From NCBI GenBank assembly GCA_029059935.1, contig JAIDUZ010000069.1, positions 1-64,000 of the forward strand: a DNA stretch of 64,000 nucleotides. The letters run 5' to 3'. The notes beneath the pieces are model-generated. The model was given only the letters and a program-made list of their open reading frames with translations, had not been told where the DNA came from and ran no database searches. Shown here piece by piece: positions 1 to 64,000 of the stretch. A program made the position numbers and the translations under genes. The stretch comes from Alistipes sp. (GTDB lineage: Bacteria > Bacteroidota > Bacteroidia > Bacteroidales > Rikenellaceae). Numbering within the stretch: position 1 is the stretch's first letter; each line of letters opens with the position of its first letter.

Positions 1-34
1 TCCGCACGCATCGTGGAGGTGGCGGGAGTCGAAC
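1..34. repeat. Direct repeat, outer copy of tmRNA 3' end (att-like)
   Basis: This is a 34-bp exact match to positions 149-182, which cover the 3' end of the tmRNA gene (T-arm and acceptor strand) plus 13 bp beyond it. It may extend left of the window. Integrases often use the 3' end of ssrA as attachment site and leave such a duplicated end. The rest of any element would lie left of position 1, so this is inference. Confidence 0.6.
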
Positions 35-148
35 GTGGCGAAGCCATCCTCACCGAGGAAGCGCCGCAGTTGTCCGCAGAGCGGTCGGTGCGGGGTTTCG
101 CGACCGAGGTAACCCGCGTCCCGAAAACATTCCGGAGAACCGGAACGC

Positions 149-182
149 TCCGCACGCATCGTGGAGGTGGCGGGAGTCGAAC
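149..182. repeat. Direct repeat, inner copy inside tmRNA 3' end (att-like)
   Basis: This is the partner of the repeat at 1-34. It is 34 bp with no mismatch and includes the TTCGA-type T-loop bases and the last bases of the tmRNA gene. The 114 bp between the two copies hold no convincing gene. Confidence 0.6.
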
Positions 183-562
183 CCGCGTCCAAACAGGGAA
201 CCCGAAAGCTTTCTACACGCTTAGTCGCCGTTTCGTCCTTCTACCCGAGCCTGGCAGGCGACAGCCGAACCCGGGTCCCAGTTCCTTGATTTTCGCACGT
301 CGGTCGGAACACCCCGGCGCACTATCTCCGAATCGATGATACCCCGTATGGAAAAGGATTAGGGAGCGGAACCCTCTTCCGGGATACTCGTCGCTGCGGC
401 TCCTTGGCCGCGGCGATTAAGCCAATTTTCCTTGAAAATTAGGCAGCGAGTGCATAGCTGTTATTGCCATTTGTAGTTCGAGCGTCGATATTTACGAGCT
501 GCCGCACAGCGCTCGGCGTGCTTACAATCAAACTCTGCCTGCTGTCAAAACCGGGCACCCCC
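162..562 (-). ncRNA. ssrA: tmRNA (ssrA), one-piece
   Basis: Transfer-messenger RNA rescues stalled ribosomes and tags the stalled peptide for proteolysis. On the minus strand the gene starts with GGGGGTGCC near 562. It ends with a tRNA-like T-arm (GGGTTCGACTCCC) and the acceptor strand CACCTCC plus discriminator A at 162. The first and last seven bases pair, with one G-U. CCA is not encoded. An internal frame at 439-468 encodes a tag ending GNNSYALAA before TAA, close to the GETNYALAA and GENNYALAA tags known from Bacteroidetes. The resume codon (GGC) is inferred from that likeness. The 3' end is duplicated at 1-34. Confidence 0.93.
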
Positions 563-599
563 AGGTCGAACGGCGACAAAGCCGCAATTGGAAACGATG

Positions 600-607
600 C
601 AAAAATA
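600..607 (-). promoter_or_regulatory. Promoter -7 box for tmRNA
   Basis: TATTTTTG on the minus strand fits the Bacteroidetes TAnnTTTG box. It lies 38 nt upstream of the mature tmRNA 5' end, implying a short 5' precursor. No clear -33 TTG is seen. Confidence 0.55.
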
Positions 608-670
608 ATACTTTATTTCGGATTTTCCGCATCCGGTGCCGTTTTTGCTTCCGGGCCCGATGCCGGCTAT

Positions 671-698
671 GCCGCAACAAAGGGTTGCGGCGTTTTTT
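671..698 (+). terminator. Terminator-like hairpin upstream of ftsE
   Basis: An 8-bp perfect stem (GCCGCAAC/GTTGCGGC) with a 5-nt loop is followed by six T. It has terminator form on the plus strand, but no plus-strand gene lies upstream. It may stop transcription running antisense through the tmRNA region. Confidence 0.5.
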
Positions 699-746
699 AT
701 TTTCGATATTTTTTCCTTATCTTTACACTCCCAATCGGGTTTTCGC

Positions 747-1478
747 ATGAATCAGAAACCGGTCGTCAAACTTCGCAATGCCGCCATCTGTCACGCCGAC
801 GATACGTGCACGTCCGTCAAGCGTCTGTTGCGCGAGAGCGAGATGGTGCTTTCCGACGTCGACCTGGAGGTGGCTCCGGGCGAATTCGTCTATCTGATAG
901 GCCGTGTGGGCAGCGGCAAAAGCACCCTTATCAAGACGCTCTACGCCGAGGTGCCGTTGCTGACCGGCGAGGGGTACGTCGCCGGATTCAACCTGCGGAA
1001 ACTGCGCCGCCGCGACATCCCCCGCCTGCGCCGCCGCATCGGCATCGTCTTTCAGGACTACCAGCTGCTGACCGACCGCAATGTCTTCATGAATCTCCAT
1101 TATGTGATGAAAGCCACAGGCTGGAAGCGCCGGGAGGAGATTCACGAACGAATCGACCAGGTGCTGCGACTGGTCGACCTCGGGAACAAAAGCTACAAGA
1201 TGCCCTACGAACTTTCGGGCGGCGAGCAACAGCGCCTGGTCATCGCCCGTGCGTTGCTCAATACGCCCAAGGTCCTGCTGGCCGACGAGCCGACAGGCAA
1301 CCTCGACCCGGTGACGGCCGACGGCATCATGCAGCTGTTCCGCGAAATCACCAAAAGCGGATGCGCCGTCATCATGTCGACGCACAACACTTCGCTGCTT
1401 GAGAGCTACCCTGCCCGAGCCGTTCTTTTTGCACAGGGCCATATCCGCGAAGTCGACCTCGAAGCCGAATTGTCGTAG
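747..1478 (+). CDS. ftsE: FtsE-like ABC transporter ATP-binding protein
   Basis: This 243-residue ABC ATPase resembles FtsE, the cytoplasmic partner of FtsX that couples ATP hydrolysis to septal peptidoglycan hydrolase activation. Walker A is GRVGSGKST at residues 52-60, the signature is LSGGEQQR, and Walker B is VLLADEPTGNLD, followed by the switch His in MSTHN. The FtsE-typical VFQDYQLL Q-loop is present. Residues 17-30 form a short insertion before the first core strand. ATG 747 is chosen because a TATCTTTA box (718-725) lies just upstream and longer frames run through the terminator-like hairpin. No ftsX is adjacent; gyrB follows after 245 bp. A LolD/MacB-type ATPase is the alternative. 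Confidence 0.85.
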   Translation: MNQKPVVKLRNAAICHADDTCTSVKRLLRESEMVLSDVDLEVAPGEFVYLIGRVGSGKSTLIKTLYAEVPLLTGEGYVAGFNLRKLRRRDIPRLRRRIGIVFQDYQLLTDRNVFMNLHYVMKATGWKRREEIHERIDQVLRLVDLGNKSYKMPYELSGGEQQRLVIARALLNTPKVLLADEPTGNLDPVTADGIMQLFREITKSGCAVIMSTHNTSLLESYPARAVLFAQGHIREVDLEAELS

Positions 1479-1674
1479 TTTGTGCTGCCGGGAATCCCGA
1501 CAGGACCGAATTTTCGGTCGCCCCCATTCATGTCTGACGGTTGTCCTTGCACCTTATAGCGCAGACGCCCCGTTCGCTCCGGATTCCATCGGTAATCTTT
1601 GGGGTTCCGGGTACCGGTCAGCCCTGCTGTTTCTCATCCCGCTTTTCCGGTTCGGCCGGGCCCCGAACGCTTGC

Positions 1675-1701
1675 TTGTTTGGGAAATTATACCTATATTT
1701 G
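1675..1701 (+). promoter_or_regulatory. Promoter for gyrB
   Basis: A TTG at 1675-1677 and TATATTTG at 1694-1701 give a good Bacteroidetes -33/-7 pair. The leader to the gyrB ATG would be about 18 nt. Confidence 0.7.
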
Positions 1702-1714
1702 TACGATATTTTAA

Positions 1715-3679
<1,965 letters not shown>

Positions 3680-3691
3680 GTTTATCGAACA

Positions 3692-3724
3692 GGGGATTAT
3701 CCTTCGGGGTAATCCCTTGCTTTA
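3692..3724 (+). terminator. Rho-independent terminator after gyrB
   Basis: A stem of about 10 bp with a TTCG tetraloop is followed by a T-rich tail (TTGCTTTA), starting 12 nt after the gyrB stop codon. Confidence 0.8.
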
Positions 3725-3751
3725 TGTGACACGACCCAAATATTTTGCATC

Positions 3752-4381
3752 ATGAAAGTTACGGTAATCGGAGTCGCCGGAGGAACCGGTTCGGGAAAAT
3801 CGACGCTCGTCAAGCGGCTGCAGGAAGCTTTCCAGGGTGACGACGTGGTGACGCTCTGCCACGACTACTACTACAAGGCCCATCCGGAACTCTCCTACGA
3901 AGAGCGCACGAAGCTCAACTACGACCATCCCCAGGCGTTCGATACGCAAATGCTTGTCGAACATATCAAGGCGTTGAAAGAGAACGTGCCTATCGAACAT
4001 CCGGTCTATTCGTTCGTCGACCATGACCGTCTGCCCGAGACCGTAAGCGTGAAACCGTCGAAAGTCATCATCGTCGACGGCATTCTGATATTCGAAAACA
4101 AGGAGTTGCGCGAATTGATGGACATCAAGGTTTACGTCGACACCGACGCCGACCTGCGCCTGGCCCGCCGTATCCTGCGCGACGTCTGCGACCGCGGCCG
4201 CACCATGCAGTCGGTCATTTCGCAGTACACTTCGACCGTGAAGCCCATGCACGAAGAGTTCGTCGAGCCCTCGAAGAAGTATGCCGACGTCATCATCCCC
4301 GAAGGCGGATTCAATTCCGTGGCCGTAGCCATGCTGATTCAGAACATCCGCTCGCTTATCGAACGGGAGCAGAACGGCTGA
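3752..4381 (+). CDS. udk: Uridine kinase
   Basis: This enzyme phosphorylates uridine and cytidine to UMP and CMP in pyrimidine salvage. The 209-residue protein has the P-loop GGTGSGKST near residue 10. It also has the family blocks HDYYYK, NYDHPQAFD and VDGILIF, and the later RRILRDVCDRGR segment, all typical of the Udk P-loop kinase family. It follows gyrB after a terminator and is closed by the long inverted repeat at 4393-4440, so it is probably a single-gene transcript. Confidence 0.94.
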   Translation: MKVTVIGVAGGTGSGKSTLVKRLQEAFQGDDVVTLCHDYYYKAHPELSYEERTKLNYDHPQAFDTQMLVEHIKALKENVPIEHPVYSFVDHDRLPETVSVKPSKVIIVDGILIFENKELRELMDIKVYVDTDADLRLARRILRDVCDRGRTMQSVISQYTSTVKPMHEEFVEPSKKYADVIIPEGGFNSVAVAMLIQNIRSLIEREQNG

Positions 4382-4392
4382 TGTCCCCGACA

Positions 4393-4440
4393 AACATGAA
4401 AGAGCCTCGGTACTTGCTGGTACCGAGGCTCTTTCATGTT
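4393..4440. terminator. Bidirectional terminator between udk and the WG-repeat gene
   Basis: This is a perfect 21-bp inverted repeat (arms 4393-4413 and 4420-4440) with a 6-nt loop. Each arm has an AAAG/CTTT edge, so it can serve the convergent genes on both sides. Confidence 0.85.
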
Positions 4441-4498
4441 GCTCCCGAACATACATAACGCGGAAAACCAGGACGGCATCTTTCGAACGGAGGTTCGC

Positions 4499-5713
4499 CT
4501 ATTGCGCTTTTCTCCTGACGGAGATGTCGAGTCTGTACTCACAACCGTCTTTCATGGCTATGGCGCGCACCAATGTTTCACCGGTATTGGGATCGAGATC
4601 GGAGAAAATCGTGATTATATCGTACTCGAACGGTACCAGGATACGCCCCGCATTGTTGAGAATGCCGAATCGCAACAGGCCCGACGGGTCGGGGCGAGCC
4701 GCTACGACATGCCCGTATTTTCCGCCGTCCTGCAACCGATAGACTTCGTATTCCAGCACGGGTATTCCGTTACGATTGATAAGCGTGTAGGCCATCTCCC
4801 CGTCCTTGTCGCGTCCGACCCAGGTATTGGTGTATTCGAACGAAGTCGCCTCATCGTACTGACAAGGAATCACTTCCTGTCCCTTACGGTCGATGTAGCC
4901 GAATGCCAGACTGCCCCCGGCGACGACCTTGCTGACCAGAGCCCGGTCTTTCCGGAAACCGTCGACACTGTAATAACTGCACGGAACCACAACCCGCCCC
5001 GTTGTGTCTATGAAGCCCCATTTCACATAATACTTGCCTTGGATGCCGACCTGGGCCACTCCGTCATCCTCGAAATCGCGGGCTTCATCGTACCGTACGG
5101 GAATCCGCAGTCGACCGCCGGTGGTGACAAAACCATATTTGCCCACGAATTTTTTCTTCGGATTCGTGCGTATGATACCGGGAGGCGGAGGTTCGGGAGC
5201 TTCGTATTTGCCAAAACCCGCCGGAGCCAGTCCGCAGGAGAATTCCGTGGCACAGAAATCATATTCGAGAGGCGTGACATGGCCGGTCGTATCGACCAAC
5301 GAGAAGCGCGGAGCGTCGCCCGCCTCCGTTTGCGCAACGAAGACTCCGCAGACGAAATTTCCCAGGTCGTCCCATTCGACGGGCACGACGATTCGTCCCT
5401 TGCGGTCGATAGCTCCATATTTGCCGGATTTTCCCACGACGGCGAATCCGTTATGAAATCGGTTGCCATTGTCATAGGATGGCGGTACAATCTCCCGGCC
5501 CAACGTGTCGACATATCCATAACGGCCGTTCTTCCCGACTCCCGGATTGGTTACCCATACACCGCCCCGATTGACCAGGATGATTCCATCGTCGGCCTGG
5601 GTCCAGACAGCGTCGTATCTGGAACGCAGTTTCCGCCACACTTCGGGCGACTGGGCCGAAGCCGAAACACTGCCGGCCAACAGAATCGCCAGAATAAAGC
5701 ATTGTTTCATCAT
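4499..5713 (-). CDS. Exported WG-repeat protein
   Basis: This 404-residue protein starts with a signal peptide ([21 protein letters not shown]). It is otherwise built of WG-type beta-repeats, seen as [57 protein letters not shown] and [21 protein letters not shown]-repeat proteins are probably extracytoplasmic binding scaffolds; no enzymatic motif is visible. Its ATG overlaps the mutS stop (ATGA, 5710-5713), so it is translationally coupled to mutS although no functional link is obvious. Transcription ends at the inverted repeat at 4393-4440. Confidence 0.88.
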
Positions 5714-8391
5714 ATGCCTGCTATTTTCTTGATTTCGTTCAGTTTGTTGAGCGCTTCGAGCGGGGTCAGCACATCGAGGTCGAGGCCCTTGATTTGGTCG
5801 CGAATCTGCACGAGGACGGGGTCCTCCAGCTGGAACATCGACAACTGCATGTTCTGCGAATTGTTCTCGGCGGCTTCGCGCACCGATTGCGCCGACGGTT
5901 TGCGGTTGCTCCGTTCTTTCAGACTACGGCTCGGCACGATTTCGTTGCTGCCGTAGACCAGTTCGAGATTGCGCAGAATCTCGTCGGCGCGCGATACCAC
6001 CGACACCGGCATGCCGGCCATGCGAGCGACGTGAATACCGAACGAGTGTTCGGTCCCGCCCCGTTCGAGCTTGCGCAGGAAGACGATCTGATTGCCCACC
6101 TCCTTGACCGCCACATGGTAATTTTTCACGCGCGGACACATCTGTTCCATCTCGTTGAGCTCGTGATAATGCGTCGCGAAGAGCGTTTTGGCGTGGGCCG
6201 CAGGATGATTGTGGAGGTACTCGACCATCGCCCAGGCAATGGAGATGCCGTCGTAGGTACTCGTGCCGCGGCCTATTTCGTCCAGCAGCACGATGCTGCG
6301 GTCGGAGATGTTGTTCAGAATGCTGGCCGATTCGAGCATCTCGACCATGAAGGTCGATTCGCCCTGCGAAATGTTGTCCGAAGCGCCCACACGGGTGAAA
6401 ATCTTGTCCACCACGCCGATATGGGCCGACTTGGCCGGCACGAACGACCCTATCTGCGCCATCAGGATGATGAGCGCCGTCTGCCGCAGCAACGCCGACT
6501 TACCCGACATGTTGGGACCCGTAATCATGACGATTTGCTGCTGCTTGTCGTCGAGCATGATGTCGTTGGGAATGTATTCCTCGCCCACGGGCATCAGGGT
6601 CTCGATGACCGGATGGCGCCCCTGCTTGATTTCGATACGTTTTCCCTCGTCGAGCACCGGGCGCACGTAATGCCGCTCGCAGGCGATGCGGGCGAACGAC
6701 TGGAGGCAGTCGATGCGGGCTACGGTCGCCGCACTCTCCTGCAAGGTCTTGAGCGTGGTGCGGACGAATCCCATCAGCTCGTTGTAGATGCGCTGTTCGA
6801 GAACGAGCATCTTCTCTTCAGCCCCCAGAATCTTCTCCTCGTACTCCTTGAGTTCTTCGGTGATATAGCGTTCGGCATTGGCCAGGGTCTGCTTGCGTAT
6901 CCACGTATCGGGCACCTTGTCCTTGTGGGTGTTGCGGACCTCGATATAATAGCCGAAGACATTGTTGTAGCTCAACTTGAGCGACGGGATGCCGGTCGCT
7001 TCGCTCTCGCGCTGCTGTATCTGCGCAAGGTAGTCCTTGCCGTGCAGCGCAATGCGGCGCAGGTCGTCGAGTTCGGGGTCCACGCCGTCGGCGATGATTC
7101 CGCCTTTCTGTATCTGGTTGTTCTGCGGGTCGGGATAGATTTCGCGGGCTATGCGGTCGCGCACGTCCGCAAGTGCATCGAGTTCGCGGGCCAGCATCGT
7201 CATGCGGGCGTCGCCGCTCTCCTCCAGCTCCTGTTTGAGCGTCTCAATGGCCGAGAGCGAATTTTTCAGCTGCACGAACTCGCGGGGCGTCACCTTGGCC
7301 GCCGCCACACGCGAAGCGATGCGCTCCAGGTCGCCGATGAGCGCGACTTGCGCACGGATGCGTTCGCTGAAGTCGGTGGCGCCGACAAAGAATTCCACGA
7401 TGTCGAGCCGCTCGTTGATGCGCATCGGGTTCTTGATAGGCATGGCAATCCAGCGTTTCAGCAGACGTCCGCCCATCGGCGTGAGCGTGCGGTCGATCGC
7501 CTCGGCAAAACTGCCCTTTCCGCGGCTGCCGTTCGTGGAGAAGAGTTCCAGATTGCGGATTGTGAACTTGTCGATCCACACATAATCCTCCTGGTCGAGG
7601 CGCGAAATCGACTTGATGTGCGCGATGTCGCGGTGCTCGGTGAATTCGAGATAATGAAGAATGGCGCCGGCGGCTGCGATTCCGCCGGTGAAGCCGTCTA
7701 TGCCGAAGCCTTTGAGCGACTTGGTGCCGAACTGCCTGCAGAGCTTTTCGCGGTTGACCTCCTCCGAAAAGACCCATTCGTCGAGCCGGTAGGTATAAAG
7801 CCGCGAACCGAAAGCGTTCGAAAAACGGTCTTCGTAACCGCGCTGGTAAATCACCTCCTTGGGTGCAAGATTGGAGATGAGTTTGTCGACGTAGGAATCC
7901 GTACCTTCGGCAACATAGAACTCGCCCGTTGAAATATCGAGAAAGGCGATGCCCGTAACCTTGGGTCCGAAAAAGACCGAGGCCAGATAGGTATTCTCCT
8001 TGTTGGACAGGATGTTGTCGCCCATGACGACTCCCGGGGTGACCAGCTCGATGACCCCGCGCTTGACCAATCCCTTGACGGTCTTGGGGTCTTCCAGCTG
8101 CTCGCAGATGGCTACCCGTTCGCCCGCCCGCACCAGCTTGGGCAGATAGGTGTCGATGGCATGGTAGGGAAAGCCGGCCAGCTCGACATAGGACGCCGAA
8201 CCGTTGGCGCGGCGCGTGAGGGTGATGCCCAGAATGCCGCTCGCCTTGATGGCGTCTTCCCCGAACGTCTCGTAGAAGTCGCCGACACGGAACAGCAGCA
8301 CCGCATCGGGATGCACCGCCTTGATGGCGTAATACTGCTTCATCAAGGGCGTCTCGACGTATTTTTTTTCGGTTTTCTTTTCGGAAGCCAC
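5710..8391 (-). CDS. mutS: DNA mismatch repair protein MutS
   Basis: MutS recognises base mismatches and small loops and recruits MutL. It has the mismatch-reading motif [10 protein letters not shown] near the N-terminus. The C-terminal ATPase has Walker A (TGPNMSGKS), Walker B ([15 protein letters not shown]) and the ATHYHEL block. I place the start at GTG 8391 (893 residues). The open frame continues upstream, but a promoter -7 box (8420-8427) lies inside that extension, so an upstream start would not be on this transcript. The starting sequence [10 protein letters not shown] leads directly into the family's ETPLMKQY block. The gene is coupled to the downstream WG-repeat gene by a 4-bp overlap. 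Confidence 0.95.
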
Positions 8392-8419
8392 AATAAGATA
8401 TTGTAAATAATGATACAGG

Positions 8420-8450
8420 CAAAGATAACGGATTTCGGCGGCCCGACCAA
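8420..8450 (-). promoter_or_regulatory. Promoter for mutS
   Basis: On the minus strand a TTG (8448-8450) is followed after 20 nt by TATCTTTG (8420-8427). Predicted transcription begins about 20-25 nt upstream of GTG 8391, which decides the mutS start. Confidence 0.75.
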
Positions 8451-8690
8451 ACCCGAAAGAAATATTTTTCACTATTGGTCATCCAGTCCCGCAGAATCGG
8501 ACTTCGCACAAGAGCCACAACTATCAATCTGTTGCTTAACGGACTAATAGACTCAATCTAAAGTGGTACTTCATGTATTCGTTCGAGTACCGACAAGGTC
8601 TTGTACCCCCGGAAACCGACGGCGGACCAGGCTGTGATTTCGGCTCCGGATGCGGCGAAATTTCCGATGCTTTCCCGAAGGGCGAACGTC

Positions 8691-9281
8691 TCAGATGATG
8701 CCGCAGTCGGCGAAGACCCGGCGATAGAATTCGGCTTTCCACTCGACGGGGCGCGGATAGGCCCGCGACGACGACGGCATCCGCCACAGACGCAGCCGAC
8801 ACCCGGCGAAATCAGCGTCCACGCAACCCCCGACCGGAGGTTCTTCGCACCCGACGATGGAGCGCAGCGTGTCGGTGGCCTTTTGTCCCGTAGTGACGAT
8901 GGTGCGGCACGCCGGAATCCGGGCCAGCAAGGCTGCCAAATCGACCTCTTGCACTACTTGAAGAAAATTGTCCGATGCGTTGTCTTTCAGCCGGATGACC
9001 TCGACGGCCGTGTCGTATAGGGCAATCCCCCGCTCGCGGCAGAAAGCCTCGATTCGCTCCTTGTCGAAACGCTTGGCATCGGGTGAGAGAAAATGCGTTT
9101 TGTCACCCGCGGCCAGGTAGCCCACGATGCGCCACATGTCGTTCTGCAAATTAGGATAGAAAAATTCCATCGACCAGCGGTGGCGCTGGGGCGGAAAGCT
9201 GCCCAGCATCAGCAGCCGGGCGCCGGAGGGCAGGAAAGGTTCGAGCGGATGGCGTTCACCGGGATTATCGTTCGCATTCAT
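8691..9281 (-). CDS. Uracil-DNA glycosylase superfamily protein
   Basis: This protein of about 196 residues probably removes deaminated or damaged bases from DNA. It has the superfamily's first active-site block as LMLGSFPP and the late block as WRMPSSSRAY. The central region (WSMEFFYPNLQNDMWR) is typical of the Bacteroidetes branch. The exact substrate (uracil in mismatches or hypoxanthine) cannot be read from sequence. The start is set at ATG 9281, not the upstream ATG 9296, because the -7 box TACTTTTG overlaps codons 2-4 of the longer frame. The mRNA would then be nearly leaderless. Confidence 0.82.
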   Translation of the reverse strand: MNANDNPGERHPLEPFLPSGARLLMLGSFPPQRHRWSMEFFYPNLQNDMWRIVGYLAAGDKTHFLSPDAKRFDKERIEAFCRERGIALYDTAVEVIRLKDNASDNFLQVVQEVDLAALLARIPACRTIVTTGQKATDTLRSIVGCEEPPVGGCVDADFAGCRLRLWRMPSSSRAYPRPVEWKAEFYRRVFADCGII

Positions 9282-9285
9282 GCAA

Positions 9286-9293
9286 CAAAAGTA
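9286..9293 (-). promoter_or_regulatory. Promoter -7 box for the UDG-family gene
   Basis: TACTTTTG on the minus strand ends only 4 nt before ATG 9281. If used, transcription starts at or beside the start codon. Confidence 0.55.
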
Positions 9294-9354
9294 CAAAAGC
9301 CCGGCGACAATCGAAAGATAATGCGGACTTTTGCCCGCAATACCCCGCCGAGTG

Positions 9355-9385
9355 TTTGTTCGTGGCGAAAAATTTCCTACTTTTG
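9355..9385 (+). promoter_or_regulatory. Promoter of LRR locus A
   Basis: TTTG at 9355-9358 and TACTTTTG at 9378-9385, spaced 19 nt, match the Bacteroidetes consensus. The same arrangement occurs at LRR locus B (55353-55384), including the TTTGTTCG context. The coding start lies about 325 nt downstream. Confidence 0.75.
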
Positions 9386-9389
9386 TGGT

Positions 9390-9714
9390 GCTTGGGTTGC
9401 ACCCCTAAGCAGACATATCGGAAAGTGTTTTCGCTTTTTGTCCTTACGTGAAAATGTGGAAGTTTTCAAGTGCAAGAGGACGACGAACAGCACTCATTTC
9501 TTGTTTAGATGTTGGCAGGGATGCGTTCTGCACCCCTATATCCCATATCTATTCAAGTGTGGGGTATTGCATCGTTTATTCTTGTACAGGTCTTTCCACA
9601 ACCTTCACGTAGATAAACGAAATTCAGCTCCACACTTTCTTTTTGCACATAACCCGCCGCATAGGAGTTGTACGGTAATAGAATTTGAACTCGAAAACTC
9701 AAATTTATATTGCT
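9390..9714 (+). promoter_or_regulatory. Conserved structured 5' leader, LRR locus A
   Basis: This leader of about 325 nt aligns along its whole length with the leader of locus B (55016-55348, minus strand). Predicted helices are: an 8-bp outer helix AAGTGTGG (9555-9562) with CCACACTT (9630-9637); an inner 8-bp helix TCGTTTAT (9572-9579) with ATAAACGA (9613-9620); a small hairpin AGGT/ACCT (9588-9604); and an upstream hairpin at 9517-9537. In locus B the inner helix is TCGTCTAT/ATAGACGA, a compensatory change. Its role is unknown; riboregulation or protein binding is plausible. Confidence 0.65.
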
Positions 9715-11731
9715 ATGAAAAAACTATTTCTTTTAACCGCACTGTTCGTCGCGGCAGTGTTCCCGTCGTGCAGCAAGCACGACGGCGTCGAAACGCCCGA
9801 CCCTCAGCCGCTCGCCATCGCATTCGCCGAGGGCAATTCGTTGCAGTTCGATGCCGGCGAGACCAAGACCGTCCACTACACCATTACGGGCGGCAGCGGC
9901 AACACCGTGGTAAAAGCCGAGATGCAAACTTCTGACGACGCCTATGCAGTGGAAACGACACCTGCTTCGGCAACCGAAGGGACGATTACGATTACAGCCA
10001 AAACGCCGGAGACCGAGAATAGTGTCGTCGTCACCGTGTCGGACGGCTCGCAGACCGTTACGGCCGAAATCGCCGTGTCGGCAAAGCCCATTCCCGAAGA
10101 ACTTGCCATTGCATTCGCCGAGGGCAACGAACTCTTCTTTGGCGTCGACGAGACCAAGACCGTCCACTACACCATCACGGGCGGCAGCGACAAAACCGTC
10201 GTGACGGCCGAGATGCAAACCCCCGACGATGCCTATACCGTAGAAACGACACCCGCTTCGGCAACGGAGGGAACAATTGCGATTACGGTCCAAAAGCCAA
10301 CCTATAATTGCGTAATCGTCACCGTATCGGACAGCGACCGGTCGATTACGGCATCGATAGACGTTACGGTATTTAAATGGCAAAACCGTTGCAGTAGAGA
10401 CTCCGGGCACGTTGTCGCAGCTGCTGGCGGACTATGATAAAACTACCATTACCGAACTGACCGTTATCGGCAATCTGAACGATAAGGATATTGCGACGCT
10501 GAAAAATCTTCCCAACCTTGCCGTTCTCGATATGGAGCATGTGAATTTGGAGGAGTTGCCGTGGATAGCATTCCAATACAAAACATCGTTGACCTCCGTC
10601 AAGCTGCCGCTGACACTGAAAACAATCGGGACCTACGCATTCTACCAGTGCACCGGTCTGACAAGCATCACGATTCCCGACAGCGTGACGTCGATCGAGG
10701 ACAGCGCATTCTGCGGTTGCAGCGGCCTGACAAGCATAACGATTCCCGACGGCGTGACGGAGATTGGGTTCTGCACATTCTACCTGTGCACCGGTCTGAC
10801 AAGCGTAACGATTGGTAACGGTGTGACGTCGATCGGGGAGGAAGCATTTTACAATTGCAACAAACTAACAAGCATAACGATTCCCGACGGTGTCACGTCA
10901 ATCGGGAACCACGCATTCATCGGTTGCAGCAGCCTGACAAGCATCACAATTCCCGACAGCGTGACGTCGATTGGGGAGGGGGCATTCTGCGGTTGCAGCC
11001 CGTCAAGCATAACGATTCCCGACAGCGTGACGTCAATCGAGGCGTACACATTCCGCTATTGCAGCAGTCTGACAAGCATTACGATTCCCGACGGTGTCAC
11101 GTCGATTGGGGACTTCGCATTCAGCGACTGCAGTGGCCTGACAAGCGTAACAATTGGCAACAGCGTGACGTCGATTGGGGAGGGGGCATTCTCCTATTGC
11201 AGCGATCTGACCAGCATAACGATTCCCGACAGCGTGACGTCAATCGAGGCGTACACATTCCGCTATTGCAGCAGTCTGAGGGCCTTTTACGGAAGATTCG
11301 CTTCATCGGACAATCGATATTTGATAATCGACGGTGAATTAGTTGCTTTTGCTTCGGCAGGCTTAACTTCCCATACGATTCCCGACAGCGTGACGTCAAT
11401 CGGGAACCACGCATTCTTCGGTTGCAGCGGCCTGACAAGCATCACGATTCCCGACAGCGTGACGTCAATCGGGAACTACGCATTCTCCGGTTGCAGCGGC
11501 CTGACAAGCATTACGATTCCCGACGGCGTGACGTCAATCGGGGGTGGCGCATTCTACAATTGCTACAAACTGACAAGCATCTATTGCAAGGCAATCGCCC
11601 CACCGAGTATCACAGCCGGTGTTTTTTATAGTTATAACGCAACGTTATATGTTCCGACAGGCAGCAAGGCGGCTTACGCTGCGGCTGCCGGATGGGAAAA
11701 TTTTAGAACAATCGAAGAAACCCAATTTTAA
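9715..11731 (+). pseudogene. BspA-like LRR surface lipoprotein, frameshifted (locus A)
   Basis: The first part (from ATG 9715) encodes a lipoprotein signal with lipobox VFPSC and two Ig-like/BACON-type repeats (YTITGGS...TVTAEIAVSA). The second part, in the +1 frame (open from about 10380, usually called from 10412), encodes a linker and about a dozen BspA-type leucine-rich repeats (LTSITIPDSVTSIGNHAF), ending in a cap (LYVPTGSKAAY). Compared with the intact paralogue at 53273-55015, about 14 nt are missing near 10372-10383. NGKTVAVETPGTLSQLL then reads on in the shifted frame. The ATG is preferred to an upstream TTG because the lipoprotein signal starts there. The distal part might still be made from an internal start. 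The nuclease-like gene follows 12 bp later. Confidence 0.8.
10650..11590 (+). repeat. 69-bp coding repeats (BspA-type LRR)
   Basis: Tandem units of about 69 bp (23 codons) encode LTSITIPDxVTSIGxxAFxxC. DNA identity between units is high (ATTCCCGACAGCGTGACGTC recurs), so unequal recombination or slippage can change repeat number. One unit is shortened near 11000 and one is replaced by a longer insert near 11281-11365. Confidence 0.85.
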
Positions 11732-11743
11732 AACATTCATATT

Positions 11744-12694
11744 ATGAGCAACCCGAACATGTACAAGCAGGCAAGTTCCAACAACATAACGCTGGAACCG
11801 TATCCGTTTCCGAGCGAGTTGGGCATGGAGGCCTACCTGATGGATAATCCGTCCATCCTCAAACTCGACGACCGCAAATACGGCGAGCCGCAAATCATCG
11901 AGTGCGAGATGAGCATCGGCAAATGCACGAACCGGAAAACGCGCGGCCGAATCGATATGGTCGTGCGGTACGGCGAAAATCTTTTCGGAATTTTGGAGCT
12001 GAAGAAACACGCGCTCGACAAAGATACCCTGTTCCAGTTGTGCGACTACCTGTCCGAACGCGAGAAAATAGTAGAGGCCATCAACCAGAGCGACGCTGTG
12101 GAGGTAGACCTCGACCCGGAGAACGTGAAGTTTGTCGGAGTACTCGTCGGCGGGTATATCGACGACGAACTGCGGAAAGAGATGCCGATAACGGATTTGA
12201 AAAACGATAATCTGCTGAAAGAACATCCCCGGCAGCAGACTATTATGGGATATACCGACCAAATATCGGCCGTCACGCTCGAACGCTTCCGCAATCCGCA
12301 CACGTGCGAAATCGTCGTCCTTTCGACACCGGTCGTCAAGACGAACGTCAAGGACACGACGAAATACCAAATCAACGGCGAAGGACGTTACGGCAAAGCC
12401 AAGCTGGTGCACGAGATTGTCAAACGCTATGTAAAACAACATCCGGAGGTAAGCATCGACCAACTGGAAAAGATATTCCCGACGCCGAAACTTATTCGGA
12501 CTTTGGGCGTCTTTGCCGAAGTACAGGCTGCGAGAAAGAGAGCCGACCGCTACTATGCCGACCGGAAGATGCTGATTGCGCTGGGCGACGGCGTGAAAAT
12601 CGCCACCTGCAACCAATGGGCGAAAGAATCGATCGACGAATTTATCGCGAACGTCGAGAAACAGAAGCTCGGATTCGAGATTGCGGCGCTGTAA
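11744..12694 (+). CDS. PD-(D/E)XK nuclease-like protein (NucS/DUF91-like)
   Basis: This 316-residue protein is not assignable to a named enzyme. Residues 25-90 look like a NucS/EndoMS-type PD-(D/E)XK core: E29 in LGMEAYLMDNP, D71 in GRIDMVV, and the E85-L-K87 triad element in GILELKK. The C-terminal segment (GDGVKIATCNQWAKESID) resembles a small domain I associate with restriction-like or defence proteins; that memory is weak. The start lies 12 bp after the LRR stop, so the two genes are probably cotranscribed from the promoter at 9355-9385. The locus B paralogue carries a different gene in this position. It could act on DNA in defence or repair. Confidence 0.6.
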   Translation: MSNPNMYKQASSNNITLEPYPFPSELGMEAYLMDNPSILKLDDRKYGEPQIIECEMSIGKCTNRKTRGRIDMVVRYGENLFGILELKKHALDKDTLFQLCDYLSEREKIVEAINQSDAVEVDLDPENVKFVGVLVGGYIDDELRKEMPITDLKNDNLLKEHPRQQTIMGYTDQISAVTLERFRNPHTCEIVVLSTPVVKTNVKDTTKYQINGEGRYGKAKLVHEIVKRYVKQHPEVSIDQLEKIFPTPKLIRTLGVFAEVQAARKRADRYYADRKMLIALGDGVKIATCNQWAKESIDEFIANVEKQKLGFEIAAL

Positions 12695-12715
12695 AATCGC
12701 CTCGCATGGTCTGTC

Positions 12716-12750
12716 GAAAGAGGTTGCCGGACATTCGGCAACCTCTTTTC
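12716..12750. terminator. Bidirectional terminator
   Basis: A 14-bp stem (GAAAGAGGTTGCCG with its complement) has a 6-nt loop and A/T tracts on both sides. It lies between the convergent nuclease-like gene and helicase gene. Confidence 0.85.
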
Positions 12751-12773
12751 TATGGGCAGCGGAAGCCGGCCGG

Positions 12774-14186
12774 TTATTCGAAAAACTGCTCGTCGAAATT
12801 GACCAGATAGAGTTTCTCGGTAGCGCGCGTGAGGGCCGTATAGAGCCAGCGGAGCATGTCGCGCGTCATGGGTTCGTCGCCGAAAAGGCAGCGGTCGATG
12901 AAGACGGCCTTCCACTGGCCGCCCTGCGCCTTGTGGCAGGTGATGGCGTAGGAAAACTTCACCTGAACGGCATTAAAATGCGGATTTTCACGTATTTCCT
13001 TGAAGCGCTTAATCTTGCTCTTTATCTCTTCGTAATCCTTCTCCACCTCGTAGAAAAGCCGCTGCGACTCCTCGCGCGTGAGCGACGGCGATTCGGACGC
13101 CAGCGTATCGAGCAGAATCTTGCAGGGAACAGCGGTGTCGTCGTAGTCGGGAAACTCCAGCACGGCATCGGCGAAGCGGAATCCGTAGAATTCCTCGAAG
13201 CGCCGGATGCGCTTCAGACAAGCCACGTCGCCGTTGGCGATGAAACCCATCGGGCAGTCGTCGCCCTGGGCGAAGTGATAGTTGTTCTTGACGACCATCA
13301 GCATGTCGCCGCTCTCGATTTCCTCCTCGGCATAGAGCACGTTGCGGCGGATACCCTCGTTATAACGGTTGGCCCGCTTGTTCGACCGGGTGATGACGAT
13401 GGTTTCGTCGCGTCCGTAAAGCGTGTAGCAATCCTGCAGCTTCTCCAGAAAATCGCCGCCCTCCAGGACTTCGATGTCCGGAAAATCCGTCCGGAAACGG
13501 GGAATGTCGACGATGTTGTTCTCAAGCATGCAGCGCACCAGCGTGGCGTTGAACAAAATGCCCGATTCGGCCTGCTGACGCACCACCTCGTCCAACGTGT
13601 TGTAGACCACATCGCCGTAGGCATCCACCGTGCGCGGGTCGAGCGCCGGGCTGAAATCGCTGCCCACGGGCGGAAGCTGGGCGTCGTCGCCCACCAGAAT
13701 CAACCGGCAGGCGCGTCCGTTGCGCACATATTGCACCAGGTCCTGCAAGAGCGATCCGCTCCCGAACCAGGCTCCGTCGGCCGTGCGGTCGGGCAGCATC
13801 GACGCCTCGTCGACGATGAAGACCGCATCGCGTTCGGGGTTGACGTCGAGCGAGTATTTCGATTCGCAGTCGCCGTTCGTACGCTGGCGGTAGATGCGCT
13901 TGTGGATCGTGAGGGCCTTTTCATGGGAATAGCGGGCCAGCACTTTGGCGGCCCGGCCGGTCGGCGCGAGCAAAACGGGTTTGATTCCCAACTCTTTGAG
14001 CGCATCGACCAGCGCGGCGATGAGCGTCGTCTTGCCGGTTCCGGCATAACCGTTCAGCACGAAAATGCGCGAAAAATCCTCGTCTGCGAGGTATTCGGAC
14101 AAACTTTCTATGATTTTTTTTTGCCCGGGAGTTGTTTCAAAACAAATTTTAGCGTAAATTTGGGACGCAATACGTGTGCTGAACAT
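12774..14186 (-). CDS. RecD/Dda-like superfamily 1 DNA helicase
   Basis: This is a 470-residue SF1B (5'-3') helicase-type ATPase. Motif I is GYAGTGKTT, motif II FIVDEASML, motif III LVGDDAQLPPVG, and the C-terminal UvrD_C_2-type block has TCHKAQGGQW and WLYTALTRA. It lacks the long N-terminal region of RecD2, so it resembles compact Dda/RecD-like helicases common in Bacteroidetes. A role in replication or repair is likely, but the partner is unknown. The start is at 14186, just downstream of a -7 box at 14206-14213. It is divergent from the gene at 14234. Confidence 0.85.
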   Translation of the reverse strand: MFSTRIASQIYAKICFETTPGQKKIIESLSEYLADEDFSRIFVLNGYAGTGKTTLIAALVDALKELGIKPVLLAPTGRAAKVLARYSHEKALTIHKRIYRQRTNGDCESKYSLDVNPERDAVFIVDEASMLPDRTADGAWFGSGSLLQDLVQYVRNGRACRLILVGDDAQLPPVGSDFSPALDPRTVDAYGDVVYNTLDEVVRQQAESGILFNATLVRCMLENNIVDIPRFRTDFPDIEVLEGGDFLEKLQDCYTLYGRDETIVITRSNKRANRYNEGIRRNVLYAEEEIESGDMLMVVKNNYHFAQGDDCPMGFIANGDVACLKRIRRFEEFYGFRFADAVLEFPDYDDTAVPCKILLDTLASESPSLTREESQRLFYEVEKDYEEIKSKIKRFKEIRENPHFNAVQVKFSYAITCHKAQGGQWKAVFIDRCLFGDEPMTRDMLRWLYTALTRATEKLYLVNFDEQFFE

Positions 14187-14205
14187 TCGTTTTTACCGTT
14201 TCGGG

Positions 14206-14213
14206 CAAAATTA
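14206..14213 (-). promoter_or_regulatory. Promoter -7 box for the helicase gene
   Basis: TAATTTTG on the minus strand lies 19 nt upstream of ATG 14186, giving a predicted leader of about 13 nt. Confidence 0.55.
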
Positions 14214-14233
14214 ACAACAAATAATTAAAAACA

Positions 14234-14869
14234 ATGAAAAGAATCTTCCAAATCATTCTTGCGCTGGTCATCGTGGCGCTGGTCTATGTAATCTACGACC
14301 AGATTTCCACCCCGATCCGTTTCGACAACGAACTGAAAGCCCGCAAAGCGCAAGTCATCGAACGCATCAAGGACATCCGTACGGCGCAGCGCGCCTACAA
14401 GTCGAAGTACCAGCGCTTCACCGCCGACTTCGATACGCTGGCCGCATTCATCCTGACCGACACGCTGGAACTGGAGCGCAAGATCGTCGACGAGGACGAC
14501 TCCGTGGCCATGGCCCAGCTCAAGAAGACCGGCAAGAAGAACGTCGAGAAGTTCAAGATCGCCGTCATCGACACCATCTTCTCGCCCAAGGTGCTGACCG
14601 AGGCCGATGTCGAGCAGCTGCGCTTCATCCCCGGCACGGACAACCAGGCCCAGTACATCATGGAGGCCGGTCTCATCACCACCGAATCGAAGGTCGTGAT
14701 TCCCGTCGTGGAGTGCCGCGCCCCCTATAAGATGTTCCTCGACACGGTCGATTTCCGTCAGGAGTTCATCAACCTGGTCGACGACGAGGTGAACAACTTC
14801 AACCGCTATCCCGGCGTGAAGTTCGGCTCGATGGAAGCAGGCAACAATGAAGCAGGCAACTGGGAGTAA
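14234..14869 (+). CDS. Membrane-anchored hypothetical protein
   Basis: This 211-residue protein has one N-terminal membrane helix (IFQIILALVIVALVYVIYDQ). The rest is a charged, probably extracytoplasmic domain beginning with a helix-rich stretch (ELKARKAQVIERIKDIRTAQ) and without catalytic motifs. The pilin-like start (one helix followed by a long amphipathic helix) could suggest a pseudopilin-like fold, but no prepilin cleavage site is seen. It overlaps the following DUF3822 gene by 23 bp, so it belongs to the DUF3822-rsmD transcript. Confidence 0.7.
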   Translation: MKRIFQIILALVIVALVYVIYDQISTPIRFDNELKARKAQVIERIKDIRTAQRAYKSKYQRFTADFDTLAAFILTDTLELERKIVDEDDSVAMAQLKKTGKKNVEKFKIAVIDTIFSPKVLTEADVEQLRFIPGTDNQAQYIMEAGLITTESKVVIPVVECRAPYKMFLDTVDFRQEFINLVDDEVNNFNRYPGVKFGSMEAGNNEAGNWE

Positions 14870-15476
14870 CGCTTCGCGTTTCACGAACAAGGTGTCCATT
14901 CAGCAGTCGTTGGATGGACACTCTTTTTCCGTTTCGGGCCTCGAATGGATACTCCCGGGCAGCGAAGCCGTGACGGTGGAGGTGCTGACTCCCCAGACTT
15001 TGCTGGTACCGGCTGAACTCTTCGATGCCGGAGAAGCGGCCGGATTGCTGGCGGCGGCAGGTATGGCATGCACGCAGGGACAGCAGGCGATTTGGACCCC
15101 CGCGACCAGGATTGCACCCCGAACGGACGCAGTGGCCGTCATGGCGGCCACTGCGCAAGCCCTGCAAATGCTCGAAGAACGTTTGGGCGACCGGGCGGTC
15201 TTCACTACCCCGCTGCTGGACAAGACGACCGACATCCGCCCATCGGTCCGCCTGCATTACAGAGGCGGCATCCTATATATAAAGGTATTCGCCGACACGC
15301 TGCGCATGGCCGAAACCATTCCGGCTGCCAGCGAAGCGGATATTCGCTACCTTGTTGACCGACTCGCACAGGCATTTCCTCTGAAACGAATGCGGTTGAC
15401 AATAAGCGGTTCCGACTCCAAGAGAGTGCGCAAACTGGTCGGCGACAGATTCGGAAAGGTCGTATGCGAATCGTAA
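14847..15476 (+). CDS. DUF3822 family protein
   Basis: This 209-residue protein is of unknown function. I recognise it as DUF3822 from its position directly before rsmD, a conserved arrangement in Bacteroidetes, and from the ASKHA-like look of blocks such as AVMAATAQALQMLEERLG and LHYRGGILYIKVFADTL. It overlaps the previous gene (23 bp) and rsmD (13 bp), which implies translational coupling. A link to ribosome assembly or rRNA methylation is only guilt by association. Confidence 0.75.
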   Translation: MKQATGSNASRFTNKVSIQQSLDGHSFSVSGLEWILPGSEAVTVEVLTPQTLLVPAELFDAGEAAGLLAAAGMACTQGQQAIWTPATRIAPRTDAVAVMAATAQALQMLEERLGDRAVFTTPLLDKTTDIRPSVRLHYRGGILYIKVFADTLRMAETIPAASEADIRYLVDRLAQAFPLKRMRLTISGSDSKRVRKLVGDRFGKVVCES

Positions 15477-16000
15477 GCGGCAAATACAAGGGCAGGGCCA
15501 TTAATCCGCCCCGCAATCTGCGGGCGCGGCCGACGACGGATTTCGCGAAGGAGAATCTCTTCAACGTCCTGGGCAATCTGGTGGATTTCGAGGAGTGCGA
15601 CGTGCTCGACCTTTTTGCCGGCACGGGGTCGATCAGCTACGAATTCGCATCCCGAGGAGCCCGGAGCGTCACCTCGGTGGAAATCAATCCGGTGCATCAC
15701 AACTTCATTCGGCAGACGGCGGCGCAGCTCGGCATCGAGCGCTTCTACCCTGTCAAAGCGAATGTTTTTCTCTATCTGAAAAGCTGCACCAAGCAGTTCG
15801 ACATCGTTTTTTCAGATGCTCCCTACGATTTGGAGGGCAGCGAACGGGTCGTAGACATGGTGCTCGACGGCGGATTGTTGCGGCCGGAGGGAATATTCGT
15901 CTTCGAGCATTCGAAGAACATGGATTTTTCTTCCCGTCCGGAGTTCTGGCAATTAAGAAGTTACGGAAGCGTGCAATTTTCTTTCTTCAAAAAAGGCTGA
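15464..16000 (+). CDS. rsmD: 16S rRNA (guanine-966 N2)-methyltransferase RsmD
   Basis: RsmD methylates G966 of 16S rRNA using S-adenosylmethionine. The 178-residue protein starts with the family's MRIVSGKYKGRAI and RPTTDFAKENLFN. It carries the SAM-binding motif VLDLFAGTGSISYEFASRGA and the acidic VEIN loop. The catalytic motif IV reads DAPY rather than the textbook DPPY; the catalytic Asp and Tyr remain, so activity is expected. It is the last gene of the three-gene overlap group. Confidence 0.93.
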   Translation: MRIVSGKYKGRAINPPRNLRARPTTDFAKENLFNVLGNLVDFEECDVLDLFAGTGSISYEFASRGARSVTSVEINPVHHNFIRQTAAQLGIERFYPVKANVFLYLKSCTKQFDIVFSDAPYDLEGSERVVDMVLDGGLLRPEGIFVFEHSKNMDFSSRPEFWQLRSYGSVQFSFFKKG

Positions 16001-16005
16001 AATTG

Positions 16006-16036
16006 TTTGGAGTTATGAAAATTTGTACTACCTTTG
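16006..16036 (+). promoter_or_regulatory. Promoter for tRNA-Asp
   Basis: TTTG at 16006-16009 and TACCTTTG at 16029-16036 are separated by 19 nt, a full consensus match 18 nt upstream of the tRNA. Confidence 0.8.
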
Positions 16037-16054
16037 CATTCGCAATCAGCAAAC

Positions 16055-16128
16055 GGTGCGTTAGTTCAGCTGGTTAGAATACGTGCCTGTCACGCACGGG
16101 GTCAGGGGTTCGAGTCCCCTACGCACCG
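16055..16128 (+). tRNA. tRNA-Asp (GTC)
   Basis: The cloverleaf is complete: acceptor GGTGCGT/ACGCACC, D-arm with AGTTCAGCTGG, anticodon stem CGTGC/GCACG with GTC at 16089-16091, and T-loop GGTTCGAGTCC. The discriminator is G, and CCA is not encoded. Confidence 0.96.
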
Positions 16129-16167
16129 CAGACGAAGGGGGCCGAAGAGATGAGGCTTCCGACGCAA

Positions 16168-16208
16168 GAGAAACGAGATGGTTACCGCAACCGTCTCGTT
16201 TTCTTTTG
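16168..16208 (+). terminator. Terminator after tRNA-Asp
   Basis: An interrupted stem (AAACGAGA and GGTT with AACC and TCTCGTTT) is followed by TTCTTTTG. Confidence 0.65.
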
Positions 16209-16567
16209 TTTATGCCCTATCGCATGATGCGTCAAAGCGTTGAACTTCGTTCGACCATTTATCGCCTCAGCCATTCGAGCGGGCTCGATGGCACTCGGCT
16301 TAACGAAATGGGTAGGAAATCCGTTTCAGGTTACATATGACTTACGCGAAACCGCCCCGAATCCGTTCCTGCGGACACTTCGGGACGCCCGAACGTAACC
16401 AACCTTGCTACCGCTTCCGGCTGAGCCGGAATTGTTCGATTCGCCCCCAAAAGCGGAAAGAAAGCGTGCCGAGCCTTGGAATATTGGCTGCAACTTCGTA
16501 TCTTGTGCAACGAAAAGCGTTTCTACGCTGAAAGAATCGACCAAAAACCGACAAACAACCTACCCAA
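16209..16567 (+). other. Gene-free stretch upstream of the ROK gene
   Basis: No convincing coding frame is seen on either strand. The only signal is a weak promoter-like element near 16499 (TATCTTGT) before the ROK gene. The rest shows no repeat or recognisable RNA. Confidence 0.5.
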
Positions 16568-17689
16568 ATGTACAAATTCGACAACCGCATAGTCATCACG
16601 CTCGATGCCGGCGGCACGAATTTCGTGTTCGGGGCCTCGCAGGCCAACAAATTCATCGTAGACCCGATCACCATGCCGTCGAACGCCCACGACCTCGACC
16701 TCTGCCTTTCGACCATGGTGGGTGGATTCCAGCAGGTCATCGACCGGCTGGAGGAGAAGCCCGTAGCCATCTCGTTCGCATTCCCCGGTCCGGCCGACTA
16801 CCCCAACGGCATCATCGGCGGCTACCTGCCCAACTTTCCGTCGTTCCGCGATGGCGTGGCGCTGGGACCGTTCCTGGAGTATAAGTTCGGCATCCCCGTG
16901 TTCATCAACAACGACGGCGACCTCTTCGCCTATGGCGAAGCCTTGGGCGGCGCACTGCCCGAAGTGAATGCCCGGCTCGAAGCACTCGGCAGTCCGAAGC
17001 GCTACAAGAACCTCCTGGGCTACACGTTCGGCACCGGTTTCGGCATCGGCATGGTGGTGGACAATCGTCTGAACCGGGGCGACAACTCGTGCGTGGAGAC
17101 TTTCTGCCTGCGCCACAAAAAGATGCCCGAGGTAATCGTAGAGGAGGGTGTAGCCGTACGGGCCGTGAAACGGGTATACGCCGAGCTTTCGGGACACCGC
17201 GACCATGCGTTCGAGCCCAAGGAAATATGCGAAATCGCCGACGGCACGCGCGAGGGTAACCAGGAAGCGGCTCGGCAGGCTTTCGCCGAGCTGGGCGAAA
17301 TTGCCGGCGATGCCATGGCTACGGCCGTCACGCTGACCGACTCCCTGATTGTCATCGGCGGCGGCATCACGGCAGCGCGCAAATACATCATGCCGGCATT
17401 GCTCCGGGAGTTGCGCGCGAAGATGCACACCATTCAGGGCGAAGAACTCAGCCGGGTACAGATGAAGGTCTACGACCTGGACAACGAAGAGGAGTTCAAG
17501 ACTTTCGCCAAAGGCGAGATGCGCCCCTTGCAGGTCTATGGCACGGACCGTTACGTAGCTTACGACCCGCAGAAACGCATCGGCGTGACTATCTCGAAGC
17601 TCGGTGCCAGCAAGGCCATCTCGGTAGGCGCCTACGCTTTCGCACTGAGCCGGCTGGACGCCGAAGCCGAAAACACAGCGAAGCAGTGA
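16568..17689 (+). CDS. ROK family protein (sugar kinase-like)
   Basis: ROK proteins are ASKHA-fold sugar kinases or sugar-responsive repressors. This 373-residue protein has the phosphate loop LDAGGTN near residue 12, the sugar-binding and catalytic block INNDGDLFAYGEA, and a second ATP motif (GYTFGTGFGIGMV). It lacks an N-terminal helix-turn-helix, so it is a kinase type. It also lacks the usual CxCGxxGCxE zinc motif, and an unusual segment (residues about 170-200, CVETFCLRHKK) sits there instead. The substrate cannot be told. It is a single gene with no sugar transporter nearby. Confidence 0.8.
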   Translation: MYKFDNRIVITLDAGGTNFVFGASQANKFIVDPITMPSNAHDLDLCLSTMVGGFQQVIDRLEEKPVAISFAFPGPADYPNGIIGGYLPNFPSFRDGVALGPFLEYKFGIPVFINNDGDLFAYGEALGGALPEVNARLEALGSPKRYKNLLGYTFGTGFGIGMVVDNRLNRGDNSCVETFCLRHKKMPEVIVEEGVAVRAVKRVYAELSGHRDHAFEPKEICEIADGTREGNQEAARQAFAELGEIAGDAMATAVTLTDSLIVIGGGITAARKYIMPALLRELRAKMHTIQGEELSRVQMKVYDLDNEEEFKTFAKGEMRPLQVYGTDRYVAYDPQKRIGVTISKLGASKAISVGAYAFALSRLDAEAENTAKQ

Positions 17690-17723
17690 TTCGCTGCGGG
17701 TCCTGCAGCCTGCGGATTTTTGC

Positions 17724-17731
17724 TAACTTTG
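17724..17731 (+). promoter_or_regulatory. Promoter -7 box for nitroreductase
   Basis: TAACTTTG sits 22 nt upstream of ATG 17753 and excludes longer in-frame starts that begin at or before it. Confidence 0.6.
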
Positions 17732-17752
17732 CACCATCGAATCGCAAGAAAC

Positions 17753-18391
17753 ATGGCTGACAACTACCTGGGGCGTAAAATGGAGGAGTATTTCTCCCGC
17801 CCGGACGACCGCAACTCGCGGCGCCCGGCCAAGACGCTCGGACAACTGTTGCTGAAAAACCGCAGCCACCGCGGCTACGACTCCTCGTTCATCGTACGTG
17901 CGGACCAGCTCCGCAGCATCATCGAGGTTTGCAGCCGCATCCCTTCGGCCCGCAACCAACAAGTGCTGCGTTTCCGGCCCGTTTTGGCCGACGAAGCATC
18001 CTCCGTGCTGCCCCACATTCGCCTGGGCGGAGCCTTGCAGGACGTGCATTTGCCGCTGCCCGGCACCGAGCCCAATGCTTTCATCATCGTCTGCTCGACG
18101 GTCGAAGAGAGCCGCTACGTCGACATCGATCTGGGCATTGCGGCGCAAAGCATGTTGTTGCGCGCCGTGGAAATGGGACTCAACGGCATCTGCATCGGTG
18201 CGTTCGACAAGGATCGAATCCGGGAGGCTTTCTCGCTGAAGCACGAACCCCTGTTGATTCTTGCCATCGGCCGCGGCATCGAGCAAATCGAACTGGTGGA
18301 AATCGGCGAAAACGACGGCCACGACTACTACCGCAGCAACGGCACCCACTTCGTTCCCAAACTTCGGGCAGAAGAGCTGATTATCCGGTAA
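17753..18391 (+). CDS. Nitroreductase family protein
   Basis: This 212-residue, probably FMN-binding oxidoreductase has the N-terminal RSHRGYDSS (equivalent to the RRSxRxF FMN-phosphate block) and SARNQQVLRF. The C-terminal half reads DLGIAAQSMLLRAVEMGLNGICIGAF, the most conserved family segment. The substrate (NAD(P)H-dependent reduction of quinones, nitro compounds or flavin) is unknown. ATG 17753 is chosen because the -7 box at 17724-17731 lies inside the longer frame. It is preceded by the ROK gene and followed by a 269-bp spacer. Confidence 0.85.
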   Translation: MADNYLGRKMEEYFSRPDDRNSRRPAKTLGQLLLKNRSHRGYDSSFIVRADQLRSIIEVCSRIPSARNQQVLRFRPVLADEASSVLPHIRLGGALQDVHLPLPGTEPNAFIIVCSTVEESRYVDIDLGIAAQSMLLRAVEMGLNGICIGAFDKDRIREAFSLKHEPLLILAIGRGIEQIELVEIGENDGHDYYRSNGTHFVPKLRAEELIIR

Positions 18392-18621
18392 CGGTTCCGG
18401 ACCCCGCAAGTTGCCGAAACCTATGCGGCACCCGGGCTGTGCGGACATTCGGACGCATCATCACTGGCCGCACAACCGATACGAAGAAACGCACGCACAC
18501 TACCCTGCGGCAGCCTCTCCGGCTGCCGCTTTCTTTTGCCCCGACCGATACGGATTCCGGAATCCGCTACCCTTTTTACGGATTCTGTTCCGCCGCCCTT
18601 CTTTCCCCGCCCGGAAAGGCC

Positions 18622-18629
18622 TATCTTTG
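18622..18629 (+). promoter_or_regulatory. Promoter -7 box for the DUF362 gene
   Basis: TATCTTTG lies 31 nt upstream of ATG 18661. It would drive the DUF362 and aldo/keto reductase pair. Confidence 0.65.
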
Positions 18630-18660
18630 CCCAAGACAATCACTCGAAAACACACCGGTT

Positions 18661-19635
18661 ATGAAAAACATCCGCATCATCGCGGCGCTTCTGCTCGCCG
18701 CATCGGCGGCAGGCTGTTGCGGCCGTTCCACCAAGGCCGCAACAGCTTCCGAAGCCCCGAAAGCCACCGTCTACATGACCCGCGGCATCTCTCCGGCCGG
18801 GCTCGATGCCGTCTACGAGGCACTGGGACGCAAAGCCGAAGGCAAGGTCGCCGTCAAGATTTCGACCGGCGAACCGGGAGGCAACCACTACCTCAAGCCC
18901 GCACTCATCGGCAATCTGGTAAAGAAAATCGGCGGCACCATCGTCGAATGCAACACCGCCTACGGCGGAGGCCGCGCCGCCACGGCCGACCATCTCAAGG
19001 CGGCCGAAGCCCACGGTTTCACGGCCATCGCTCCCGTCGACATCATGGATGCCGACGGAGAAACGGCACTTCCGGTCGTGGGCGGCACCCACCTCAAAGA
19101 AGATTTCGTCGGTTCGCACTTCACCGACTATGACTTCGTTGTCGTCCTCTCCCACTTCAAGGGCCACGCCATGGGCGGTTTCGGCGGCGCGCTGAAAAAC
19201 ATCTCCATCGGCATCGCCTCGTCGGCCGGCAAAGCCTGGATACACACCGCCGGCAAGACGAAGACCGACCTTTGGAACAACCTGCCCGAGCAGGACGCTT
19301 TCCTCGAATCGATGGCCGAAGCGGCCAAGGCCGTGGCCGACCACTGCGGCGAACGGATTCTCTACATCAACGTGATGAACAACCTCTCGGTCGACTGCGA
19401 CTGCGATTCGCACCCCGCCGCACCCGAGATGGGCGACATCGGCATCTTCGCCTCGCTCGACCCCGTGGCTCTCGACCAGGCGTGCGTCGACCAAGTCTAT
19501 GCTTCGGAAGACCCGGGCAAAGTGCACCTGATCGAACGCATGGAGTCGCGCCACGGCATCCGCACCGTCGAACATGCCGCGGCCATCGGCGTGGGCAGCC
19601 GCGAATATGAACTGATCGACCTCGATGAAAAATAG
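18661..19635 (+). CDS. DUF362 domain lipoprotein
   Basis: This 324-residue protein has a lipoprotein signal (LLLAASAAGC, Cys near residue 19), so it acts outside the cytoplasm. The body matches DUF362: ISTGEPGGNHYLKP, ECNTAYGGGR, VVLSHFKGHAMGGFGGALKN and SLDPVALDQACVD. Many DUF362 proteins end in two [4Fe-4S] ferredoxin motifs; this one does not and has only a small Cys cluster (VDCDCDSH). The function of DUF362 is unknown, with redox or metal-centre roles suspected. Its stop overlaps the aldo/keto reductase start by 11 bp, so the two are coupled. Confidence 0.85.
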   Translation: MKNIRIIAALLLAASAAGCCGRSTKAATASEAPKATVYMTRGISPAGLDAVYEALGRKAEGKVAVKISTGEPGGNHYLKPALIGNLVKKIGGTIVECNTAYGGGRAATADHLKAAEAHGFTAIAPVDIMDADGETALPVVGGTHLKEDFVGSHFTDYDFVVVLSHFKGHAMGGFGGALKNISIGIASSAGKAWIHTAGKTKTDLWNNLPEQDAFLESMAEAAKAVADHCGERILYINVMNNLSVDCDCDSHPAAPEMGDIGIFASLDPVALDQACVDQVYASEDPGKVHLIERMESRHGIRTVEHAAAIGVGSREYELIDLDEK

Positions 19636-20785
19636 CATGATTTACCGTGCGTTGGGCCGCACAGGCCTGCGGGTCAGCGCCATATCGCTGGGATGCGAAG
19701 GCTTCATGGGCATGGATGCCCAACGGCTGCGGGCCGAAATCGACTTCGCCGAACAACAGGGCATCAACTTCATCGACCTCTACGCCTCCAATCCCGAGTT
19801 GCGCTCCAACCTGGGCCGGGCGCTCGCCGGCCGCCGCGACAGGTTCGTCATCCAGGGCCATATCTGCTCCGTGTGGGAGAACGACCAGTATCTCCGCACA
19901 CGCGACCTCGCCAAGACCGAAGCGGCATTCGAAGACCAGCTCGCACGACTCGGCACCGGCCGCATCGACATCGGCATGATTCACTACATCGACCAGGAGG
20001 AGGACTTCCGCCGTGTCTTCGACGGCGAAATCATCCGCTATGCGCAGCGGCTCAAAGCCGAAGGCCGCATCGGCCATATCGGGCTGAGCAGCCACAACCC
20101 CGTGGTGGCGCGCAGGGCCGTCGAAACCGGACTGGTCGACGTGCTGATGTTCTCCGTCAATCCCTGCTACGACCTCCAGCCTGCCGGCGAAGATGTCGAC
20201 GCACTGTGGGCCGACGAGAGCTACGAGCGGCCGCTCAGCAACATCGACCCCGACCGCGAACGCCTCTATGAACTCTGCGCACGCGAAGGGGTGGGCATCG
20301 ACGTGATGAAGGTCTACGGCGGTGGCGACCTGCTGAGCGACGAGCGTTCGCCGTTCGGCCGCGGACTCACCCCCGTGCAGTGCATCGACTATGCCCTTTC
20401 GCGTCCGGGTGTCGCCGCCGTCATGGTGGGCAGCCGCTCGCACGAGGAGACCGAGGCCGCCGTGGCGTGGTGCTCGGCAACGGCCGCCGAAAAAGACTAT
20501 GCCACAGCCATTTCCGGACTGGACAGATTCACATGGCACGGTCATTGCATGTACTGCGGCCATTGCGCTCCCTGCACGGCCGGAATCGACATCGCCGCGG
20601 TCAACAAGTTCCGCAACCTCTGTCCCGACGACAGCACGATTCCCGAAACGGTGCGCGAGCACTACCGCGCCCTGTCGCACCACGCTTCGGAATGCGTCGC
20701 GTGCGGCGCCTGCGAGAGCCGCTGTCCGTTCGGCGTCGGCATCGTGGAAGCCATGCGCCGGGCCGCCGACACGTTCGGCTACTGA
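19625..20785 (+). CDS. Fe-S aldo/keto reductase-like protein, catalytic Lys missing
   Basis: This 386-residue protein has an N-terminal AKR barrel (LGRTGLRVSAISLGCEGF, then FIDLYASNP) and a C-terminal domain with two Cys clusters, CMYCGHCAPC and CVACGACESRCP, which look like two [4Fe-4S] sites. In the AKR tetrad, Asp, Tyr and His can be placed (FIDLY, MIHYID). The Lys position after the third strand reads IQGHI, so His stands where Lys is expected. It may be an electron-transfer or atypical reductase. It overlaps the DUF362 lipoprotein gene and lacks a signal peptide, so it is cytoplasmic. Confidence 0.85.
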   Translation: MKNSMIYRALGRTGLRVSAISLGCEGFMGMDAQRLRAEIDFAEQQGINFIDLYASNPELRSNLGRALAGRRDRFVIQGHICSVWENDQYLRTRDLAKTEAAFEDQLARLGTGRIDIGMIHYIDQEEDFRRVFDGEIIRYAQRLKAEGRIGHIGLSSHNPVVARRAVETGLVDVLMFSVNPCYDLQPAGEDVDALWADESYERPLSNIDPDRERLYELCAREGVGIDVMKVYGGGDLLSDERSPFGRGLTPVQCIDYALSRPGVAAVMVGSRSHEETEAAVAWCSATAAEKDYATAISGLDRFTWHGHCMYCGHCAPCTAGIDIAAVNKFRNLCPDDSTIPETVREHYRALSHHASECVACGACESRCPFGVGIVEAMRRAADTFGY

Positions 20786-20844
20786 CCGGTGAAAACGGTT
20801 GCGAATCCGGTAATCCGGATAAGAACGCTCCGCTCCGGGGAACT

Positions 20845-20852
20845 TACCTTTG
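20845..20852 (+). promoter_or_regulatory. Promoter -7 box for the flavodoxin operon
   Basis: TACCTTTG lies 28 nt upstream of ATG 20881 and probably drives the five-gene group ending at 25552. Confidence 0.65.
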
Positions 20853-20880
20853 TCCCTGCAAACAGAAAACGAAACGAAAA

Positions 20881-21444
20881 ATGAAAACCCTTGCTTGTCT
20901 GATGACTTTCGCCGCCCTGGCGACCGCATCCGAATCCGCCGGCGCACAACCGGCATCCGCGACCGGCACGAAGAGCCTGGTCGTCTATTTCTCCCACAGC
21001 GGCAACACGCGCATCGTGGCCAAGCAGATCGCCCGGGCCACAGGAGCCGATCTGCTGGAAATCATTGCTGCCAAACCTTATCCGACCGAATACCGGGCTT
21101 GCGTCGACCAGGCGAAGAAAGAGGTCGACGCCGGGTTCCGTCCGGCCATATCCACGCCTGTTCCGGATCTTTCGGCCTACGACACTGTTTTCGTGGGTTC
21201 GCCCTGCTGGTGGTATACCATCGCACCGCCCGTCGCTACGTTCCTCGAAGTCTGCGACCTCTCGGGCAAGACCCTGGCCCCCTTCATGACCCACGAAGGC
21301 AGCCGCATGGGCCGCACCCTCGACGACTTGCGCAAACTCTGCCCCTCGGCCACCCTCACCGCAGGGTTGCCCGTACGCGGCGGAGCGGTCGACAGTGCCG
21401 CCCCCGAAGTCGAGAAGTGGCTGAAGAAAATCGGCATCCGCTAA
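20881..21444 (+). CDS. Exported flavodoxin
   Basis: This 187-residue protein has a signal peptide (MKTLACLMTFAALATASESA) followed by a flavodoxin domain. The FMN phosphate loop is SHSGNTR near residue 40, and the aromatic isoalloxazine loop is GSPCWWYTIAPP. Flavodoxins are single-electron carriers and are usually cytoplasmic, so an exported copy needs an extracytoplasmic donor or acts as an FMN-dependent reductase. Only one base separates it from the DUF1893 gene. Confidence 0.88.
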   Translation: MKTLACLMTFAALATASESAGAQPASATGTKSLVVYFSHSGNTRIVAKQIARATGADLLEIIAAKPYPTEYRACVDQAKKEVDAGFRPAISTPVPDLSAYDTVFVGSPCWWYTIAPPVATFLEVCDLSGKTLAPFMTHEGSRMGRTLDDLRKLCPSATLTAGLPVRGGAVDSAAPEVEKWLKKIGIR

Positions 21445-21445
21445 G

Positions 21446-21883
21446 ATGGCAGCTCCGCTGAGTCATACCGAACGACGACAGCTCATCGACCGGCTCCATG
21501 CCGAACGGTGCTCCTGCGTCATCCGCAGCGGCACGCAGATACGCACGTTCCGCGAACGGGGCGTCAAGGACCTCTACCGGCTGCTGACCGAGGAACCGGA
21601 GTTGCTGCGCGGGGCTTTCGTCGCCGACAAGGTGGTGGGCAAGGGAGCCGCCGCACTGATGATACTGGGCGGCGTGGCGGAAGTCTACGCCGACGTCGCC
21701 AGCACGGCCGCGCTGGCGCTCTTCGCCCAATACGGAGTCGGGGTCGAATGCGCCCTCGAAGTGCCGCAGATCATCAACCGCGCCCGCACGGGCCGCTGCC
21801 CGGTCGAAACGCTCTGTCTCGACTGCCGCACGGCCGAAGAGTGCTTGGAACCGATACGCAACTTCATTCAGAATAATTCATGA
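21446..21883 (+). CDS. DUF1893 family protein
   Basis: This 145-residue protein has the DUF1893 core DKVVGKGAAALMILGGVAEVYADVAS followed by a conserved NR and a Cys-rich end (RCPVETLCLDCRTAEEC). The Lys and Cys pattern recalls deaminase-like folds, but no zinc triad can be proved by eye. Its function is unknown. It has no signal peptide and lies in a tight operon with flavodoxin (1-bp gap) and the TonB receptor (ATGA overlap). Confidence 0.8.
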   Translation: MAAPLSHTERRQLIDRLHAERCSCVIRSGTQIRTFRERGVKDLYRLLTEEPELLRGAFVADKVVGKGAAALMILGGVAEVYADVASTAALALFAQYGVGVECALEVPQIINRARTGRCPVETLCLDCRTAEECLEPIRNFIQNNS

Positions 21884-23799
21884 AACGTTCACTTCTTGCT
21901 GCCGCAGTACTTCTGCTGACGCTTCCCGTTCGGGCTTCGCTGCCCGCCGAGACCTCCGTACCCGACATCGAAAAGCAACCGCATCCCATCGACAGCGTCG
22001 TCGTCACGGGCACCCGCTACCGGAGCGACATCCGCCATCTTCCGATGAGCGTCTCTACGGTCGACCGCCGGCAAATCGAACGGCAGCACGAACAGTCGCT
22101 CCTGCCCCTGCTGACCGAGCAGGTGCCGGGGCTCTTCGCCACCGGCCGCGGCATCATGGGCTACAGCGTTTCGACGGGTGCCGCGGGCCAGCTTTCGCTG
22201 CGCGGCATAGGCGGTGCGCCCCAGGACGGACTGCCGACCACCGGACTGATGGTGCTCATCGACGGCCATCCCCAATACATGGGACTCATGGGCCACCCCA
22301 TCGCCGACGCCTACCAGTCGATGCTGGCCGAACGGGTCGAGGTGCTGCGCGGTCCGGCGTCGGTGCTCTACGGTTCCAACGCCATGGGCGGCGTCATCAA
22401 CATCGTCACGCGCAAGATGCAGGAAGAGGGCGTCGAGACCGGCCTCCACGCCGGCTACGGCTCCTACAACACGCTTCAGACCGAGCTCACCAACCGGGTC
22501 AGGGCCGACCGCTTCACCAGCGTGGTCAGCGGTTCCTACAACCGCACCGACGGCCACCGGCCCCGCATGGGATTCGAACAGTACGGCGGCTACGCCAAGC
22601 TGGGCTATCAGCTCAGCCGGGCATGGGACATCTATGCCGACGTCAACCTTACACACTTCAACGCTTCGAATCCCGGCAGCGTCACCGCCCCCGTCATCGA
22701 CAACGATTCGCACATCACGCGCGGCATGACCTCCTTCGCCCTGCAAAACGACTACGGCAAGACCTCGGGTGCGCTGAGTTTCTTCTACAACTGGGGCCGC
22801 CATAAAATCGACGACGGCTACTCGCCGGGCGCCGAATCCCTCGACTACCGGTTCCATTCGCGCGACGACATGCTCGGCATCTCGTGGTACCAGAGCGCCC
22901 GTCTCTTCGAGGGCAACCGGCTGACGTTGGGTTTCGACTGGTTCCGCTTCGGCGGCCGGGCCTGGAACCAGCCCCTCGACGGTTCGGAGCGCACCATGCT
23001 GGCCGACAAGGTCCAGCACGAGGTGGCCGTCTACCTCGATTTCCGCCAGACCATCGCCTCGTGGCTGATTCTCGACGCAGGCATACGCTACGACCGTCAT
23101 TCGCACGCAGGTTCGCAGTGGGTGCCGCAGGCGGGGCTCTCGTTTCTGCCGTCGTCGAACGCCGAGCTGAAGATTTCGGCCTCCAAAGGCTTCCGCTACC
23201 CCACCATACGCGAAATGTACATGTTCCCGCCGCAGAATCCCGATCTGAAACCCGAACGGCTGTGGAACTACGAAATAGCCTGGTCGCAGCGCCTCGCAGA
23301 GGGCCGCGTCTCCTACGGCATCAACGTCTTCTACATCGACGGCGCCAATCTCATCATGCGCATCCCCGTCGACGGCCGGCCCAAGAACATCAACACCGGC
23401 CGCATCGAGAACGCCGGAGCCGAAGCGCAGATCGGCTGGCGCATCTCGCCGGCCTGGTCGCTCGACGCCAACTACAGCTATCTGCACATGAAGTACCCCG
23501 TTCTGGCATCGCCCGAGCACAAGCTTTACGCCGGGGCCGCCTTCACCAGGGGACGCTGGAACGTCTCGACGGGCGTGCAGTACGTCGGCGGACTCTACAC
23601 CTCCGTGAAGGTCAACGGCTCCGGTACGGATAAACAGGAGAATTTCGTGCTGTGGAACCTGCGCGGAAGTTTCCGCGTCTGCAAGATTCTCAGTATCTTT
23701 GCGAGGGGCGAGAATCTGCTGGCCCAGCGTTACGAAATCAACGCCGGCTATCCGATGCCCAAGGCCACCGTGCTGGGCGGCATAGACATGAAGTTCTGA
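21880..23799 (+). CDS. TonB-dependent outer-membrane receptor
   Basis: This 639-residue receptor should take up a scarce ligand across the outer membrane using TonB energy. It has a signal peptide, a TonB box region near SVVVTGTRY, and a plug domain (RIEVLRGP-type AERVEVLRGPASVLYGSNAMGGVINIVT). A C-terminal barrel ends in phenylalanine (GGIDMKF). It lacks the carboxypeptidase-like extension and partner SusD of polysaccharide systems, so it resembles receptors for metal chelates, haem or vitamins. The start overlaps the DUF1893 stop by 4 bp. The ECF S-component-like gene follows after 98 bp. Confidence 0.92.
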   Translation: MKRSLLAAAVLLLTLPVRASLPAETSVPDIEKQPHPIDSVVVTGTRYRSDIRHLPMSVSTVDRRQIERQHEQSLLPLLTEQVPGLFATGRGIMGYSVSTGAAGQLSLRGIGGAPQDGLPTTGLMVLIDGHPQYMGLMGHPIADAYQSMLAERVEVLRGPASVLYGSNAMGGVINIVTRKMQEEGVETGLHAGYGSYNTLQTELTNRVRADRFTSVVSGSYNRTDGHRPRMGFEQYGGYAKLGYQLSRAWDIYADVNLTHFNASNPGSVTAPVIDNDSHITRGMTSFALQNDYGKTSGALSFFYNWGRHKIDDGYSPGAESLDYRFHSRDDMLGISWYQSARLFEGNRLTLGFDWFRFGGRAWNQPLDGSERTMLADKVQHEVAVYLDFRQTIASWLILDAGIRYDRHSHAGSQWVPQAGLSFLPSSNAELKISASKGFRYPTIREMYMFPPQNPDLKPERLWNYEIAWSQRLAEGRVSYGINVFYIDGANLIMRIPVDGRPKNINTGRIENAGAEAQIGWRISPAWSLDANYSYLHMKYPVLASPEHKLYAGAAFTRGRWNVSTGVQYVGGLYTSVKVNGSGTDKQENFVLWNLRGSFRVCKILSIFARGENLLAQRYEINAGYPMPKATVLGGIDMKF

Positions 23800-23897
23800 T
23801 GCCGACGGAATATCATAATATCCTTATTTCAATACAGAAATAAACATCTATTGAACATATTGCTGGAAACATACAAACTTAACTATCTGAAAAACCG

Positions 23898-24422
23898 ATG
23901 CAAACATTCACTGCAAAGCTTCATTCGCTGGAGTATCGCCAGGCCAGAACCTATCTGGTCGCACTGCTTTTCGTGCTGGGCAACATCGCCCTGCCGCAGC
24001 TGTGCCACACGCTCCGCATGGGCGGCCCCACGTGGCTGCCGATTTACTTCTTCACGCTCGTGGCCGCCTACAAGTACGGCTGGCGTGCGGGTCTGCTGAC
24101 AGCCGTGGCATCGCCTTTGGCCAATGCACTGTTGTTCGGCATGCCGGCGCCCGTCCTGCTGCCCGCCATTCTGCTCAAGTCGGCGATTCTCGCCGTGGCC
24201 GCCGGATGGACCGCCGCACGTTTCCGTCGCGTTTCGCTCCTCCTGCTGGCCGGTGTCGTACTCGCCTACCAGACCCTCGGCTCGCTGGGCGAATGGGCGC
24301 TCGTAGGCGACCTCCGCACCGCCATGCAGGACTTCCGCATCGGCTTGCCGGGCATGCTGCTGCAGGTTTTCGGCGGCCGGGTGCTCATCGGACTCCCCAA
24401 CCTTAACCGGCACGCAAGATGA
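23898..24422 (+). CDS. ECF transporter S-component-like membrane protein
   Basis: This 174-residue protein has about five membrane segments (YLVALLFVLGNIALPQLC, WLPIYFFTLVAAYKYG, AGLLTAVASPLANALLFG, VLLPAILLKSAILAVAAG, LLLLAGVVLAYQTLG). This is the size and pattern of substrate-binding S-components that use a shared energy-coupling module. The vitamin or metal ligand is unknown. The neighbour TonB receptor suggests a two-membrane uptake route. The ATGA overlap with the next gene (24419-24422) shows coupling. Confidence 0.75.
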   Translation: MQTFTAKLHSLEYRQARTYLVALLFVLGNIALPQLCHTLRMGGPTWLPIYFFTLVAAYKYGWRAGLLTAVASPLANALLFGMPAPVLLPAILLKSAILAVAAGWTAARFRRVSLLLLAGVVLAYQTLGSLGEWALVGDLRTAMQDFRIGLPGMLLQVFGGRVLIGLPNLNRHAR

Positions 24423-25552
24423 CGACAGCCAAAAAACTGGGATTCGGGTGCATGCGCCTGCCGCTGACCGACCCGGAGGACTTCACGAAAGTCGACATCG
24501 CGCAGGTCGAACGCATGGTCGACACCTTCCTGGAGCGGGGTTTCACCTACTGCGACACGGCCTACATGTACCACGAATTCCTGAGCGAGAAAATCGTGCG
24601 TGCGGCACTCGTCGAACGCCACCGCCGCGACTCGTTCACGCTGGCCACCAAGCTTCCCACCATGTTTCTCAAGGCCGAGGGCGACCAGGAACGCATCTTC
24701 GCCGAGCAGTTGGAGAAGTGCGGCGTGGAATATTTCGACTACTACCTGCTCCACAACCTCAATGTCTCGAACTACCGCAAGGCCGAGCAGTTCGGCAGCT
24801 TCGACTTCGCCCTGCGCATGAAAGCCGAGGGCAGAATCCGCCACGTGGGCTTCTCGTTCCACGACAGCGCCGACCTGCTGGACGAGATACTGACGGCACA
24901 CCCCGAAACGGAGTTCGTGCAGCTGCAAATCAACTACATGGACTGGGAGAACGAGAGCATCCAGTCGCGCAAATGCTACGAAACGGCGCGCCGCCACGGC
25001 AAGCCCGTTGTGGTCATGGAGCCCGTCAAGGGCGGCACGCTGGCCCGCCTGCCCGAGGAGGCCGAACAGCTCTTCCGCACGCAGCGCCCCGACCTCTCGC
25101 CCGCTTCGTGGGCCATCCGCTACGCCGCCGGACTGGAGGGCGTGATGATGGTGCTGAGCGGCATGTCGTCGATGGAACAGTTGGAGGACAACACCTCCTA
25201 CATGCAGGATTTCGAGCCGCTGGACGCCCGCGAGCAGGCCGCCGTCGCAAAGGCCGTGGAAATCATCAACCGCTCCATCGCCATCCCCTGCACCGCCTGC
25301 CGCTACTGCGTCGACGGATGCCCGAAAAAGATCGCTATCCCGGAGTACTTCGCGCTCTACAACAACGTGAAACAATCGCTCAACAAGGGATTCGCCGTGC
25401 AGAGCGTCTATTATGCCAACCTGGCGCAGACGCACGGCCGCGCCTCGGAGTGCATCGCGTGCCGCAAATGCGAAAAGAGCTGTCCGCAGCACCTGCCCAT
25501 CGTCGAGCATCTCCGGCAGGTGTCGGCGAAATTCGACGCTCCCGAAGCCTGA
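24419..25552 (+). CDS. Aldo/keto reductase with C-terminal Fe-S domain
   Basis: This 377-residue protein has an AKR barrel with the full tetrad visible: Asp and Tyr in CDTAYMY, Lys in LATKLP and His in YLLHNLN. The C-terminal domain has two Cys clusters, CTACRYCVDGCP and CIACRKCEKSCP, typical of two [4Fe-4S] sites. It probably reduces a small carbonyl or quinone-like substrate using ferredoxin-like electron flow; the substrate is unknown. It is the last gene of the operon, closed by the hairpin at 25573-25607. It is a paralogue of the gene at 19625, which has lost the Lys. Confidence 0.9.
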   Translation: MTTAKKLGFGCMRLPLTDPEDFTKVDIAQVERMVDTFLERGFTYCDTAYMYHEFLSEKIVRAALVERHRRDSFTLATKLPTMFLKAEGDQERIFAEQLEKCGVEYFDYYLLHNLNVSNYRKAEQFGSFDFALRMKAEGRIRHVGFSFHDSADLLDEILTAHPETEFVQLQINYMDWENESIQSRKCYETARRHGKPVVVMEPVKGGTLARLPEEAEQLFRTQRPDLSPASWAIRYAAGLEGVMMVLSGMSSMEQLEDNTSYMQDFEPLDAREQAAVAKAVEIINRSIAIPCTACRYCVDGCPKKIAIPEYFALYNNVKQSLNKGFAVQSVYYANLAQTHGRASECIACRKCEKSCPQHLPIVEHLRQVSAKFDAPEA

Positions 25553-25572
25553 CCAAACCGGGCGGAAATAAG

Positions 25573-25607
25573 AAAGAGGTTTTCAGCGTTCGGCTGAAAA
25601 CCTCTTT
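25573..25607. terminator. Bidirectional terminator
   Basis: A 14-bp stem (AAAGAGGTTTTCAG and complement) with a 7-nt loop, followed by T on both strands, separates the convergent operon and AraC gene. Confidence 0.85.
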
Positions 25608-25670
25608 TTGGCATGCTTGCCCGAAGCGGCCCGCTTTCCGAAAACCGCCTCCGGTCCCTGCGGCAGACGG

Positions 25671-26567
25671 TCAGTTGGGAATCCGGTACTCCTTGGGTGT
25701 GAGTCCCGTAGCTTTCTTGAAGAGCCGCGAGAAGTGCTGAGGATACCTGAACCCCAATTCGTAGGCTACCTCGCTCACCGACTTGCGGGCATCGAAAATC
25801 CGCTCCTTGGCGATGTCTATCAGCTTCGACTGGATGTGCTCCTGCGCCGTGCGGCCCGTCTCCTTCTTGATGAGGTCGCCGAAGTAGTTGGCCGACAGAT
25901 GGAGCTGCTCCGCACAATACTTCACCGACGGAAGCCCCTCGGTCTGCGGCTTCTCCGAAGCAAAATAGTCGTCGAGCAGCTGTTCGAAACGAGTCAGAAC
26001 ATCGTTGTTGACATGGCCGCGCGTGATGAACTGGCGTTCGTAGAAACGCACGCAGTAATCCAGCAGCAGCTCGATGTTGACCGTAATCAGCCGCTGCGTA
26101 TGCTTGTCTACGGCATGTTCGGTCTCGGTGCGTATCTTGTGCAGGCAGTCGATGACGATCTCCCGCTCCTGCTCCGAGAGGTGGAGCGCTTCGTTGGCTT
26201 CGTAGGAAAAGAACGAGTAGCTGCGGATGCTGCGGCCGAGCGCCGTTCCGCGTATCAGGTCGGGATGGAACACGAGCGCCCAGCCCTTGGGCTGGAACAT
26301 CTCGCCGTTGTCCTCCACGCCCGATACCTGTCCGGGAGCGATGGCGACGATGGTTCCCTCCTGGTAATCGTAATACTGCCTGCCATAGATCAGATTGCCG
26401 CACTTCACATCTTTGAGGAAGAGCGCATAGAAGCCGAAAGTATGGCGGCAATGGCGGATCATGCGGGCTTTCGACAGGTCGATGACCGAGACCAGCGGAT
26501 GGAGCGTCTCCACGCCCAGCATGTCATTGTATTCGAAAACATGTTCGAAGTGCTCGATCGGATTCAT
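25671..26567 (-). CDS. AraC family transcriptional regulator
   Basis: This 298-residue regulator has an N-terminal cupin-like sensing domain (VAIAPGQVSGVEDNG) and a C-terminal AraC DNA-binding domain of two helix-turn-helix units. The units are seen as SVKYCAEQLHLSANYFGDLIKKETG and SVSEVAYELGFRYPQHFSRLFKKATG, ending in TPKEYR. ATG 26567 is chosen because the -7 box at 26591-26598 sits too close to the in-frame GTG at 26588. It lies downstream of hutI on the same strand; its target is unknown. It may control the hut operon or the convergent redox operon. Confidence 0.88.
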   Translation of the reverse strand: MNPIEHFEHVFEYNDMLGVETLHPLVSVIDLSKARMIRHCRHTFGFYALFLKDVKCGNLIYGRQYYDYQEGTIVAIAPGQVSGVEDNGEMFQPKGWALVFHPDLIRGTALGRSIRSYSFFSYEANEALHLSEQEREIVIDCLHKIRTETEHAVDKHTQRLITVNIELLLDYCVRFYERQFITRGHVNNDVLTRFEQLLDDYFASEKPQTEGLPSVKYCAEQLHLSANYFGDLIKKETGRTAQEHIQSKLIDIAKERIFDARKSVSEVAYELGFRYPQHFSRLFKKATGLTPKEYRIPN

Positions 26568-26590
26568 TAAAAAAACGGTTTTGTTCACTG

Positions 26591-26598
26591 CAAATATA
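26591..26598 (-). promoter_or_regulatory. Promoter -7 box for the AraC gene
   Basis: TATATTTG on the minus strand, 23 nt upstream of ATG 26567. Confidence 0.6.
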
Positions 26599-26721
26599 AC
26601 ATCGGAACCGCCGTTTCCTCCATACCGGCGGCCGATTCGGTAACAATGGTAACTATTCCCGTAATCCGTTTACGGAACGGCAGCCCCGAGCCTGCCGGGG
26701 CAGCAATCCCGACACCGCGAA

Positions 26722-27963
26722 TCACTCCGCAAGCTCTTCGCCGCGCAAGAACACCCGCCGAATCAACGGAGTCTGATAAGCATAGGAGAAGAATTCGACC
26801 GACGGCATCGGGGCCGTAAGGAAGAAATTCGCAGCTTTGCCGGGAGTGACCGAGCCGTACTCATCGCTCAGCCCCATGGCATAGGCCCCGTTGAGCGTCG
26901 CGGCGTTGATGGCTTCGGCCGGCGTCATCTTCATGCGGATGGAAGCCAGCGAGACGACCATGCGCATGTTGCCCGAGGGCGAAGAACCGGGGTTGTAGTC
27001 CGATGCCAGGGCGACACCCAGTCCGGCCCGGATCATCTCGCGGGCCGGCGGATAGCTCATGCCGAGGAAGAACGCCGCACCGGGCAGCAAGGTCGGCATG
27101 GTGGCGGCACCGCGCAACGCTTCGATTTCTGCCTCGCCCATGCGTTCGAGGTGGTCGACCGACAGCGCACCGTGGGCCACGCCCGCCTGCACACCGCCCG
27201 ACACGGCCAACTCGTTGGCATGTATCTTGGCCCGCAGGCCCGAACTGCGTCCCGCTTCGATGATGCGGACCGTTTCGTCGACCGTGAAGAACCCTTCGTC
27301 GCAGAATACGTCGACGAAATCGGCCAGCCCCTCGCGCACCACGGCCGGCAGCATCTCCCGGCACACCAGGTCGACATACTCCGCCTGCCGCCCGACGTAG
27401 GCCCGGGCCACGGCATGCGCCCCCAGGAACGTGGCACGCACGGCCAAAGGCACCGTCTCGCGGATGCGGCGAATGACACGCAGCATTTTCAGTTCATCCT
27501 CCGTAGAGAGCCCGTAGCCGCTCTTTATCTCCACGCAGCCGGTGCCCATGCGCATGATTTCGCGCACGCGCTCCATGGCCTGACGATAGAGTTCGTCTTC
27601 GGAGGTCTCGTGCAGCCGGTCGGCCGAATTGAGTATCCCGCCGCCGCGCCGGGCGATCTCTTCGTAGCTCAGCCCGTCTATCTTGTCCAGAAACTCCTGC
27701 TCGCGGCTTCCGGCATAGACCAGATGGGTGTGCGAGTCGCAGAACGACGGGAAGAGCATCCCGCCTCCGGCATCGACGACTTGCGCACCGTCGCCCGACG
27801 GGCATTCGGACATGGGACCGAACGCGGCGATGCGCCCCTCGTCGGCCAGCAGCCACGCATCGTCGAGGGTCTCCAGCCGCTTCATCTCCTCGCCGCAGAC
27901 GCGCAGAAGAGCGGCCGGCCGGATGCCGACGATCGTGCCGATGTTCCTAACAAGCAGTTTCAT
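26722..27963 (-). CDS. hutI: Imidazolonepropionase
   Basis: HutI hydrolyses 4-imidazolone-5-propionate to N-formimino-L-glutamate in histidine breakdown. The 413-residue amidohydrolase has the metal motif FCDSHTHLVYAG, the IKSGYGLSTEDELKMLR block, HANELAVSGGVQ with metal His, SVDHLERMG and the late ALASDYNPGSSPSGNM. It is the last gene of the ftcD-hutU-hutH-hutI operon, and its ATG lies 17 bp inside hutH. Confidence 0.95.
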   Translation of the reverse strand: MKLLVRNIGTIVGIRPAALLRVCGEEMKRLETLDDAWLLADEGRIAAFGPMSECPSGDGAQVVDAGGGMLFPSFCDSHTHLVYAGSREQEFLDKIDGLSYEEIARRGGGILNSADRLHETSEDELYRQAMERVREIMRMGTGCVEIKSGYGLSTEDELKMLRVIRRIRETVPLAVRATFLGAHAVARAYVGRQAEYVDLVCREMLPAVVREGLADFVDVFCDEGFFTVDETVRIIEAGRSSGLRAKIHANELAVSGGVQAGVAHGALSVDHLERMGEAEIEALRGAATMPTLLPGAAFFLGMSYPPAREMIRAGLGVALASDYNPGSSPSGNMRMVVSLASIRMKMTPAEAINAATLNGAYAMGLSDEYGSVTPGKAANFFLTAPMPSVEFFSYAYQTPLIRRVFLRGEELAE

Positions 27964-29437
27964 GACTCAGAAATTCGACCGACGATTCGATGTGGGGATA
28001 CATCACCGTATCGTCGATAATGAAGGGTATCCGGCCGCGATACCTGGACAGCAGCTCTTCCAGCACGGACGACGTGCGGAGCGGCCGTCGGAATTCGAAG
28101 GCCTGGGCAGCGTTGAAGAGTTCGATGGCGAGCACGCGCCGCGTATTGCACACCACGCGGTAGAGCTTCGTGGCGGCGTTGGACCCCATGCTGACATGGT
28201 CCTCCTGCCCCTGCGACGAGGGAATCGAGTCGACCGACGCCGGCATGCAGAGACCCTTGCTTTGGCTGACGATGGATGCGGCGGCATACTGCGGTATCAT
28301 GAACCCGCTGTTCAGTCCCGGCTTGGCCACCAGGAAACTGGGCAGGCCGCGCATGCCGGAGATGAGTTTGTAGATGCGCCGTTCGGAAATATTGGCCAGT
28401 TCGGCCACGGCTACGGCCAGAAAGTCCATGACCAGCGCAATGGGCTGACCGTGGAAATTGCCGGCCGAGACCACCATGTCCTCGTCGGGAAAGACGGTCG
28501 GATTATCGGTCGCGGAGTTGATTTCGACGGTCAGGACGCTCTCCGCATAGTCGATGGTGTCTTTCGATGCGCCGTGCACCTGCGGGATGCAGCGGAACGA
28601 ATAGGGGTCCTGCACATGTTGTTTTTCGCGCACGATTACCTCGCTGCCCTCCAGCAGCCGGCGGAAGTTGCGGGCCGTGGCCAGCTGCCCCCGATGGGCC
28701 CGGACCATGTGCACTTCGTCGCAGAAAGGCTCGATGCGGCCGTCGAAAGCGTCGAGCGACAACGCGCCTATCGTATCGGCCCACTCGCTCAGCCTGCGCG
28801 CCTCGATGAGCGACCACACGCCGTAAGCCGCCATGAACTGCGTGCCGTTGAGCAGCGCCAGCCCCTCTTTCGACTGCAATTCGATGGGCTGCCACCCCAT
28901 TTCGGCCAGCACGTCGGCCGCAGGAACCACCCGGCCGGCATGCTCCACCTCGCCGAGCCCCAGCAGCGGCAGGCTCATGTGGGCCAAAGGCGCCAGGTCG
29001 CCCGATGCGCCGAGCGACCCCTGCTGGTAGATGACGGGCAGTATGTCGTTGTTGAAGAAGTCGATAAGCCGTTCTACCGTGGCAAGCTGAACGCCCGAAT
29101 GACCATAGGAGAGCGACTGTATCTTCAGCAGCAGAATCAGCCGCACGACCTCCGCAGGCACCCGTTCGCCCGTACCGCAGGCGTGCGACATGACCAGATT
29201 TTTCTGCAACTGCGCCAGGTCGTCGCTTCCGACCGAGATGTTGCACAGCGACCCGAACCCCGTGGTGATGCCGTAGACGGGCCGTTCGGGATTCTCCATC
29301 TTGCGGTCGAGGTATTCGCGGCAGCGGACGATGCGCCGGCGGGCATCGTCGGAAAGTGCCAGGCGAAGGTGTTTTTCGAGGATTTCGCGGACCCGGGCTA
29401 TCGAAAGATGCTCGGCCGAAATATGATGAACTTCCAT
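27947..29437 (-). CDS. hutH: Histidine ammonia-lyase
   Basis: HutH deaminates L-histidine to trans-urocanate. The 496-residue protein has the Ala-Ser-Gly triad that forms the MIO cofactor in GSLGASGDLAPLAHM near residue 143. It also has the substrate-binding YGITTGFG, the GSNAATK-type tail and the VEINSATDNP block. ATG 29437 is chosen over an in-frame TTG 12 nt upstream. It lies 22 bp after hutU and overlaps hutI by 17 bp. Confidence 0.95.
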   Translation of the reverse strand: MEVHHISAEHLSIARVREILEKHLRLALSDDARRRIVRCREYLDRKMENPERPVYGITTGFGSLCNISVGSDDLAQLQKNLVMSHACGTGERVPAEVVRLILLLKIQSLSYGHSGVQLATVERLIDFFNNDILPVIYQQGSLGASGDLAPLAHMSLPLLGLGEVEHAGRVVPAADVLAEMGWQPIELQSKEGLALLNGTQFMAAYGVWSLIEARRLSEWADTIGALSLDAFDGRIEPFCDEVHMVRAHRGQLATARNFRRLLEGSEVIVREKQHVQDPYSFRCIPQVHGASKDTIDYAESVLTVEINSATDNPTVFPDEDMVVSAGNFHGQPIALVMDFLAVAVAELANISERRIYKLISGMRGLPSFLVAKPGLNSGFMIPQYAAASIVSQSKGLCMPASVDSIPSSQGQEDHVSMGSNAATKLYRVVCNTRRVLAIELFNAAQAFEFRRPLRTSSVLEELLSRYRGRIPFIIDDTVMYPHIESSVEFLSHETAC

Positions 29438-29459
29438 GTGAGACAACAAGTGTTAAGCG

Positions 29460-31475
29460 TTATTCATTCAATATGTTGCGAATCAGATTTTCATCGGCTA
29501 TGCTGGGCAGCGTGACTTGGAGTCCGGGAGTGCGCGCCATTTCGCGGCGGATAGCGGACAAGGCCCCTTTGTTGCGGGCCCAGCCGCGGCGGGCGATGCC
29601 GTTGTTGACGTCCCAGAAGAGCATGTCGCGGATGCGGCGGTCGGCATCCTCCGAACCGTCGATCACCATGCCGAATCCGCCGTTGATGACCTCGCCCCAC
29701 CCTACGCCGCCACCGTTGTGGATCGAGACCCAGGTGGCGCCGCGGAACGAGTCGCCGATGACGTTCTGCACGGCCATGTCGGCCGTGCGCGACGAGCCGT
29801 CGTAGATGTTCGACGTCTCGCGGTAGGGCGAATCGGTGCCCGACACGTCGTGGTGGTCGCGTCCCAGCACCACGGGAGCCGAAAGGCGGCCGTCGGCGAT
29901 GGCGCGATTGAATGCCAAGGCGATCCGGCTGCGTCCCTCGCAGTCGGCGTAAAGGATGCGGGCCTGCGAACCGACCACCAGCTTGTTGCGGCCGGCTTCG
30001 CGAATCCAATGAATGTTGTCGTCCAGCTGGCCCCGGATCTCTTCGGGAGCCGTGCGGCGTATCTCCTCCAACACTTCGGCCGCAAGACGGTCGGTCAACT
30101 CCAAATCCTCAGGCTTGCCCGAGGTGCAGACCCACCGGAACGGGCCGAAACCGTAGTCGAAGAACATGGGACCCATGATGTCCTGCACGTAGGAGGGATA
30201 GCGGAAACGGCCGCCCTCGCCCATCACGGCGGCACCGGCGCGCGACGCTTCCAGCAGGAAGGCATTGCCGTAGTCGAAGAAGTACATGCCGCGGGCCGTC
30301 AACTTGTTGATAGCGTCGGCCTGACGGCGCAGCGACTCCTGCACGCACTCGCGGAAGCGGACGGGTTCCTCGGCCATCATCTTGTTGGAGGCCTCGTAAC
30401 TCAGCCCCACCGGATAGTAGCCGCCCGCCCAAGGGTTGTGGAGCGACGTCTGATCGGAACCGAGGTCGACAGCGATCTCTTCGGCTGCGAGCCGCTCCCA
30501 AAGGTCAACCACATTGCCCACGTAAGCCAGCGACACCACTTCCCGCTCGGCAACGGCCTTGCGAATGCGCGGCATCAGTTCGTCCAGCGACTCGTGCAGC
30601 TCGTCGACCCAGCCCTGCTCGTGACGCTTGGCGGCCGCCTTGGGGTTGATTTCGGCAATCACCGACACCACACCCGAGATGTTACCCGCCTTGGGCTGGG
30701 CTCCCGACATGCCGCCCAGGCCCGACGAGACGAAAAGCATGCCGCGCGTGTCCCTGCGCCCGCTCGTGAAGCGTTTGCGGGCGGCGTTGAGCACCGTGAT
30801 GGTCGTACCGTGGACGATGCCTTGCGGGCCGATGTACATGTACGACCCGGCGGTCATCTGCCCGTACTGCGAGACTCCGAGGGCGTTCATCCGCTCCCAG
30901 TCGTCGGGTTTCGAATAGTTGGGAATCACCATGCCGTTGGTGACGACCACGCGCGGCGCATCGGGGTGCGACGGGAAGAGCCCCAGCGGATGACCCGAAT
31001 ACATCACCAGCGTCTGCCGGTCGGTCATCTCCGACAGATACTTCATCGTCAGCCGGTACTGAGCCCAGTTCTGGAACACGGCACCGTTGCCGCCATAGGT
31101 AATCAGTTCGTGAGGGTGCTGGGCCACAGCCTTGTCCAGGTTGTTCTGTATCATCATCATGATGGCCGCGGCCTGCCGGCAGCGGGCCGGATATTCGTCG
31201 ATGGGCCGGGCATACATCTCGTAGTCGGGACGCAGACGGTACATGTAGATGCGGCCGTATTTGCGCAGCTCCTCGGCGAACTCCCGAATCAAGACGGCAT
31301 GGTGCTTCTCGGGAAAGTAGCGCAGCGCGTTTTTCAGAGCGAGCACCCGCTCTTCGGGCGTCAGAATCTCCTTGCGGCGCGGAGCATGGTTGATCTGTTT
31401 GTCATAGGGTTTCACGGCGGGCAGCCTGTCGGGGATGCCGGCGCGAATATCGGCCTGGAATTCCTGCAACGTCAT
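29460..31475 (-). CDS. hutU: Urocanate hydratase
   Basis: HutU hydrates urocanate to 4-imidazolone-5-propionate using tightly bound NAD+. The 671-residue protein shows the urocanase blocks ITYGGNGAVFQNWAQYRL, VMYSGHPLGLFPS, QMTAGSYMYIGPQGIVHGTT, SDQTSLHNPWAGGYYP and HNGGGVGWGEVINGG. It is longer than the roughly 550-residue proteobacterial enzyme, as in Bacteroidetes-type urocanases with insertions. The start at ATG 31475 leaves a 4-bp gap to ftcD. Confidence 0.95.
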   Translation of the reverse strand: MTLQEFQADIRAGIPDRLPAVKPYDKQINHAPRRKEILTPEERVLALKNALRYFPEKHHAVLIREFAEELRKYGRIYMYRLRPDYEMYARPIDEYPARCRQAAAIMMMIQNNLDKAVAQHPHELITYGGNGAVFQNWAQYRLTMKYLSEMTDRQTLVMYSGHPLGLFPSHPDAPRVVVTNGMVIPNYSKPDDWERMNALGVSQYGQMTAGSYMYIGPQGIVHGTTITVLNAARKRFTSGRRDTRGMLFVSSGLGGMSGAQPKAGNISGVVSVIAEINPKAAAKRHEQGWVDELHESLDELMPRIRKAVAEREVVSLAYVGNVVDLWERLAAEEIAVDLGSDQTSLHNPWAGGYYPVGLSYEASNKMMAEEPVRFRECVQESLRRQADAINKLTARGMYFFDYGNAFLLEASRAGAAVMGEGGRFRYPSYVQDIMGPMFFDYGFGPFRWVCTSGKPEDLELTDRLAAEVLEEIRRTAPEEIRGQLDDNIHWIREAGRNKLVVGSQARILYADCEGRSRIALAFNRAIADGRLSAPVVLGRDHHDVSGTDSPYRETSNIYDGSSRTADMAVQNVIGDSFRGATWVSIHNGGGVGWGEVINGGFGMVIDGSEDADRRIRDMLFWDVNNGIARRGWARNKGALSAIRREMARTPGLQVTLPSIADENLIRNILNE

Positions 31476-31479
31476 ATCC

Positions 31480-33180
31480 TTATTGTATTTTCGATTCGAC
31501 AAGAGCCAAAATCTCCTTTTCGAGGCGTTCGGCCTCGGCCGCCAGCGTTTCGGCTTCGGCGACAAGGGCGTCGGCCACAGCACGGTCTTTCAGCCCGGCA
31601 GCGTTGATTTTGACATTGAGACAAGCCCCCAGCACCGCACTGCGCGCCGCCAAAGCGCCCACTCCGGCGTCGGAGACCGAGTTGGGATTGCCTTCGGCGG
31701 CCATGGCCCGCACGATGTCGAAAACCTTCGACGCGGCCTTCATCGTGCGCAGCGGCACCTGCGTGGCATAGAGCGTCGCGGCCTGCAGGGCTTCGCTGCG
31801 CGCCGCCTTCTCCTCGTCGGTGGACTTGGGCATGGCGAAAACGGCCATGATGCGGTTGAAGGCCGCCGTGTCTTCGTCGACCAGGTGCAGCAGTTCGGAG
31901 AGGAGGGCCTGCCCCTTGTCGGCCCAGTCGGAGAACTCCTCCCAACGGTCGTCCCAGCCGGCCTTGTGGGCCGAGAGGTTGGCCACCATCGTGCCGAGCG
32001 CCGCACCCAGGGCTCCCATGTAAGCCGAAATCGAGCCGCCGCCCGGAGCCGGCGATTCGATCGCCGTTTCGGCGGCGAACGCCTTGCAGGTCATGTCGAT
32101 AAGCCGCTTGTCCGCAACCTCCGCATCCAACAGATATTCTATCACCTTCTCCTCGGGCACGAACGGTTTCAGATCGTCCAGCCCCATCGACTTGACGGCC
32201 ATGCGGACAATCTCCTCTTCGGCGATGCCGGTCGAACGCTGCTGCTTGCGCAAGAAATATTTGCCGGCTTCGACCAGCGCCCGCTTGGGCACCAGACCGA
32301 CGATTTCGGTGCCCGTCACGCGTACGCCGCGGGCATCGGCCTTGCGGCACACCTCGTCGAAAGCGACATGCAGGGGTGTGACGGCAATGTCGGTGATGTT
32401 CATCGAGACCTGCGCGATGCCGTACTCCTCGATGAACCAGCCGATGGCCTTGGTCGCCTTGAGCGTGCCGGGCCGCATGACGGGATTGCCGTCGGCATCC
32501 TTCACGATTTTGCCCGTGATGGGATTGCCCTCGCGGACGGGACGTCCCTTCTCGCGCACGTCGAATGCAATGGCGTTGGCGCGGCGCGTGGAGGTGGTAT
32601 TGAGGTTGAAATTGACGGCTATCAGAAAATCGCGCGCTCCGACCGTCGTGGCACCCGTGCGGGCCACCCCGTCGTCGTAGGGCCGGGCCCCGAAATCGGG
32701 TGCCGACTCCGCATGCGCCAGCTTCTCGGGCAGCGCCTCGTATTCGCCGGCCCGGCAGACGGCCAGGTTCTTGCGCTCGGGCCGGAAAGCGGCGGCCTCG
32801 TAGCAATAGGTCGGAATGCGCAGCTCCTCGGCGATGCGTTTGGCCAGGTCGCGCGACAGGGCGGCGCACTCCTCCAGCGTGATGCCCGATATGGGAATCA
32901 GCGGCAGCACGTCGGTGGCTCCCATGCGCGGATGGGCCCCCTTGTGCTTGCGCATGTCGATGAGTTCGGCGGCGCGCTTCACCCCCTGGAAAGCGGCTTC
33001 GACGACCGCTTCGGGGCTGCCGACGAACGTGACGACCGTGCGGTTGGTGGCTTCGCCGGGGTCTACGTCGAGCAGCCGGACGCCGCCCGAACGCTCGATG
33101 GCCGCAGTGATCTGCCCGATTACCTCCCGGTCGCGTCCCTCGCTGAAATTGGGGACGCACTCTACGATTCTCTGTTCCAT
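31480..33180 (-). CDS. ftcD: Bifunctional glutamate formimidoyltransferase / formimidoyl-THF cyclodeaminase
   Basis: This 566-residue fusion moves the formimino group from formiminoglutamate to tetrahydrofolate, then releases ammonia to give methenyl-THF. The N-terminal formimidoyltransferase domain (residues about 1-300) starts VECVPNFSEGRD and has HPRMGATDVLPLIPISG. The C-terminal cyclodeaminase domain (about 355-566) has PAPGGGSISAYMGALGAALGTMVANL. The fused order matches the animal FTCD enzyme. It is the first gene of the hut operon, so the last pathway enzyme is translated first. The start at ATG 33180 opens the family's first strand exactly. Confidence 0.94.
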   Translation of the reverse strand: MEQRIVECVPNFSEGRDREVIGQITAAIERSGGVRLLDVDPGEATNRTVVTFVGSPEAVVEAAFQGVKRAAELIDMRKHKGAHPRMGATDVLPLIPISGITLEECAALSRDLAKRIAEELRIPTYCYEAAAFRPERKNLAVCRAGEYEALPEKLAHAESAPDFGARPYDDGVARTGATTVGARDFLIAVNFNLNTTSTRRANAIAFDVREKGRPVREGNPITGKIVKDADGNPVMRPGTLKATKAIGWFIEEYGIAQVSMNITDIAVTPLHVAFDEVCRKADARGVRVTGTEIVGLVPKRALVEAGKYFLRKQQRSTGIAEEEIVRMAVKSMGLDDLKPFVPEEKVIEYLLDAEVADKRLIDMTCKAFAAETAIESPAPGGGSISAYMGALGAALGTMVANLSAHKAGWDDRWEEFSDWADKGQALLSELLHLVDEDTAAFNRIMAVFAMPKSTDEEKAARSEALQAATLYATQVPLRTMKAASKVFDIVRAMAAEGNPNSVSDAGVGALAARSAVLGACLNVKINAAGLKDRAVADALVAEAETLAAEAERLEKEILALVESKIQ

Positions 33181-33326
33181 GATATGTTGTTTTCGGATTT
33201 TTCCAATGCTGCAATCCGCCGTACAATCGGGACGGAAACGGCCCGTGCCCGACTCGCCGCATCCCGACCAACTCCTCCCGTCGAAACCGGAAACAGGTCG
33301 GAAACAGCAAGACATACGGACGAAGT

Positions 33327-33357
33327 CAAATATACGGATTTTTCGGCAGACGGACAA
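33327..33357 (-). promoter_or_regulatory. Promoter for the hut operon
   Basis: TTG at 33355-33357 and TATATTTG at 33327-33334 on the minus strand are 20 nt apart, a full consensus. The leader to ftcD would be about 140 nt, long enough for regulation. No known histidine or purine riboswitch is recognised in it. Confidence 0.75.
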
Positions 33358-33470
33358 CAAATCGTTAGAAAAATAACAGCAGGTCCGGCGGACAGCGCGG
33401 AATGCGGCTCTTCGAAACCCGAAAATATTCGCAGGCTGCACCCGGAGTGGCAAGGGCCGCCCTACCCCAT

Positions 33471-33500
33471 AAAAAAGCCCGGAGCCTTATGGCCCCGGGC
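33471..33500 (-). terminator. Terminator after the TonB receptor gene
   Basis: On the minus strand a GCCCGG/CCGGGC stem with an inner GGCC-type extension is followed by six T. It lies 41 nt after the stop at 33541. Confidence 0.8.
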
Positions 33501-33540
33501 GGAATGCAGCCGGAAGCGGACGGAGCGTCCGCGCAAAAAC

Positions 33541-35544
33541 TCAGCGGCGGCCGATGGTCAGCACCACGCCGCCCGTAATCCACGCACCGGGCAGCGGAAT
33601 GCCGCCCATGTCGCAGTAACGGGTGTCGGTGATGTTCATGCCGTCGACATAGAGCCGGCAGATGCCCTTCTCCCAGGCCAGCCGCGCGTCGAGCAGAAAA
33701 TAGGGCTTGAAATCGCGCGTTTCGGTCACCGAGGCATCGCCGGGTACGGGATAGTGGGTATAGCTGCCGTTGCGGTCGGCGACGGAGGCCGTGAGCGCCA
33801 GCGACATGCGGCGCAGGAAACGCACCTCGACGGCCAGCGCCGCCTTGTGGCGCAGAAAATCCATGGCGCTCTTGGCAATAAGGTCGGAACTGCGGTCCGT
33901 CGTAATCCAGGCATAGGACAAGGTCGCCCGGCGCAGGAAGCCCTCGGACGAGACATAGCCGCCCGACAATTCGACGCCGTAGGTGTCCAGTGCGCTCGTC
34001 TGCTCGGAATGCCACTTGCCGCGCCACTCGGCCACGGGGTCGTCGTCGGGGTGCCACACCCAGTCGATGATGTCGCGTCCGGCGCGGTAGTAGCCCATCG
34101 CCGAAGCGGTCCAATGTCCCCGGGCATACTCGGCACCCGCGCGGACCGTAACGGCCTTTTCGGGCACGAGGTCCAGGTTGTTGACCTGTGCGGGCGACGA
34201 ATAGTAGAGGTCGGTGAAGGTCGGCAGACGCATCGACTGCGAAGCTCCGACGCTCAGGTGCAACCCCTCGGCAGGAGCATAGCCTCCGGCCACGCTCCAC
34301 AGTGCAGCTTGCCCGTAGGGCGTGATGCTCGCGCCGACCGATGCGGCCGCATCGAAGCGCCGCCACTGCTTGGCGTGCCGCAGGTAGACGTTGCCGGTAT
34401 GGCGCGACTCGCCGCGGAGATAGTCGCCGCGGGGCGTTGCGAGCGCCTCGCCCAGATTGGTGCTGTAGATGTGGTTATACGCATAGTCGCCGCCCAGCGT
34501 CGTGGTGCCGCCGGCCCAGTCGCAGTCGGCCCACACCTTGGCTCCGACGTTGTCGGTGTTGTGGCGGTTCATGGCCGTGCCGCGCGTCCAGTCGTAGCGG
34601 TCGAAGTTCTTGCGGTAGCTGACGGAGGCGCCGAACGAGAAGCGCCCTGCGGAGCGCAGCCATCTGAGCGACGCCAGAGCCGTGGAGGTACGCTCCCACT
34701 GCTCGGGGTTGTAGGCGGCATAGAACCCGTTCGACCCGAAAGCGCGAATCTGATACCCGGCCTGGAAGTCGAAAAATCCGGCCCGCGACGTCTCGCAGGT
34801 CGCCCGCGCGAATGCGTTGAGCGTCTCGAAATCGGTGTTGTGGCGATAACCGTCGCTGCGCCGGTAGGAGACGGCGCCCTGCGCCGTGAGCCCTCCGGAC
34901 GATGCGGCACCCGAAAGATTGGCGTAACCGTAGCCGTATTGTCCGCCCGAGCCCTCGAAACGCAGATATTCGGGCATGAGGGGTGCCGTGCGGATATTGA
35001 CGGCTCCGGCATAGGCCCCGACGCCGGGGATACCCTCCAGCAATTCGACGCCCGAAACAATGTCGAGGTCGACGGGCAGCGAGTGGGACTGGTGTCCGGT
35101 GCGGGCATCGGTGAAGTCGATGCCGTTGAGAAGGACCATGGTCTGGTCGAAAGAGCCTCCGCGGACGGAGATGTCGGCCTGCGTGCCCTTGCCCCCGCGT
35201 TCGCGGATGTCGACCGAAGGAGCGGTGCGCAGCGCCGATTCGAGCGTCTGATAGGGCGCCGCGGCCTGTGCTTTCCGGTCGAAAAGCGGGGTTTGCGACT
35301 GGGCGCTGCGCACCGGAACGGGAAGAGTTCCCGAAATGCCGACCTCCCGGATCCGCAGTTCCCGAAGAACCGCGGTCGTGTCGGCGTCCTGTGCGGATGC
35401 GCCTTGCGTCGCGAGCAGCAGAATAGACATCCCCACCGAGAGCACTCCGATTCTTACATGACGGCGCAGACTCGCGAAGACCGCCCAGCCTCCGCGACTC
35501 CACCGCCGCCAGCAGAGAGCCTGCTTCGGAAGAGATTTTTCCAT
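33541..35544 (-). CDS. TonB-dependent outer-membrane receptor (BtuB-like)
   Basis: This 667-residue receptor has a long basic N-terminus before the signal helix (VGMSILLLATQGASAQ). It has a TonB box region near VLRELRIREVGISGT, a plug with SVRGGSFDQTMVLLNGIDFTD, and a barrel ending ITGGVVLTIGRR. The RTGHQSHSLPVDLDIV plug block and the absence of a carboxypeptidase-like domain resemble BtuB/FecA-type receptors. The ligand is unknown. The C-terminal residue is Arg, not the usual aromatic. ATG 35544 is chosen because upstream frame lies in a GC-rich palindromic leader. It is monocistronic with its own terminator. Confidence 0.88.
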   Translation of the reverse strand: MEKSLPKQALCWRRWSRGGWAVFASLRRHVRIGVLSVGMSILLLATQGASAQDADTTAVLRELRIREVGISGTLPVPVRSAQSQTPLFDRKAQAAAPYQTLESALRTAPSVDIRERGGKGTQADISVRGGSFDQTMVLLNGIDFTDARTGHQSHSLPVDLDIVSGVELLEGIPGVGAYAGAVNIRTAPLMPEYLRFEGSGGQYGYGYANLSGAASSGGLTAQGAVSYRRSDGYRHNTDFETLNAFARATCETSRAGFFDFQAGYQIRAFGSNGFYAAYNPEQWERTSTALASLRWLRSAGRFSFGASVSYRKNFDRYDWTRGTAMNRHNTDNVGAKVWADCDWAGGTTTLGGDYAYNHIYSTNLGEALATPRGDYLRGESRHTGNVYLRHAKQWRRFDAAASVGASITPYGQAALWSVAGGYAPAEGLHLSVGASQSMRLPTFTDLYYSSPAQVNNLDLVPEKAVTVRAGAEYARGHWTASAMGYYRAGRDIIDWVWHPDDDPVAEWRGKWHSEQTSALDTYGVELSGGYVSSEGFLRRATLSYAWITTDRSSDLIAKSAMDFLRHKAALAVEVRFLRRMSLALTASVADRNGSYTHYPVPGDASVTETRDFKPYFLLDARLAWEKGICRLYVDGMNITDTRYCDMGGIPLPGAWITGGVVLTIGRR

Positions 35545-35824
35545 TTGCTTGAAATTTGAATTTGAGTTGATTATGCGGCCTTGCCCGAAGCATTGCATCA
35601 ACTCCGGAGAAAGGCCGAAAAACGGCGGTCGGGAAGGCGTCCGGCTGCAAGCCTCCGTCCCGCACCGCCGAGAAGAAATCAGATTGGTTCCGCGAGCCCC
35701 GGCTTTTGCCGGCCACACCGGCGAAAGTCGAAATTCACGGCTGCCGACCGCGGAGAGCCAGTGCGCAATGTCCGACAGATAAATATTCTGTATGCAAGCA
35801 ATTTACGCACGACCGCCGGCAGTG
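35545..35824 (-). other. GC-rich palindromic leader upstream of the TonB receptor
   Basis: No gene is seen. A strong imperfect palindrome covers about 35623-35670 (CGGCGGT/ACCGCCG outer stem with inner CGGGA/TCCCG and GGCT/AGCC). It could fold as leader RNA of the receptor gene. I do not recognise it as a known riboswitch in the correct orientation. Confidence 0.4.
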
Positions 35825-37117
35825 TTACTTGAAGAGCTCTTCGACCTTGGCGACCACCTCGTCGACCGACGGTTCGAGCGGGAAAACAAGGCTCGGTTTA
35901 AGATACCACAATTCCTTGCCCTCCTTGAAGAGTCCTTCGCCGCCGCCCGTGATGTTGAGCATGACGGTGGCATCTTTCTCCACCTTGCCGTCGGCCACAG
36001 CCTTGATGAGCGACGCCGTAGCGACCGCAGCAGCGGAATAGATGTCGACGCCTTCCAGCTCCTTGAAGAGCTTGGCGGCCTTGCGGGCCTGGGCGTTGGT
36101 GGCAACGAAGACATCGCCGCCCGTGGCTTTCAAGGCATCGTAAAGCCCCCCGGCCAATCCGTAGGGAGGGCGCCGGTTGGACAGGACCTTGGCATCGATG
36201 ATTTCGGCATCGCGGCGCGCCTTGTCGTCGTCGTAAGGCAGCATCTGCCGCGAATCGGCCCGCCAGGCGTCGTACATGGGAACGAACGGCGCATTCTGCG
36301 AAACCATCAGCTTCATGGTGTTCGAGCCGAAGCGGCCGTCCTCGATCAGACGCATGTTGGCTTCCCAGGCGGCAATGGCCCCCGTACCGGAACCCACAGC
36401 CTGAAAATAGTAGTCCGGAATGCGGCCGATGGTCGTCACGGCCGAAAGCACCGTGGTGGCCATGCCGTCGCGGCGGGCGATGTTCTTGGCGCCGCCCTCG
36501 GCATAGAAGCCGTTCGCTTTGAGGGCGAGGTTGGAGAGGTGGATGGCATCGAAATAATCGCCGCCCTTCTCGCAGCTGATGAGCTTGACGCAGGGATTCA
36601 GCGGCTCGGCGAACCACAGCGCATCGATATTGTCATGAGGTACGGCCAACAACAACTTGATGTTGTTGTCGGAGCAAACTTTGGCGAAAGCGCGGGCCGT
36701 ATTGCCGGCCGAAGCGACGACCAGCACGCGGTTCTCGTTCTCGGCAGCACGGGCGCAGACCGAATAGGCCTCGGTCTCCTTGAACGAGCAGGTGGTCATC
36801 GCAGCGCCGACGGCCGGATAGTAGCCGTTGAAAGTAATCCAGAGGTTTTCGAGCCCCAGATGCGCGCCCAGCCCCTTGCTTTTGAAAGTGACCGGCGCCG
36901 ACGAGCCTTTGAGCATGCGCTTCACAGGAAGCCAGTCGGCGAATTTGTAAAGACCGAATTTGTCGGGGCGGACTTCCAGCTGCTTCTTGGCATACCTGGC
37001 ACGCACGAGCGAGGGCGACTTGCAGGCGCGGTCTTCCAGCACCCAGCCCTCGTCCTCGAATTCCCGCCCGGATGCGACGCATTCGAGCGTATAGGAGGTG
37101 GGAGTGAACTTTTCCAT
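35825..37117 (-). CDS. Cysteate synthase (threonine-synthase-like PLP enzyme)
   Basis: This 430-residue fold-type II PLP enzyme would automatically be called threonine synthase. Its blocks match the cysteate synthase branch as I recall it: PVTFKSKGLGAHLGL, FNGYYP, CSFKETEA with the PLP Lys near residue 113, PDYYFQAVGSGTG, EDGRFGS, PFVPMYDAW and PPYGLAGGLYDAL. Cysteate synthase makes L-cysteate from O-phosphoserine and sulfite. In Bacteroidetes cysteate is condensed with a fatty acyl group to build sulfonolipids. It follows nspC after 36 bp, probably on one transcript. No acyltransferase gene is adjacent. Confidence 0.8.
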   Translation of the reverse strand: MEKFTPTSYTLECVASGREFEDEGWVLEDRACKSPSLVRARYAKKQLEVRPDKFGLYKFADWLPVKRMLKGSSAPVTFKSKGLGAHLGLENLWITFNGYYPAVGAAMTTCSFKETEAYSVCARAAENENRVLVVASAGNTARAFAKVCSDNNIKLLLAVPHDNIDALWFAEPLNPCVKLISCEKGGDYFDAIHLSNLALKANGFYAEGGAKNIARRDGMATTVLSAVTTIGRIPDYYFQAVGSGTGAIAAWEANMRLIEDGRFGSNTMKLMVSQNAPFVPMYDAWRADSRQMLPYDDDKARRDAEIIDAKVLSNRRPPYGLAGGLYDALKATGGDVFVATNAQARKAAKLFKELEGVDIYSAAAVATASLIKAVADGKVEKDATVMLNITGGGEGLFKEGKELWYLKPSLVFPLEPSVDEVVAKVEELFK

Positions 37118-37153
37118 CTATTTCTGAAAGTTTGGTTTGTAGATACGGATTTT

Positions 37154-38284
37154 TCAGGACATGCGGTTCTTGAAGTCCTCGTAGCCGAACGCGCGGACCG
37201 TGTCGACGCGGCCGTCGCGCCGGACGATGACGATCGAGGGATGATGCACGCCGTTGAACATCGTGGTCTTGACCATGGTGTAGTGGATCATGTCTTCGAA
37301 AACGATGCGGTCGCCCGGTTTCGGGTCGCGGTCGAACGCCCAGTCGCCGCAGAAGTCGCCGGCCAGGCAGCTGGCGCCGCCCATGCGCCACCGTTTTTCG
37401 CCGTCGGCCGGTTCGTGCGCACCGACGATAGCGGGTTTGTAGGGCATTTCGAGACAATCGGGCATGTGGCAGGCGAACGACACGTCGAGCATGGCGGTGT
37501 TGACCCCGCCGTTGGCAACGATATCCTCGACGGTCGCAACCAAATAACCGGTCCGCCACGTAAAGGCGCTGCCCGGTTCGAGAATAAGCCTCAGCCGGGG
37601 ATGGCGCGCCTTGAAATCTTTCAGTATGCGAATCAACTCATCGCAATCGTAGTCGGCATGGGTCATCAGATGGCCGCCGCCCATATTGAGCCATTTTATC
37701 TGCGGAAGCAGGTGGCCGAAACGCTTCTCCACGGCATCGAGCGCCTTTCGCAGCTGTTCGGGCCGCGATTCGCACAGCACATGGAAATGCAGCCCCTCCA
37801 CTCCGGCGGGAAGTTCGGTCAGCTGCTCGGGCACGATGCCCAGACGCGAACCGGCAACGCAGGGATTGTAGAGGTCGGTCTCGACCGGCGAATAACCGGG
37901 ATTGATACGCAGACCGCAAGAGATGCCGTTGATAAGCGCCCGCTGTCCGAAGCGTTCGAACTGTGCGACGGAATTGAACGTGATATGGTCGCTGCAACGC
38001 ATGATTTCGTCGAAATCGCGGTCGCTGTAAACGGGGGCGTAGGTGTGGGCCGGGCGGCCGAACTCCTCCAAGACGAGCCGGGCCTCGGCGGCCGAAGAGG
38101 CCGTAGCACCGTCGGAATGCTGCGCCAGCTCGGGAAAGATGCTCCACATGGCGCACGCTTTGAGCGCCACGATGATCTCGGCACCCGACTCGCGGCGCAC
38201 GCGGTCGATGATGGCGAGGTTGCGGTCGAGCAAGGTTTCATCGAGCACGTAACACGGTGCGGGCAACTTGGCGAAGTCGATCAT
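37154..38284 (-). CDS. nspC: Carboxynorspermidine/carboxyspermidine decarboxylase
   Basis: NspC decarboxylates carboxy(nor)spermidine to (nor)spermidine. The 376-residue PLP enzyme of the alanine racemase/DapDC fold has CYVLDETLLDRNL and VALKACAMW with the PLP Lys. It also has LHFHVLCESRP, WLNMGGGHLMTHADYD, LEPGSAF and the late GGASCLAGD with the catalytic Cys. ATG 38284 begins at the family N-terminus and lies downstream of the -7 box at 38315-38322. Together with the dehydrogenase at 38587-39777 it forms the aspartate-semialdehyde-dependent spermidine route. Confidence 0.93.
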   Translation of the reverse strand: MIDFAKLPAPCYVLDETLLDRNLAIIDRVRRESGAEIIVALKACAMWSIFPELAQHSDGATASSAAEARLVLEEFGRPAHTYAPVYSDRDFDEIMRCSDHITFNSVAQFERFGQRALINGISCGLRINPGYSPVETDLYNPCVAGSRLGIVPEQLTELPAGVEGLHFHVLCESRPEQLRKALDAVEKRFGHLLPQIKWLNMGGGHLMTHADYDCDELIRILKDFKARHPRLRLILEPGSAFTWRTGYLVATVEDIVANGGVNTAMLDVSFACHMPDCLEMPYKPAIVGAHEPADGEKRWRMGGASCLAGDFCGDWAFDRDPKPGDRIVFEDMIHYTMVKTTMFNGVHHPSIVIVRRDGRVDTVRAFGYEDFKNRMS

Positions 38285-38314
38285 GCTGTCTTTCTGATTT
38301 TGCGAAAAGTCATG

Positions 38315-38322
38315 CAAAATTA
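38315..38322 (-). promoter_or_regulatory. Promoter -7 box for nspC
   Basis: TAATTTTG on the minus strand, 30 nt upstream of ATG 38284. No good -33 element is seen. Confidence 0.55.
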
Positions 38323-38534
38323 ACAAAAACAGCGACAAAAACGACTCTCCGGAGAGAAAAACGCCGGAAAATAAGTCTTTATACCTATCCTTGGACCGGG
38401 CTCCGAAAAGAAATACGGCTCCGTCCCAGGAACCGGCATCGGTCATACCGGAAGCATACCGTCCACGCCCGCATCCGGATTGCAGGGTCCGCGTTTCCAA
38501 ACAGCAACAGCTATTTTGCCCGGCCCCGCAGCAA

Positions 38535-38565
38535 CAAAAACGGCCCGCGGAATTTCCGCGGGCCG
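38535..38565 (-). terminator. Terminator after carboxynorspermidine synthase
   Basis: A 12-bp GC-rich perfect stem (CGGCCCGCGGAA and complement) is followed on the minus strand by TTTTTG, 22 nt after the stop at 38587. Confidence 0.88.
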
Positions 38566-38586
38566 CAACTCTGCCGACAAAAGGCC

Positions 38587-39777
38587 TCAGACCTCGATGT
38601 CGACGTCGAACAACTCGTGCCAAGGCAGACCCTGAGGTCCGAGTTCGGCGAGGAACGGATCGGGGTCGAACTCCTCGACGTTGAAGACGCCGGCGCCGCG
38701 CCACAACCCCTTGGCCCACATCGAAGCACCCAGTGCCGCAGGTACGCCGGTCGTGAAGCTGACGGCCTGCGTGCCGGTTTCCTTGAATGCGGCCTCGTGG
38801 TCGCAGTTGTTATAGATATAGTAGGTGCGCTCCTTACCGTCCTTGACGCCGCGGATACGGCAGCCGATGGAAGTCTGACCATGATAGTTGGCACCCAACG
38901 ACTTGGGATCGGGCAACACGGCCTTGAGGAACTGAATGGGGACGATTTCGACACCGTTGTAGATGATGGGGTCGATGCGCGCCATGCCGATGTTCTGAAT
39001 GACGCGCAGGTGCGTGAGGTACTCCTGTCCGAACGTCATCCAGAAGCGGGCCCGCTTGATGGTGGGATAGTTCTTGACGAGCGACTCCAGCTCCTCGTGA
39101 TAGATGACGTAGGATTCGCGCTCGCCGATGCCGGGATAATTCAGCGGACGATGGATTTCGTGGGGCTCGGTGACCACCCACTTGCCGTTTTCGTAGTAAC
39201 GGCCCTTCTGCGTCACCTCGCGGATGTTGATTTCGGGGTTGAAGTTGGTGGCGAAAGCCATGCCGTGGTTGCCGGCGTTGCAGTCGACGATGTCGAGGTA
39301 GTGGATTTCATCGAAATGGTGCTTGGCGGCATAGGCGGTGAAGATGGCCGTAACGCCCGGGTCGAAGCCGCAGCCGAGGATGGCCGTGAGACCGGCGGCC
39401 TTGAAACGGTCCTGGTAGGCCCACTGCCACGAATATTCGAAATGCGCCTCGTCCTTGGGCTCGTAGTTGGCCGTATCGAGGTAGTTGCAGCCGCATTCGA
39501 GGCAGGCATCCATGATGGTGAGGTCCTGGTACGGCAGAGCGACATTGACGACGATGTCGGGCTTGAACGCACGGAACAACTCGCACAGCTCGGGCACGCT
39601 GTCGGCATCGACCTGCGCCGTTCGGACCCGGTTGCCGCCGATGGCCGCCGCAACGGCGTCGCACTTGGACTTGGTACGGCTGGCGAGCATCACCTCCGAG
39701 AAAACGGGATTGGCGGCGATCTTCTGCGTGACGACCGTACCGACACCGCCCGCACCGATGATTAGGGCTTTACACAT
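38587..39777 (-). CDS. Carboxynorspermidine synthase (saccharopine dehydrogenase family)
   Basis: This enzyme couples a diamine to L-aspartate semialdehyde by reductive condensation, giving carboxy(nor)spermidine for NspC. The 396-residue protein has the Rossmann motif IIGAGGVGTVV at residues 6-16, the VNVALPYQDL and NYLDTANYEP blocks, and ILGCGFDPGVTAIF. All are typical of the LYS9-like carboxynorspermidine dehydrogenase branch. Lysine-forming saccharopine dehydrogenase is the alternative, but the nspC neighbour decides. Two -7 boxes precede it, and a strong terminator separates it from nspC. Confidence 0.9.
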   Translation of the reverse strand: MCKALIIGAGGVGTVVTQKIAANPVFSEVMLASRTKSKCDAVAAAIGGNRVRTAQVDADSVPELCELFRAFKPDIVVNVALPYQDLTIMDACLECGCNYLDTANYEPKDEAHFEYSWQWAYQDRFKAAGLTAILGCGFDPGVTAIFTAYAAKHHFDEIHYLDIVDCNAGNHGMAFATNFNPEINIREVTQKGRYYENGKWVVTEPHEIHRPLNYPGIGERESYVIYHEELESLVKNYPTIKRARFWMTFGQEYLTHLRVIQNIGMARIDPIIYNGVEIVPIQFLKAVLPDPKSLGANYHGQTSIGCRIRGVKDGKERTYYIYNNCDHEAAFKETGTQAVSFTTGVPAALGASMWAKGLWRGAGVFNVEEFDPDPFLAELGPQGLPWHELFDVDIEV

Positions 39778-39816
39778 AGGAATATGTTTTTACTGTCAAA
39801 AAACGTTTGAACCCTA

Positions 39817-39851
39817 CAAAAATATCGTTTTATTTTGGTAAAACAAAAATA
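39817..39851 (-). promoter_or_regulatory. Two promoter -7 boxes for carboxynorspermidine synthase
   Basis: TATTTTTG occurs twice on the minus strand (39817-39824 and 39844-39851). The proximal box gives a leader of about 30-35 nt. The pair overlaps the divergent tRNA-Lys promoter. Confidence 0.55.
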
Positions 39852-39864
39852 TTCTCTACATTTG
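39833..39864 (+). promoter_or_regulatory. Promoter for tRNA-Lys
   Basis: TTTTG at 39833-39837 and TACATTTG at 39857-39864 have the consensus 19-nt spacing, 40 nt upstream of the tRNA. Confidence 0.75.
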
Positions 39865-39904
39865 CACCACCGAAAAGGAGCCCTGCTCCCGTTCGGCAGA
39901 CGGA

Positions 39905-39980
39905 GAATCCGTAGCTCAGCTGGTAGAGCACAACACTTTTAATGTTGGGGTCCTGGGTTCGAGCCCCAGCGGGTTCACCA
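39905..39980 (+). tRNA. tRNA-Lys (TTT)
   Basis: The cloverleaf is complete: acceptor GAATCCG/CGGGTTC, D-arm TAGCTCAGCTGGTAGAGC, anticodon stem CAACA/TGTTG with TTT at 39938-39940, and T-loop GGTTCGAGCCC. The discriminator is A, and CCA is encoded at the 3' end, unlike the tRNA-Asp at 16055. Confidence 0.97.
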
Positions 39981-39987
39981 AAATTCA

Positions 39988-40015
39988 AACCGTTCTCTTC
40001 GGAGAGCGGTTTTTC
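39988..40015 (+). terminator. Terminator after tRNA-Lys
   Basis: A 10-bp stem (AACCGTTCTC/GAGAGCGGTT, one G-U) with a TTCG loop is followed by TTTT. Confidence 0.85.
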
Positions 40016-40160
40016 TGTTTCCATGAAGCGGATGCACGGGGCTCTTCACCTGCGGTTACCTCCTTGCCGAAACCCCGAACCGCCCTGCGAATACGCCCCG
40101 AACGAAACGGCCCAAACCTTCGAAACTCTCGAAACGAAAGCCGTTCACCTATTTCCGGGT

Positions 40161-40910
40161 CTATTCCTTCTCCTTTTTCTGCCGCTGCTGGCGCAGTTCG
40201 TCCATATATCCCGCCGTAATCACACCGGACGGCAGGGCGATGATTGCGACTCCGAACAACGATGACAGCATCGACACGACTCTTCCGACATCGGTAACGG
40301 GGCACAAATCGCCATAACCGACCGTAGTCAGCGTCACCGTCGACCAATAGAGCGCATCGAAGAACGAATGAAACGTCTCGGCCCCCGTCTCGGGATTCGT
40401 ATGCGGTTCGGCATTGAACATCACCAGCGCCGTGACAAAAATATAGAAAAGCGCAAGCATCAATACCGACAGCAAAACATGCCGCTCCTTATGGATGACC
40501 CTCATAAAAACGGCTATCTTGTCGGAATAACGGAAAAATTTAAGAACGCGCACAATCTTCATCAACCGGGTCAGACGCAGCAGCTTGAACTGGGAGCCTA
40601 TCAGATTCAGCCCTGGCAGAATCGACAGCAGGTCGATGACGGCCATGGGTGTGAACGGATAAATCAGAAACGAAAGCCGGCCTTTCCCCAGCCGTATGTC
40701 GGCGGTATACCACCGCCCTGCATAATCAAGGATGAATGCGGCAACGGTGCCCCCTTCAACAATCCGGAATATCGGATAATCGCTGACGAACATCAACGGA
40801 ACAATGCTCGCGACAATCATCGCAAGCATATACCAGTCGTAAATACGGCTCCACCCCATCCCCTCGCGGTCCCGGTCGACAATATCGGAAATCAGTTTGC
40901 GCAACTCCAT
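40161..40910 (-). CDS. Voltage-gated potassium channel (6-TM, Kv type)
   Basis: This 249-residue channel has four voltage-sensor helices and a pore. S4 shows a basic residue at every third position (RLTRLMKIVRVLKFFR), and the selectivity filter is TLTTVGYGD between S5 and S6. A short C-terminal charged tail (RQQRQKKEKE) replaces any ligand-binding domain. It should conduct K+ in response to membrane voltage. ATG 40910 is chosen; the upstream frame (DPVRIRPG) is not channel-like. It is a single gene. Confidence 0.92.
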   Translation of the reverse strand: MELRKLISDIVDRDREGMGWSRIYDWYMLAMIVASIVPLMFVSDYPIFRIVEGGTVAAFILDYAGRWYTADIRLGKGRLSFLIYPFTPMAVIDLLSILPGLNLIGSQFKLLRLTRLMKIVRVLKFFRYSDKIAVFMRVIHKERHVLLSVLMLALFYIFVTALVMFNAEPHTNPETGAETFHSFFDALYWSTVTLTTVGYGDLCPVTDVGRVVSMLSSLFGVAIIALPSGVITAGYMDELRQQRQKKEKE

Positions 40911-41026
40911 GATACGATGAATTTTGAAAAATATGTTATTAACGGAGCCGAGCACCCCCGGACGAATCCGGACCGGGTCCATTCGGACAGGTCGAGAAGC
41001 CGTTTTTGTCGCAAAAAACAGGATTC

Positions 41027-41437
41027 CTACTCCACGTCAACTTCGACGAAGAGTCGGAAGCGGCCGGCCGGTGCGAAACGCAGGTCCAAGGGTTTGAACT
41101 GCCAGCCGCGTTCGCCGCGCGAATCGAACGTGAGTTCAACGGCGCACATGGCACCCGGCGCGAAAGGTTCGGAGTCGAACGCCAGAGAAGTACACCCGCA
41201 CGTCCGTTCGTAGGAGACAATGACAAGAGGATGCGCCGTCCGGTTCTCGAACCACAGGCGCGAAACGGCCGTTTCGCCGGAGTGCAGACGCCCCAGTCGC
41301 AGGGTGTCGCGTCCGCCGCTTTCGAGCAGCGAATCGGTCAGTACAATGACGCGGCCCCCGGGCGCAACCGGCGCAGGCGAATGGCCGCACGCACCGCAAA
41401 GAACCGCCGCCAGCAGAAGAATCGCACTGCGAAACAT
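41027..41437 (-). CDS. DUF1573 lipoprotein
   Basis: This 136-residue protein has a lipoprotein signal (LLLAAVLCGACG). The DUF1573 Ig-like domain is marked by FENRTAHPLVIVSYERTCGCT and PFAPGAMCAVELTFDS, as in Bacteroidetes proteins found next to nusB. It is probably anchored in the periplasm; the function is unknown, and the CGC motif could bind metal or form a disulfide. It begins 5 bp after the nusB stop and shares its transcript. Confidence 0.85.
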   Translation of the reverse strand: MFRSAILLLAAVLCGACGHSPAPVAPGGRVIVLTDSLLESGGRDTLRLGRLHSGETAVSRLWFENRTAHPLVIVSYERTCGCTSLAFDSEPFAPGAMCAVELTFDSRGERGWQFKPLDLRFAPAGRFRLFVEVDVE

Positions 41438-41442
41438 GCCCG

Positions 41443-42378
41443 TCAGATCAGACCGCGGCCCGACTTCCTGATACGTCCTTCGGCCGTGAGCGACTCGACG
41501 ATTTTGTCGAGCACGCCGTTGATGAAAGTACTGCTGCCCGGAGTGGAATAGAACTTCGAAATCTCGATCCATTCGTCGAGCGTCACCTTCACGGGAATGT
41601 CGGGAAACTCCGTGAGTTCGGCCATCGCGGTGCCGATGATAAGATTGTCCATGAAAACGATGCGCTCGACATCCCAGTTGGAGGTGAACTTCTCGATGTA
41701 GTCCTGATACTTGTCGTAGTTGACCAGCGACTTCTCGAAAAGCGTCTTGACGAACACCGGGTCGTCGTCCGACTTGAACTTGGGCGCTATCTTCAGTTCG
41801 GAGTGCGAGGGCTTCAGCATCGAGAGGGTGCGCAGGACAAGCACCAGCACATAAGGCAGGTCGTCGTTCCAAAGGATGGAAATCTCTTCGAGCTGTTCGT
41901 CCAGCGCGTCGCAGGTCTGCATCTCCTTGAAGAAATCCTCGACCAGGCGCCGGTCGTCGTCGAACGAGCGCTCCTCGCGCGCCATGTAGTCCTGGAAACA
42001 TTCGCTTTCGCACAGCTGCCCGTAGAGCGTGCGGATCAGGTCGGGATACTGCGTCCAGCCCAGTTTGCGGGCGGCGAGGTAGTCGTTGACAGCGTCGCTG
42101 TTGGCAATGGTGCGGATAACCGCGTTGTCGACGAACTTGGTATTGGGATGAAGGTCTTCGAAAGCAGGCAGTTTCTTGGCCTTGGCTATTTCGATGCGCT
42201 GTTCGGCATAACGCACCAGCTCGACGGGAAGCGCCAGCATCTGGAAATAAAGATCGTAGGCCTTGTCGACGGAGGCCATGAGCGTCTTTTCGGAGGCGAT
42301 CATGTTGTCGGCATCGGACTTGAGATGGGCGAACAGCGCCTTGGCGACCTTGATACGGAGTAATCTTCTGCTCAGCAT
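41443..42378 (-). CDS. nusB: Transcription antitermination factor NusB (long form)
   Basis: NusB binds boxA RNA with NusE to support antitermination of rRNA operons. The protein is 311 residues, about twice the E. coli length. The C-terminal ~150 residues carry the NusB helical fold (DRIVFMDNLIIGTAMAEL-like WDVERIVFMDNLIIGTAMAE, then IPVKVTLDEWIEISKFYSTP and FINGVLDKI). The N-terminal half begins LSRRLLRIKVAKALFA, which looks like a duplicated NusB-type helix set, as usual in Bacteroidetes. A promoter box lies at 42405-42412. Confidence 0.92.
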   Translation of the reverse strand: MLSRRLLRIKVAKALFAHLKSDADNMIASEKTLMASVDKAYDLYFQMLALPVELVRYAEQRIEIAKAKKLPAFEDLHPNTKFVDNAVIRTIANSDAVNDYLAARKLGWTQYPDLIRTLYGQLCESECFQDYMAREERSFDDDRRLVEDFFKEMQTCDALDEQLEEISILWNDDLPYVLVLVLRTLSMLKPSHSELKIAPKFKSDDDPVFVKTLFEKSLVNYDKYQDYIEKFTSNWDVERIVFMDNLIIGTAMAELTEFPDIPVKVTLDEWIEISKFYSTPGSSTFINGVLDKIVESLTAEGRIRKSGRGLI

Positions 42379-42404
42379 GGATGCGGGAACGTTTTGAACG
42401 GCCG

Positions 42405-42412
42405 CAAAAGTA
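42405..42412 (-). promoter_or_regulatory. Promoter -7 box for nusB
   Basis: TACTTTTG on the minus strand, 26 nt upstream of ATG 42378. Confidence 0.65.
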
Positions 42413-42564
42413 CAACTAAAAATCAGAAATCGGAAATGATGCGCCGGGATTTTTCAGCAAGACGACCATTCTTGCGATGGCCCGCCGGCCCGGCGAAAAT
42501 ACTTCCGCAGCGGCCCGGAGCCAAATTTTAATCGCGATTTATGAATTATGAATCGCGAATTGTC

Positions 42565-42572
42565 TATCTTTG
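42565..42572 (+). promoter_or_regulatory. Promoter -7 box for the flavoprotein gene
   Basis: TATCTTTG ends 7 nt before ATG 42580, so the transcript would be nearly leaderless. Confidence 0.55.
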
Positions 42573-42579
42573 TACCCGT

Positions 42580-43866
42580 ATGGAACAAACAGAAACGACA
42601 CAACCCGCCGAACGGCAGCCCTACGACGTCATCGTCGTAGGCGCAGGCGCGGCAGGCATGATGGCGGCAGGCACGGCGGCCCGCAGCGGCAAACGGGTCC
42701 TGCTGCTGGAAAAGATGGAGAAATCGGGACGCAAGGTCCGCATCACGGGCAAGGGGCGCTGCAACGTGACCAACGCCCGCCCGGCCGAGGAGTTCGCCCA
42801 GCAGGTCCGCACCAACGCCGACTTCTTCGCCCCGGCATTCGCCGAGTTCAACAACCGGGCGACAATCCGCTTCTTCGAGCGTCAGGGCGTGAAACTCGAC
42901 ATCGAGCGCGGCGAGCGCGTCTTCCCCAAGAGCGGCAAGGCGTGGGACATAGCCAACGCCCTGCTGGACTACTGCGTCGACAACGGCGTGAAGATACTCT
43001 ACGAAACGCGCGTGACGGAAATCATGACGCTCGGCGACCGCGTATTCGGCGTGCGCTACGTCAACAAGCGGGGTTTCGGACGCAAGGAGGAGTGCGACCG
43101 CGTCATCCTCGCTACGGGCGGGGTCTCCTACCCCGCCACCGGTTCGACCGGCGACGGCTATGCCTTCGCCGCCGACCTGGGCCATACGGTCGAACCGCTG
43201 CGGCCGTCGCTCACTCCGCTGGTCACGTCGCATCCGCAAATAAAATACCTGCACGGCCTGCTGCTCCGCAACGTCAAGGCCGTGCTTTACGTCAACAACG
43301 AGCCCGTGCGCGAGGAGTTCGGCGAAATCGGGTTCTCGGAGCGCGGCATCGAGGGTGCCGTGGCCCTGCGCATGAGCCGCGACGCGGTCGACGCACTGAT
43401 CGACGGGCACCGCGTGAAACTCGTGCTCGACCTCAAACCCGCGCTGACCGAAGAGATGCTGCGCGACCGCATCGCCCGCGAACGGGCCGAGATGGAACCT
43501 GAGGAGTTTTTCGGCGAGCTCATGCGCAAGCTGATGCCCAAGGCCCTGGTCATGCCCCTGGCCCGGGAGCTGGACATCCATTCGAAAAACTACGTCTCGA
43601 AAATCACCGACGCCGAAATCGACCGCTTGGTCCGCACGCTCAAGGGGCTGACTTTCCCCGTCACGGACTACGCGCCGTTCGAATATGCCGTCACCACGGC
43701 CGGCGGAGTCCGCTGCGACGAGGTGAACCCCTACACCATGGAGTCGCGCAAGGTCCGCGGGCTCTACCTGGCGGGCGAAGTGCTCGACATCGACGCCAAC
43801 ACGGGCGGCTACAACTTGCAGATCGCTTTCTCGACGGGCCGCCTGGCCGGCATGCTGAAAAAATAA
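42580..43866 (+). CDS. FAD-dependent oxidoreductase, HI0933/YhiN family
   Basis: This 428-residue flavoprotein binds FAD through VIVVGAGAAGMMAAGTAA near residue 18 and LLLEKMEKSGRKVRITGKGRCNVTN, the HI0933 family hallmark. Later blocks are ILATGGVSYPATGSTGDGYAFA and LYLAGEVLDIDANTGGYNLQIAFSTG. The substrate is unknown in most members. ATG 42580 is chosen because the in-frame ATG 42541 lies upstream of the -7 box. The small gene at 43873 follows after 6 bp. Confidence 0.9.
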   Translation: MEQTETTQPAERQPYDVIVVGAGAAGMMAAGTAARSGKRVLLLEKMEKSGRKVRITGKGRCNVTNARPAEEFAQQVRTNADFFAPAFAEFNNRATIRFFERQGVKLDIERGERVFPKSGKAWDIANALLDYCVDNGVKILYETRVTEIMTLGDRVFGVRYVNKRGFGRKEECDRVILATGGVSYPATGSTGDGYAFAADLGHTVEPLRPSLTPLVTSHPQIKYLHGLLLRNVKAVLYVNNEPVREEFGEIGFSERGIEGAVALRMSRDAVDALIDGHRVKLVLDLKPALTEEMLRDRIARERAEMEPEEFFGELMRKLMPKALVMPLARELDIHSKNYVSKITDAEIDRLVRTLKGLTFPVTDYAPFEYAVTTAGGVRCDEVNPYTMESRKVRGLYLAGEVLDIDANTGGYNLQIAFSTGRLAGMLKK

Positions 43867-43872
43867 CCGGCA

Positions 43873-44385
43873 ATGAAGCAGGCGGGGCATCGGTTCAGGG
43901 AAAGGGTCGTTCGCGGCATGACGGCCGTAAGCACTCGGTTGACACGCGCCCGCCACTTCCGGGGCCACGGAGTGCATTCGCCGTTCGTCTATGCATTGGT
44001 GCGGGAGGTGTTCATGCGGCACGAGCTGTTGCCCGGCGACCGCTCGCTCTACGAGGCTCTGCGAAGCAAGGGTATCGCCGAGCAGCGGGCCGTACAGCTG
44101 CAAAATCTGGCTATTCACGCCGGACTCGCGACCTTTGGCCTGAATCGTGCGGAGGGCGCACTGACCGTAGCCCTGCCCGGACTGCCGCACGACGAATTGC
44201 TGAAACTGGCCGAGGATGCCAAGATTTCGGGGGCCGCGCTGGTCGTCATGCTGCCGTGCGTGAGAAGCGAGCGGCAGGCGCTGTGCCGTCAGCTCGTGGC
44301 GATGCACGACTCCACTTCGGTGGACAACCGCGCCTACCTGCTGCTCTTCAACAACCGGCTCCCCAAACAGCACTTCGTACTGTAG
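43873..44385 (+). CDS. Small protein with methyltransferase-like N-terminus
   Basis: I cannot assign this 170-residue protein. Its start (RLTRARHFRGHGVHSPFVYALV) resembles the RHGxHSPFVY lead of a Bacteroidetes class I SAM methyltransferase-like family. The glycine-rich SAM loop (ExGxGxG) that should follow is absent, so it looks like a degenerate or repurposed relative. The C-terminal half (DNRAYLLLFNNRLPKQHFVL) resembles the last strands of that fold. It is cotranscribed with the flavoprotein gene 6 bp upstream. Confidence 0.55.
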   Translation: MKQAGHRFRERVVRGMTAVSTRLTRARHFRGHGVHSPFVYALVREVFMRHELLPGDRSLYEALRSKGIAEQRAVQLQNLAIHAGLATFGLNRAEGALTVALPGLPHDELLKLAEDAKISGAALVVMLPCVRSERQALCRQLVAMHDSTSVDNRAYLLLFNNRLPKQHFVL

Positions 44386-44470
44386 GACGCGCTTCGGGGA
44401 GGGCTTCCGGCACCGCAAAGCACCGCCACGGAAGCGGGCTGAACTCAGAACCACGGAAACACCACCATCC

Positions 44471-45022
44471 ATGAAAGTATACACCAAAACCGGAGACCAA
44501 GGCATGACGTCGCTCATCGGCGGCGAGCGCGTTTTCAAGACCGACAGCCGCGTGGAGGCCTACGGAACGGTCGACGAGCTGACCGCATTCACGGCCCTGC
44601 TGGCCGATAGGCTGCGCACCGACGCCCGGCTGGAAAAAGAGACGGACGACCTGAACCGCATTCTGTCGCGTTCGATGACCGTCGAAGCCCTGCTGGCCGT
44701 GGGCGAAAACGGCAGCGACAAGGTGGCTCCCCTGCCCGGCGAATGCGTGGAGTGGCTGGAGCAGCGCATCGACGCCATGCAGGCGGCACTCCCGGCCATC
44801 GACAAATTCACGCTCCCGGGCGGCCACGAAGCCGTATCGCTCTGCCACATCTGCCGTACGGTATGCCGGCGGGCCGAGCGCGCCGCCCTGCGGGCCGACC
44901 AGGAGCACGGCATCGATGCATCGGCCCTGGTGTGGCTCAACCGGCTCTCGGACTACTTCTATCTCTTGGGCCGCACCTTGGCGATGCACTTCGGCGCAGA
45001 AGAAATATTGTGGATTCCGTAG
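44471..45022 (+). CDS. Cob(I)alamin adenosyltransferase, PduO type
   Basis: This enzyme adenosylates cob(I)alamin to coenzyme B12. The 183-residue protein has the N-terminal KVYTKTGDQGMTSLIGGERV with the ATP-binding TKTGDxG motif, EAYGTVDELTAF, FTLPGG, and CRTVCRRAERAALR with the adenosyl-transfer Arg/Glu. It ends with LNRLSDYFYLLGRTLA. All catalytic blocks are intact. It lies 85 bp after the previous gene, and no B12 riboswitch is seen upstream. Confidence 0.94.
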   Translation: MKVYTKTGDQGMTSLIGGERVFKTDSRVEAYGTVDELTAFTALLADRLRTDARLEKETDDLNRILSRSMTVEALLAVGENGSDKVAPLPGECVEWLEQRIDAMQAALPAIDKFTLPGGHEAVSLCHICRTVCRRAERAALRADQEHGIDASALVWLNRLSDYFYLLGRTLAMHFGAEEILWIP

Positions 45023-45075
45023 CCTTGCCCACTGCGCAGAGCGATGTTCGGCGGGCCGTTGTTCCGACAAAAAAA

Positions 45076-45105
45076 TTTGTATTTCTCGATTTTTTTATAC
45101 TTTTG
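45076..45105 (+). promoter_or_regulatory. Promoter for the DUF2795 gene
   Basis: TTTG at 45076-45079 and TACTTTTG at 45098-45105 are spaced about 18 nt. The leader to ATG 45183 is about 70 nt. Confidence 0.7.
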
Positions 45106-45182
45106 CAAATCGGGCTTCGGCAAGCAGTCGCCGTCGGAGCGCGCAAACGACTGAGTGAATGAATCTTAAAACTTGATACATT

Positions 45183-45404
45183 ATGTACTGGACGCTTGAA
45201 CTGGCATCGAAACTCGAAGACGCTCCCTGGCCCGCCACCAAGGAGGAACTGATCGACTACGCGGTGCGCTCGGGAGCGCCGCTGGAGGTGCTCGAAAACT
45301 TGCAGGAAATCGAGGACGAGGGCGAAATCTACGAGTCCATCGAAGACATCTGGCCCGACTACCCCTCCAAAGACGACTTCTTCTTCAACGAGGAGGAATA
45401 CTGA
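45183..45404 (+). CDS. DUF2795 small acidic protein
   Basis: This 73-residue protein matches DUF2795, a small widespread Bacteroidetes family (WTLELASKLEDAPWPATKEELIDYAVRSGAP, then EVLENLQEIEDEGE and EDIWPDYPSKDDF). It is very acidic, has no signal peptide and probably binds a protein partner; its function is unknown. It has its own promoter and terminator and is likely well expressed. Confidence 0.88.
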   Translation: MYWTLELASKLEDAPWPATKEELIDYAVRSGAPLEVLENLQEIEDEGEIYESIEDIWPDYPSKDDFFFNEEEY

Positions 45405-45425
45405 TTCGGACCCGTCACCGAAACA

Positions 45426-45454
45426 AAAAGCGACCTTTTGAAGGTCGCTTTTTT
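45426..45454. terminator. Bidirectional terminator after DUF2795
   Basis: A stem AAGCGACCTT/AAGGTCGCTT with a 3-nt loop has A and T tracts on both sides. It serves DUF2795 (+) and the miaA-cupin transcript (-). Confidence 0.85.
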
Positions 45455-45524
45455 CATTTCGGCAACATCGGCCGGACTCCCCGGGTTCCGACTTCGGCCG
45501 GAAAACATCCGGCGATACCCGACC

Positions 45525-45794
45525 TCACAGGTAATCTTCGCGATGGGACGTGAAGACATCGACAACCTCCCTGCCGCGAATGACTTCAAACGAATGGGGC
45601 GTGTTGCCCGGAATGGCATAGCTGTCGCCGGGATGCAGGACGACGTCGACACCCTGCGGCCCCTCGACAACAAGGCGATATTCGCCCGACACGACATATC
45701 CTCACTGTTCGTGCGGATGCCAGTGCATCGTGGCGAAATTGCCTTCAGCATAATTCATCTTCGTGACCATCGATTTCTCACCGATGGCCAGCAC
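45525..45794 (-). pseudogene. Cupin-domain gene with in-frame TGA
   Basis: Reading minus-strand codons from GTG 45794, 3 bp after the miaA stop, gives LAIGEKSMVTKMNYAEG, then MHWHPHEQ, a TGA at 45702-45704 (codon 31), then GYVVSGEYRLVVEGPQG, HPGDSYAIPGNTPHSFEV and VFTSHREDYL before TGA at 45525. The two halves together are a complete 89-codon cupin barrel with metal-ligand motif HWHPHEQ(x)GYVVSGE and the second motif PGDSYAIPGNTPH. Only the stop interrupts it. The natural residue at that point is usually hydrophobic, so a point nonsense mutation (for example from TGG) is likely. Confidence 0.8.
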
Positions 45795-45797
45795 GAT

Positions 45798-46703
45798 TCA
45801 CTTCCCCAGAAACTCCCCTATCAGTTCCGTTGCCTGAGCTACGGGGTCGCCGTGCATGTCGAGCCAGCGGATGGAAGCGTCGCGGCGGAACCAGGTCATC
45901 TGCCGTTTGGCAAAGCGGCAGATGGCCGTATGGAGTTTTTCGTAGAATTCGTCGAATCCCGCAAATTCACCGTTAAGGTATTGCGCAATGAAGCGATATT
46001 CGAGCCCAAGGTTATAGAATGCCTCGTAGCTCACGCCCGCCGCAAGCCCTTGCCGCACCTCGTCGAGCATGCCTTGCTCCAGCCGCCGGCGCAGCCGTTC
46101 ATCGATGCGCTGCCGCAACAAGGGCCGTTCCCACGTAACACCGATTTTCAGCACTTCGTAGCGCGGGCTGCAGGCGCGCGTTTCGTCCAGCAACCGGCCG
46201 GACAGCGCCACTTCGCACGCACGTACAAGGCGGCGTTTGTTGTTGACATCGAGATAGCCGGGCACCTCGCCGCCCGACTCCTCGCGTAGCAACCGCACCA
46301 GGTCGTCGGTCTCCATCGCTTCCAAACGTTCGCGCTGCGCTTCGTCGGGTCCGGCACCGACCAGGTCGTAACCGTCGGCCACAGCATCGACATAAAGCCC
46401 CGTGCCGCCCACCAGAAAAGGCTGCCGGCCGCGGCTCAGTATGTCGTCGATGGCAGCATAGGCGTGCGACTGATAGTCGGCCAAAGAGAAATAGGCGCCG
46501 GGGTCGGCGATGTCGAGCAGGTGGTGCGGCACCGCCTGCCGTTCTTCGGCCGTCACCTTGCCCGAGCAAAGGTCGTATCCGCGCAGTATCTGCCGCGAGT
46601 CGGCCGAAACGATTTCGCCGCCCAGGCGACGGGCCAGTTCGAGCCCCACGGCGCTCTTGCCCGAGGCGTTGGTGCCGACTACGGCTATCAGTTTAGGTTT
46701 CAT
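45798..46703 (-). CDS. miaA: tRNA dimethylallyltransferase
   Basis: MiaA adds a dimethylallyl group to A37 of tRNAs reading UNN codons. The 301-residue protein has the P-loop VVGTNASGKSAVG near residue 9, SADSRQI, the YFSLADYQ-type substrate loop, PFLVGGTGLYVDAV, NNKRRLVRACEV, and the C-terminal YNLGLEYRFIAQYL and RFAKRQMTWFRRD. ATG 46703 follows the -7 box at 46724-46731; the longer frame passes through that promoter. The broken cupin gene starts 3 bp after its stop. Confidence 0.95.
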   Translation of the reverse strand: MKPKLIAVVGTNASGKSAVGLELARRLGGEIVSADSRQILRGYDLCSGKVTAEERQAVPHHLLDIADPGAYFSLADYQSHAYAAIDDILSRGRQPFLVGGTGLYVDAVADGYDLVGAGPDEAQRERLEAMETDDLVRLLREESGGEVPGYLDVNNKRRLVRACEVALSGRLLDETRACSPRYEVLKIGVTWERPLLRQRIDERLRRRLEQGMLDEVRQGLAAGVSYEAFYNLGLEYRFIAQYLNGEFAGFDEFYEKLHTAICRFAKRQMTWFRRDASIRWLDMHGDPVAQATELIGEFLGK

Positions 46704-46723
46704 GCAGTGTCTGTTCCGTCGGA

Positions 46724-46731
46724 CAAAGATA
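46724..46731 (-). promoter_or_regulatory. Promoter -7 box for miaA
   Basis: TATCTTTG on the minus strand, 20 nt upstream of ATG 46703. Confidence 0.65.
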
Positions 46732-46833
46732 ACTCTTAATTCGCAAACCGCAATCGGATTATCCGGCGCATCCCCTGCGAAGCGCAAATTTCCCGGCACC
46801 GAATTTGCCGCGGGAGCGAGAAAAACTCCGAAA

Positions 46834-47556
46834 ATGACAAACAACCTGCCGCATCCCGCACAAGCGCATTCCCGACGGCCTTTCACCCTGCGTTCGGCCT
46901 TAGGGCTGATGGCCGGCATCAGCCTCGCCACCGTCTCGGCCTACCTGCTCTTGCGCAAAGACACGAGCCGCGTGGTCCGCACCGGCATAAAGACCCTGCC
47001 GGTCGTGCTGCCCATCATCCTCGACCACCGCCGCGCCCCCCAGCCGACACCCGTCGCCGCCCCGCCCCGGCACAGCATGGCATACCTTCTCGCGGCCTAT
47101 GCGCTGCCCGTCCTGCTCTGCCTCGCGCTGGGAGGATTGGCCGGATGGCTCCAGCACGCAGCGATGACCGAGTGGTACCCGGCCCTGCTCAAACCGGCCG
47201 GCACACCGCCGAACATCGTATTCCCCATCGTCTGGGGCGTCATCTACCTGCTGACGGGCTTATCGGCGGGCCGTATCCTGACAGCTCCGGGAGGTCCCCA
47301 TTACGGCGCCATGACGCTGTGGGGCATTCAGCTGGGCGTCAATTTCCTGTGGAGCATCCTCTTCTTCGTCTGCCGCAGTCCGCTCCTGGGCATGATCGAC
47401 ATCGTGGTGCTCGACGCGCTGGTCATGCTCTATATTGCCCGCAGCTACCCCATCCGCCGCGATGCGGCCTGGCTCTTCGTGCCCTATCTCGTCTGGATTC
47501 TCTACGCCACCTATCTCAACGGCTGGATTCTCGCCGCCAACGGTCCCGGCATCTGA
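46834..47556 (+). CDS. TspO/MBR family protein with N-terminal extension
   Basis: TspO proteins are five-helix membrane proteins that bind porphyrins. Residues about 85-240 of this 240-residue protein carry the domain: MTEWYPALLKPAGTPPNIVFPIVWGVIYLLTG, then LWGIQLGVNFLWSILFF and YLVWILYATYLNGWILAANG. Residues 1-84 are an extra part with one membrane helix (SALGLMAGISLATVSAYLLL) and a proline-rich linker, not found in the usual ~160-residue family. ATG 46834 is chosen; other in-frame starts are possible. No porphyrin gene is nearby. Confidence 0.87.
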   Translation: MTNNLPHPAQAHSRRPFTLRSALGLMAGISLATVSAYLLLRKDTSRVVRTGIKTLPVVLPIILDHRRAPQPTPVAAPPRHSMAYLLAAYALPVLLCLALGGLAGWLQHAAMTEWYPALLKPAGTPPNIVFPIVWGVIYLLTGLSAGRILTAPGGPHYGAMTLWGIQLGVNFLWSILFFVCRSPLLGMIDIVVLDALVMLYIARSYPIRRDAAWLFVPYLVWILYATYLNGWILAANGPGI

Positions 47557-47607
47557 GAGCCGCACGAAAAAGATACCCCGCCGGCTGGTTTGCTGCGGAA
47601 AAATCCT

Positions 47608-47615
47608 TATCTTTG
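47608..47615 (+). promoter_or_regulatory. Promoter -7 box for the rml operon
   Basis: TATCTTTG about 97 nt upstream of the rmlA ATG. A TTTG lies 15 nt farther up, a shorter spacing than consensus. Confidence 0.6.
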
Positions 47616-47712
47616 TCTACGGATAGGCAGCGCCGCGCGGCATCCGAACCGATACGCCTCCGCAATCCGGCCCGCCTCTCCGTAGCATTGTTTTTCGCAA
47701 ACCTCTTCTCCG

Positions 47713-48594
47713 ATGAAAGGAATCGTTTTGGCCGGCGGCACGGGTACGCGGCTCTACCCCATCACCAAAGGAGTCAGCAAACAGTTGCTGCCCATCTACG
47801 ACAAGCCGATGGTCTACTATCCCGTTTCGGTGCTGATGCTGGCCGGAATCCGGGACATACTCATCATCTCCACGCCCGACGATCTGCCGGCTTTCCGGCG
47901 CCTGCTGGGCGACGGAAGCGACTACGGCGTACGCTTTACCTATAAGGAGCAGCCCCGGCCCGAAGGTCTCGCGCAGGCTTTCCTCATCGGCCGCGACTTC
48001 ATCGGCAGCGATGCGGCATGCCTCGTGCTGGGCGACAACATCTTCCACGGCGCAGGCTTCACCGAGCTGTTGCAGCAGGCCGTCGCCACGGCCGAGCACG
48101 AGGGCAAGGCCACGGTGTTCGGTTACCGGGTCGACGACCCCGAGCGCTACGGTGTGGCGGAGTTCGACGCCGCAGGCAACTGCCTCTCCATCGAGGAGAA
48201 ACCGGCGCACCCCAAGTCGGACTACGCCGTCATCGGGCTCTATTTCTATCCGAACAAGGTCGTCGACATCGCAGCCGACATCCGTCCTTCGGCCCGCGGC
48301 GAACTGGAAATCACAGCCGTGAACCAGGCTTTCCTGCAGGCGGGCGACCTCAAGGTGCAGACCCTCGACCGCGGCTTCGCATGGCTCGACACGGGCACGC
48401 ACGATTCGCTGGCCGAAGCGTCCATCTTCGTCGAGGTAATCGAGAAGCGCCAGGGGCTGAAAATCGCCTGCCTGGAGGAAATCGCCTACCGCCGCGGCTG
48501 GATTACGGAGGAGAAACTGCGCACGGCGGCCGAACCGATGCGCCGCAACCAGTACGGCCAATATCTGCTGAAACTTCTCAACCGGAAAGGATGA
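47713..48594 (+). CDS. rmlA: Glucose-1-phosphate thymidylyltransferase
   Basis: RmlA makes dTDP-glucose from glucose-1-phosphate and dTTP, the first step to dTDP-L-rhamnose. The 293-residue protein has the nucleotidyltransferase motif [20 protein letters not shown] near residue 6, [20 protein letters not shown], and VLGDNIFHG with the catalytic Asp. It also has [25 protein letters not shown] and [10 protein letters not shown]. The stop overlaps the rmlC ATG by 4 bp (ATGA), starting the tightly packed rmlACDB set. Confidence 0.96.
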
Positions 48595-49163
48595 ATATCA
48601 TAGAAACAGCCATCCAGGGGGTCGTGATTCTCGAACCCCGGCGCTTCGGCGACGCCCGGGGCTATTTCATGGAGAGTTACACGCAGCAGGCGTTCGACCG
48701 GCTGGTCCGGCCCGTCGCCTTCGTTCAGGACAACGAGTCGCTGTCGCGCCACGGCGTGGTGCGGGGACTCCATTTCCAGCTGCCGCCCCATGCGCAGTCG
48801 AAACTCGTGCGCGTCATCGCAGGCCGGGTGCTCGACGTCGCGGTGGACATCCGCCGCGGCTCACCCACTTTCGGACAGCACGTAGCCGTGGAGCTGTCGG
48901 GCGAAAACCAGCGCCAACTGTTCATCCCGCGCGGCTTCGCCCACGGATTCGCCGTGCTGAGCGACGAAGCGCTCTTCCAGTACAAGTGCGACGCCTACTA
49001 CGCCCCCGAATCGGAAGGCGCCGTCGCGTGGGACGACCCGGCCCTGGCAATCGACTGGGGCCTGGCGCCGGACGAAATCATCCTCTCGGAAAAGGATGCC
49101 CGCCACCCGCGGCTGGCGGAAGCGCCCCGACTCTTCGACTACCATACCGATTACTATGCTTAA
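48591..49163 (+). CDS. rmlC: dTDP-4-dehydrorhamnose 3,5-epimerase
   Basis: RmlC epimerises dTDP-4-keto-6-deoxyglucose at C3 and C5. The 190-residue cupin has the RmlC blocks [34 protein letters not shown] with the catalytic His, [25 protein letters not shown] and [15 protein letters not shown]. The start overlaps the rmlA stop by 4 bp, and the end overlaps rmlD by 8 bp. Confidence 0.96.
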
Positions 49164-50034
49164 TATCCTGATAACCGGCGCAGGCGGGCAACTGGGCCGG
49201 GCTTTGTGCCGCTTGGCGGCCATCTCACCCAACAACTACATGGCTACCGATGCCGCCGAGCTCGACATCACCGACCCCGCAGCCGTGGAGAGGGCCGTAA
49301 CCGAGCAGAAAATCGACGTCATCATCAACTGCGCGGCCTATACCGACGTGGAGCGGGCCGAGGAGGAGGAAGCCGCGGCCGACCGCATCAACCGCGAAGC
49401 CGTGGCCCATCTGGCCGCGGCGGCCAAACGGCACGACGCCCTGCTGGTCCACGTCTCGACCGACTACGTCTTCGACGGCAAGCGCTGCACGCCCTACCGC
49501 GAGGAGGACCCCACGGCGCCGCAAAGCGCCTACGGCCGCACCAAGCGGGCCGGGGAAGAGGCCGTCCTGGCCTCGGGCTGCCGCCACCTCATTATCCGCA
49601 CGGCCTGGCTCTACTCCGAAACCGGGAAAAATTTTCTCAGAACGATGCTCCGGCTCACGGCCGAGCGCGAAACGCTCGACGTCGTGTGCGACCAGGTCGG
49701 CACGCCGACCTATGCCGGCGATCTGGCGCTGGCCATCTTCTCCATCGTGGAAAACGGGCTCCACGCCGGCAACGAAGGCATCTACCACTTCTCCGACGAG
49801 GGGGTCTGCTCGTGGTACGACTTCGCCGTCGAAATCGCCGCCGCGGCCGGCCACGACCGTTGCCGCATCCGCCCCTGCCGCACCGAGGACTACCCCACCA
49901 AAGCGGTACGTCCCGCTTGGTCGGTGCTCGACAAATCGAAAATCCGCAGCCGCTTCGGCATCGAAATCCCCCATTGGCGCGAATCGATGCTCTATTGCCT
50001 GCAACGCATGGAAACCAACATCAAGGAAGCATGA
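49156..50034 (+). CDS. rmlD: dTDP-4-dehydrorhamnose reductase
   Basis: RmlD reduces dTDP-4-keto-rhamnose to dTDP-L-rhamnose with NAD(P)H. The 292-residue SDR protein has the Rossmann motif ITGAGGQLGRAL at residues 5-16, NCAAYTDVERAEEE, STDYVFDG and the catalytic YGRTKRAGE. It ends with RPAWSVLDKSKI. ATG 49156 lies 8 bp inside rmlC, and its stop overlaps rmlB by 4 bp. Confidence 0.96.
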   Translation: MLNILITGAGGQLGRALCRLAAISPNNYMATDAAELDITDPAAVERAVTEQKIDVIINCAAYTDVERAEEEEAAADRINREAVAHLAAAAKRHDALLVHVSTDYVFDGKRCTPYREEDPTAPQSAYGRTKRAGEEAVLASGCRHLIIRTAWLYSETGKNFLRTMLRLTAERETLDVVCDQVGTPTYAGDLALAIFSIVENGLHAGNEGIYHFSDEGVCSWYDFAVEIAAAAGHDRCRIRPCRTEDYPTKAVRPAWSVLDKSKIRSRFGIEIPHWRESMLYCLQRMETNIKEA

Positions 50035-51095
50035 AACGCAATCTCCTGATTACGGGCGGCGCCGGCTTCATCGGCAGCCACGTCGTACGCCTCTTCGTCG
50101 AAAAATATCCCGACTACCGCATCGTCTGCCTCGACAAGCTCACCTACGCCGGCAATCTGGAAAACCTGCGCGACATCGAGCAGCGCCCCAACTACGTCTT
50201 CGAGCGGGCGGACATCTGCGACTTCGACGCCATGCTGGCCGTCTTCCGCCGGTACGACATCGACGGTGTCATCCACCTCGCCGCCGAGAGCCATGTCGAC
50301 CGGTCGATCCGCGATCCTTTCACGTTCGCGCGCACCAACGTCCTCGGCACCCTCTCGCTCTTGCAGGCGGCACGTTCGGAGTGGGAGGCGCGGCCCGAAA
50401 AGTTCGAGGGCAAACGCTTCTACCACATCTCCACCGACGAGGTCTACGGCGCTCTGGAGGCCGACGGCGGTTACTTCACCGAGACGACGCCCTACGCGCC
50501 CCACAGCCCTTACAGCGCTTCGAAAGCATCTTCCGACCACTTCGTGCGGGCGTTCCACGACACCTACGGCCTGCCGACCGTCGTCACCAACTGCTCCAAC
50601 AACTACGGGCCCTACCAGTTTCCCGAAAAGCTGATTCCGCTCTTCATCAACAACATCCGCTGCCGGCGCCCCCTGCCCGTCTACGGCACGGGCGAGAACG
50701 TGCGCGACTGGCTCTACGTCGAAGACCACGCGCGGGCCATCGACACCATCTTCCACCGCGGCCGCACGGCCGAAACCTACAACATCGGGGGATTCAACGA
50801 GTGGCGCAACATCGACCTGGTGCGGCTGCTCGTCCGCACCGTCGACCGGCTCCTGAGCAACCCGGAGGGCCATTCGGAGGAGCTCATCACGTTCGTCGCC
50901 GACCGGGCCGGCCACGATCTGCGCTACGCCATCGACAGTTCCAAACTCAAGGACGAGTTAGGCTGGGAGCCGAGCCTGCAATTCGAGGAGGGCATCGAGA
51001 AAACGGTGCGGTGGTACCTCGACAACCAAGAGTGGATGGACAACGTCACATCGGGCGAATACCGCGAATATTACCGTCAGATGTACGGCAAATGA
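50031..51095 (+). CDS. rmlB: dTDP-glucose 4,6-dehydratase
   Basis: RmlB converts dTDP-glucose to dTDP-4-keto-6-deoxyglucose. The 354-residue SDR protein has ITGGAGFIGSHVVRLF at residues 7-22, HLAAESHVDRSI, HISTDEVYG, the catalytic YSASKASSDHFV, and NCSNNYGPYQFPEKLIP. The long EWRNIDLVRLL-RHDLRYAID C-terminal part is typical of RmlB. It is the last gene of the rml set; the operon order A-C-D-B is common in Bacteroidetes. Confidence 0.97.
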   Translation: MKRNLLITGGAGFIGSHVVRLFVEKYPDYRIVCLDKLTYAGNLENLRDIEQRPNYVFERADICDFDAMLAVFRRYDIDGVIHLAAESHVDRSIRDPFTFARTNVLGTLSLLQAARSEWEARPEKFEGKRFYHISTDEVYGALEADGGYFTETTPYAPHSPYSASKASSDHFVRAFHDTYGLPTVVTNCSNNYGPYQFPEKLIPLFINNIRCRRPLPVYGTGENVRDWLYVEDHARAIDTIFHRGRTAETYNIGGFNEWRNIDLVRLLVRTVDRLLSNPEGHSEELITFVADRAGHDLRYAIDSSKLKDELGWEPSLQFEEGIEKTVRWYLDNQEWMDNVTSGEYREYYRQMYGK

Positions 51096-51099
51096 CTTC

Positions 51100-51591
51100 T
51101 CAGGGCCGGCGGCTCAGGTCGGCCGGCGTCCCGCCCACATACGCCAGCAGCGCCTGCGGCTCTACCTTGAGTTGCAGGCCCCGGACCCCGGCGCTTATAT
51201 AAATAAAGGGATGGTCCGCGACGGTCGAGTGGAAAAACGTGGGCAGCCGTTTCTTCATCCCCACCGGCGAGCAGCCCCCGCGGACATAGCCGGTCGAGGG
51301 CAGCAGTTCCTTCATCGGTATCAGGTCGGCTTTCTTGTTGCCCGACACGCGCGCCGCAGCTTTGAGGTCGACTTCGTGGTCGCCCGGCACCACACACACG
51401 AAAAGCCCCGTACGGTCGCCCCGCAGCACCAGCGTCTTGAATACGCATTCGATGGGTTCGCCCAGTTGTTCGGCCACATGCGTCGCCGCCAGATGTTCCT
51501 CGTCCACTTCGTAGGGCACCAGTTCGTAGGCGATGCCGGCCCGGTCGAGCAGGCGGGCGGCGTTGGTCTTTTCAATCTTTATACGGGCCAT
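51100..51591 (-). CDS. ybaK: YbaK/EbsC family aminoacyl-tRNA deacylase
   Basis: YbaK proteins hydrolyse mischarged Cys-tRNA(Pro). The 163-residue protein has the family's N-terminal TNAARLLDRAGIAYELVPYEV, VFKTLVLRGD with the catalytic Lys, FVCVVPGDHEVDLK, GYVRGGCSPVGMKK and the C-terminal ISAGVRGLQLKVEP. It is convergent with rmlB (4-bp gap) and has a promoter box at 51612-51619. Confidence 0.93.
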   Translation of the reverse strand: MARIKIEKTNAARLLDRAGIAYELVPYEVDEEHLAATHVAEQLGEPIECVFKTLVLRGDRTGLFVCVVPGDHEVDLKAAARVSGNKKADLIPMKELLPSTGYVRGGCSPVGMKKRLPTFFHSTVADHPFIYISAGVRGLQLKVEPQALLAYVGGTPADLSRRP

Positions 51592-51611
51592 GACGAAAAC
51601 TTTTCTGTCGC

Positions 51612-51619
51612 CAAAGTTA
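51612..51619 (-). promoter_or_regulatory. Promoter -7 box for ybaK
   Basis: TAACTTTG on the minus strand, 20 nt upstream of ATG 51591. Confidence 0.65.
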
Positions 51620-51670
51620 CGCCAAATTTGCAGATTTCATTACCTTTACGCCCTCTAAAAACCGAAAACG

Positions 51671-52330
51671 ATGATTCGAGGAGCCCTTTTCGACATGGAC
51701 GGCACGCTGGTCGACAACAGCGCCGTGCACATCCAGGCATTCGAGATATTCTGCGCCCGCTACGGCGTGCGCGACTGGCGCGAAAAACTCGCCCAGGCGT
51801 TCGGCATGGGCAACGACGACATCATGCGCCGCATCATGCCCGAGGAGGTCATCCGTGAAAAGGGGCTGGCGGCGCTGGCCGACGAAAAGGAGGCCGTCTA
51901 CCGCGAAATCTACGCCCCGACCATCCGGCCCGTCGAGGGGCTCGCCAACTTGCTGGGACGCCTGCACTCGGCCGGCATCCGCTGCGCCGTCGGGTCGTCG
52001 GGATGCCGCAAGAACGTCGATTTCGTGCTCGAAAAGTGCGGCATCGAGGGGTGTTTCGATGCCATCGTCTCGGGCGACCGGGTCGCGCGCTGCAAGCCCG
52101 ACCCCGAAATCTACCTCACGGCAGCCGCAGCACTCGGGCTGGAGCCTGCGGAGTGCATCGTCTTCGAGGATGCCAAGGCGGGTATCGAGGCCGCCCGCCG
52201 GGCCGGCGCCGGCCGCATCGTGGCGCTCACCACCACCCTGCCGCGCGAAGTGCTGGCCGCAGAGACCGCCGCCGATGCCATCATCGACACCTTCGCCGAC
52301 ATCGTCGACCTCGAAACGATTCTCCGATAA
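51671..52330 (+). CDS. HAD phosphatase / beta-phosphoglucomutase-like
   Basis: This 219-residue HAD hydrolase has motif I FDMDGTLVDN near residue 8, motif II VGSSG, motif III Lys in RCKPDPEIYL, and motif IV FEDAKAGIEAARRAG. A four-helix cap sits between motifs I and II, as in beta-phosphoglucomutase. The Asp-x-Asp pair is intact. The substrate (sugar phosphate isomerase or phosphatase activity) is not predictable. DUF486 starts 1 bp after its stop. Confidence 0.88.
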   Translation: MIRGALFDMDGTLVDNSAVHIQAFEIFCARYGVRDWREKLAQAFGMGNDDIMRRIMPEEVIREKGLAALADEKEAVYREIYAPTIRPVEGLANLLGRLHSAGIRCAVGSSGCRKNVDFVLEKCGIEGCFDAIVSGDRVARCKPDPEIYLTAAAALGLEPAECIVFEDAKAGIEAARRAGAGRIVALTTTLPREVLAAETAADAIIDTFADIVDLETILR

Positions 52331-52331
52331 G

Positions 52332-52697
52332 ATGTTACGCGGAATCGCCACCATCGTGCTGCTCGTCGTCTCCAACGCCTTCATGACGCTGGCATGGTAC
52401 GGGCACATCGCCTTCAAGTCGCGGCTCGAACGCTTCGGGCTGGCCACCATCGTGTTGTTGAGTTGGGGCATCGCCCTCTTCGAGTATTGTTTCCAGGTCC
52501 CCGCCAACCGCATCGGGTCGGCCCAGTTCGGCGGACCGTTCTCCATCTGGGAGCTCAAGGTCTTGCAGGAGGTCGTCTCCCTCTCGGTCTTCACCCTCTT
52601 CGCCCTCCTCTTCATGCGCTCCGATTCCCTCCGTTGGAATCACCTCGCCGGCTTCGTCTGTCTGATTCTGGCCGTGTATTTTGTTTTTAAGAAGTAA
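52332..52697 (+). CDS. DUF486 (DMT-like) membrane protein
   Basis: This 121-residue protein has four membrane segments and the DUF486 pattern: LVVSNAFMTLAWYGHIAF, SWGIALFEYCFQVPANRIG, FSIWELKVLQEVVSLSVFTLFA and LAGFVCLILAVYFVFKK. It is related to small multidrug/DMT transporters, but the substrate is unknown. It lies 1 bp downstream of the HAD gene. Confidence 0.88.
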   Translation: MLRGIATIVLLVVSNAFMTLAWYGHIAFKSRLERFGLATIVLLSWGIALFEYCFQVPANRIGSAQFGGPFSIWELKVLQEVVSLSVFTLFALLFMRSDSLRWNHLAGFVCLILAVYFVFKK

Positions 52698-52765
52698 AAG
52701 TATATAAATGCAAGAGAACCACACAAGCAACATGGTTTGTGCAGCTCTCATTAAGAAGATATCTA

Positions 52766-53242
52766 TTATGATACCGTTAAATCATTTATAATACTTGTCA
52801 GAAGATTTTGAAAACAATGCATCTTCTTGTAATAAATTGATGGTAAAACTATTTGAGCATTTTGCTGTTTAAGAGTTGATTTTGTTTTAATCACTTCAGG
52901 GCAATCCGGATCTCTAATCCAAAATATTACGCCTTCATCCTCGGGTTGTATCCTATAATTTAATAGACTTGCACGCTTCGTACGGAACTCTTCATTGTAT
53001 GTATATGTTCCATCGCTGTTATTTTTAAGATATTGAATAGTCTTAAGATAACTATTGAGCCGTGCCCGAGTTATCATGACTGGTTTAAGTTTTTTTATGG
53101 GAATCTGAATGATTTCCCCCTTTCCATTTTGGCGCCAGCCTATATTCTGCTTTTGTATCCACACCACACGACCAATGTGACCATCATATTCTACGAAGTT
53201 ACCAATGGATAATTCTTCTTTCTTAATAAAATTCGTTGACAT
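52766..53242 (-). CDS. Hypothetical protein, phage/ICE-type IGN family (cargo of LRR locus B)
   Basis: This 158-residue protein of unknown function is coded in AT-richer DNA than its neighbours. Its layout (ELSIGNFVEYDGHIGRVVWI at the N-terminus, IPIKKLKPVMIT in the middle, MHCFQNLLTSI near the C-terminus) recalls a family common in Bacteroidetes prophages and conjugative elements that starts RIGN and ends in a LQNLYFALTG-type helix. It is 30 bp downstream of the LRR lipoprotein gene and likely cotranscribed. In locus A the same position holds the nuclease-like gene. Confidence 0.6.
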   Translation of the reverse strand: MSTNFIKKEELSIGNFVEYDGHIGRVVWIQKQNIGWRQNGKGEIIQIPIKKLKPVMITRARLNSYLKTIQYLKNNSDGTYTYNEEFRTKRASLLNYRIQPEDEGVIFWIRDPDCPEVIKTKSTLKQQNAQIVLPSIYYKKMHCFQNLLTSIINDLTVS

Positions 53243-53272
53243 GTTTTTTTGTTTTTAGTTAATTAAAAAAGG

Positions 53273-55015
53273 TTATTCAAACTCCATTTCGTTGGTATTA
53301 GAAAAAGATTCCCAACCATCGGCTGCTCGATAGGCATCGGCACTGCCGATCGGAACATACAGCGGTATTGTTGGCCTGGGAACCCCATTAAACGCTGCGA
53401 AACCTATTGTCGGAGGCGTTTGAGCCTTGCAATAGATGCTTGCCAGGCCGCGGCAATTGTAGAATGCGTAGGACCCAATCGACGTCACACCGTTGCCAAT
53501 CGTTACGCTTGTCAGGCCGCGGCAATCCTCGAATGCGCGCTCTCCAATCGTCGTCACACTATTGGGAATCGTTATGCTTGTCAGACTGCTGCAATACTGG
53601 AATGCCCAGCTCCCAATTGTTGTTACGCCGTCGGGAATCGTTACGCTTGTCAAGCTGCTGCAATTGAAGAATGCGCTCATCCCAATTGACGTTACACTGT
53701 CGGGAATCGTTACGCTTGTCAAGCTGCTGCAATTGGAGAATGCGCCAAACCCAATCGACGTTACACTGTCGGGAATCGTTACACTTGTCAGGCGGCTGTA
53801 ATTGGAGAATGCGTAGGACCCAATCGACGTTACGCTATCGGGAATCACCAGCTCGTCGGTTATCAATTCACCATTCAAATACAAGTTCTGGGCATAAACC
53901 AGAGGATTGGAACTACCCCTATAGAATTCTATCGCACACCATTTTGCTATATCGGTAATATATACCCCTGTTAGGCTATTGCAATCGATGAATGCGTAGT
54001 TCTCAATCGACGTCACACTGTCAGGGATAGTTATGCTTGTCAGGTTGCTGCAACCCCTGAATGAGGAGTTACGGATAGTTTTCAGTGTCAGCGGTAGTTT
54101 GATGGATATCAACGATGTTTTTTCATAGAATAGTACAGGAAACGCCTTCAAATTCACATGTTCCATGTCGAGAACTGCGAGATTGGGGAGTTTTTCCAGA
54201 GTCGCAATATCCTTGTCGTTCAGATTGCCGATAACGGTCAAATCGGTAATTGTCGTTTTATCGTAGTCGGCCAGCAGTTTCGACAGGGTGCCCGCAGTTT
54301 TGACCTCGACTGTTTTACCGTCGAAAGATGCTTTAAGTTTAATTGTAACGTCTATTGCTGCCATAATGGTCTGCGAGCCGTTCGACACGGTAATAATTAC
54401 GCGATTATCGGTCGACGGTATTTTGACCGTGATTTTTATGGTTCCTTCCGTTGCCGAAGTCTGCGTTATATAGAACTCGTAGGCATTGTCGTTGTCGGGG
54501 TTCTGCATCTCGGCTTTTACTACGGTTTTATCACTGCCGCCCGTAATGGTATAGTGGACGGTCTTTGTCTCTCCGACGTTGAACTCCAACGAATTACCCT
54601 CGGCGAACGTAATGACGAGTTCTTCGGGAATGGGCTTTGCCGACACGGCGATTTCTGCCGTAACGGTCTGCGAGCCGTCCGACACGGTGACGATTATACG
54701 ATTCTCGTTCGACGGCTTTTTGGCCGTAATCGTAATCGTTCCCTCCGTTGCCGAAATCGGTGTCGTTTCTACGGTATAGGCATCGTCGGGGTTCTGCATC
54801 TCGACTTTCACCACGTTATTGGCACTGCCGCCCGTGATAGTGTAGTGGACGGTCTTGGTCTCGTCGACGTCGAACTGCAACGAATTGCCCTCGGCGAACA
54901 CAATCGCGAGTGGCTGAGGGTCGGGCAAATCGGGCGTCTCGACGCCGTCGTGCTTACTGCACGACGGGAACGCGGCCGCGATGAATAATGCGGCCAAAAG
55001 AAACAGTTTTTTCAT
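53273..55015 (-). CDS. BspA-like LRR surface lipoprotein (locus B, intact)
   Basis: This 580-residue protein has a lipoprotein signal (MKKLFLLAALFIAAAFPSC). Two Ig-like/BACON-type repeats (residues about 35-225) follow, then a linker (FDGKTVEVKTAGTLSKLLADYD) and about eight BspA-type leucine-rich repeats (LTSVTIPDSVTSIGFGAF). It ends with a cap (IPLYVPIGSADAYRAADGW). BspA-type proteins are surface adhesins or matrix binders. The ATG start is preferred to an upstream TTG because the signal starts there. It is the intact paralogue of the gene at 9715-11731, and about 320 nt of leader is shared. Confidence 0.9.
   Translation of the reverse strand: MKKLFLLAALFIAAAFPSCSKHDGVETPDLPDPQPLAIVFAEGNSLQFDVDETKTVHYTITGGSANNVVKVEMQNPDDAYTVETTPISATEGTITITAKKPSNENRIIVTVSDGSQTVTAEIAVSAKPIPEELVITFAEGNSLEFNVGETKTVHYTITGGSDKTVVKAEMQNPDNDNAYEFYITQTSATEGTIKITVKIPSTDNRVIITVSNGSQTIMAAIDVTIKLKASFDGKTVEVKTAGTLSKLLADYDKTTITDLTVIGNLNDKDIATLEKLPNLAVLDMEHVNLKAFPVLFYEKTSLISIKLPLTLKTIRNSSFRGCSNLTSITIPDSVTSIENYAFIDCNSLTGVYITDIAKWCAIEFYRGSSNPLVYAQNLYLNGELITDELVIPDSVTSIGSYAFSNYSRLTSVTIPDSVTSIGFGAFSNCSSLTSVTIPDSVTSIGMSAFFNCSSLTSVTIPDGVTTIGSWAFQYCSSLTSITIPNSVTTIGERAFEDCRGLTSVTIGNGVTSIGSYAFYNCRGLASIYCKAQTPPTIGFAAFNGVPRPTIPLYVPIGSADAYRAADGWESFSNTNEMEFE
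53410..54080 (-). repeat. 69-bp coding repeats (BspA-type LRR), locus B
   Basis: Tandem 69-bp units encode LTSVTIPDSVTSIGxxAFxxC. They are more diverged than in locus A, and one unit is replaced by a longer segment (LYLNGELITDELVIPDS) near 53840-53950. Confidence 0.82.
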
Positions 55016-55348
55016 AGCAATATAAATTTGAGTTTTCGAGTTCAAATTCTATTGCCGTATCAGCTCCGCTGCGGCGGGTTCGGGGTATGGGCAAAAAGAA
55101 AGTGTGGAGCCGATTTTCGTCTATCTAACTGAAGGTTGTGGCGAACCTTGAAACAAATAGACGATGCAATACCCCACACTTGGATAGAAATGGAGTACCT
55201 CGGTGCGTAGAGACGCACCTTGTCCATAGTCTATACAAGAAATGAGTGCCGTTCGTCGTCCTTGTTTCATAGAAAATTGCCACATTTTCAGTTAAGGACA
55301 GTGCGAAAACACTTTCAATATATGTCTGCTTCGGACAAAAGCCTCAGC
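55016..55348 (-). promoter_or_regulatory. Conserved structured 5' leader, LRR locus B
   Basis: This aligns with the locus A leader. Predicted helices (plus-strand coordinates) are: outer 55100-55107 with 55174-55181; inner 55117-55124 with 55157-55164 (TCGTCTAT/ATAGACGA, covarying with TCGTTTAT/ATAAACGA in A); hairpin AAGGTT/AACCTT at 55132-55149; and a 7-bp hairpin GGTGCGT/ACGCACC at 55202-55219. The last 35 nt before the ATG are nearly identical in both loci. Confidence 0.65.
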
Positions 55349-55352
55349 ACCG

Positions 55353-55384
55353 CAAAAATAGAAAATATTTCCCCGACGAACAAA
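55353..55384 (-). promoter_or_regulatory. Promoter of LRR locus B
   Basis: TTTG (55381-55384) and TATTTTTG (55353-55360) on the minus strand are spaced 20 nt, matching the locus A promoter in sequence context and distance to the gene. Confidence 0.72.
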
Positions 55385-55606
55385 CACTCTGCGGGATATT
55401 GCAGGCAAAAATTTCGAGAAAAGATTTCTGAAAATCAATATTGATCCGAAACTATGTTATTTCATCTTGGGGAAGAGTATTTCCGGACAAGAGGAATCGA
55501 AGCCTCATAACCGAATCATAAAAAAGTCGCCGTGCAACCCGAAAGCGGCACGGCGATAAGCGGTAAAAAAGAACGAGAATCAAGAAAGCGCCGAATCGGC
55601 GGAACA

Positions 55607-57274
55607 CTACTCGGATTCGGAAGATTCGGGAGATTCGGGAGATTCGGGAGATTCGGGAGATTCGGGAGATTCGGGAGATTCGGCAGCCGTGCCGGCAGTT
55701 TCCGGAACGGCGGCGGGAAGCACACAGACGAGATACCCGCCGACAACATGCGAATCGAGCCCGGCGACGAACCGCTGCATGGCCTCGTCGTGCCGCAGTT
55801 TCCGTTCGGACACCATCAGCACGCCGCCGGCGCCCTGTCCGGCCAGTGCTTCATCCGCGGAGATTTCAGTGATGGAGTGCCCCAGGTAAACATCCATGTT
55901 CTCGGGCCGCCGCACTTTCCAAACGTAATAACCGGCGAAATCGGACTGCTCCGCGGCAACTTCCTTGGCCGTGCGGCACAACTCGCCGTAGCCCAGCATG
56001 CTGTTGAAGCGAGGCAAGGCGAAACCGCCAACGAAAATCGCGCACAGCAGTCCGCCGGCCAAAACCTGGACCGAGCGATACATGTCCCGGCGCCGGAAAA
56101 GGAACCACAGCGTCGCAGCGCCTCCGGCCGAAAGCAGCGCCCCGGCCGCAAAGCACCACCCGTTACGCAGGAAAGCCGTCGCAGGCATCGAAGCCGCTAC
56201 AACGACCGCAGGCAACGCAAGCGTCCAGATGACGGCCGGCACCGCCAGTGCGGCCCGCATCCATCCGTTCACCCGCACCCGGGCCAACAGCGAGACCGCC
56301 GCATAGACAACGAACGGAAACGCCGGCGCCAGATAGACCGCCAGTTTGGAGCTGAACAGCGAGAGCATGACGAACGTGGTGAGCGCCGCCGAAAGAAAGA
56401 AACGTTCCGTTTCGTTCAGCCGCACGCGCTGCCGCCAGGCCGCCACGAAGACAACGGCCAGAAGCAGCGACCACGGAGCCAGCGAATACCACACCGACAT
56501 GCCGTAGAAATAGAACGGCGCCTTGTGGTGGAACGCATCGACGGCCCGGTCGAGCGTCTGATGGAAGAGGAGGTTGTCGAGATACTCCGTGCCGCCCTCG
56601 GCCCATACGGCCGAGAACCACAAAGCGCACCCCGCCAGCAGAATGCCCCATGTCCGCCAGCCCCAATAACGGCCTATCTGCCGCCACTGCCGCTGCACGA
56701 CGAGGAAAACGACGGTCGACAGCAACGGCACGAGCAGCCCCACGGGCCCTTTAGTGAAGAGGGCCATGAAAGCATAGAGCGGAAAGAGCATCGCGGCCCG
56801 GCGGCTGTCGCCCTCGCCGGTGTAAAGACGCCAAAAAGCATGGAGCGACAGCACGATGAACATGCACATGAGCATGTCCATGCGCAGGAAGACGGCGAGG
56901 CCCAGGAAAAGCCCGCAGGTCATCGTCATCCACGCTCCGGCCGCCCGCATCCGTTCGTCGAGCGCCGGACGCACCCAACGGTCCATCGTACGGAGGATGA
57001 CCAACGCCGGGAAGAACGAGAAGAGCGACAGGAACCACATGCAGTGCGCACCGAACAACAGCCTGCCCGCCATGACGATCCACAGATAGAGGGGCGGTTT
57101 GTCGGCATAGGCGGCACCGTGGGAGGTAAAGGCGAAAAAATGCCCCTCGCGGATGGCTTCATCGGCAATGCTGAGATACCGCAGTTCGTTGGAGGGCGTG
57201 AAATCGCGCAGCACCATCACGGGCAGCAGCGCCATGAAGAAAAGGCAGAAAAGCAGACGTAGCGACTTGTTCAT
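55607..57274 (-). CDS. ArnT-like (GT83/PMT superfamily) glycosyltransferase with Glu-Ser-Pro tail
   Basis: This 555-residue inner-membrane protein has about 12 helices. Its first periplasmic loop shows the GT-C pattern DFTPSNELRYLSIADEAIREG and YADKPPLYLW, as in ArnT/Rgt enzymes that move a sugar from a polyprenyl phosphate to lipid A or another surface glycan. The C-terminus is a low-complexity ESP tail coded by a 9-bp tandem repeat. It is the last gene of the operon and overlaps the LAB_N gene by 4 bp. The transferred sugar is unknown. Confidence 0.85.
   Translation of the reverse strand: MNKSLRLLFCLFFMALLPVMVLRDFTPSNELRYLSIADEAIREGHFFAFTSHGAAYADKPPLYLWIVMAGRLLFGAHCMWFLSLFSFFPALVILRTMDRWVRPALDERMRAAGAWMTMTCGLFLGLAVFLRMDMLMCMFIVLSLHAFWRLYTGEGDSRRAAMLFPLYAFMALFTKGPVGLLVPLLSTVVFLVVQRQWRQIGRYWGWRTWGILLAGCALWFSAVWAEGGTEYLDNLLFHQTLDRAVDAFHHKAPFYFYGMSVWYSLAPWSLLLAVVFVAAWRQRVRLNETERFFLSAALTTFVMLSLFSSKLAVYLAPAFPFVVYAAVSLLARVRVNGWMRAALAVPAVIWTLALPAVVVAASMPATAFLRNGWCFAAGALLSAGGAATLWFLFRRRDMYRSVQVLAGGLLCAIFVGGFALPRFNSMLGYGELCRTAKEVAAEQSDFAGYYVWKVRRPENMDVYLGHSITEISADEALAGQGAGGVLMVSERKLRHDEAMQRFVAGLDSHVVGGYLVCVLPAAVPETAGTAAESPESPESPESPESPESPESSESE
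55614..55685 (-). repeat. 9-bp tandem repeat coding (Glu-Ser-Pro)n
   Basis: There are about eight copies of the unit GATTCGGGA (plus strand), mostly perfect, at the 3' end of the glycosyltransferase gene. The unit is a multiple of three, so copy-number change lengthens or shortens the tail without a frameshift. Confidence 0.92.
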
Positions 57275-57897
57275 GACCGATGTTTTTTACCGATGAAAAG
57301 ATTGCGGACGTAGGCGGCGAATCCGACCGACTGGCCGAGAATCAGCACGGGGTCATGACGCACGATGCCGTAGAGCACAATCATGCCCGAGCCCGCCAGC
57401 GACATGGCCCAGAACCCGGCCGGCAGCACCGATTCGCCGCGCCGGACGGAGCAGAACCACTGATAGATGAAGCGGAGCGAGAAAATCAGCTGTCCGCACG
57501 AACCGAACAGCAGCAGTCCGAAAGGCACCTCGTCGTTTTGCAGGAAGGTGCGGAAGAAGAGCGGCGCGTTGTGCCCGATGGCAATCAGCGCAGCAACGGG
57601 CGTCAGCAGCAACAGGACCCGGAAAAGAAGCGGCACAGGGCGCCACAGCCCCTTCGAGTCGAGGTTCCAAAGATAGATATAGTAGGAGACCAGCTGCCCG
57701 AGGATGATGGCGAAATCGTCGCGCAGCCAGCCGTAGCAGAACAGCAGCCACGACCCGGCCACGCTGCATATCCAGTAGGCCGAGGGCGAAACGACCGCTT
57801 TGGCCCGTTCCGAAAGCACCCATTGCACAAGAATGCGCGCCGAAAAAAACGCCTGAGCCAAGAACCCTACGGCGTATATCCACCAGGCCGTCGTCAT
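57271..57897 (-). CDS. LAB_N-type membrane protein, internally duplicated
   Basis: This 208-residue membrane protein has two homologous halves. Half 1 is marked by FFSARILVQWVLSERAK, WICSVAGSWLLFCYGWLRDD and IILGQLVSYYIYLWNL. Half 2 is marked by IFSLRFIYQWFCSVRRGE, WAMSLAGSGMIVLYGIVRHD and LILGQSVGFAAYVRNL. Each half is a LAB_N unit (lipid-A-disaccharide synthase N-terminal domain), a small 3-helix membrane fold. A flippase or scaffold for the lipid-linked sugar made by the neighbours is a reasonable inference. It overlaps both neighbours by 4 bp. Confidence 0.83.
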   Translation of the reverse strand: MTTAWWIYAVGFLAQAFFSARILVQWVLSERAKAVVSPSAYWICSVAGSWLLFCYGWLRDDFAIILGQLVSYYIYLWNLDSKGLWRPVPLLFRVLLLLTPVAALIAIGHNAPLFFRTFLQNDEVPFGLLLFGSCGQLIFSLRFIYQWFCSVRRGESVLPAGFWAMSLAGSGMIVLYGIVRHDPVLILGQSVGFAAYVRNLFIGKKHRS

Positions 57898-58625
57898 AGA
57901 CTGCGCTCGGCAACGGTGTAATTGATATAGCGTTTCTTCATCCAGCGATAGGCGAAGCAGTCGACCAGCGGACCGATCAGACGGTTCCACATGCTGAATT
58001 TCGAGACACCGGCCGTCCTCGGGAAGTGACGCACGGCAATCTCCTTGTAGTCGCATCCCTCCTGCAGGCGAATCAGCGCAGGCAGGAAGCGGTGCATGCC
58101 CTTGAAGAAAGGAATGCGCCGCGCAGCATCGGTGTGCAGCACCTTGAGCGGACACCCCGTGTCGGTGGCGTCGTCGTGGGTCATCATCCGGCGGAATCCG
58201 TTGGCGAAGCGCGACTGGAAGCGTTTGAAGCCGGTGTCCTTGCGGTCGGCGCGAATACCCGTCACCAAAGCATAGTCGGCCGCATGGGGCAGCAGCAGTT
58301 CGAAATCTTCGGGCGTGGTCTGCAAATCGGCGTCGATATATCCCACGAGCGGCGATTCGGTGCTGTCGATTCCGGCCTTAATGGCGGCGCTCAGTCCCGC
58401 ATTGCAGGCGAACGAAATGTAGTAGCAGTGCGCCACCCGGTCGCAGAGCGTGCGGATGCCTTGCAGGCTGTCGTCCGACGAGCCGTCGTTGACGAAGAGC
58501 ACGCAGGTCGGCCGCGAGGCCGCCGCAAGATAGGCCCGGAATGCGTTTTCGAGCTTCTCCATGTTGGCCGATTCGTTATAGATGGGCACAACGACGGTAA
58601 AGTCGTATTCGGAGGTTTTATTCAT
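57894..58625 (-). CDS. GT2 polyprenyl-phosphate glycosyltransferase (DPM1-like)
   Basis: This 243-residue GT-A enzyme probably loads a nucleotide sugar on polyprenyl phosphate. It has VVVPIYNESANM near residue 11, FVNDGSSDDSLQ, YIDADLQTTPED with the metal DxD, the DTGCPLKVLHTDAARRI block, and RHFPRTAGVSKF, as in ArnC/DPM1/RgtE-type transferases. It lacks C-terminal membrane helices. It overlaps the upstream ArnT-like gene by 8 bp and LAB_N by 4 bp. Confidence 0.88.
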   Translation of the reverse strand: MNKTSEYDFTVVVPIYNESANMEKLENAFRAYLAAASRPTCVLFVNDGSSDDSLQGIRTLCDRVAHCYYISFACNAGLSAAIKAGIDSTESPLVGYIDADLQTTPEDFELLLPHAADYALVTGIRADRKDTGFKRFQSRFANGFRRMMTHDDATDTGCPLKVLHTDAARRIPFFKGMHRFLPALIRLQEGCDYKEIAVRHFPRTAGVSKFSMWNRLIGPLVDCFAYRWMKKRYINYTVAERSL

Positions 58626-60249
58626 CTTTTTGCAACAGATAGAGGTTGTATATGAATCGTTCGTTGTAGCGTTTGGCCGATTTCTGCCGTTGGTTGTCGT
58701 CGAAGCGGCCCACGAAAGCGGCTTTCACCCCAGCGAAAGGCACCCGCGGCGCATCGGCCTCGTGGAGCAGCAGCACGAAAGGCAGCGCCCCGGCCACGGC
58801 CGCGGAGTCGGTCAGCGAGAGGGGCCGGATCGTGCGCCCGGCTTCGTAGAGGATCTCCGGACGCGGCGCATCGTCGGCCGCATCGTAGCGGAAAGGAATC
58901 CCCTGCAGCAACGGCATCGTGCGCACGGCCCGGATGCTCTGCCGCTCGCGGTTGTTGGCTATCGCCCCTACGTAGGGCATCAGCACCGTCTCGGCAACAA
59001 GGAAAAGGGCGACGACTCCATAGAGGAATTGCTTCGGAGCATAGCGCAAAGAGCAGAACCACAGCCAGGCGGCAACGGCAATCAAGAGCGCCGACAGCCC
59101 CGCCATCGGCCACAGCTCAATCAGGCCGGGCCGGAACAGAAAGAGGTAGAGCCCCACCGGCAGCACCGTCGCCACAGCGGCTATAAGCAGCGTATCGACG
59201 CGGAAAAACCACTTGTCCGTCCGCGAGAACCAGCCGTCGTCGCGCATGCGCTGCCAGCAGTTGAAAAGGTATCCCACCGTATAGGCCGCAGGCACAAGAA
59301 TCGGAAGCAGGTAGCGGGGTTTCTTCTCCGGCACGCACGAGAGCAGGACAAGCATAAGCACCATCCACACCAGCGGGAAAAGATACTCCCGGCGGGATTC
59401 CGTCGACCTGCGGCGCCAGTATCCGACGACGAGTGCCGACAGAAGCGTCAGCGCCCACACGCCCGTCTCCCAGAAGAATCCCCAGTAATACCACCAGGGG
59501 CGGGTGTTGTAGCTGACCCAGGCGCCCGATTCCTTGCGGACTACGGCGTCCAGCTGTTCCGGATAGAAAAGATAGAGCCCAGCATGCCAGAAACCGCCGG
59601 TCGCCAAGCATACCAGCACCATGGCGGCCGCGGGCCATCCTTTGCCGCGCAGCGAACCCACCCGGAAGAGCCCCGCCGTCAGCATGAACGGCAGCAGCAG
59701 AGCGAAAAACGCTACGGGCCCCTTGCTCAAAAACGACAGTCCCATGAAAAGACCCGCCGCAAGAAAAGAGCCCCAGTTCCGGCCTTCGCGAAGCAAGCCT
59801 CGAAGCAGCAGCCATATCGCCCCCATCATAAAGGCATGGCAATAGATGTCCCACGTGGCCGTACGCCCCATCAGAATAAGGCTGTACGAGGTGCACAGCA
59901 CCAGCGACGAAAAGAATGCCTGCCGCCGGTCGCGCGTCAGCAGGTCGCCGCAGAGGTAGAAGAACAGCACCAGCATCATGGCCGCCACACCGGCCGCAGC
60001 GCGTTGCAGGGCCAGGTTGTCGGGCGAAAGCATCTCCACGCCCGCCGCTATCCACGTAGGCAGGGGCGGCTTCTCCAGGCGCAGTTCGCCGTTGAGCGTC
60101 GGCACGAACCAGTCGCCGCTCTCCACGATTTCGCGTGCGGTCACCAGGTTGCGGCACTCCATGATGTCGGGCAGGATCGTGCGGTTGTGAACGATGAAGG
60201 CCGCGACCGACACCAGCAGCAGAATCAACAGATGCTTGGCTCGCGACAT
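58618..60249 (-). CDS. ArnT-like (GT83/PMT superfamily) glycosyltransferase
   Basis: This 543-residue membrane protein has about 12 helices and the GT-C first loop (DIMECRNLVTAREIVESGDW and LRLEKPPLPTW). It is closely related in plan to the second enzyme at 55607 but has no ESP tail. The C-terminal domain is periplasmic (ILYEAGRTIRPL). It probably transfers a sugar from a polyprenyl phosphate to a surface glycolipid. It begins 3 bp after the epimerase gene. Confidence 0.87.
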   Translation of the reverse strand: MSRAKHLLILLLVSVAAFIVHNRTILPDIMECRNLVTAREIVESGDWFVPTLNGELRLEKPPLPTWIAAGVEMLSPDNLALQRAAAGVAAMMLVLFFYLCGDLLTRDRRQAFFSSLVLCTSYSLILMGRTATWDIYCHAFMMGAIWLLLRGLLREGRNWGSFLAAGLFMGLSFLSKGPVAFFALLLPFMLTAGLFRVGSLRGKGWPAAAMVLVCLATGGFWHAGLYLFYPEQLDAVVRKESGAWVSYNTRPWWYYWGFFWETGVWALTLLSALVVGYWRRRSTESRREYLFPLVWMVLMLVLLSCVPEKKPRYLLPILVPAAYTVGYLFNCWQRMRDDGWFSRTDKWFFRVDTLLIAAVATVLPVGLYLFLFRPGLIELWPMAGLSALLIAVAAWLWFCSLRYAPKQFLYGVVALFLVAETVLMPYVGAIANNRERQSIRAVRTMPLLQGIPFRYDAADDAPRPEILYEAGRTIRPLSLTDSAAVAGALPFVLLLHEADAPRVPFAGVKAAFVGRFDDNQRQKSAKRYNERFIYNLYLLQKDE

Positions 60250-60252
60250 GGT

Positions 60253-61272
60253 TCAGAAGGTCTTGCGTAAGGGGTTTTCAGCCGAAAGGTACCACGCTGC
60301 AAAACGTCCGATACCTTCGCGGAGCGTCGTGCGCGGGCAGTAGCCTACGGCCTGCTCCAGTTTGCGCGTGTCGGCATAGGTCAGATGCACGTCGCCCGGC
60401 TGCATGGGTTGCAGGTCGAGTTCCGCCTTGCGACCGAGCACGTCTTCCAGCGTACGGATAAAATCCATCAGCTGCATGGGACTACCGCAGCCGATGTTGT
60501 AGATGTCGGTCGGCACATCGCCCGCCGGGGCCTTGTCCAGCAGGCGGACGATTCCCTCCACTATGTCGTCCACATAGGTGAAATCGCGGGCCATGTCGCC
60601 GCGGTTGAAGACACGGATGGGCCGCCCGGCCAAAATAGCCTCCGTGAAGAGCATCGGCGCCATGTCGGGACGGCCCCACGGACCGTAGACCGTGAAGAAG
60701 CGCAGCCCCGTGGAGGGTACACCGTAGAGCCGGGCATAGACTCGGGCCGTCAGTTCGTTGGAGCGTTTGGTCGCAGCGTAGAGCGACACGGGGTCGTTCA
60801 CGGGGTCCGATTCCGAGAAAGGCACTTTCGTGTTGCCGCCGTAGACCGAGCTCGACGAAGCATAAATCAAGTGACGGACAGGATAGTGGCGGCAGCATTC
60901 CAGCAGATTCACGAACCCCATCAGGTTGCTGTCCACATAGGCGTAGGGGTTCTCCAGCGAGTAGCGCACCCCGGCCTGGGCCGCCAGATTGACCGCCGCG
61001 TCGAACTTCTCGGCAGCGAACAGCTGCGCCAACCCTTCGCGGTCTTCAAGATTCATCCGGCGGAACCGCAGCTGCGGAAACCGGGTGCTCCGGCATTCGT
61101 CGCCACGCTCCGCATCGGCAATGCCCAAGTCGGCCAGCCGGGCCAGCTTGAGCCGCACATCATAGTAGTCGTTGAGCGAGTCGATGCCCACCACTTCATC
61201 GCCCTTCGCGAGCAGTGCATGCGTCAGATGATGACCGATGAATCCGGCCGCTCCCGTAACCAGTATCTTCAT
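60253..61272 (-). CDS. NAD-dependent epimerase, UDP-glucuronate 4-epimerase-like
   Basis: This 339-residue SDR epimerase has VTGAAGFIGHHLTHALL at residues 4-20, DSLNDYYDVRLK (the hallmark of UDP-glucuronate epimerases), NLAAQAGVRYSLENPYAYVDSN, SSSSVYGGN, the catalytic YAATKRSNE and RFFTVYGPWGRPDMA. The likely product is UDP-galacturonate. ATG 61272 is chosen; the longer frame crosses the -7 box. It is the first gene of the operon, with a consensus promoter at 61369-61399 and a leader of about 90 nt. Confidence 0.9.
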   Translation of the reverse strand: MKILVTGAAGFIGHHLTHALLAKGDEVVGIDSLNDYYDVRLKLARLADLGIADAERGDECRSTRFPQLRFRRMNLEDREGLAQLFAAEKFDAAVNLAAQAGVRYSLENPYAYVDSNLMGFVNLLECCRHYPVRHLIYASSSSVYGGNTKVPFSESDPVNDPVSLYAATKRSNELTARVYARLYGVPSTGLRFFTVYGPWGRPDMAPMLFTEAILAGRPIRVFNRGDMARDFTYVDDIVEGIVRLLDKAPAGDVPTDIYNIGCGSPMQLMDFIRTLEDVLGRKAELDLQPMQPGDVHLTYADTRKLEQAVGYCPRTTLREGIGRFAAWYLSAENPLRKTF

Positions 61273-61368
61273 GTTCCGTTTCTTCTTGTTCGCCGCGGCT
61301 CCGACGCCGACGCCGGATACCGCACTGCCGCCCGCCTCAACAGCACAGGCCGGCATGCGTTTCCGATA

Positions 61369-61399
61369 CAAAGTTACCTTTTTTATCCGTTCCCTCCAA
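61369..61399 (-). promoter_or_regulatory. Promoter for the epimerase-glycosyltransferase operon
   Basis: TTG (61397-61399) and TAACTTTG (61369-61376) on the minus strand, 20 nt apart, are a full consensus match. Confidence 0.75.
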
Positions 61400-61571
61400 T
61401 TTTTCAGCCCCTAAAAGCAGTTCTTTTTCAGCGTGGTTTCGTCGCTTCCGCATCGCCCGGATTGGTTCGATTCCGCACTCGGTTCGCCGGAAACACCCCT
61501 ATCCCCTGCCTTTCCGGCATATCCGCCAGCCGTTCACAAAACATCATTTACTCGCATCCGTACAGATGCAT

Positions 61572-62105
61572 TTATCTGCGCTTGTAAACAACCTCCACGA
61601 CTCCATTGTAGTTCAACGTATCCACCAGACTCAGATTTATCGCACCGCCTATTTCTTCGAATAACTTGATGCCCCCGCCGAGGATGGTCGGTATTATCGA
61701 GATGTGGAACATATCTATCGAATCTTCTTTCAGCAATTGATTTACAACGTCTGCCCCTCCGCAAATCCAAATATTCTTTCCCGTTTCTTTCTTAAGAATG
61801 TCTATCAGCCGGCATGGATCCGTATGCGTGAATTTTATGTCCTTCGTGTCTGCCATCGATGCATCATGGGTCAATACGTAGGTCGTAGCTCCCGCATACG
61901 GCCACTTGCCGGGCGACAGCTCCGTCGTTATCTGTTCGTAGGTTCTCTTTCCCATGACAACGGTATCTATGCCGTCGAAAAAAGGCGAATAGGTATCCCG
62001 CATTTCTTCGGAATCATCTTGTCCTTTTATCCAGTTTACGGTTTTTTGGCGGTCTGCTATGTATCCGTCAAGACTCATTGCAATATATAGGACAACCTTT
62101 TTCAT
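61572..62105 (-). CDS. DHFR-like / RibD C-terminal domain protein
   Basis: This 177-residue reductase-fold protein begins KVVLYIAMSLDGYIAD and has VVMGKRTYEQI, WICGGADVVNQLL and ILGGGIKLFEEIG, as in the YwjB/YyaP branch of the DHFR superfamily. It probably binds NADPH; the substrate is unknown, and it is not the essential FolA. The codons are clearly AT-richer than the neighbours, suggesting recent transfer. A -7 box lies at 62144-62151. Confidence 0.9.
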   Translation of the reverse strand: MKKVVLYIAMSLDGYIADRQKTVNWIKGQDDSEEMRDTYSPFFDGIDTVVMGKRTYEQITTELSPGKWPYAGATTYVLTHDASMADTKDIKFTHTDPCRLIDILKKETGKNIWICGGADVVNQLLKEDSIDMFHISIIPTILGGGIKLFEEIGGAINLSLVDTLNYNGVVEVVYKRR

Positions 62106-62143
62106 ATAATCTCCAACAAGTTGCGTATGCTTTTTCGTCAGTG

Positions 62144-62151
62144 CAAAAATA
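62144..62151 (-). promoter_or_regulatory. Promoter -7 box for the DHFR-like gene
   Basis: TATTTTTG on the minus strand, 38 nt upstream of ATG 62105. Confidence 0.55.
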
Positions 62152-62226
62152 CAAAAAAGTACCGTTCAAAAACAGTACTTCTTGTCTTCCAGCACAATTG
62201 AGCGCCGGCACCGCAATAATAAATCA

Positions 62227-63150
62227 CTATATTTGATTTTTCGTCGTTTCTCTATCCTTTTTATAGATTTGATAGGAGTTCACGAAGTTCTGCCACACGA
62301 TGTAGGCAGTAGGAGCGATGGAGGAGATGGGGTCGAGGAACGACTGGGCCATCCACACGGCGAGGACCGTATTTTTCTGTCCGAGCGACTGCCCGCCGGC
62401 CGCAGGGTCGCCGAACCGGCGCCCGATGCGCCGTCCGACAGCGAACTGAACAAGGCATATGACCAAAGCCGCCAGCGCGAGCCACACCTCCACGGAGCGC
62501 GAAACATCGTGCAGGTCGATGATGAAGGCCGTGGTGCGGCCGATGGTGACCACCAGGGCCGCCAGCCACATGTAGAACGAAATCTGCCCGTGCGCCCCCA
62601 CCCAGCCGGCCAGCCGCGGCACAACGAGCCGGCACAGCTGCGCCGCGGCGAACGGCATGATCAGCAGCGGCGCAATGCGGGCGAATATCTGTGCAAAGGT
62701 GCAGACGCCCGAGCCGGCGAACGTCAGGATTCCGGGAGCCGCCACAGCCACGGCCATGTTGCACAGCAGGCTGTAGGTCGCCACCGTGACTACGTTGGCC
62801 CCGAGCATCCCGGCAATGACCACGGCGGCCATGGCCACGGGCGTCAGGATGCAAATCATCGCTCCCTGCGCCACCGTCGTATCGAGCGGCAGCAAGGCAA
62901 AGTAAACCGCGGCGCACGCCGCCATCTGAAAGAGCAGCAGCCACACATGAAGCATGGAAAAGCGCATTTCGCGGGGTTTCACACGGCAAAAGGTGACGAA
63001 CAGCATCAGGAAAATGAGCGTCGGCGTAATCATCCGCCCCGACCACTCCTCCAGCGTCGTGACAGGACGGCACAGCAGCGCCCCGACAACCATGGCCAAC
63101 GGCATGGCGATGCTTTTCAGATTGCGATGAAATTTTTCGAGCACGTGCAT
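62227..63150 (-). CDS. BASS family (bile acid:sodium symporter-like) transporter
   Basis: This 307-residue protein has about nine membrane segments. Its BASS-family features are MPLAMVVGALLCRP, TPTLIFLMLFVTFCRVKPREM, the discontinuous-helix region CILTPVAMAAVVIAGMLGAN and MPFAAAQLCRLV, and the late WMAQSFLDPISSIAPTAY. Such proteins transport organic acids, sterol-like or other anions with Na+. The ligand is unknown, and true bile-acid transport is not implied. ATG 63150 is one base past the stop of the upstream gene, so the two are cotranscribed. Confidence 0.83.
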   Translation of the reverse strand: MHVLEKFHRNLKSIAMPLAMVVGALLCRPVTTLEEWSGRMITPTLIFLMLFVTFCRVKPREMRFSMLHVWLLLFQMAACAAVYFALLPLDTTVAQGAMICILTPVAMAAVVIAGMLGANVVTVATYSLLCNMAVAVAAPGILTFAGSGVCTFAQIFARIAPLLIMPFAAAQLCRLVVPRLAGWVGAHGQISFYMWLAALVVTIGRTTAFIIDLHDVSRSVEVWLALAALVICLVQFAVGRRIGRRFGDPAAGGQSLGQKNTVLAVWMAQSFLDPISSIAPTAYIVWQNFVNSYQIYKKDRETTKNQI

Positions 63151-63151
63151 C

Positions 63152-64000
63152 TCACAGATTTTTAACCGCAACGGTCACTCGCGTTCCGTCCCGGCGTTCA
63201 ACGGTCAGTTGGGGTTTGTCGCCGCGAATCTCCCCGCGGACGAAGGCGCAGGGGTCGGCCTCCGATACATCGACGGTGCCCGCCCGCACAATCCGGTCGC
63301 CCGGGGCCACCACGCCGGCAAGCGCTTCGTCCCACACCTGGCCCACCACGAGGCGGCCGTTCTCGATGGCCACGGCAATATTGCGCACCGAGGTTTCGGG
63401 GGTCGCGGGAGCTGCGGCATGCGGCAGCAGCCAGAAACGACGTCCGGGATAGTCGATAACCACCGTCCCGTAGCGCAGCAGGCCGCACCCTATTTTGTTG
63501 GTCCCGCCGTAGGTCTCGCCTGTCGGAATATCGGTCAGCACGGCTCCGGCCACCTCAAGCCGGGGAAGCACACCCCACACAGCTTCGCGTTCGGCCGAGC
63601 GGTTGGTCCAGCCCATGCGGGCCGGACGGCCCGAAGCCCGGCGCACGTCGCGCAAGATGCCCCGGTCGGCCAGCAGTTCGCATTCATGGTAGCGGCAGTC
63701 GAAAAAGCCCGCCGACCCGGTGTCGAACAGCGCGTAGAAGTCCATGCGCCGCCCGCCGTCGCCGGCATGCAGATGCACGAACGGGCGGCCGCCCGCCCGA
63801 TGCAGGCGCACCGCTTTCCGGCGGTCAGGTTCTTCATACCGACGGTAGCTGTCGGCCAGCGAGACGAGCGAATCGGCAGCGGAGATACGCACGACGAACC
63901 GGCGCAGAAGGTCGCTCCCCACAATGCCGTCGACACCCAGACACCATACATACGACGAGTCGGGCAGCACGTCGACAGGCCAGTCGTCGAAACGCGCTTC
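63152..64000 (-). CDS. Retropepsin-like aspartyl protease with PDZ-like end (5' partial)
   Basis: The frame stays open to the window edge, so the N-terminus is missing; at least 282 residues are visible. The first visible block (VDGIVGSDLLRRFVVRI) matches the second half of a retropepsin lobe. A DTGS active-site motif (ALFDTGSAGFFD) follows, then KIGCGLLRYGTVVIDYPGRRFWL, and finally a PDZ-like segment (LAGVVAPGDRIVRAGTVDV). Bacteroidetes have many such probably exported proteins. It is coupled to the BASS gene by a 1-bp gap. Confidence 0.8.
   Translation of the reverse strand, partial: EARFDDWPVDVLPDSSYVWCLGVDGIVGSDLLRRFVVRISAADSLVSLADSYRRYEEPDRRKAVRLHRAGGRPFVHLHAGDGGRRMDFYALFDTGSAGFFDCRYHECELLADRGILRDVRRASGRPARMGWTNRSAEREAVWGVLPRLEVAGAVLTDIPTGETYGGTNKIGCGLLRYGTVVIDYPGRRFWLLPHAAAPATPETSVRNIAVAIENGRLVVGQVWDEALAGVVAPGDRIVRAGTVDVSEADPCAFVRGEIRGDKPQLTVERRDGTRVTVAVKNL

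What the first reader, a model, noticed from the sequence alone, without database searches (positions are those of the whole stretch)
1..182. Duplicated tmRNA 3' end, a candidate attachment site
A 34-bp exact direct repeat (1-34 and 149-182) covers the T-arm and acceptor end of ssrA. Integrases commonly target this site. The 114 bp between copies are non-coding, which could be the scar of a lost element, or the outer copy may bound an element lying left of the window.
Basis: partly seen in the sequence, partly recalled or inferred. Interest (0 to 1): 0.5.

Follow-up and report, generated by a model that had tools for sequence, protein, structure and literature searches.

The report
tRNA-loop-inserted structured repeat beside ssrA
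The repeated tail of the bacterium's tmRNA gene marks where a tiny, hairpin-forming repeat has settled, and close relatives of that repeat sit, always the same way round, behind 14 kinds of tRNA and tmRNA genes in the gut bacterium Alistipes, next to a copied piece of that very gene.

Summary
The 34-bp repeat is real; its left edge is only the contig end. Sister Alistipes genomes, including the cultured A. montrealensis kh20, carry the same arrangement, with no integrase among the neighbouring proteins checked. The 114 bp between the copies is not a scar. It holds one copy of an unlisted structured repeat ("element E", core 50-112) inserted in the T-loop of a duplicated tmRNA 3' end.

E has a covarying 17-bp hairpin with nearly invariant GA/GA and GTC/GG internal loops. 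It gives no Rfam match and was not detected outside the family Rikenellaceae. In Alistipes 102 of 111 surveyed copies lie within 700 bp of a tRNA/tmRNA gene, all in the same orientation, covering 14 gene types. E is commonly followed by a copy of that same gene's T-arm and acceptor end, broken at the T-loop. Often the terminator is duplicated too. In other Rikenellaceae genera E is mostly a dispersed intergenic repeat (up to 33 copies).

Best reading: a non-autonomous, hairpin-type mobile repeat that enters T-loops and duplicates the gene's 3' end, so the gene survives. The enzyme is unknown; no Y1 (IS200-type) transposase was found. The integrase-scar reading is largely replaced, although the duplication does come from an insertion at a classic mobile-element site.

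The parts
159..562 (-). ssrA (tmRNA) gene, intact, 3' end facing left
   Evidence: Rfam RF00023 150.5 bits; ARAGORN 161-562, tag GNNSYALAA
149..182 (-). T-arm/acceptor end of ssrA plus 12 nt of flank: functional copy of the repeat
   Evidence: exact repeat of 1-34
1..34 (-). second copy of the tmRNA 3' end (T-loop to acceptor plus 12 nt), cut at left by the contig end
   Evidence: continues as a ~148-bp unit in G144
35..47 (+). variable second hairpin (hp2) of element E: GTGGC-GAA-GCCAT
   Evidence: sequence inspection; equivalent variable hairpin at other copies
50..112 (+). core hairpin of structured repeat element E (folded strand opposite to ssrA)
   Evidence: covariance model R1 hit, 69.2 bits, E 1.2e-15; minimum-energy fold close to the consensus
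111..121 (-). copy of the 5' half of the ssrA T-arm (AACCCGCGTCC, as at 180-190), so E lies in the T-loop of a duplicated T-arm
   Evidence: sequence; T-arm 5'-half test highest at tmRNA loci
124..147 (-). ssrA terminator-like hairpin (CGTTCCGG-TTCT-CCGGAATGTTTT), part of the duplicated segment in sister genomes
   Evidence: sequence; duplicated on both sides of E in G144, G011. Not flagged by the strict terminator scan

Best explanation
Window 1-182 is an insertion of a small (about 80-nt) structured repeat, element E, in the T-loop of a duplicated ssrA 3' end. E is a family of non-autonomous, hairpin-forming mobile repeats of Rikenellaceae. Shown: (i) a covarying core hairpin, with the folded strand opposite to the tRNA; (ii) fixed position and orientation behind tRNA/tmRNA genes in Alistipes; (iii) a copy of the cognate gene's 3' end from the T-loop to the acceptor on E's far side, often with the terminator; (iv) tandem amplification of the E + 3'-end unit. 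Inferred: E enters the T-loop because the T-arm is a ready hairpin; insertion or its repair duplicates the segment from T-loop past the terminator (70-200 bp), so an intact gene is kept; the 34-bp repeat is that duplication; a recombinase acting in trans, not yet identified, does the work.
For: Sisters G144, G011 (L291 places its unit in the cultured Alistipes montrealensis kh20 contig), G168 and G129 carry the same E-plus-3'-end unit at ssrA. Covariation: 95.5% of cells paired, 11 of 17 pairs changed on both sides, 44 compensatory cells against 12.4 in shuffles and at most 6 in slid controls. In 94 matches (85 distinct) G.U outnumber A.C 41 to 9, so the + strand folds; the outer GA/GA and the GTC/GG loops are about 98-100% conserved. 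Genome-wide model search (not biased to tRNAs): 35 of 180 Alistipes genomes, up to 18 copies. 102 of 111 surveyed copies within 700 bp of a tRNA/tmRNA, median 172 bp, all with the gene's 3' end facing E. Cognate 3' end in the downstream flank: mean score 16.7 against 8.0 for non-cognate genes; 65% exceed the 99th percentile of controls. The duplication runs at least 15 nt past the gene's 3' end in 41 of 67 automatic alignments, and over the whole unit in cases such as L239 (199 of 200) and L213 (202 of 206). Multi-unit arrays: G025 tRNA-Cys, three 248-bp units; G052 84-87-bp spacings.
Against: No clean empty site was aligned to an occupied site, so insertion in one step with a long duplication is inferred. 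In several loci the two terminators differ (L060, L212, L218), the opposite flank of E is an inverted, decayed copy of the 3' end (30% above control), or a far-side copy is short or missing (tRNA-Val loci), so a simple staggered-cut model does not cover every copy. Some of the 41 'extended' duplications start inside unit 0 and partly reflect further array units. No transposase was found. In other genera most E copies are not next to tRNAs, so T-loop preference is a property of Alistipes, not of the whole family. Thermodynamic z-scores for the window copy are weak (-1.3 to -2.2).
Confidence: 0.62

Rival explanations
1. Integrase footprint: the two copies are attL/attR of a phage, ICE or island that integrated at ssrA and was lost, or that lies left of the window.
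For: The T-loop of ssrA/tRNA is a known integrase position (Dehalococcoides ssrA islands insert mid T-loop, PMC3146451); tRNA fragments commonly mark attR (PMC9897764); G152 has a tyrosine integrase beside ssrA.
Against: No integrase among the ORFs checked beside ssrA in E-bearing sisters; no match of 1-182 in phage or plasmid collections; the same insert occurs at 14 gene types with cognate copies.
Confidence: 0.1
2. E is a functional regulatory RNA of tRNA 3' ends (for example an antisense or processing element), kept by selection and spread with tRNA gene duplications; mobility is secondary.
For: Strong covariation and nearly invariant internal loops; fixed orientation in 102 of 102; flanks complementary to each other or to the tRNA in part of the loci.
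Against: Not found in 145 of 180 Alistipes genomes searched; dispersed between protein genes in other genera with up to 33 copies; tandem arrays and nested copies look like proliferation.
Confidence: 0.17
3. E arose or moves by an ordinary REP/MITE route and lands in many places; it survives best behind tRNA terminators, and the tRNA 3'-end copies come from later recombination.
For: E is REP-like in size, palindromic nature and dispersal (PMC3733652); nested copies in G199.
Against: The break lies at the T-loop with the cognate 3' end in most loci; random landing plus selection would not give one orientation and one breakpoint. No Y1 transposase in 42 genomes.
Confidence: 0.1

Closest known systems
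ssrA-specific genomic islands of Dehalococcoides (DsiB serine integrase; PMC3146451)
   Same: Insertion in the T-loop of ssrA; several tandem copies of the ssrA 3' end downstream; gene restored
   Different: Those units are kb-scale islands, many with an integrase module, at ssrA only; here the unit is about 150 bp, gene-less, and occurs at 14 gene types
REP sequences / REPINs with RAYT (Y1) transposases; GTAG and CGTC palindromic repeats (PMC3733652, PMC2817692)
   Same: Short, dispersed, hairpin-forming, intergenic, no coding capacity, sometimes clustered
   Different: No Y1 transposase in 42 genomes; core longer (about 60 nt) with GA/GA and GTC/GG internal loops and a second variable hairpin; tRNA T-loop association with cognate 3'-end copies
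tRNA gene fragments left by integration of mobile elements (PMC9897764)
   Same: Partial tRNA copy carrying T-arm and acceptor end next to an intact gene
   Different: There the fragments bound elements of many kilobases; here the fragment bounds an 80-nt structured repeat
Candidate structured RNAs of human microbiomes (PMC8040213)
   Same: Computationally found structured, partly palindromic elements in Bacteroidetes
   Different: No tRNA-tail-associated Alistipes family was seen in the passages of the main text that were searched; the supplementary list of 3161 models could not be checked here

Membership tests
Integrase-mediated genomic island / prophage at ssrA | Integrase gene at one end of the element | tested here: not met
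   ORFs sampled beside ssrA in G144, G011, G168 and G129 carry no recombinase domain; the window's own left side is unavailable
Integrase-mediated genomic island / prophage at ssrA | Direct repeat of target gene 3' end bounding the element | tested here: met
   34-bp exact repeat
Integrase-mediated genomic island / prophage at ssrA | One target gene (or few) per element type | tested here: not met
   same element at 14 tRNA/tmRNA types
REP / REPIN (RAYT-mobilised) | Short palindromic, dispersed, intergenic, multicopy | tested here: met
REP / REPIN (RAYT-mobilised) | GTAG tag at one end | tested here: not met
   the core ends in nearly invariant GGTAA (usually followed by C), not GTAG
REP / REPIN (RAYT-mobilised) | RAYT / Y1 transposase in the genome | tested here: not met
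   PF01797 absent from 42 genomes incl. the richest in E; control genomes give matches
Known Rfam RNA families | Match to a covariance model | tested here: not met
   no E match at gathering level in the window nor at E<=5 over six loci
MITE | Terminal inverted repeats shared with a full-length transposon | tested here: inconclusive
   flanks of E are often complementary but derived from the local tRNA; no parent transposon seen

The most novel reading that the evidence does not exclude
E is a mobile element whose target is a structure rather than a sequence, the T-loop hairpin of many different tRNA/tmRNA genes. It inserts always in one orientation and copies 70-200 bp of target DNA (gene tail plus terminator), so every hit gene is repaired, using an unknown recombination enzyme.
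Probability: 0.3. Interest if true: 0.85.

Novelty: new variant of a known kind. Interest (0 to 1): 0.6.

Why it matters
tRNA and tmRNA genes are the standard docking sites of bacterial mobile DNA, but each known element docks at one or a few genes through its own integrase. A gene-less 80-nt hairpin found behind 14 gene types, always the same way round and with the cognate gene tail copied, points to target choice by structure and to an unidentified enzyme. It also warns that duplicated tRNA/tmRNA tails are not proof of a lost prophage or island, and it may confuse island-finding programs in Alistipes. Because a cultured strain carries it, mobility and transcription can be tested directly.

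Tried and rejected
Assembly artefact at a contig end: rejected, the same arrangement lies inside long contigs of G144 (504 kb) and G011 (691 kb, isolate genome). Phage origin: the 23-mer repeat hit one viral contig (L033), which is an unrelated ssrA with another tag; an E pattern had no viral hit; BLAST of 1-182 had no phage or plasmid hit. Group I intron in the T-loop: insert too short and no Rfam match. IS200/IS605-type mobilisation: no Y1 transposase. HDV-like or other known ribozyme: no Rfam hit at E<=5. Integron attC: considered from the terminal sequences only, no match to the box consensus by eye; not formally tested. A transposase between inverted E copies in G254 (L174): none recognised among the listed ORFs, by inspection. 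Exact 34-mer scan of genome contigs: no hit.

Full report
Observation. The 34-nt repeat at 1-34 and 149-182 is exact and covers the T-arm and acceptor end of an intact tmRNA gene on the - strand. Window position 1 is position 1 of contig G000:C66 in an incomplete assembly (1.83 Mb, 90 contigs, 85% complete), so the suggested look to the left is impossible and the repeat's left edge is set by the contig end. No third copy exists in the assembly.

Sister genomes. Of 180 genomes of the genus, 152 gave an ssrA match. The closest relative, G144 (95% identical), and G011, G168 and G129 have the same arrangement inside long contigs: ssrA, its terminator, a partial T-arm, an insert, then a second copy of the tmRNA 3' end; in G144, G011 and G168 the copies are 146-149 bp apart. 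G011's contig corresponds in length and unit spacing to Alistipes montrealensis kh20, an isolate genome. G144 and G011 have a second unit, whole or truncated, so the unit is tandemly repeated. G140 and G142 lack it; G012 and G015 keep fragments. Among the ORFs checked beside ssrA in E-bearing sisters there was no recombinase: G011 gave acyltransferase and DUF4842 proteins, G168 a 4Fe-4S protein, G129 a PurT-like ATP-grasp protein, and the G144 ORFs scanned gave no recombinase domain. In G152, which lacks E at ssrA, a genuine tyrosine integrase lies beside ssrA, so ordinary elements do use this site in the genus.

What the insert is. A search with the insert alone found it behind tRNA genes of other types. 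Twenty-one cores were aligned. They share TCACC-GA-GG-GA-GYG-CCGCA-GTC-(variable hairpin)-GG-TGCGG-(5-nt bulge)-CRC-GA-CC-GA-GGTAA, preceded by a second hairpin of variable sequence. The 17-pair structure is supported by compensatory change: 11 pairs with changes on both sides, 44 such cells against 12.4 in shuffles and no more than 6 in slid controls. Among 94 matches G.U pairs outnumber A.C 41 to 9, and the outer GA/GA and the GTC/GG internal loops are almost invariant, so the strand opposite to the tRNA is the one that folds. The minimum-energy fold of window 50-112 agrees with the consensus. No Rfam family matches.

Distribution. The model finds E in 35 of 180 Alistipes genomes, 1-18 copies each (lower bounds, since only the best candidates per genome were scored). 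In the family it occurs in 6 of 22 genera sampled, up to 33 copies. It was not found in 294 other genomes of the order at E<=1e-5. The named hits to an E pattern include many Alistipes and Rikenellaceae records; scattered hits in actinobacteria and others are of the order expected by chance for the pattern (my estimate is a handful; they were not individually checked).

tRNA association. In Alistipes 102 of 111 surveyed copies lie within 700 bp of a tRNA or tmRNA (median 172 bp) and in all 102 the gene's 3' end faces E, which is on the other strand. With about 45 tRNA genes in 2 Mb (assumed) one would expect 2-3% by chance. The far flank of E carries a copy of the cognate gene's 3' end ending at the T-loop: mean score 16.7 against 8.0 for non-cognate controls, 65% above the controls' 99th percentile. 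Gene types: Val, Lys, Ser, tmRNA, Gln, His, Met, Arg, Cys, Gly, Asp, Pro, Leu, Glu. The near flank of E carries either the T-arm 5' half (most tmRNA loci, L060) or an inverted, partly decayed copy of the 3' end (30% above control). So E stands in the loop of a T-arm-like hairpin. In 41 of 67 loci the duplication runs past the gene end, usually through the terminator, and in about a third it comes within 25 nt of E (some of these alignments start inside the unit and reflect array structure). Examples are L239 (199 of 200 identical), L213 (202 of 206), L258, L069 and L170 with three 248-bp units.

Outside Alistipes E is mostly intergenic, between protein genes (G199, G203). Nested copies in G199 suggest insertion of one E into another (my reading). 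In G189 an E splits a duplicated 5' part of a tRNA in its anticodon loop (L180), again a hairpin loop.

Independent events. ssrA-linked E of G061 and G063 resembles E at other tRNAs (up to 0.82) more than the ssrA-linked E of the window's clade, which suggests more than one arrival at ssrA, or exchange between copies.

Mechanism. Shown: structure, position, orientation, cognate duplication, tandem arrays. Inferred: mobility, T-loop entry through a hairpin, duplication of 70-200 bp on insertion, action of an enzyme in trans. The classical candidate, a Y1 (IS200/RAYT) transposase, was found in none of 42 genomes while control genomes gave matches. Several loci do not fit a simple staggered cut (different terminators on the two sides, inverted near flank), so secondary recombination or template switching is likely as well.

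Comparison. T-loop insertion in ssrA with tandem 3'-end copies is known from Dehalococcoides islands (PMC3146451), and tRNA fragments are a usual mark of integration (PMC9897764). Small dispersed palindromes are known as REPs (PMC3733652). Neither class combines a gene-less structured repeat with cognate tail copies at many tRNA types. Literature searches found no description, with the reservation that subscription papers and the supplementary RNA models of PMC8040213 could not be searched.

Verdict.

Noticed in passing
L180 (G189:C56) about 4000-4234: An E copy splits a duplicated 5' portion of a tRNA in its anticodon loop, upstream of what looks like an intact copy: a second hairpin-loop position in a tRNA.
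   Followed up: partly
L163-L165, L172 (G199): A Rikenellaceae genome of another genus with at least 33 E copies between housekeeping genes (ileS, RNase R, frr), several apparently nested in one another.
   Followed up: partly
L183-L192 (G203): Near-identical E copies in one genome whose outer flanks form an extra stem that covaries between copies (CCCCTC/GAGGGG versus CTCCTC/GAGGAG): looks like recent spread.
   Followed up: partly
L046 (G152) 915-2258: A tyrosine integrase gene close to the ssrA 3' end: a genuine integrative element uses ssrA in this genus; its far boundary was not located.
   Followed up: partly
window 10412-11731: Repetitive leucine-rich ORF (TSITIPDSVTSIG repeats), BspA-like in appearance, in an otherwise housekeeping neighbourhood (gyrB, udk, mutS).
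   Followed up: no
L060 (G007:C31) 1823-1929: TPP riboswitch (RF00059, 62.8 bits) a short distance beyond the E-bearing tRNA-Lys.
   Followed up: no
L174 (G254:C22) 3448-3654: 41-bp tandem repeats (TTGCGCAAGCCGCGCAAGTCGCAAATCCTGTGATTCGGTCG) adjoining an E copy, with a second inverted E block 1.5 kb away.
   Followed up: no
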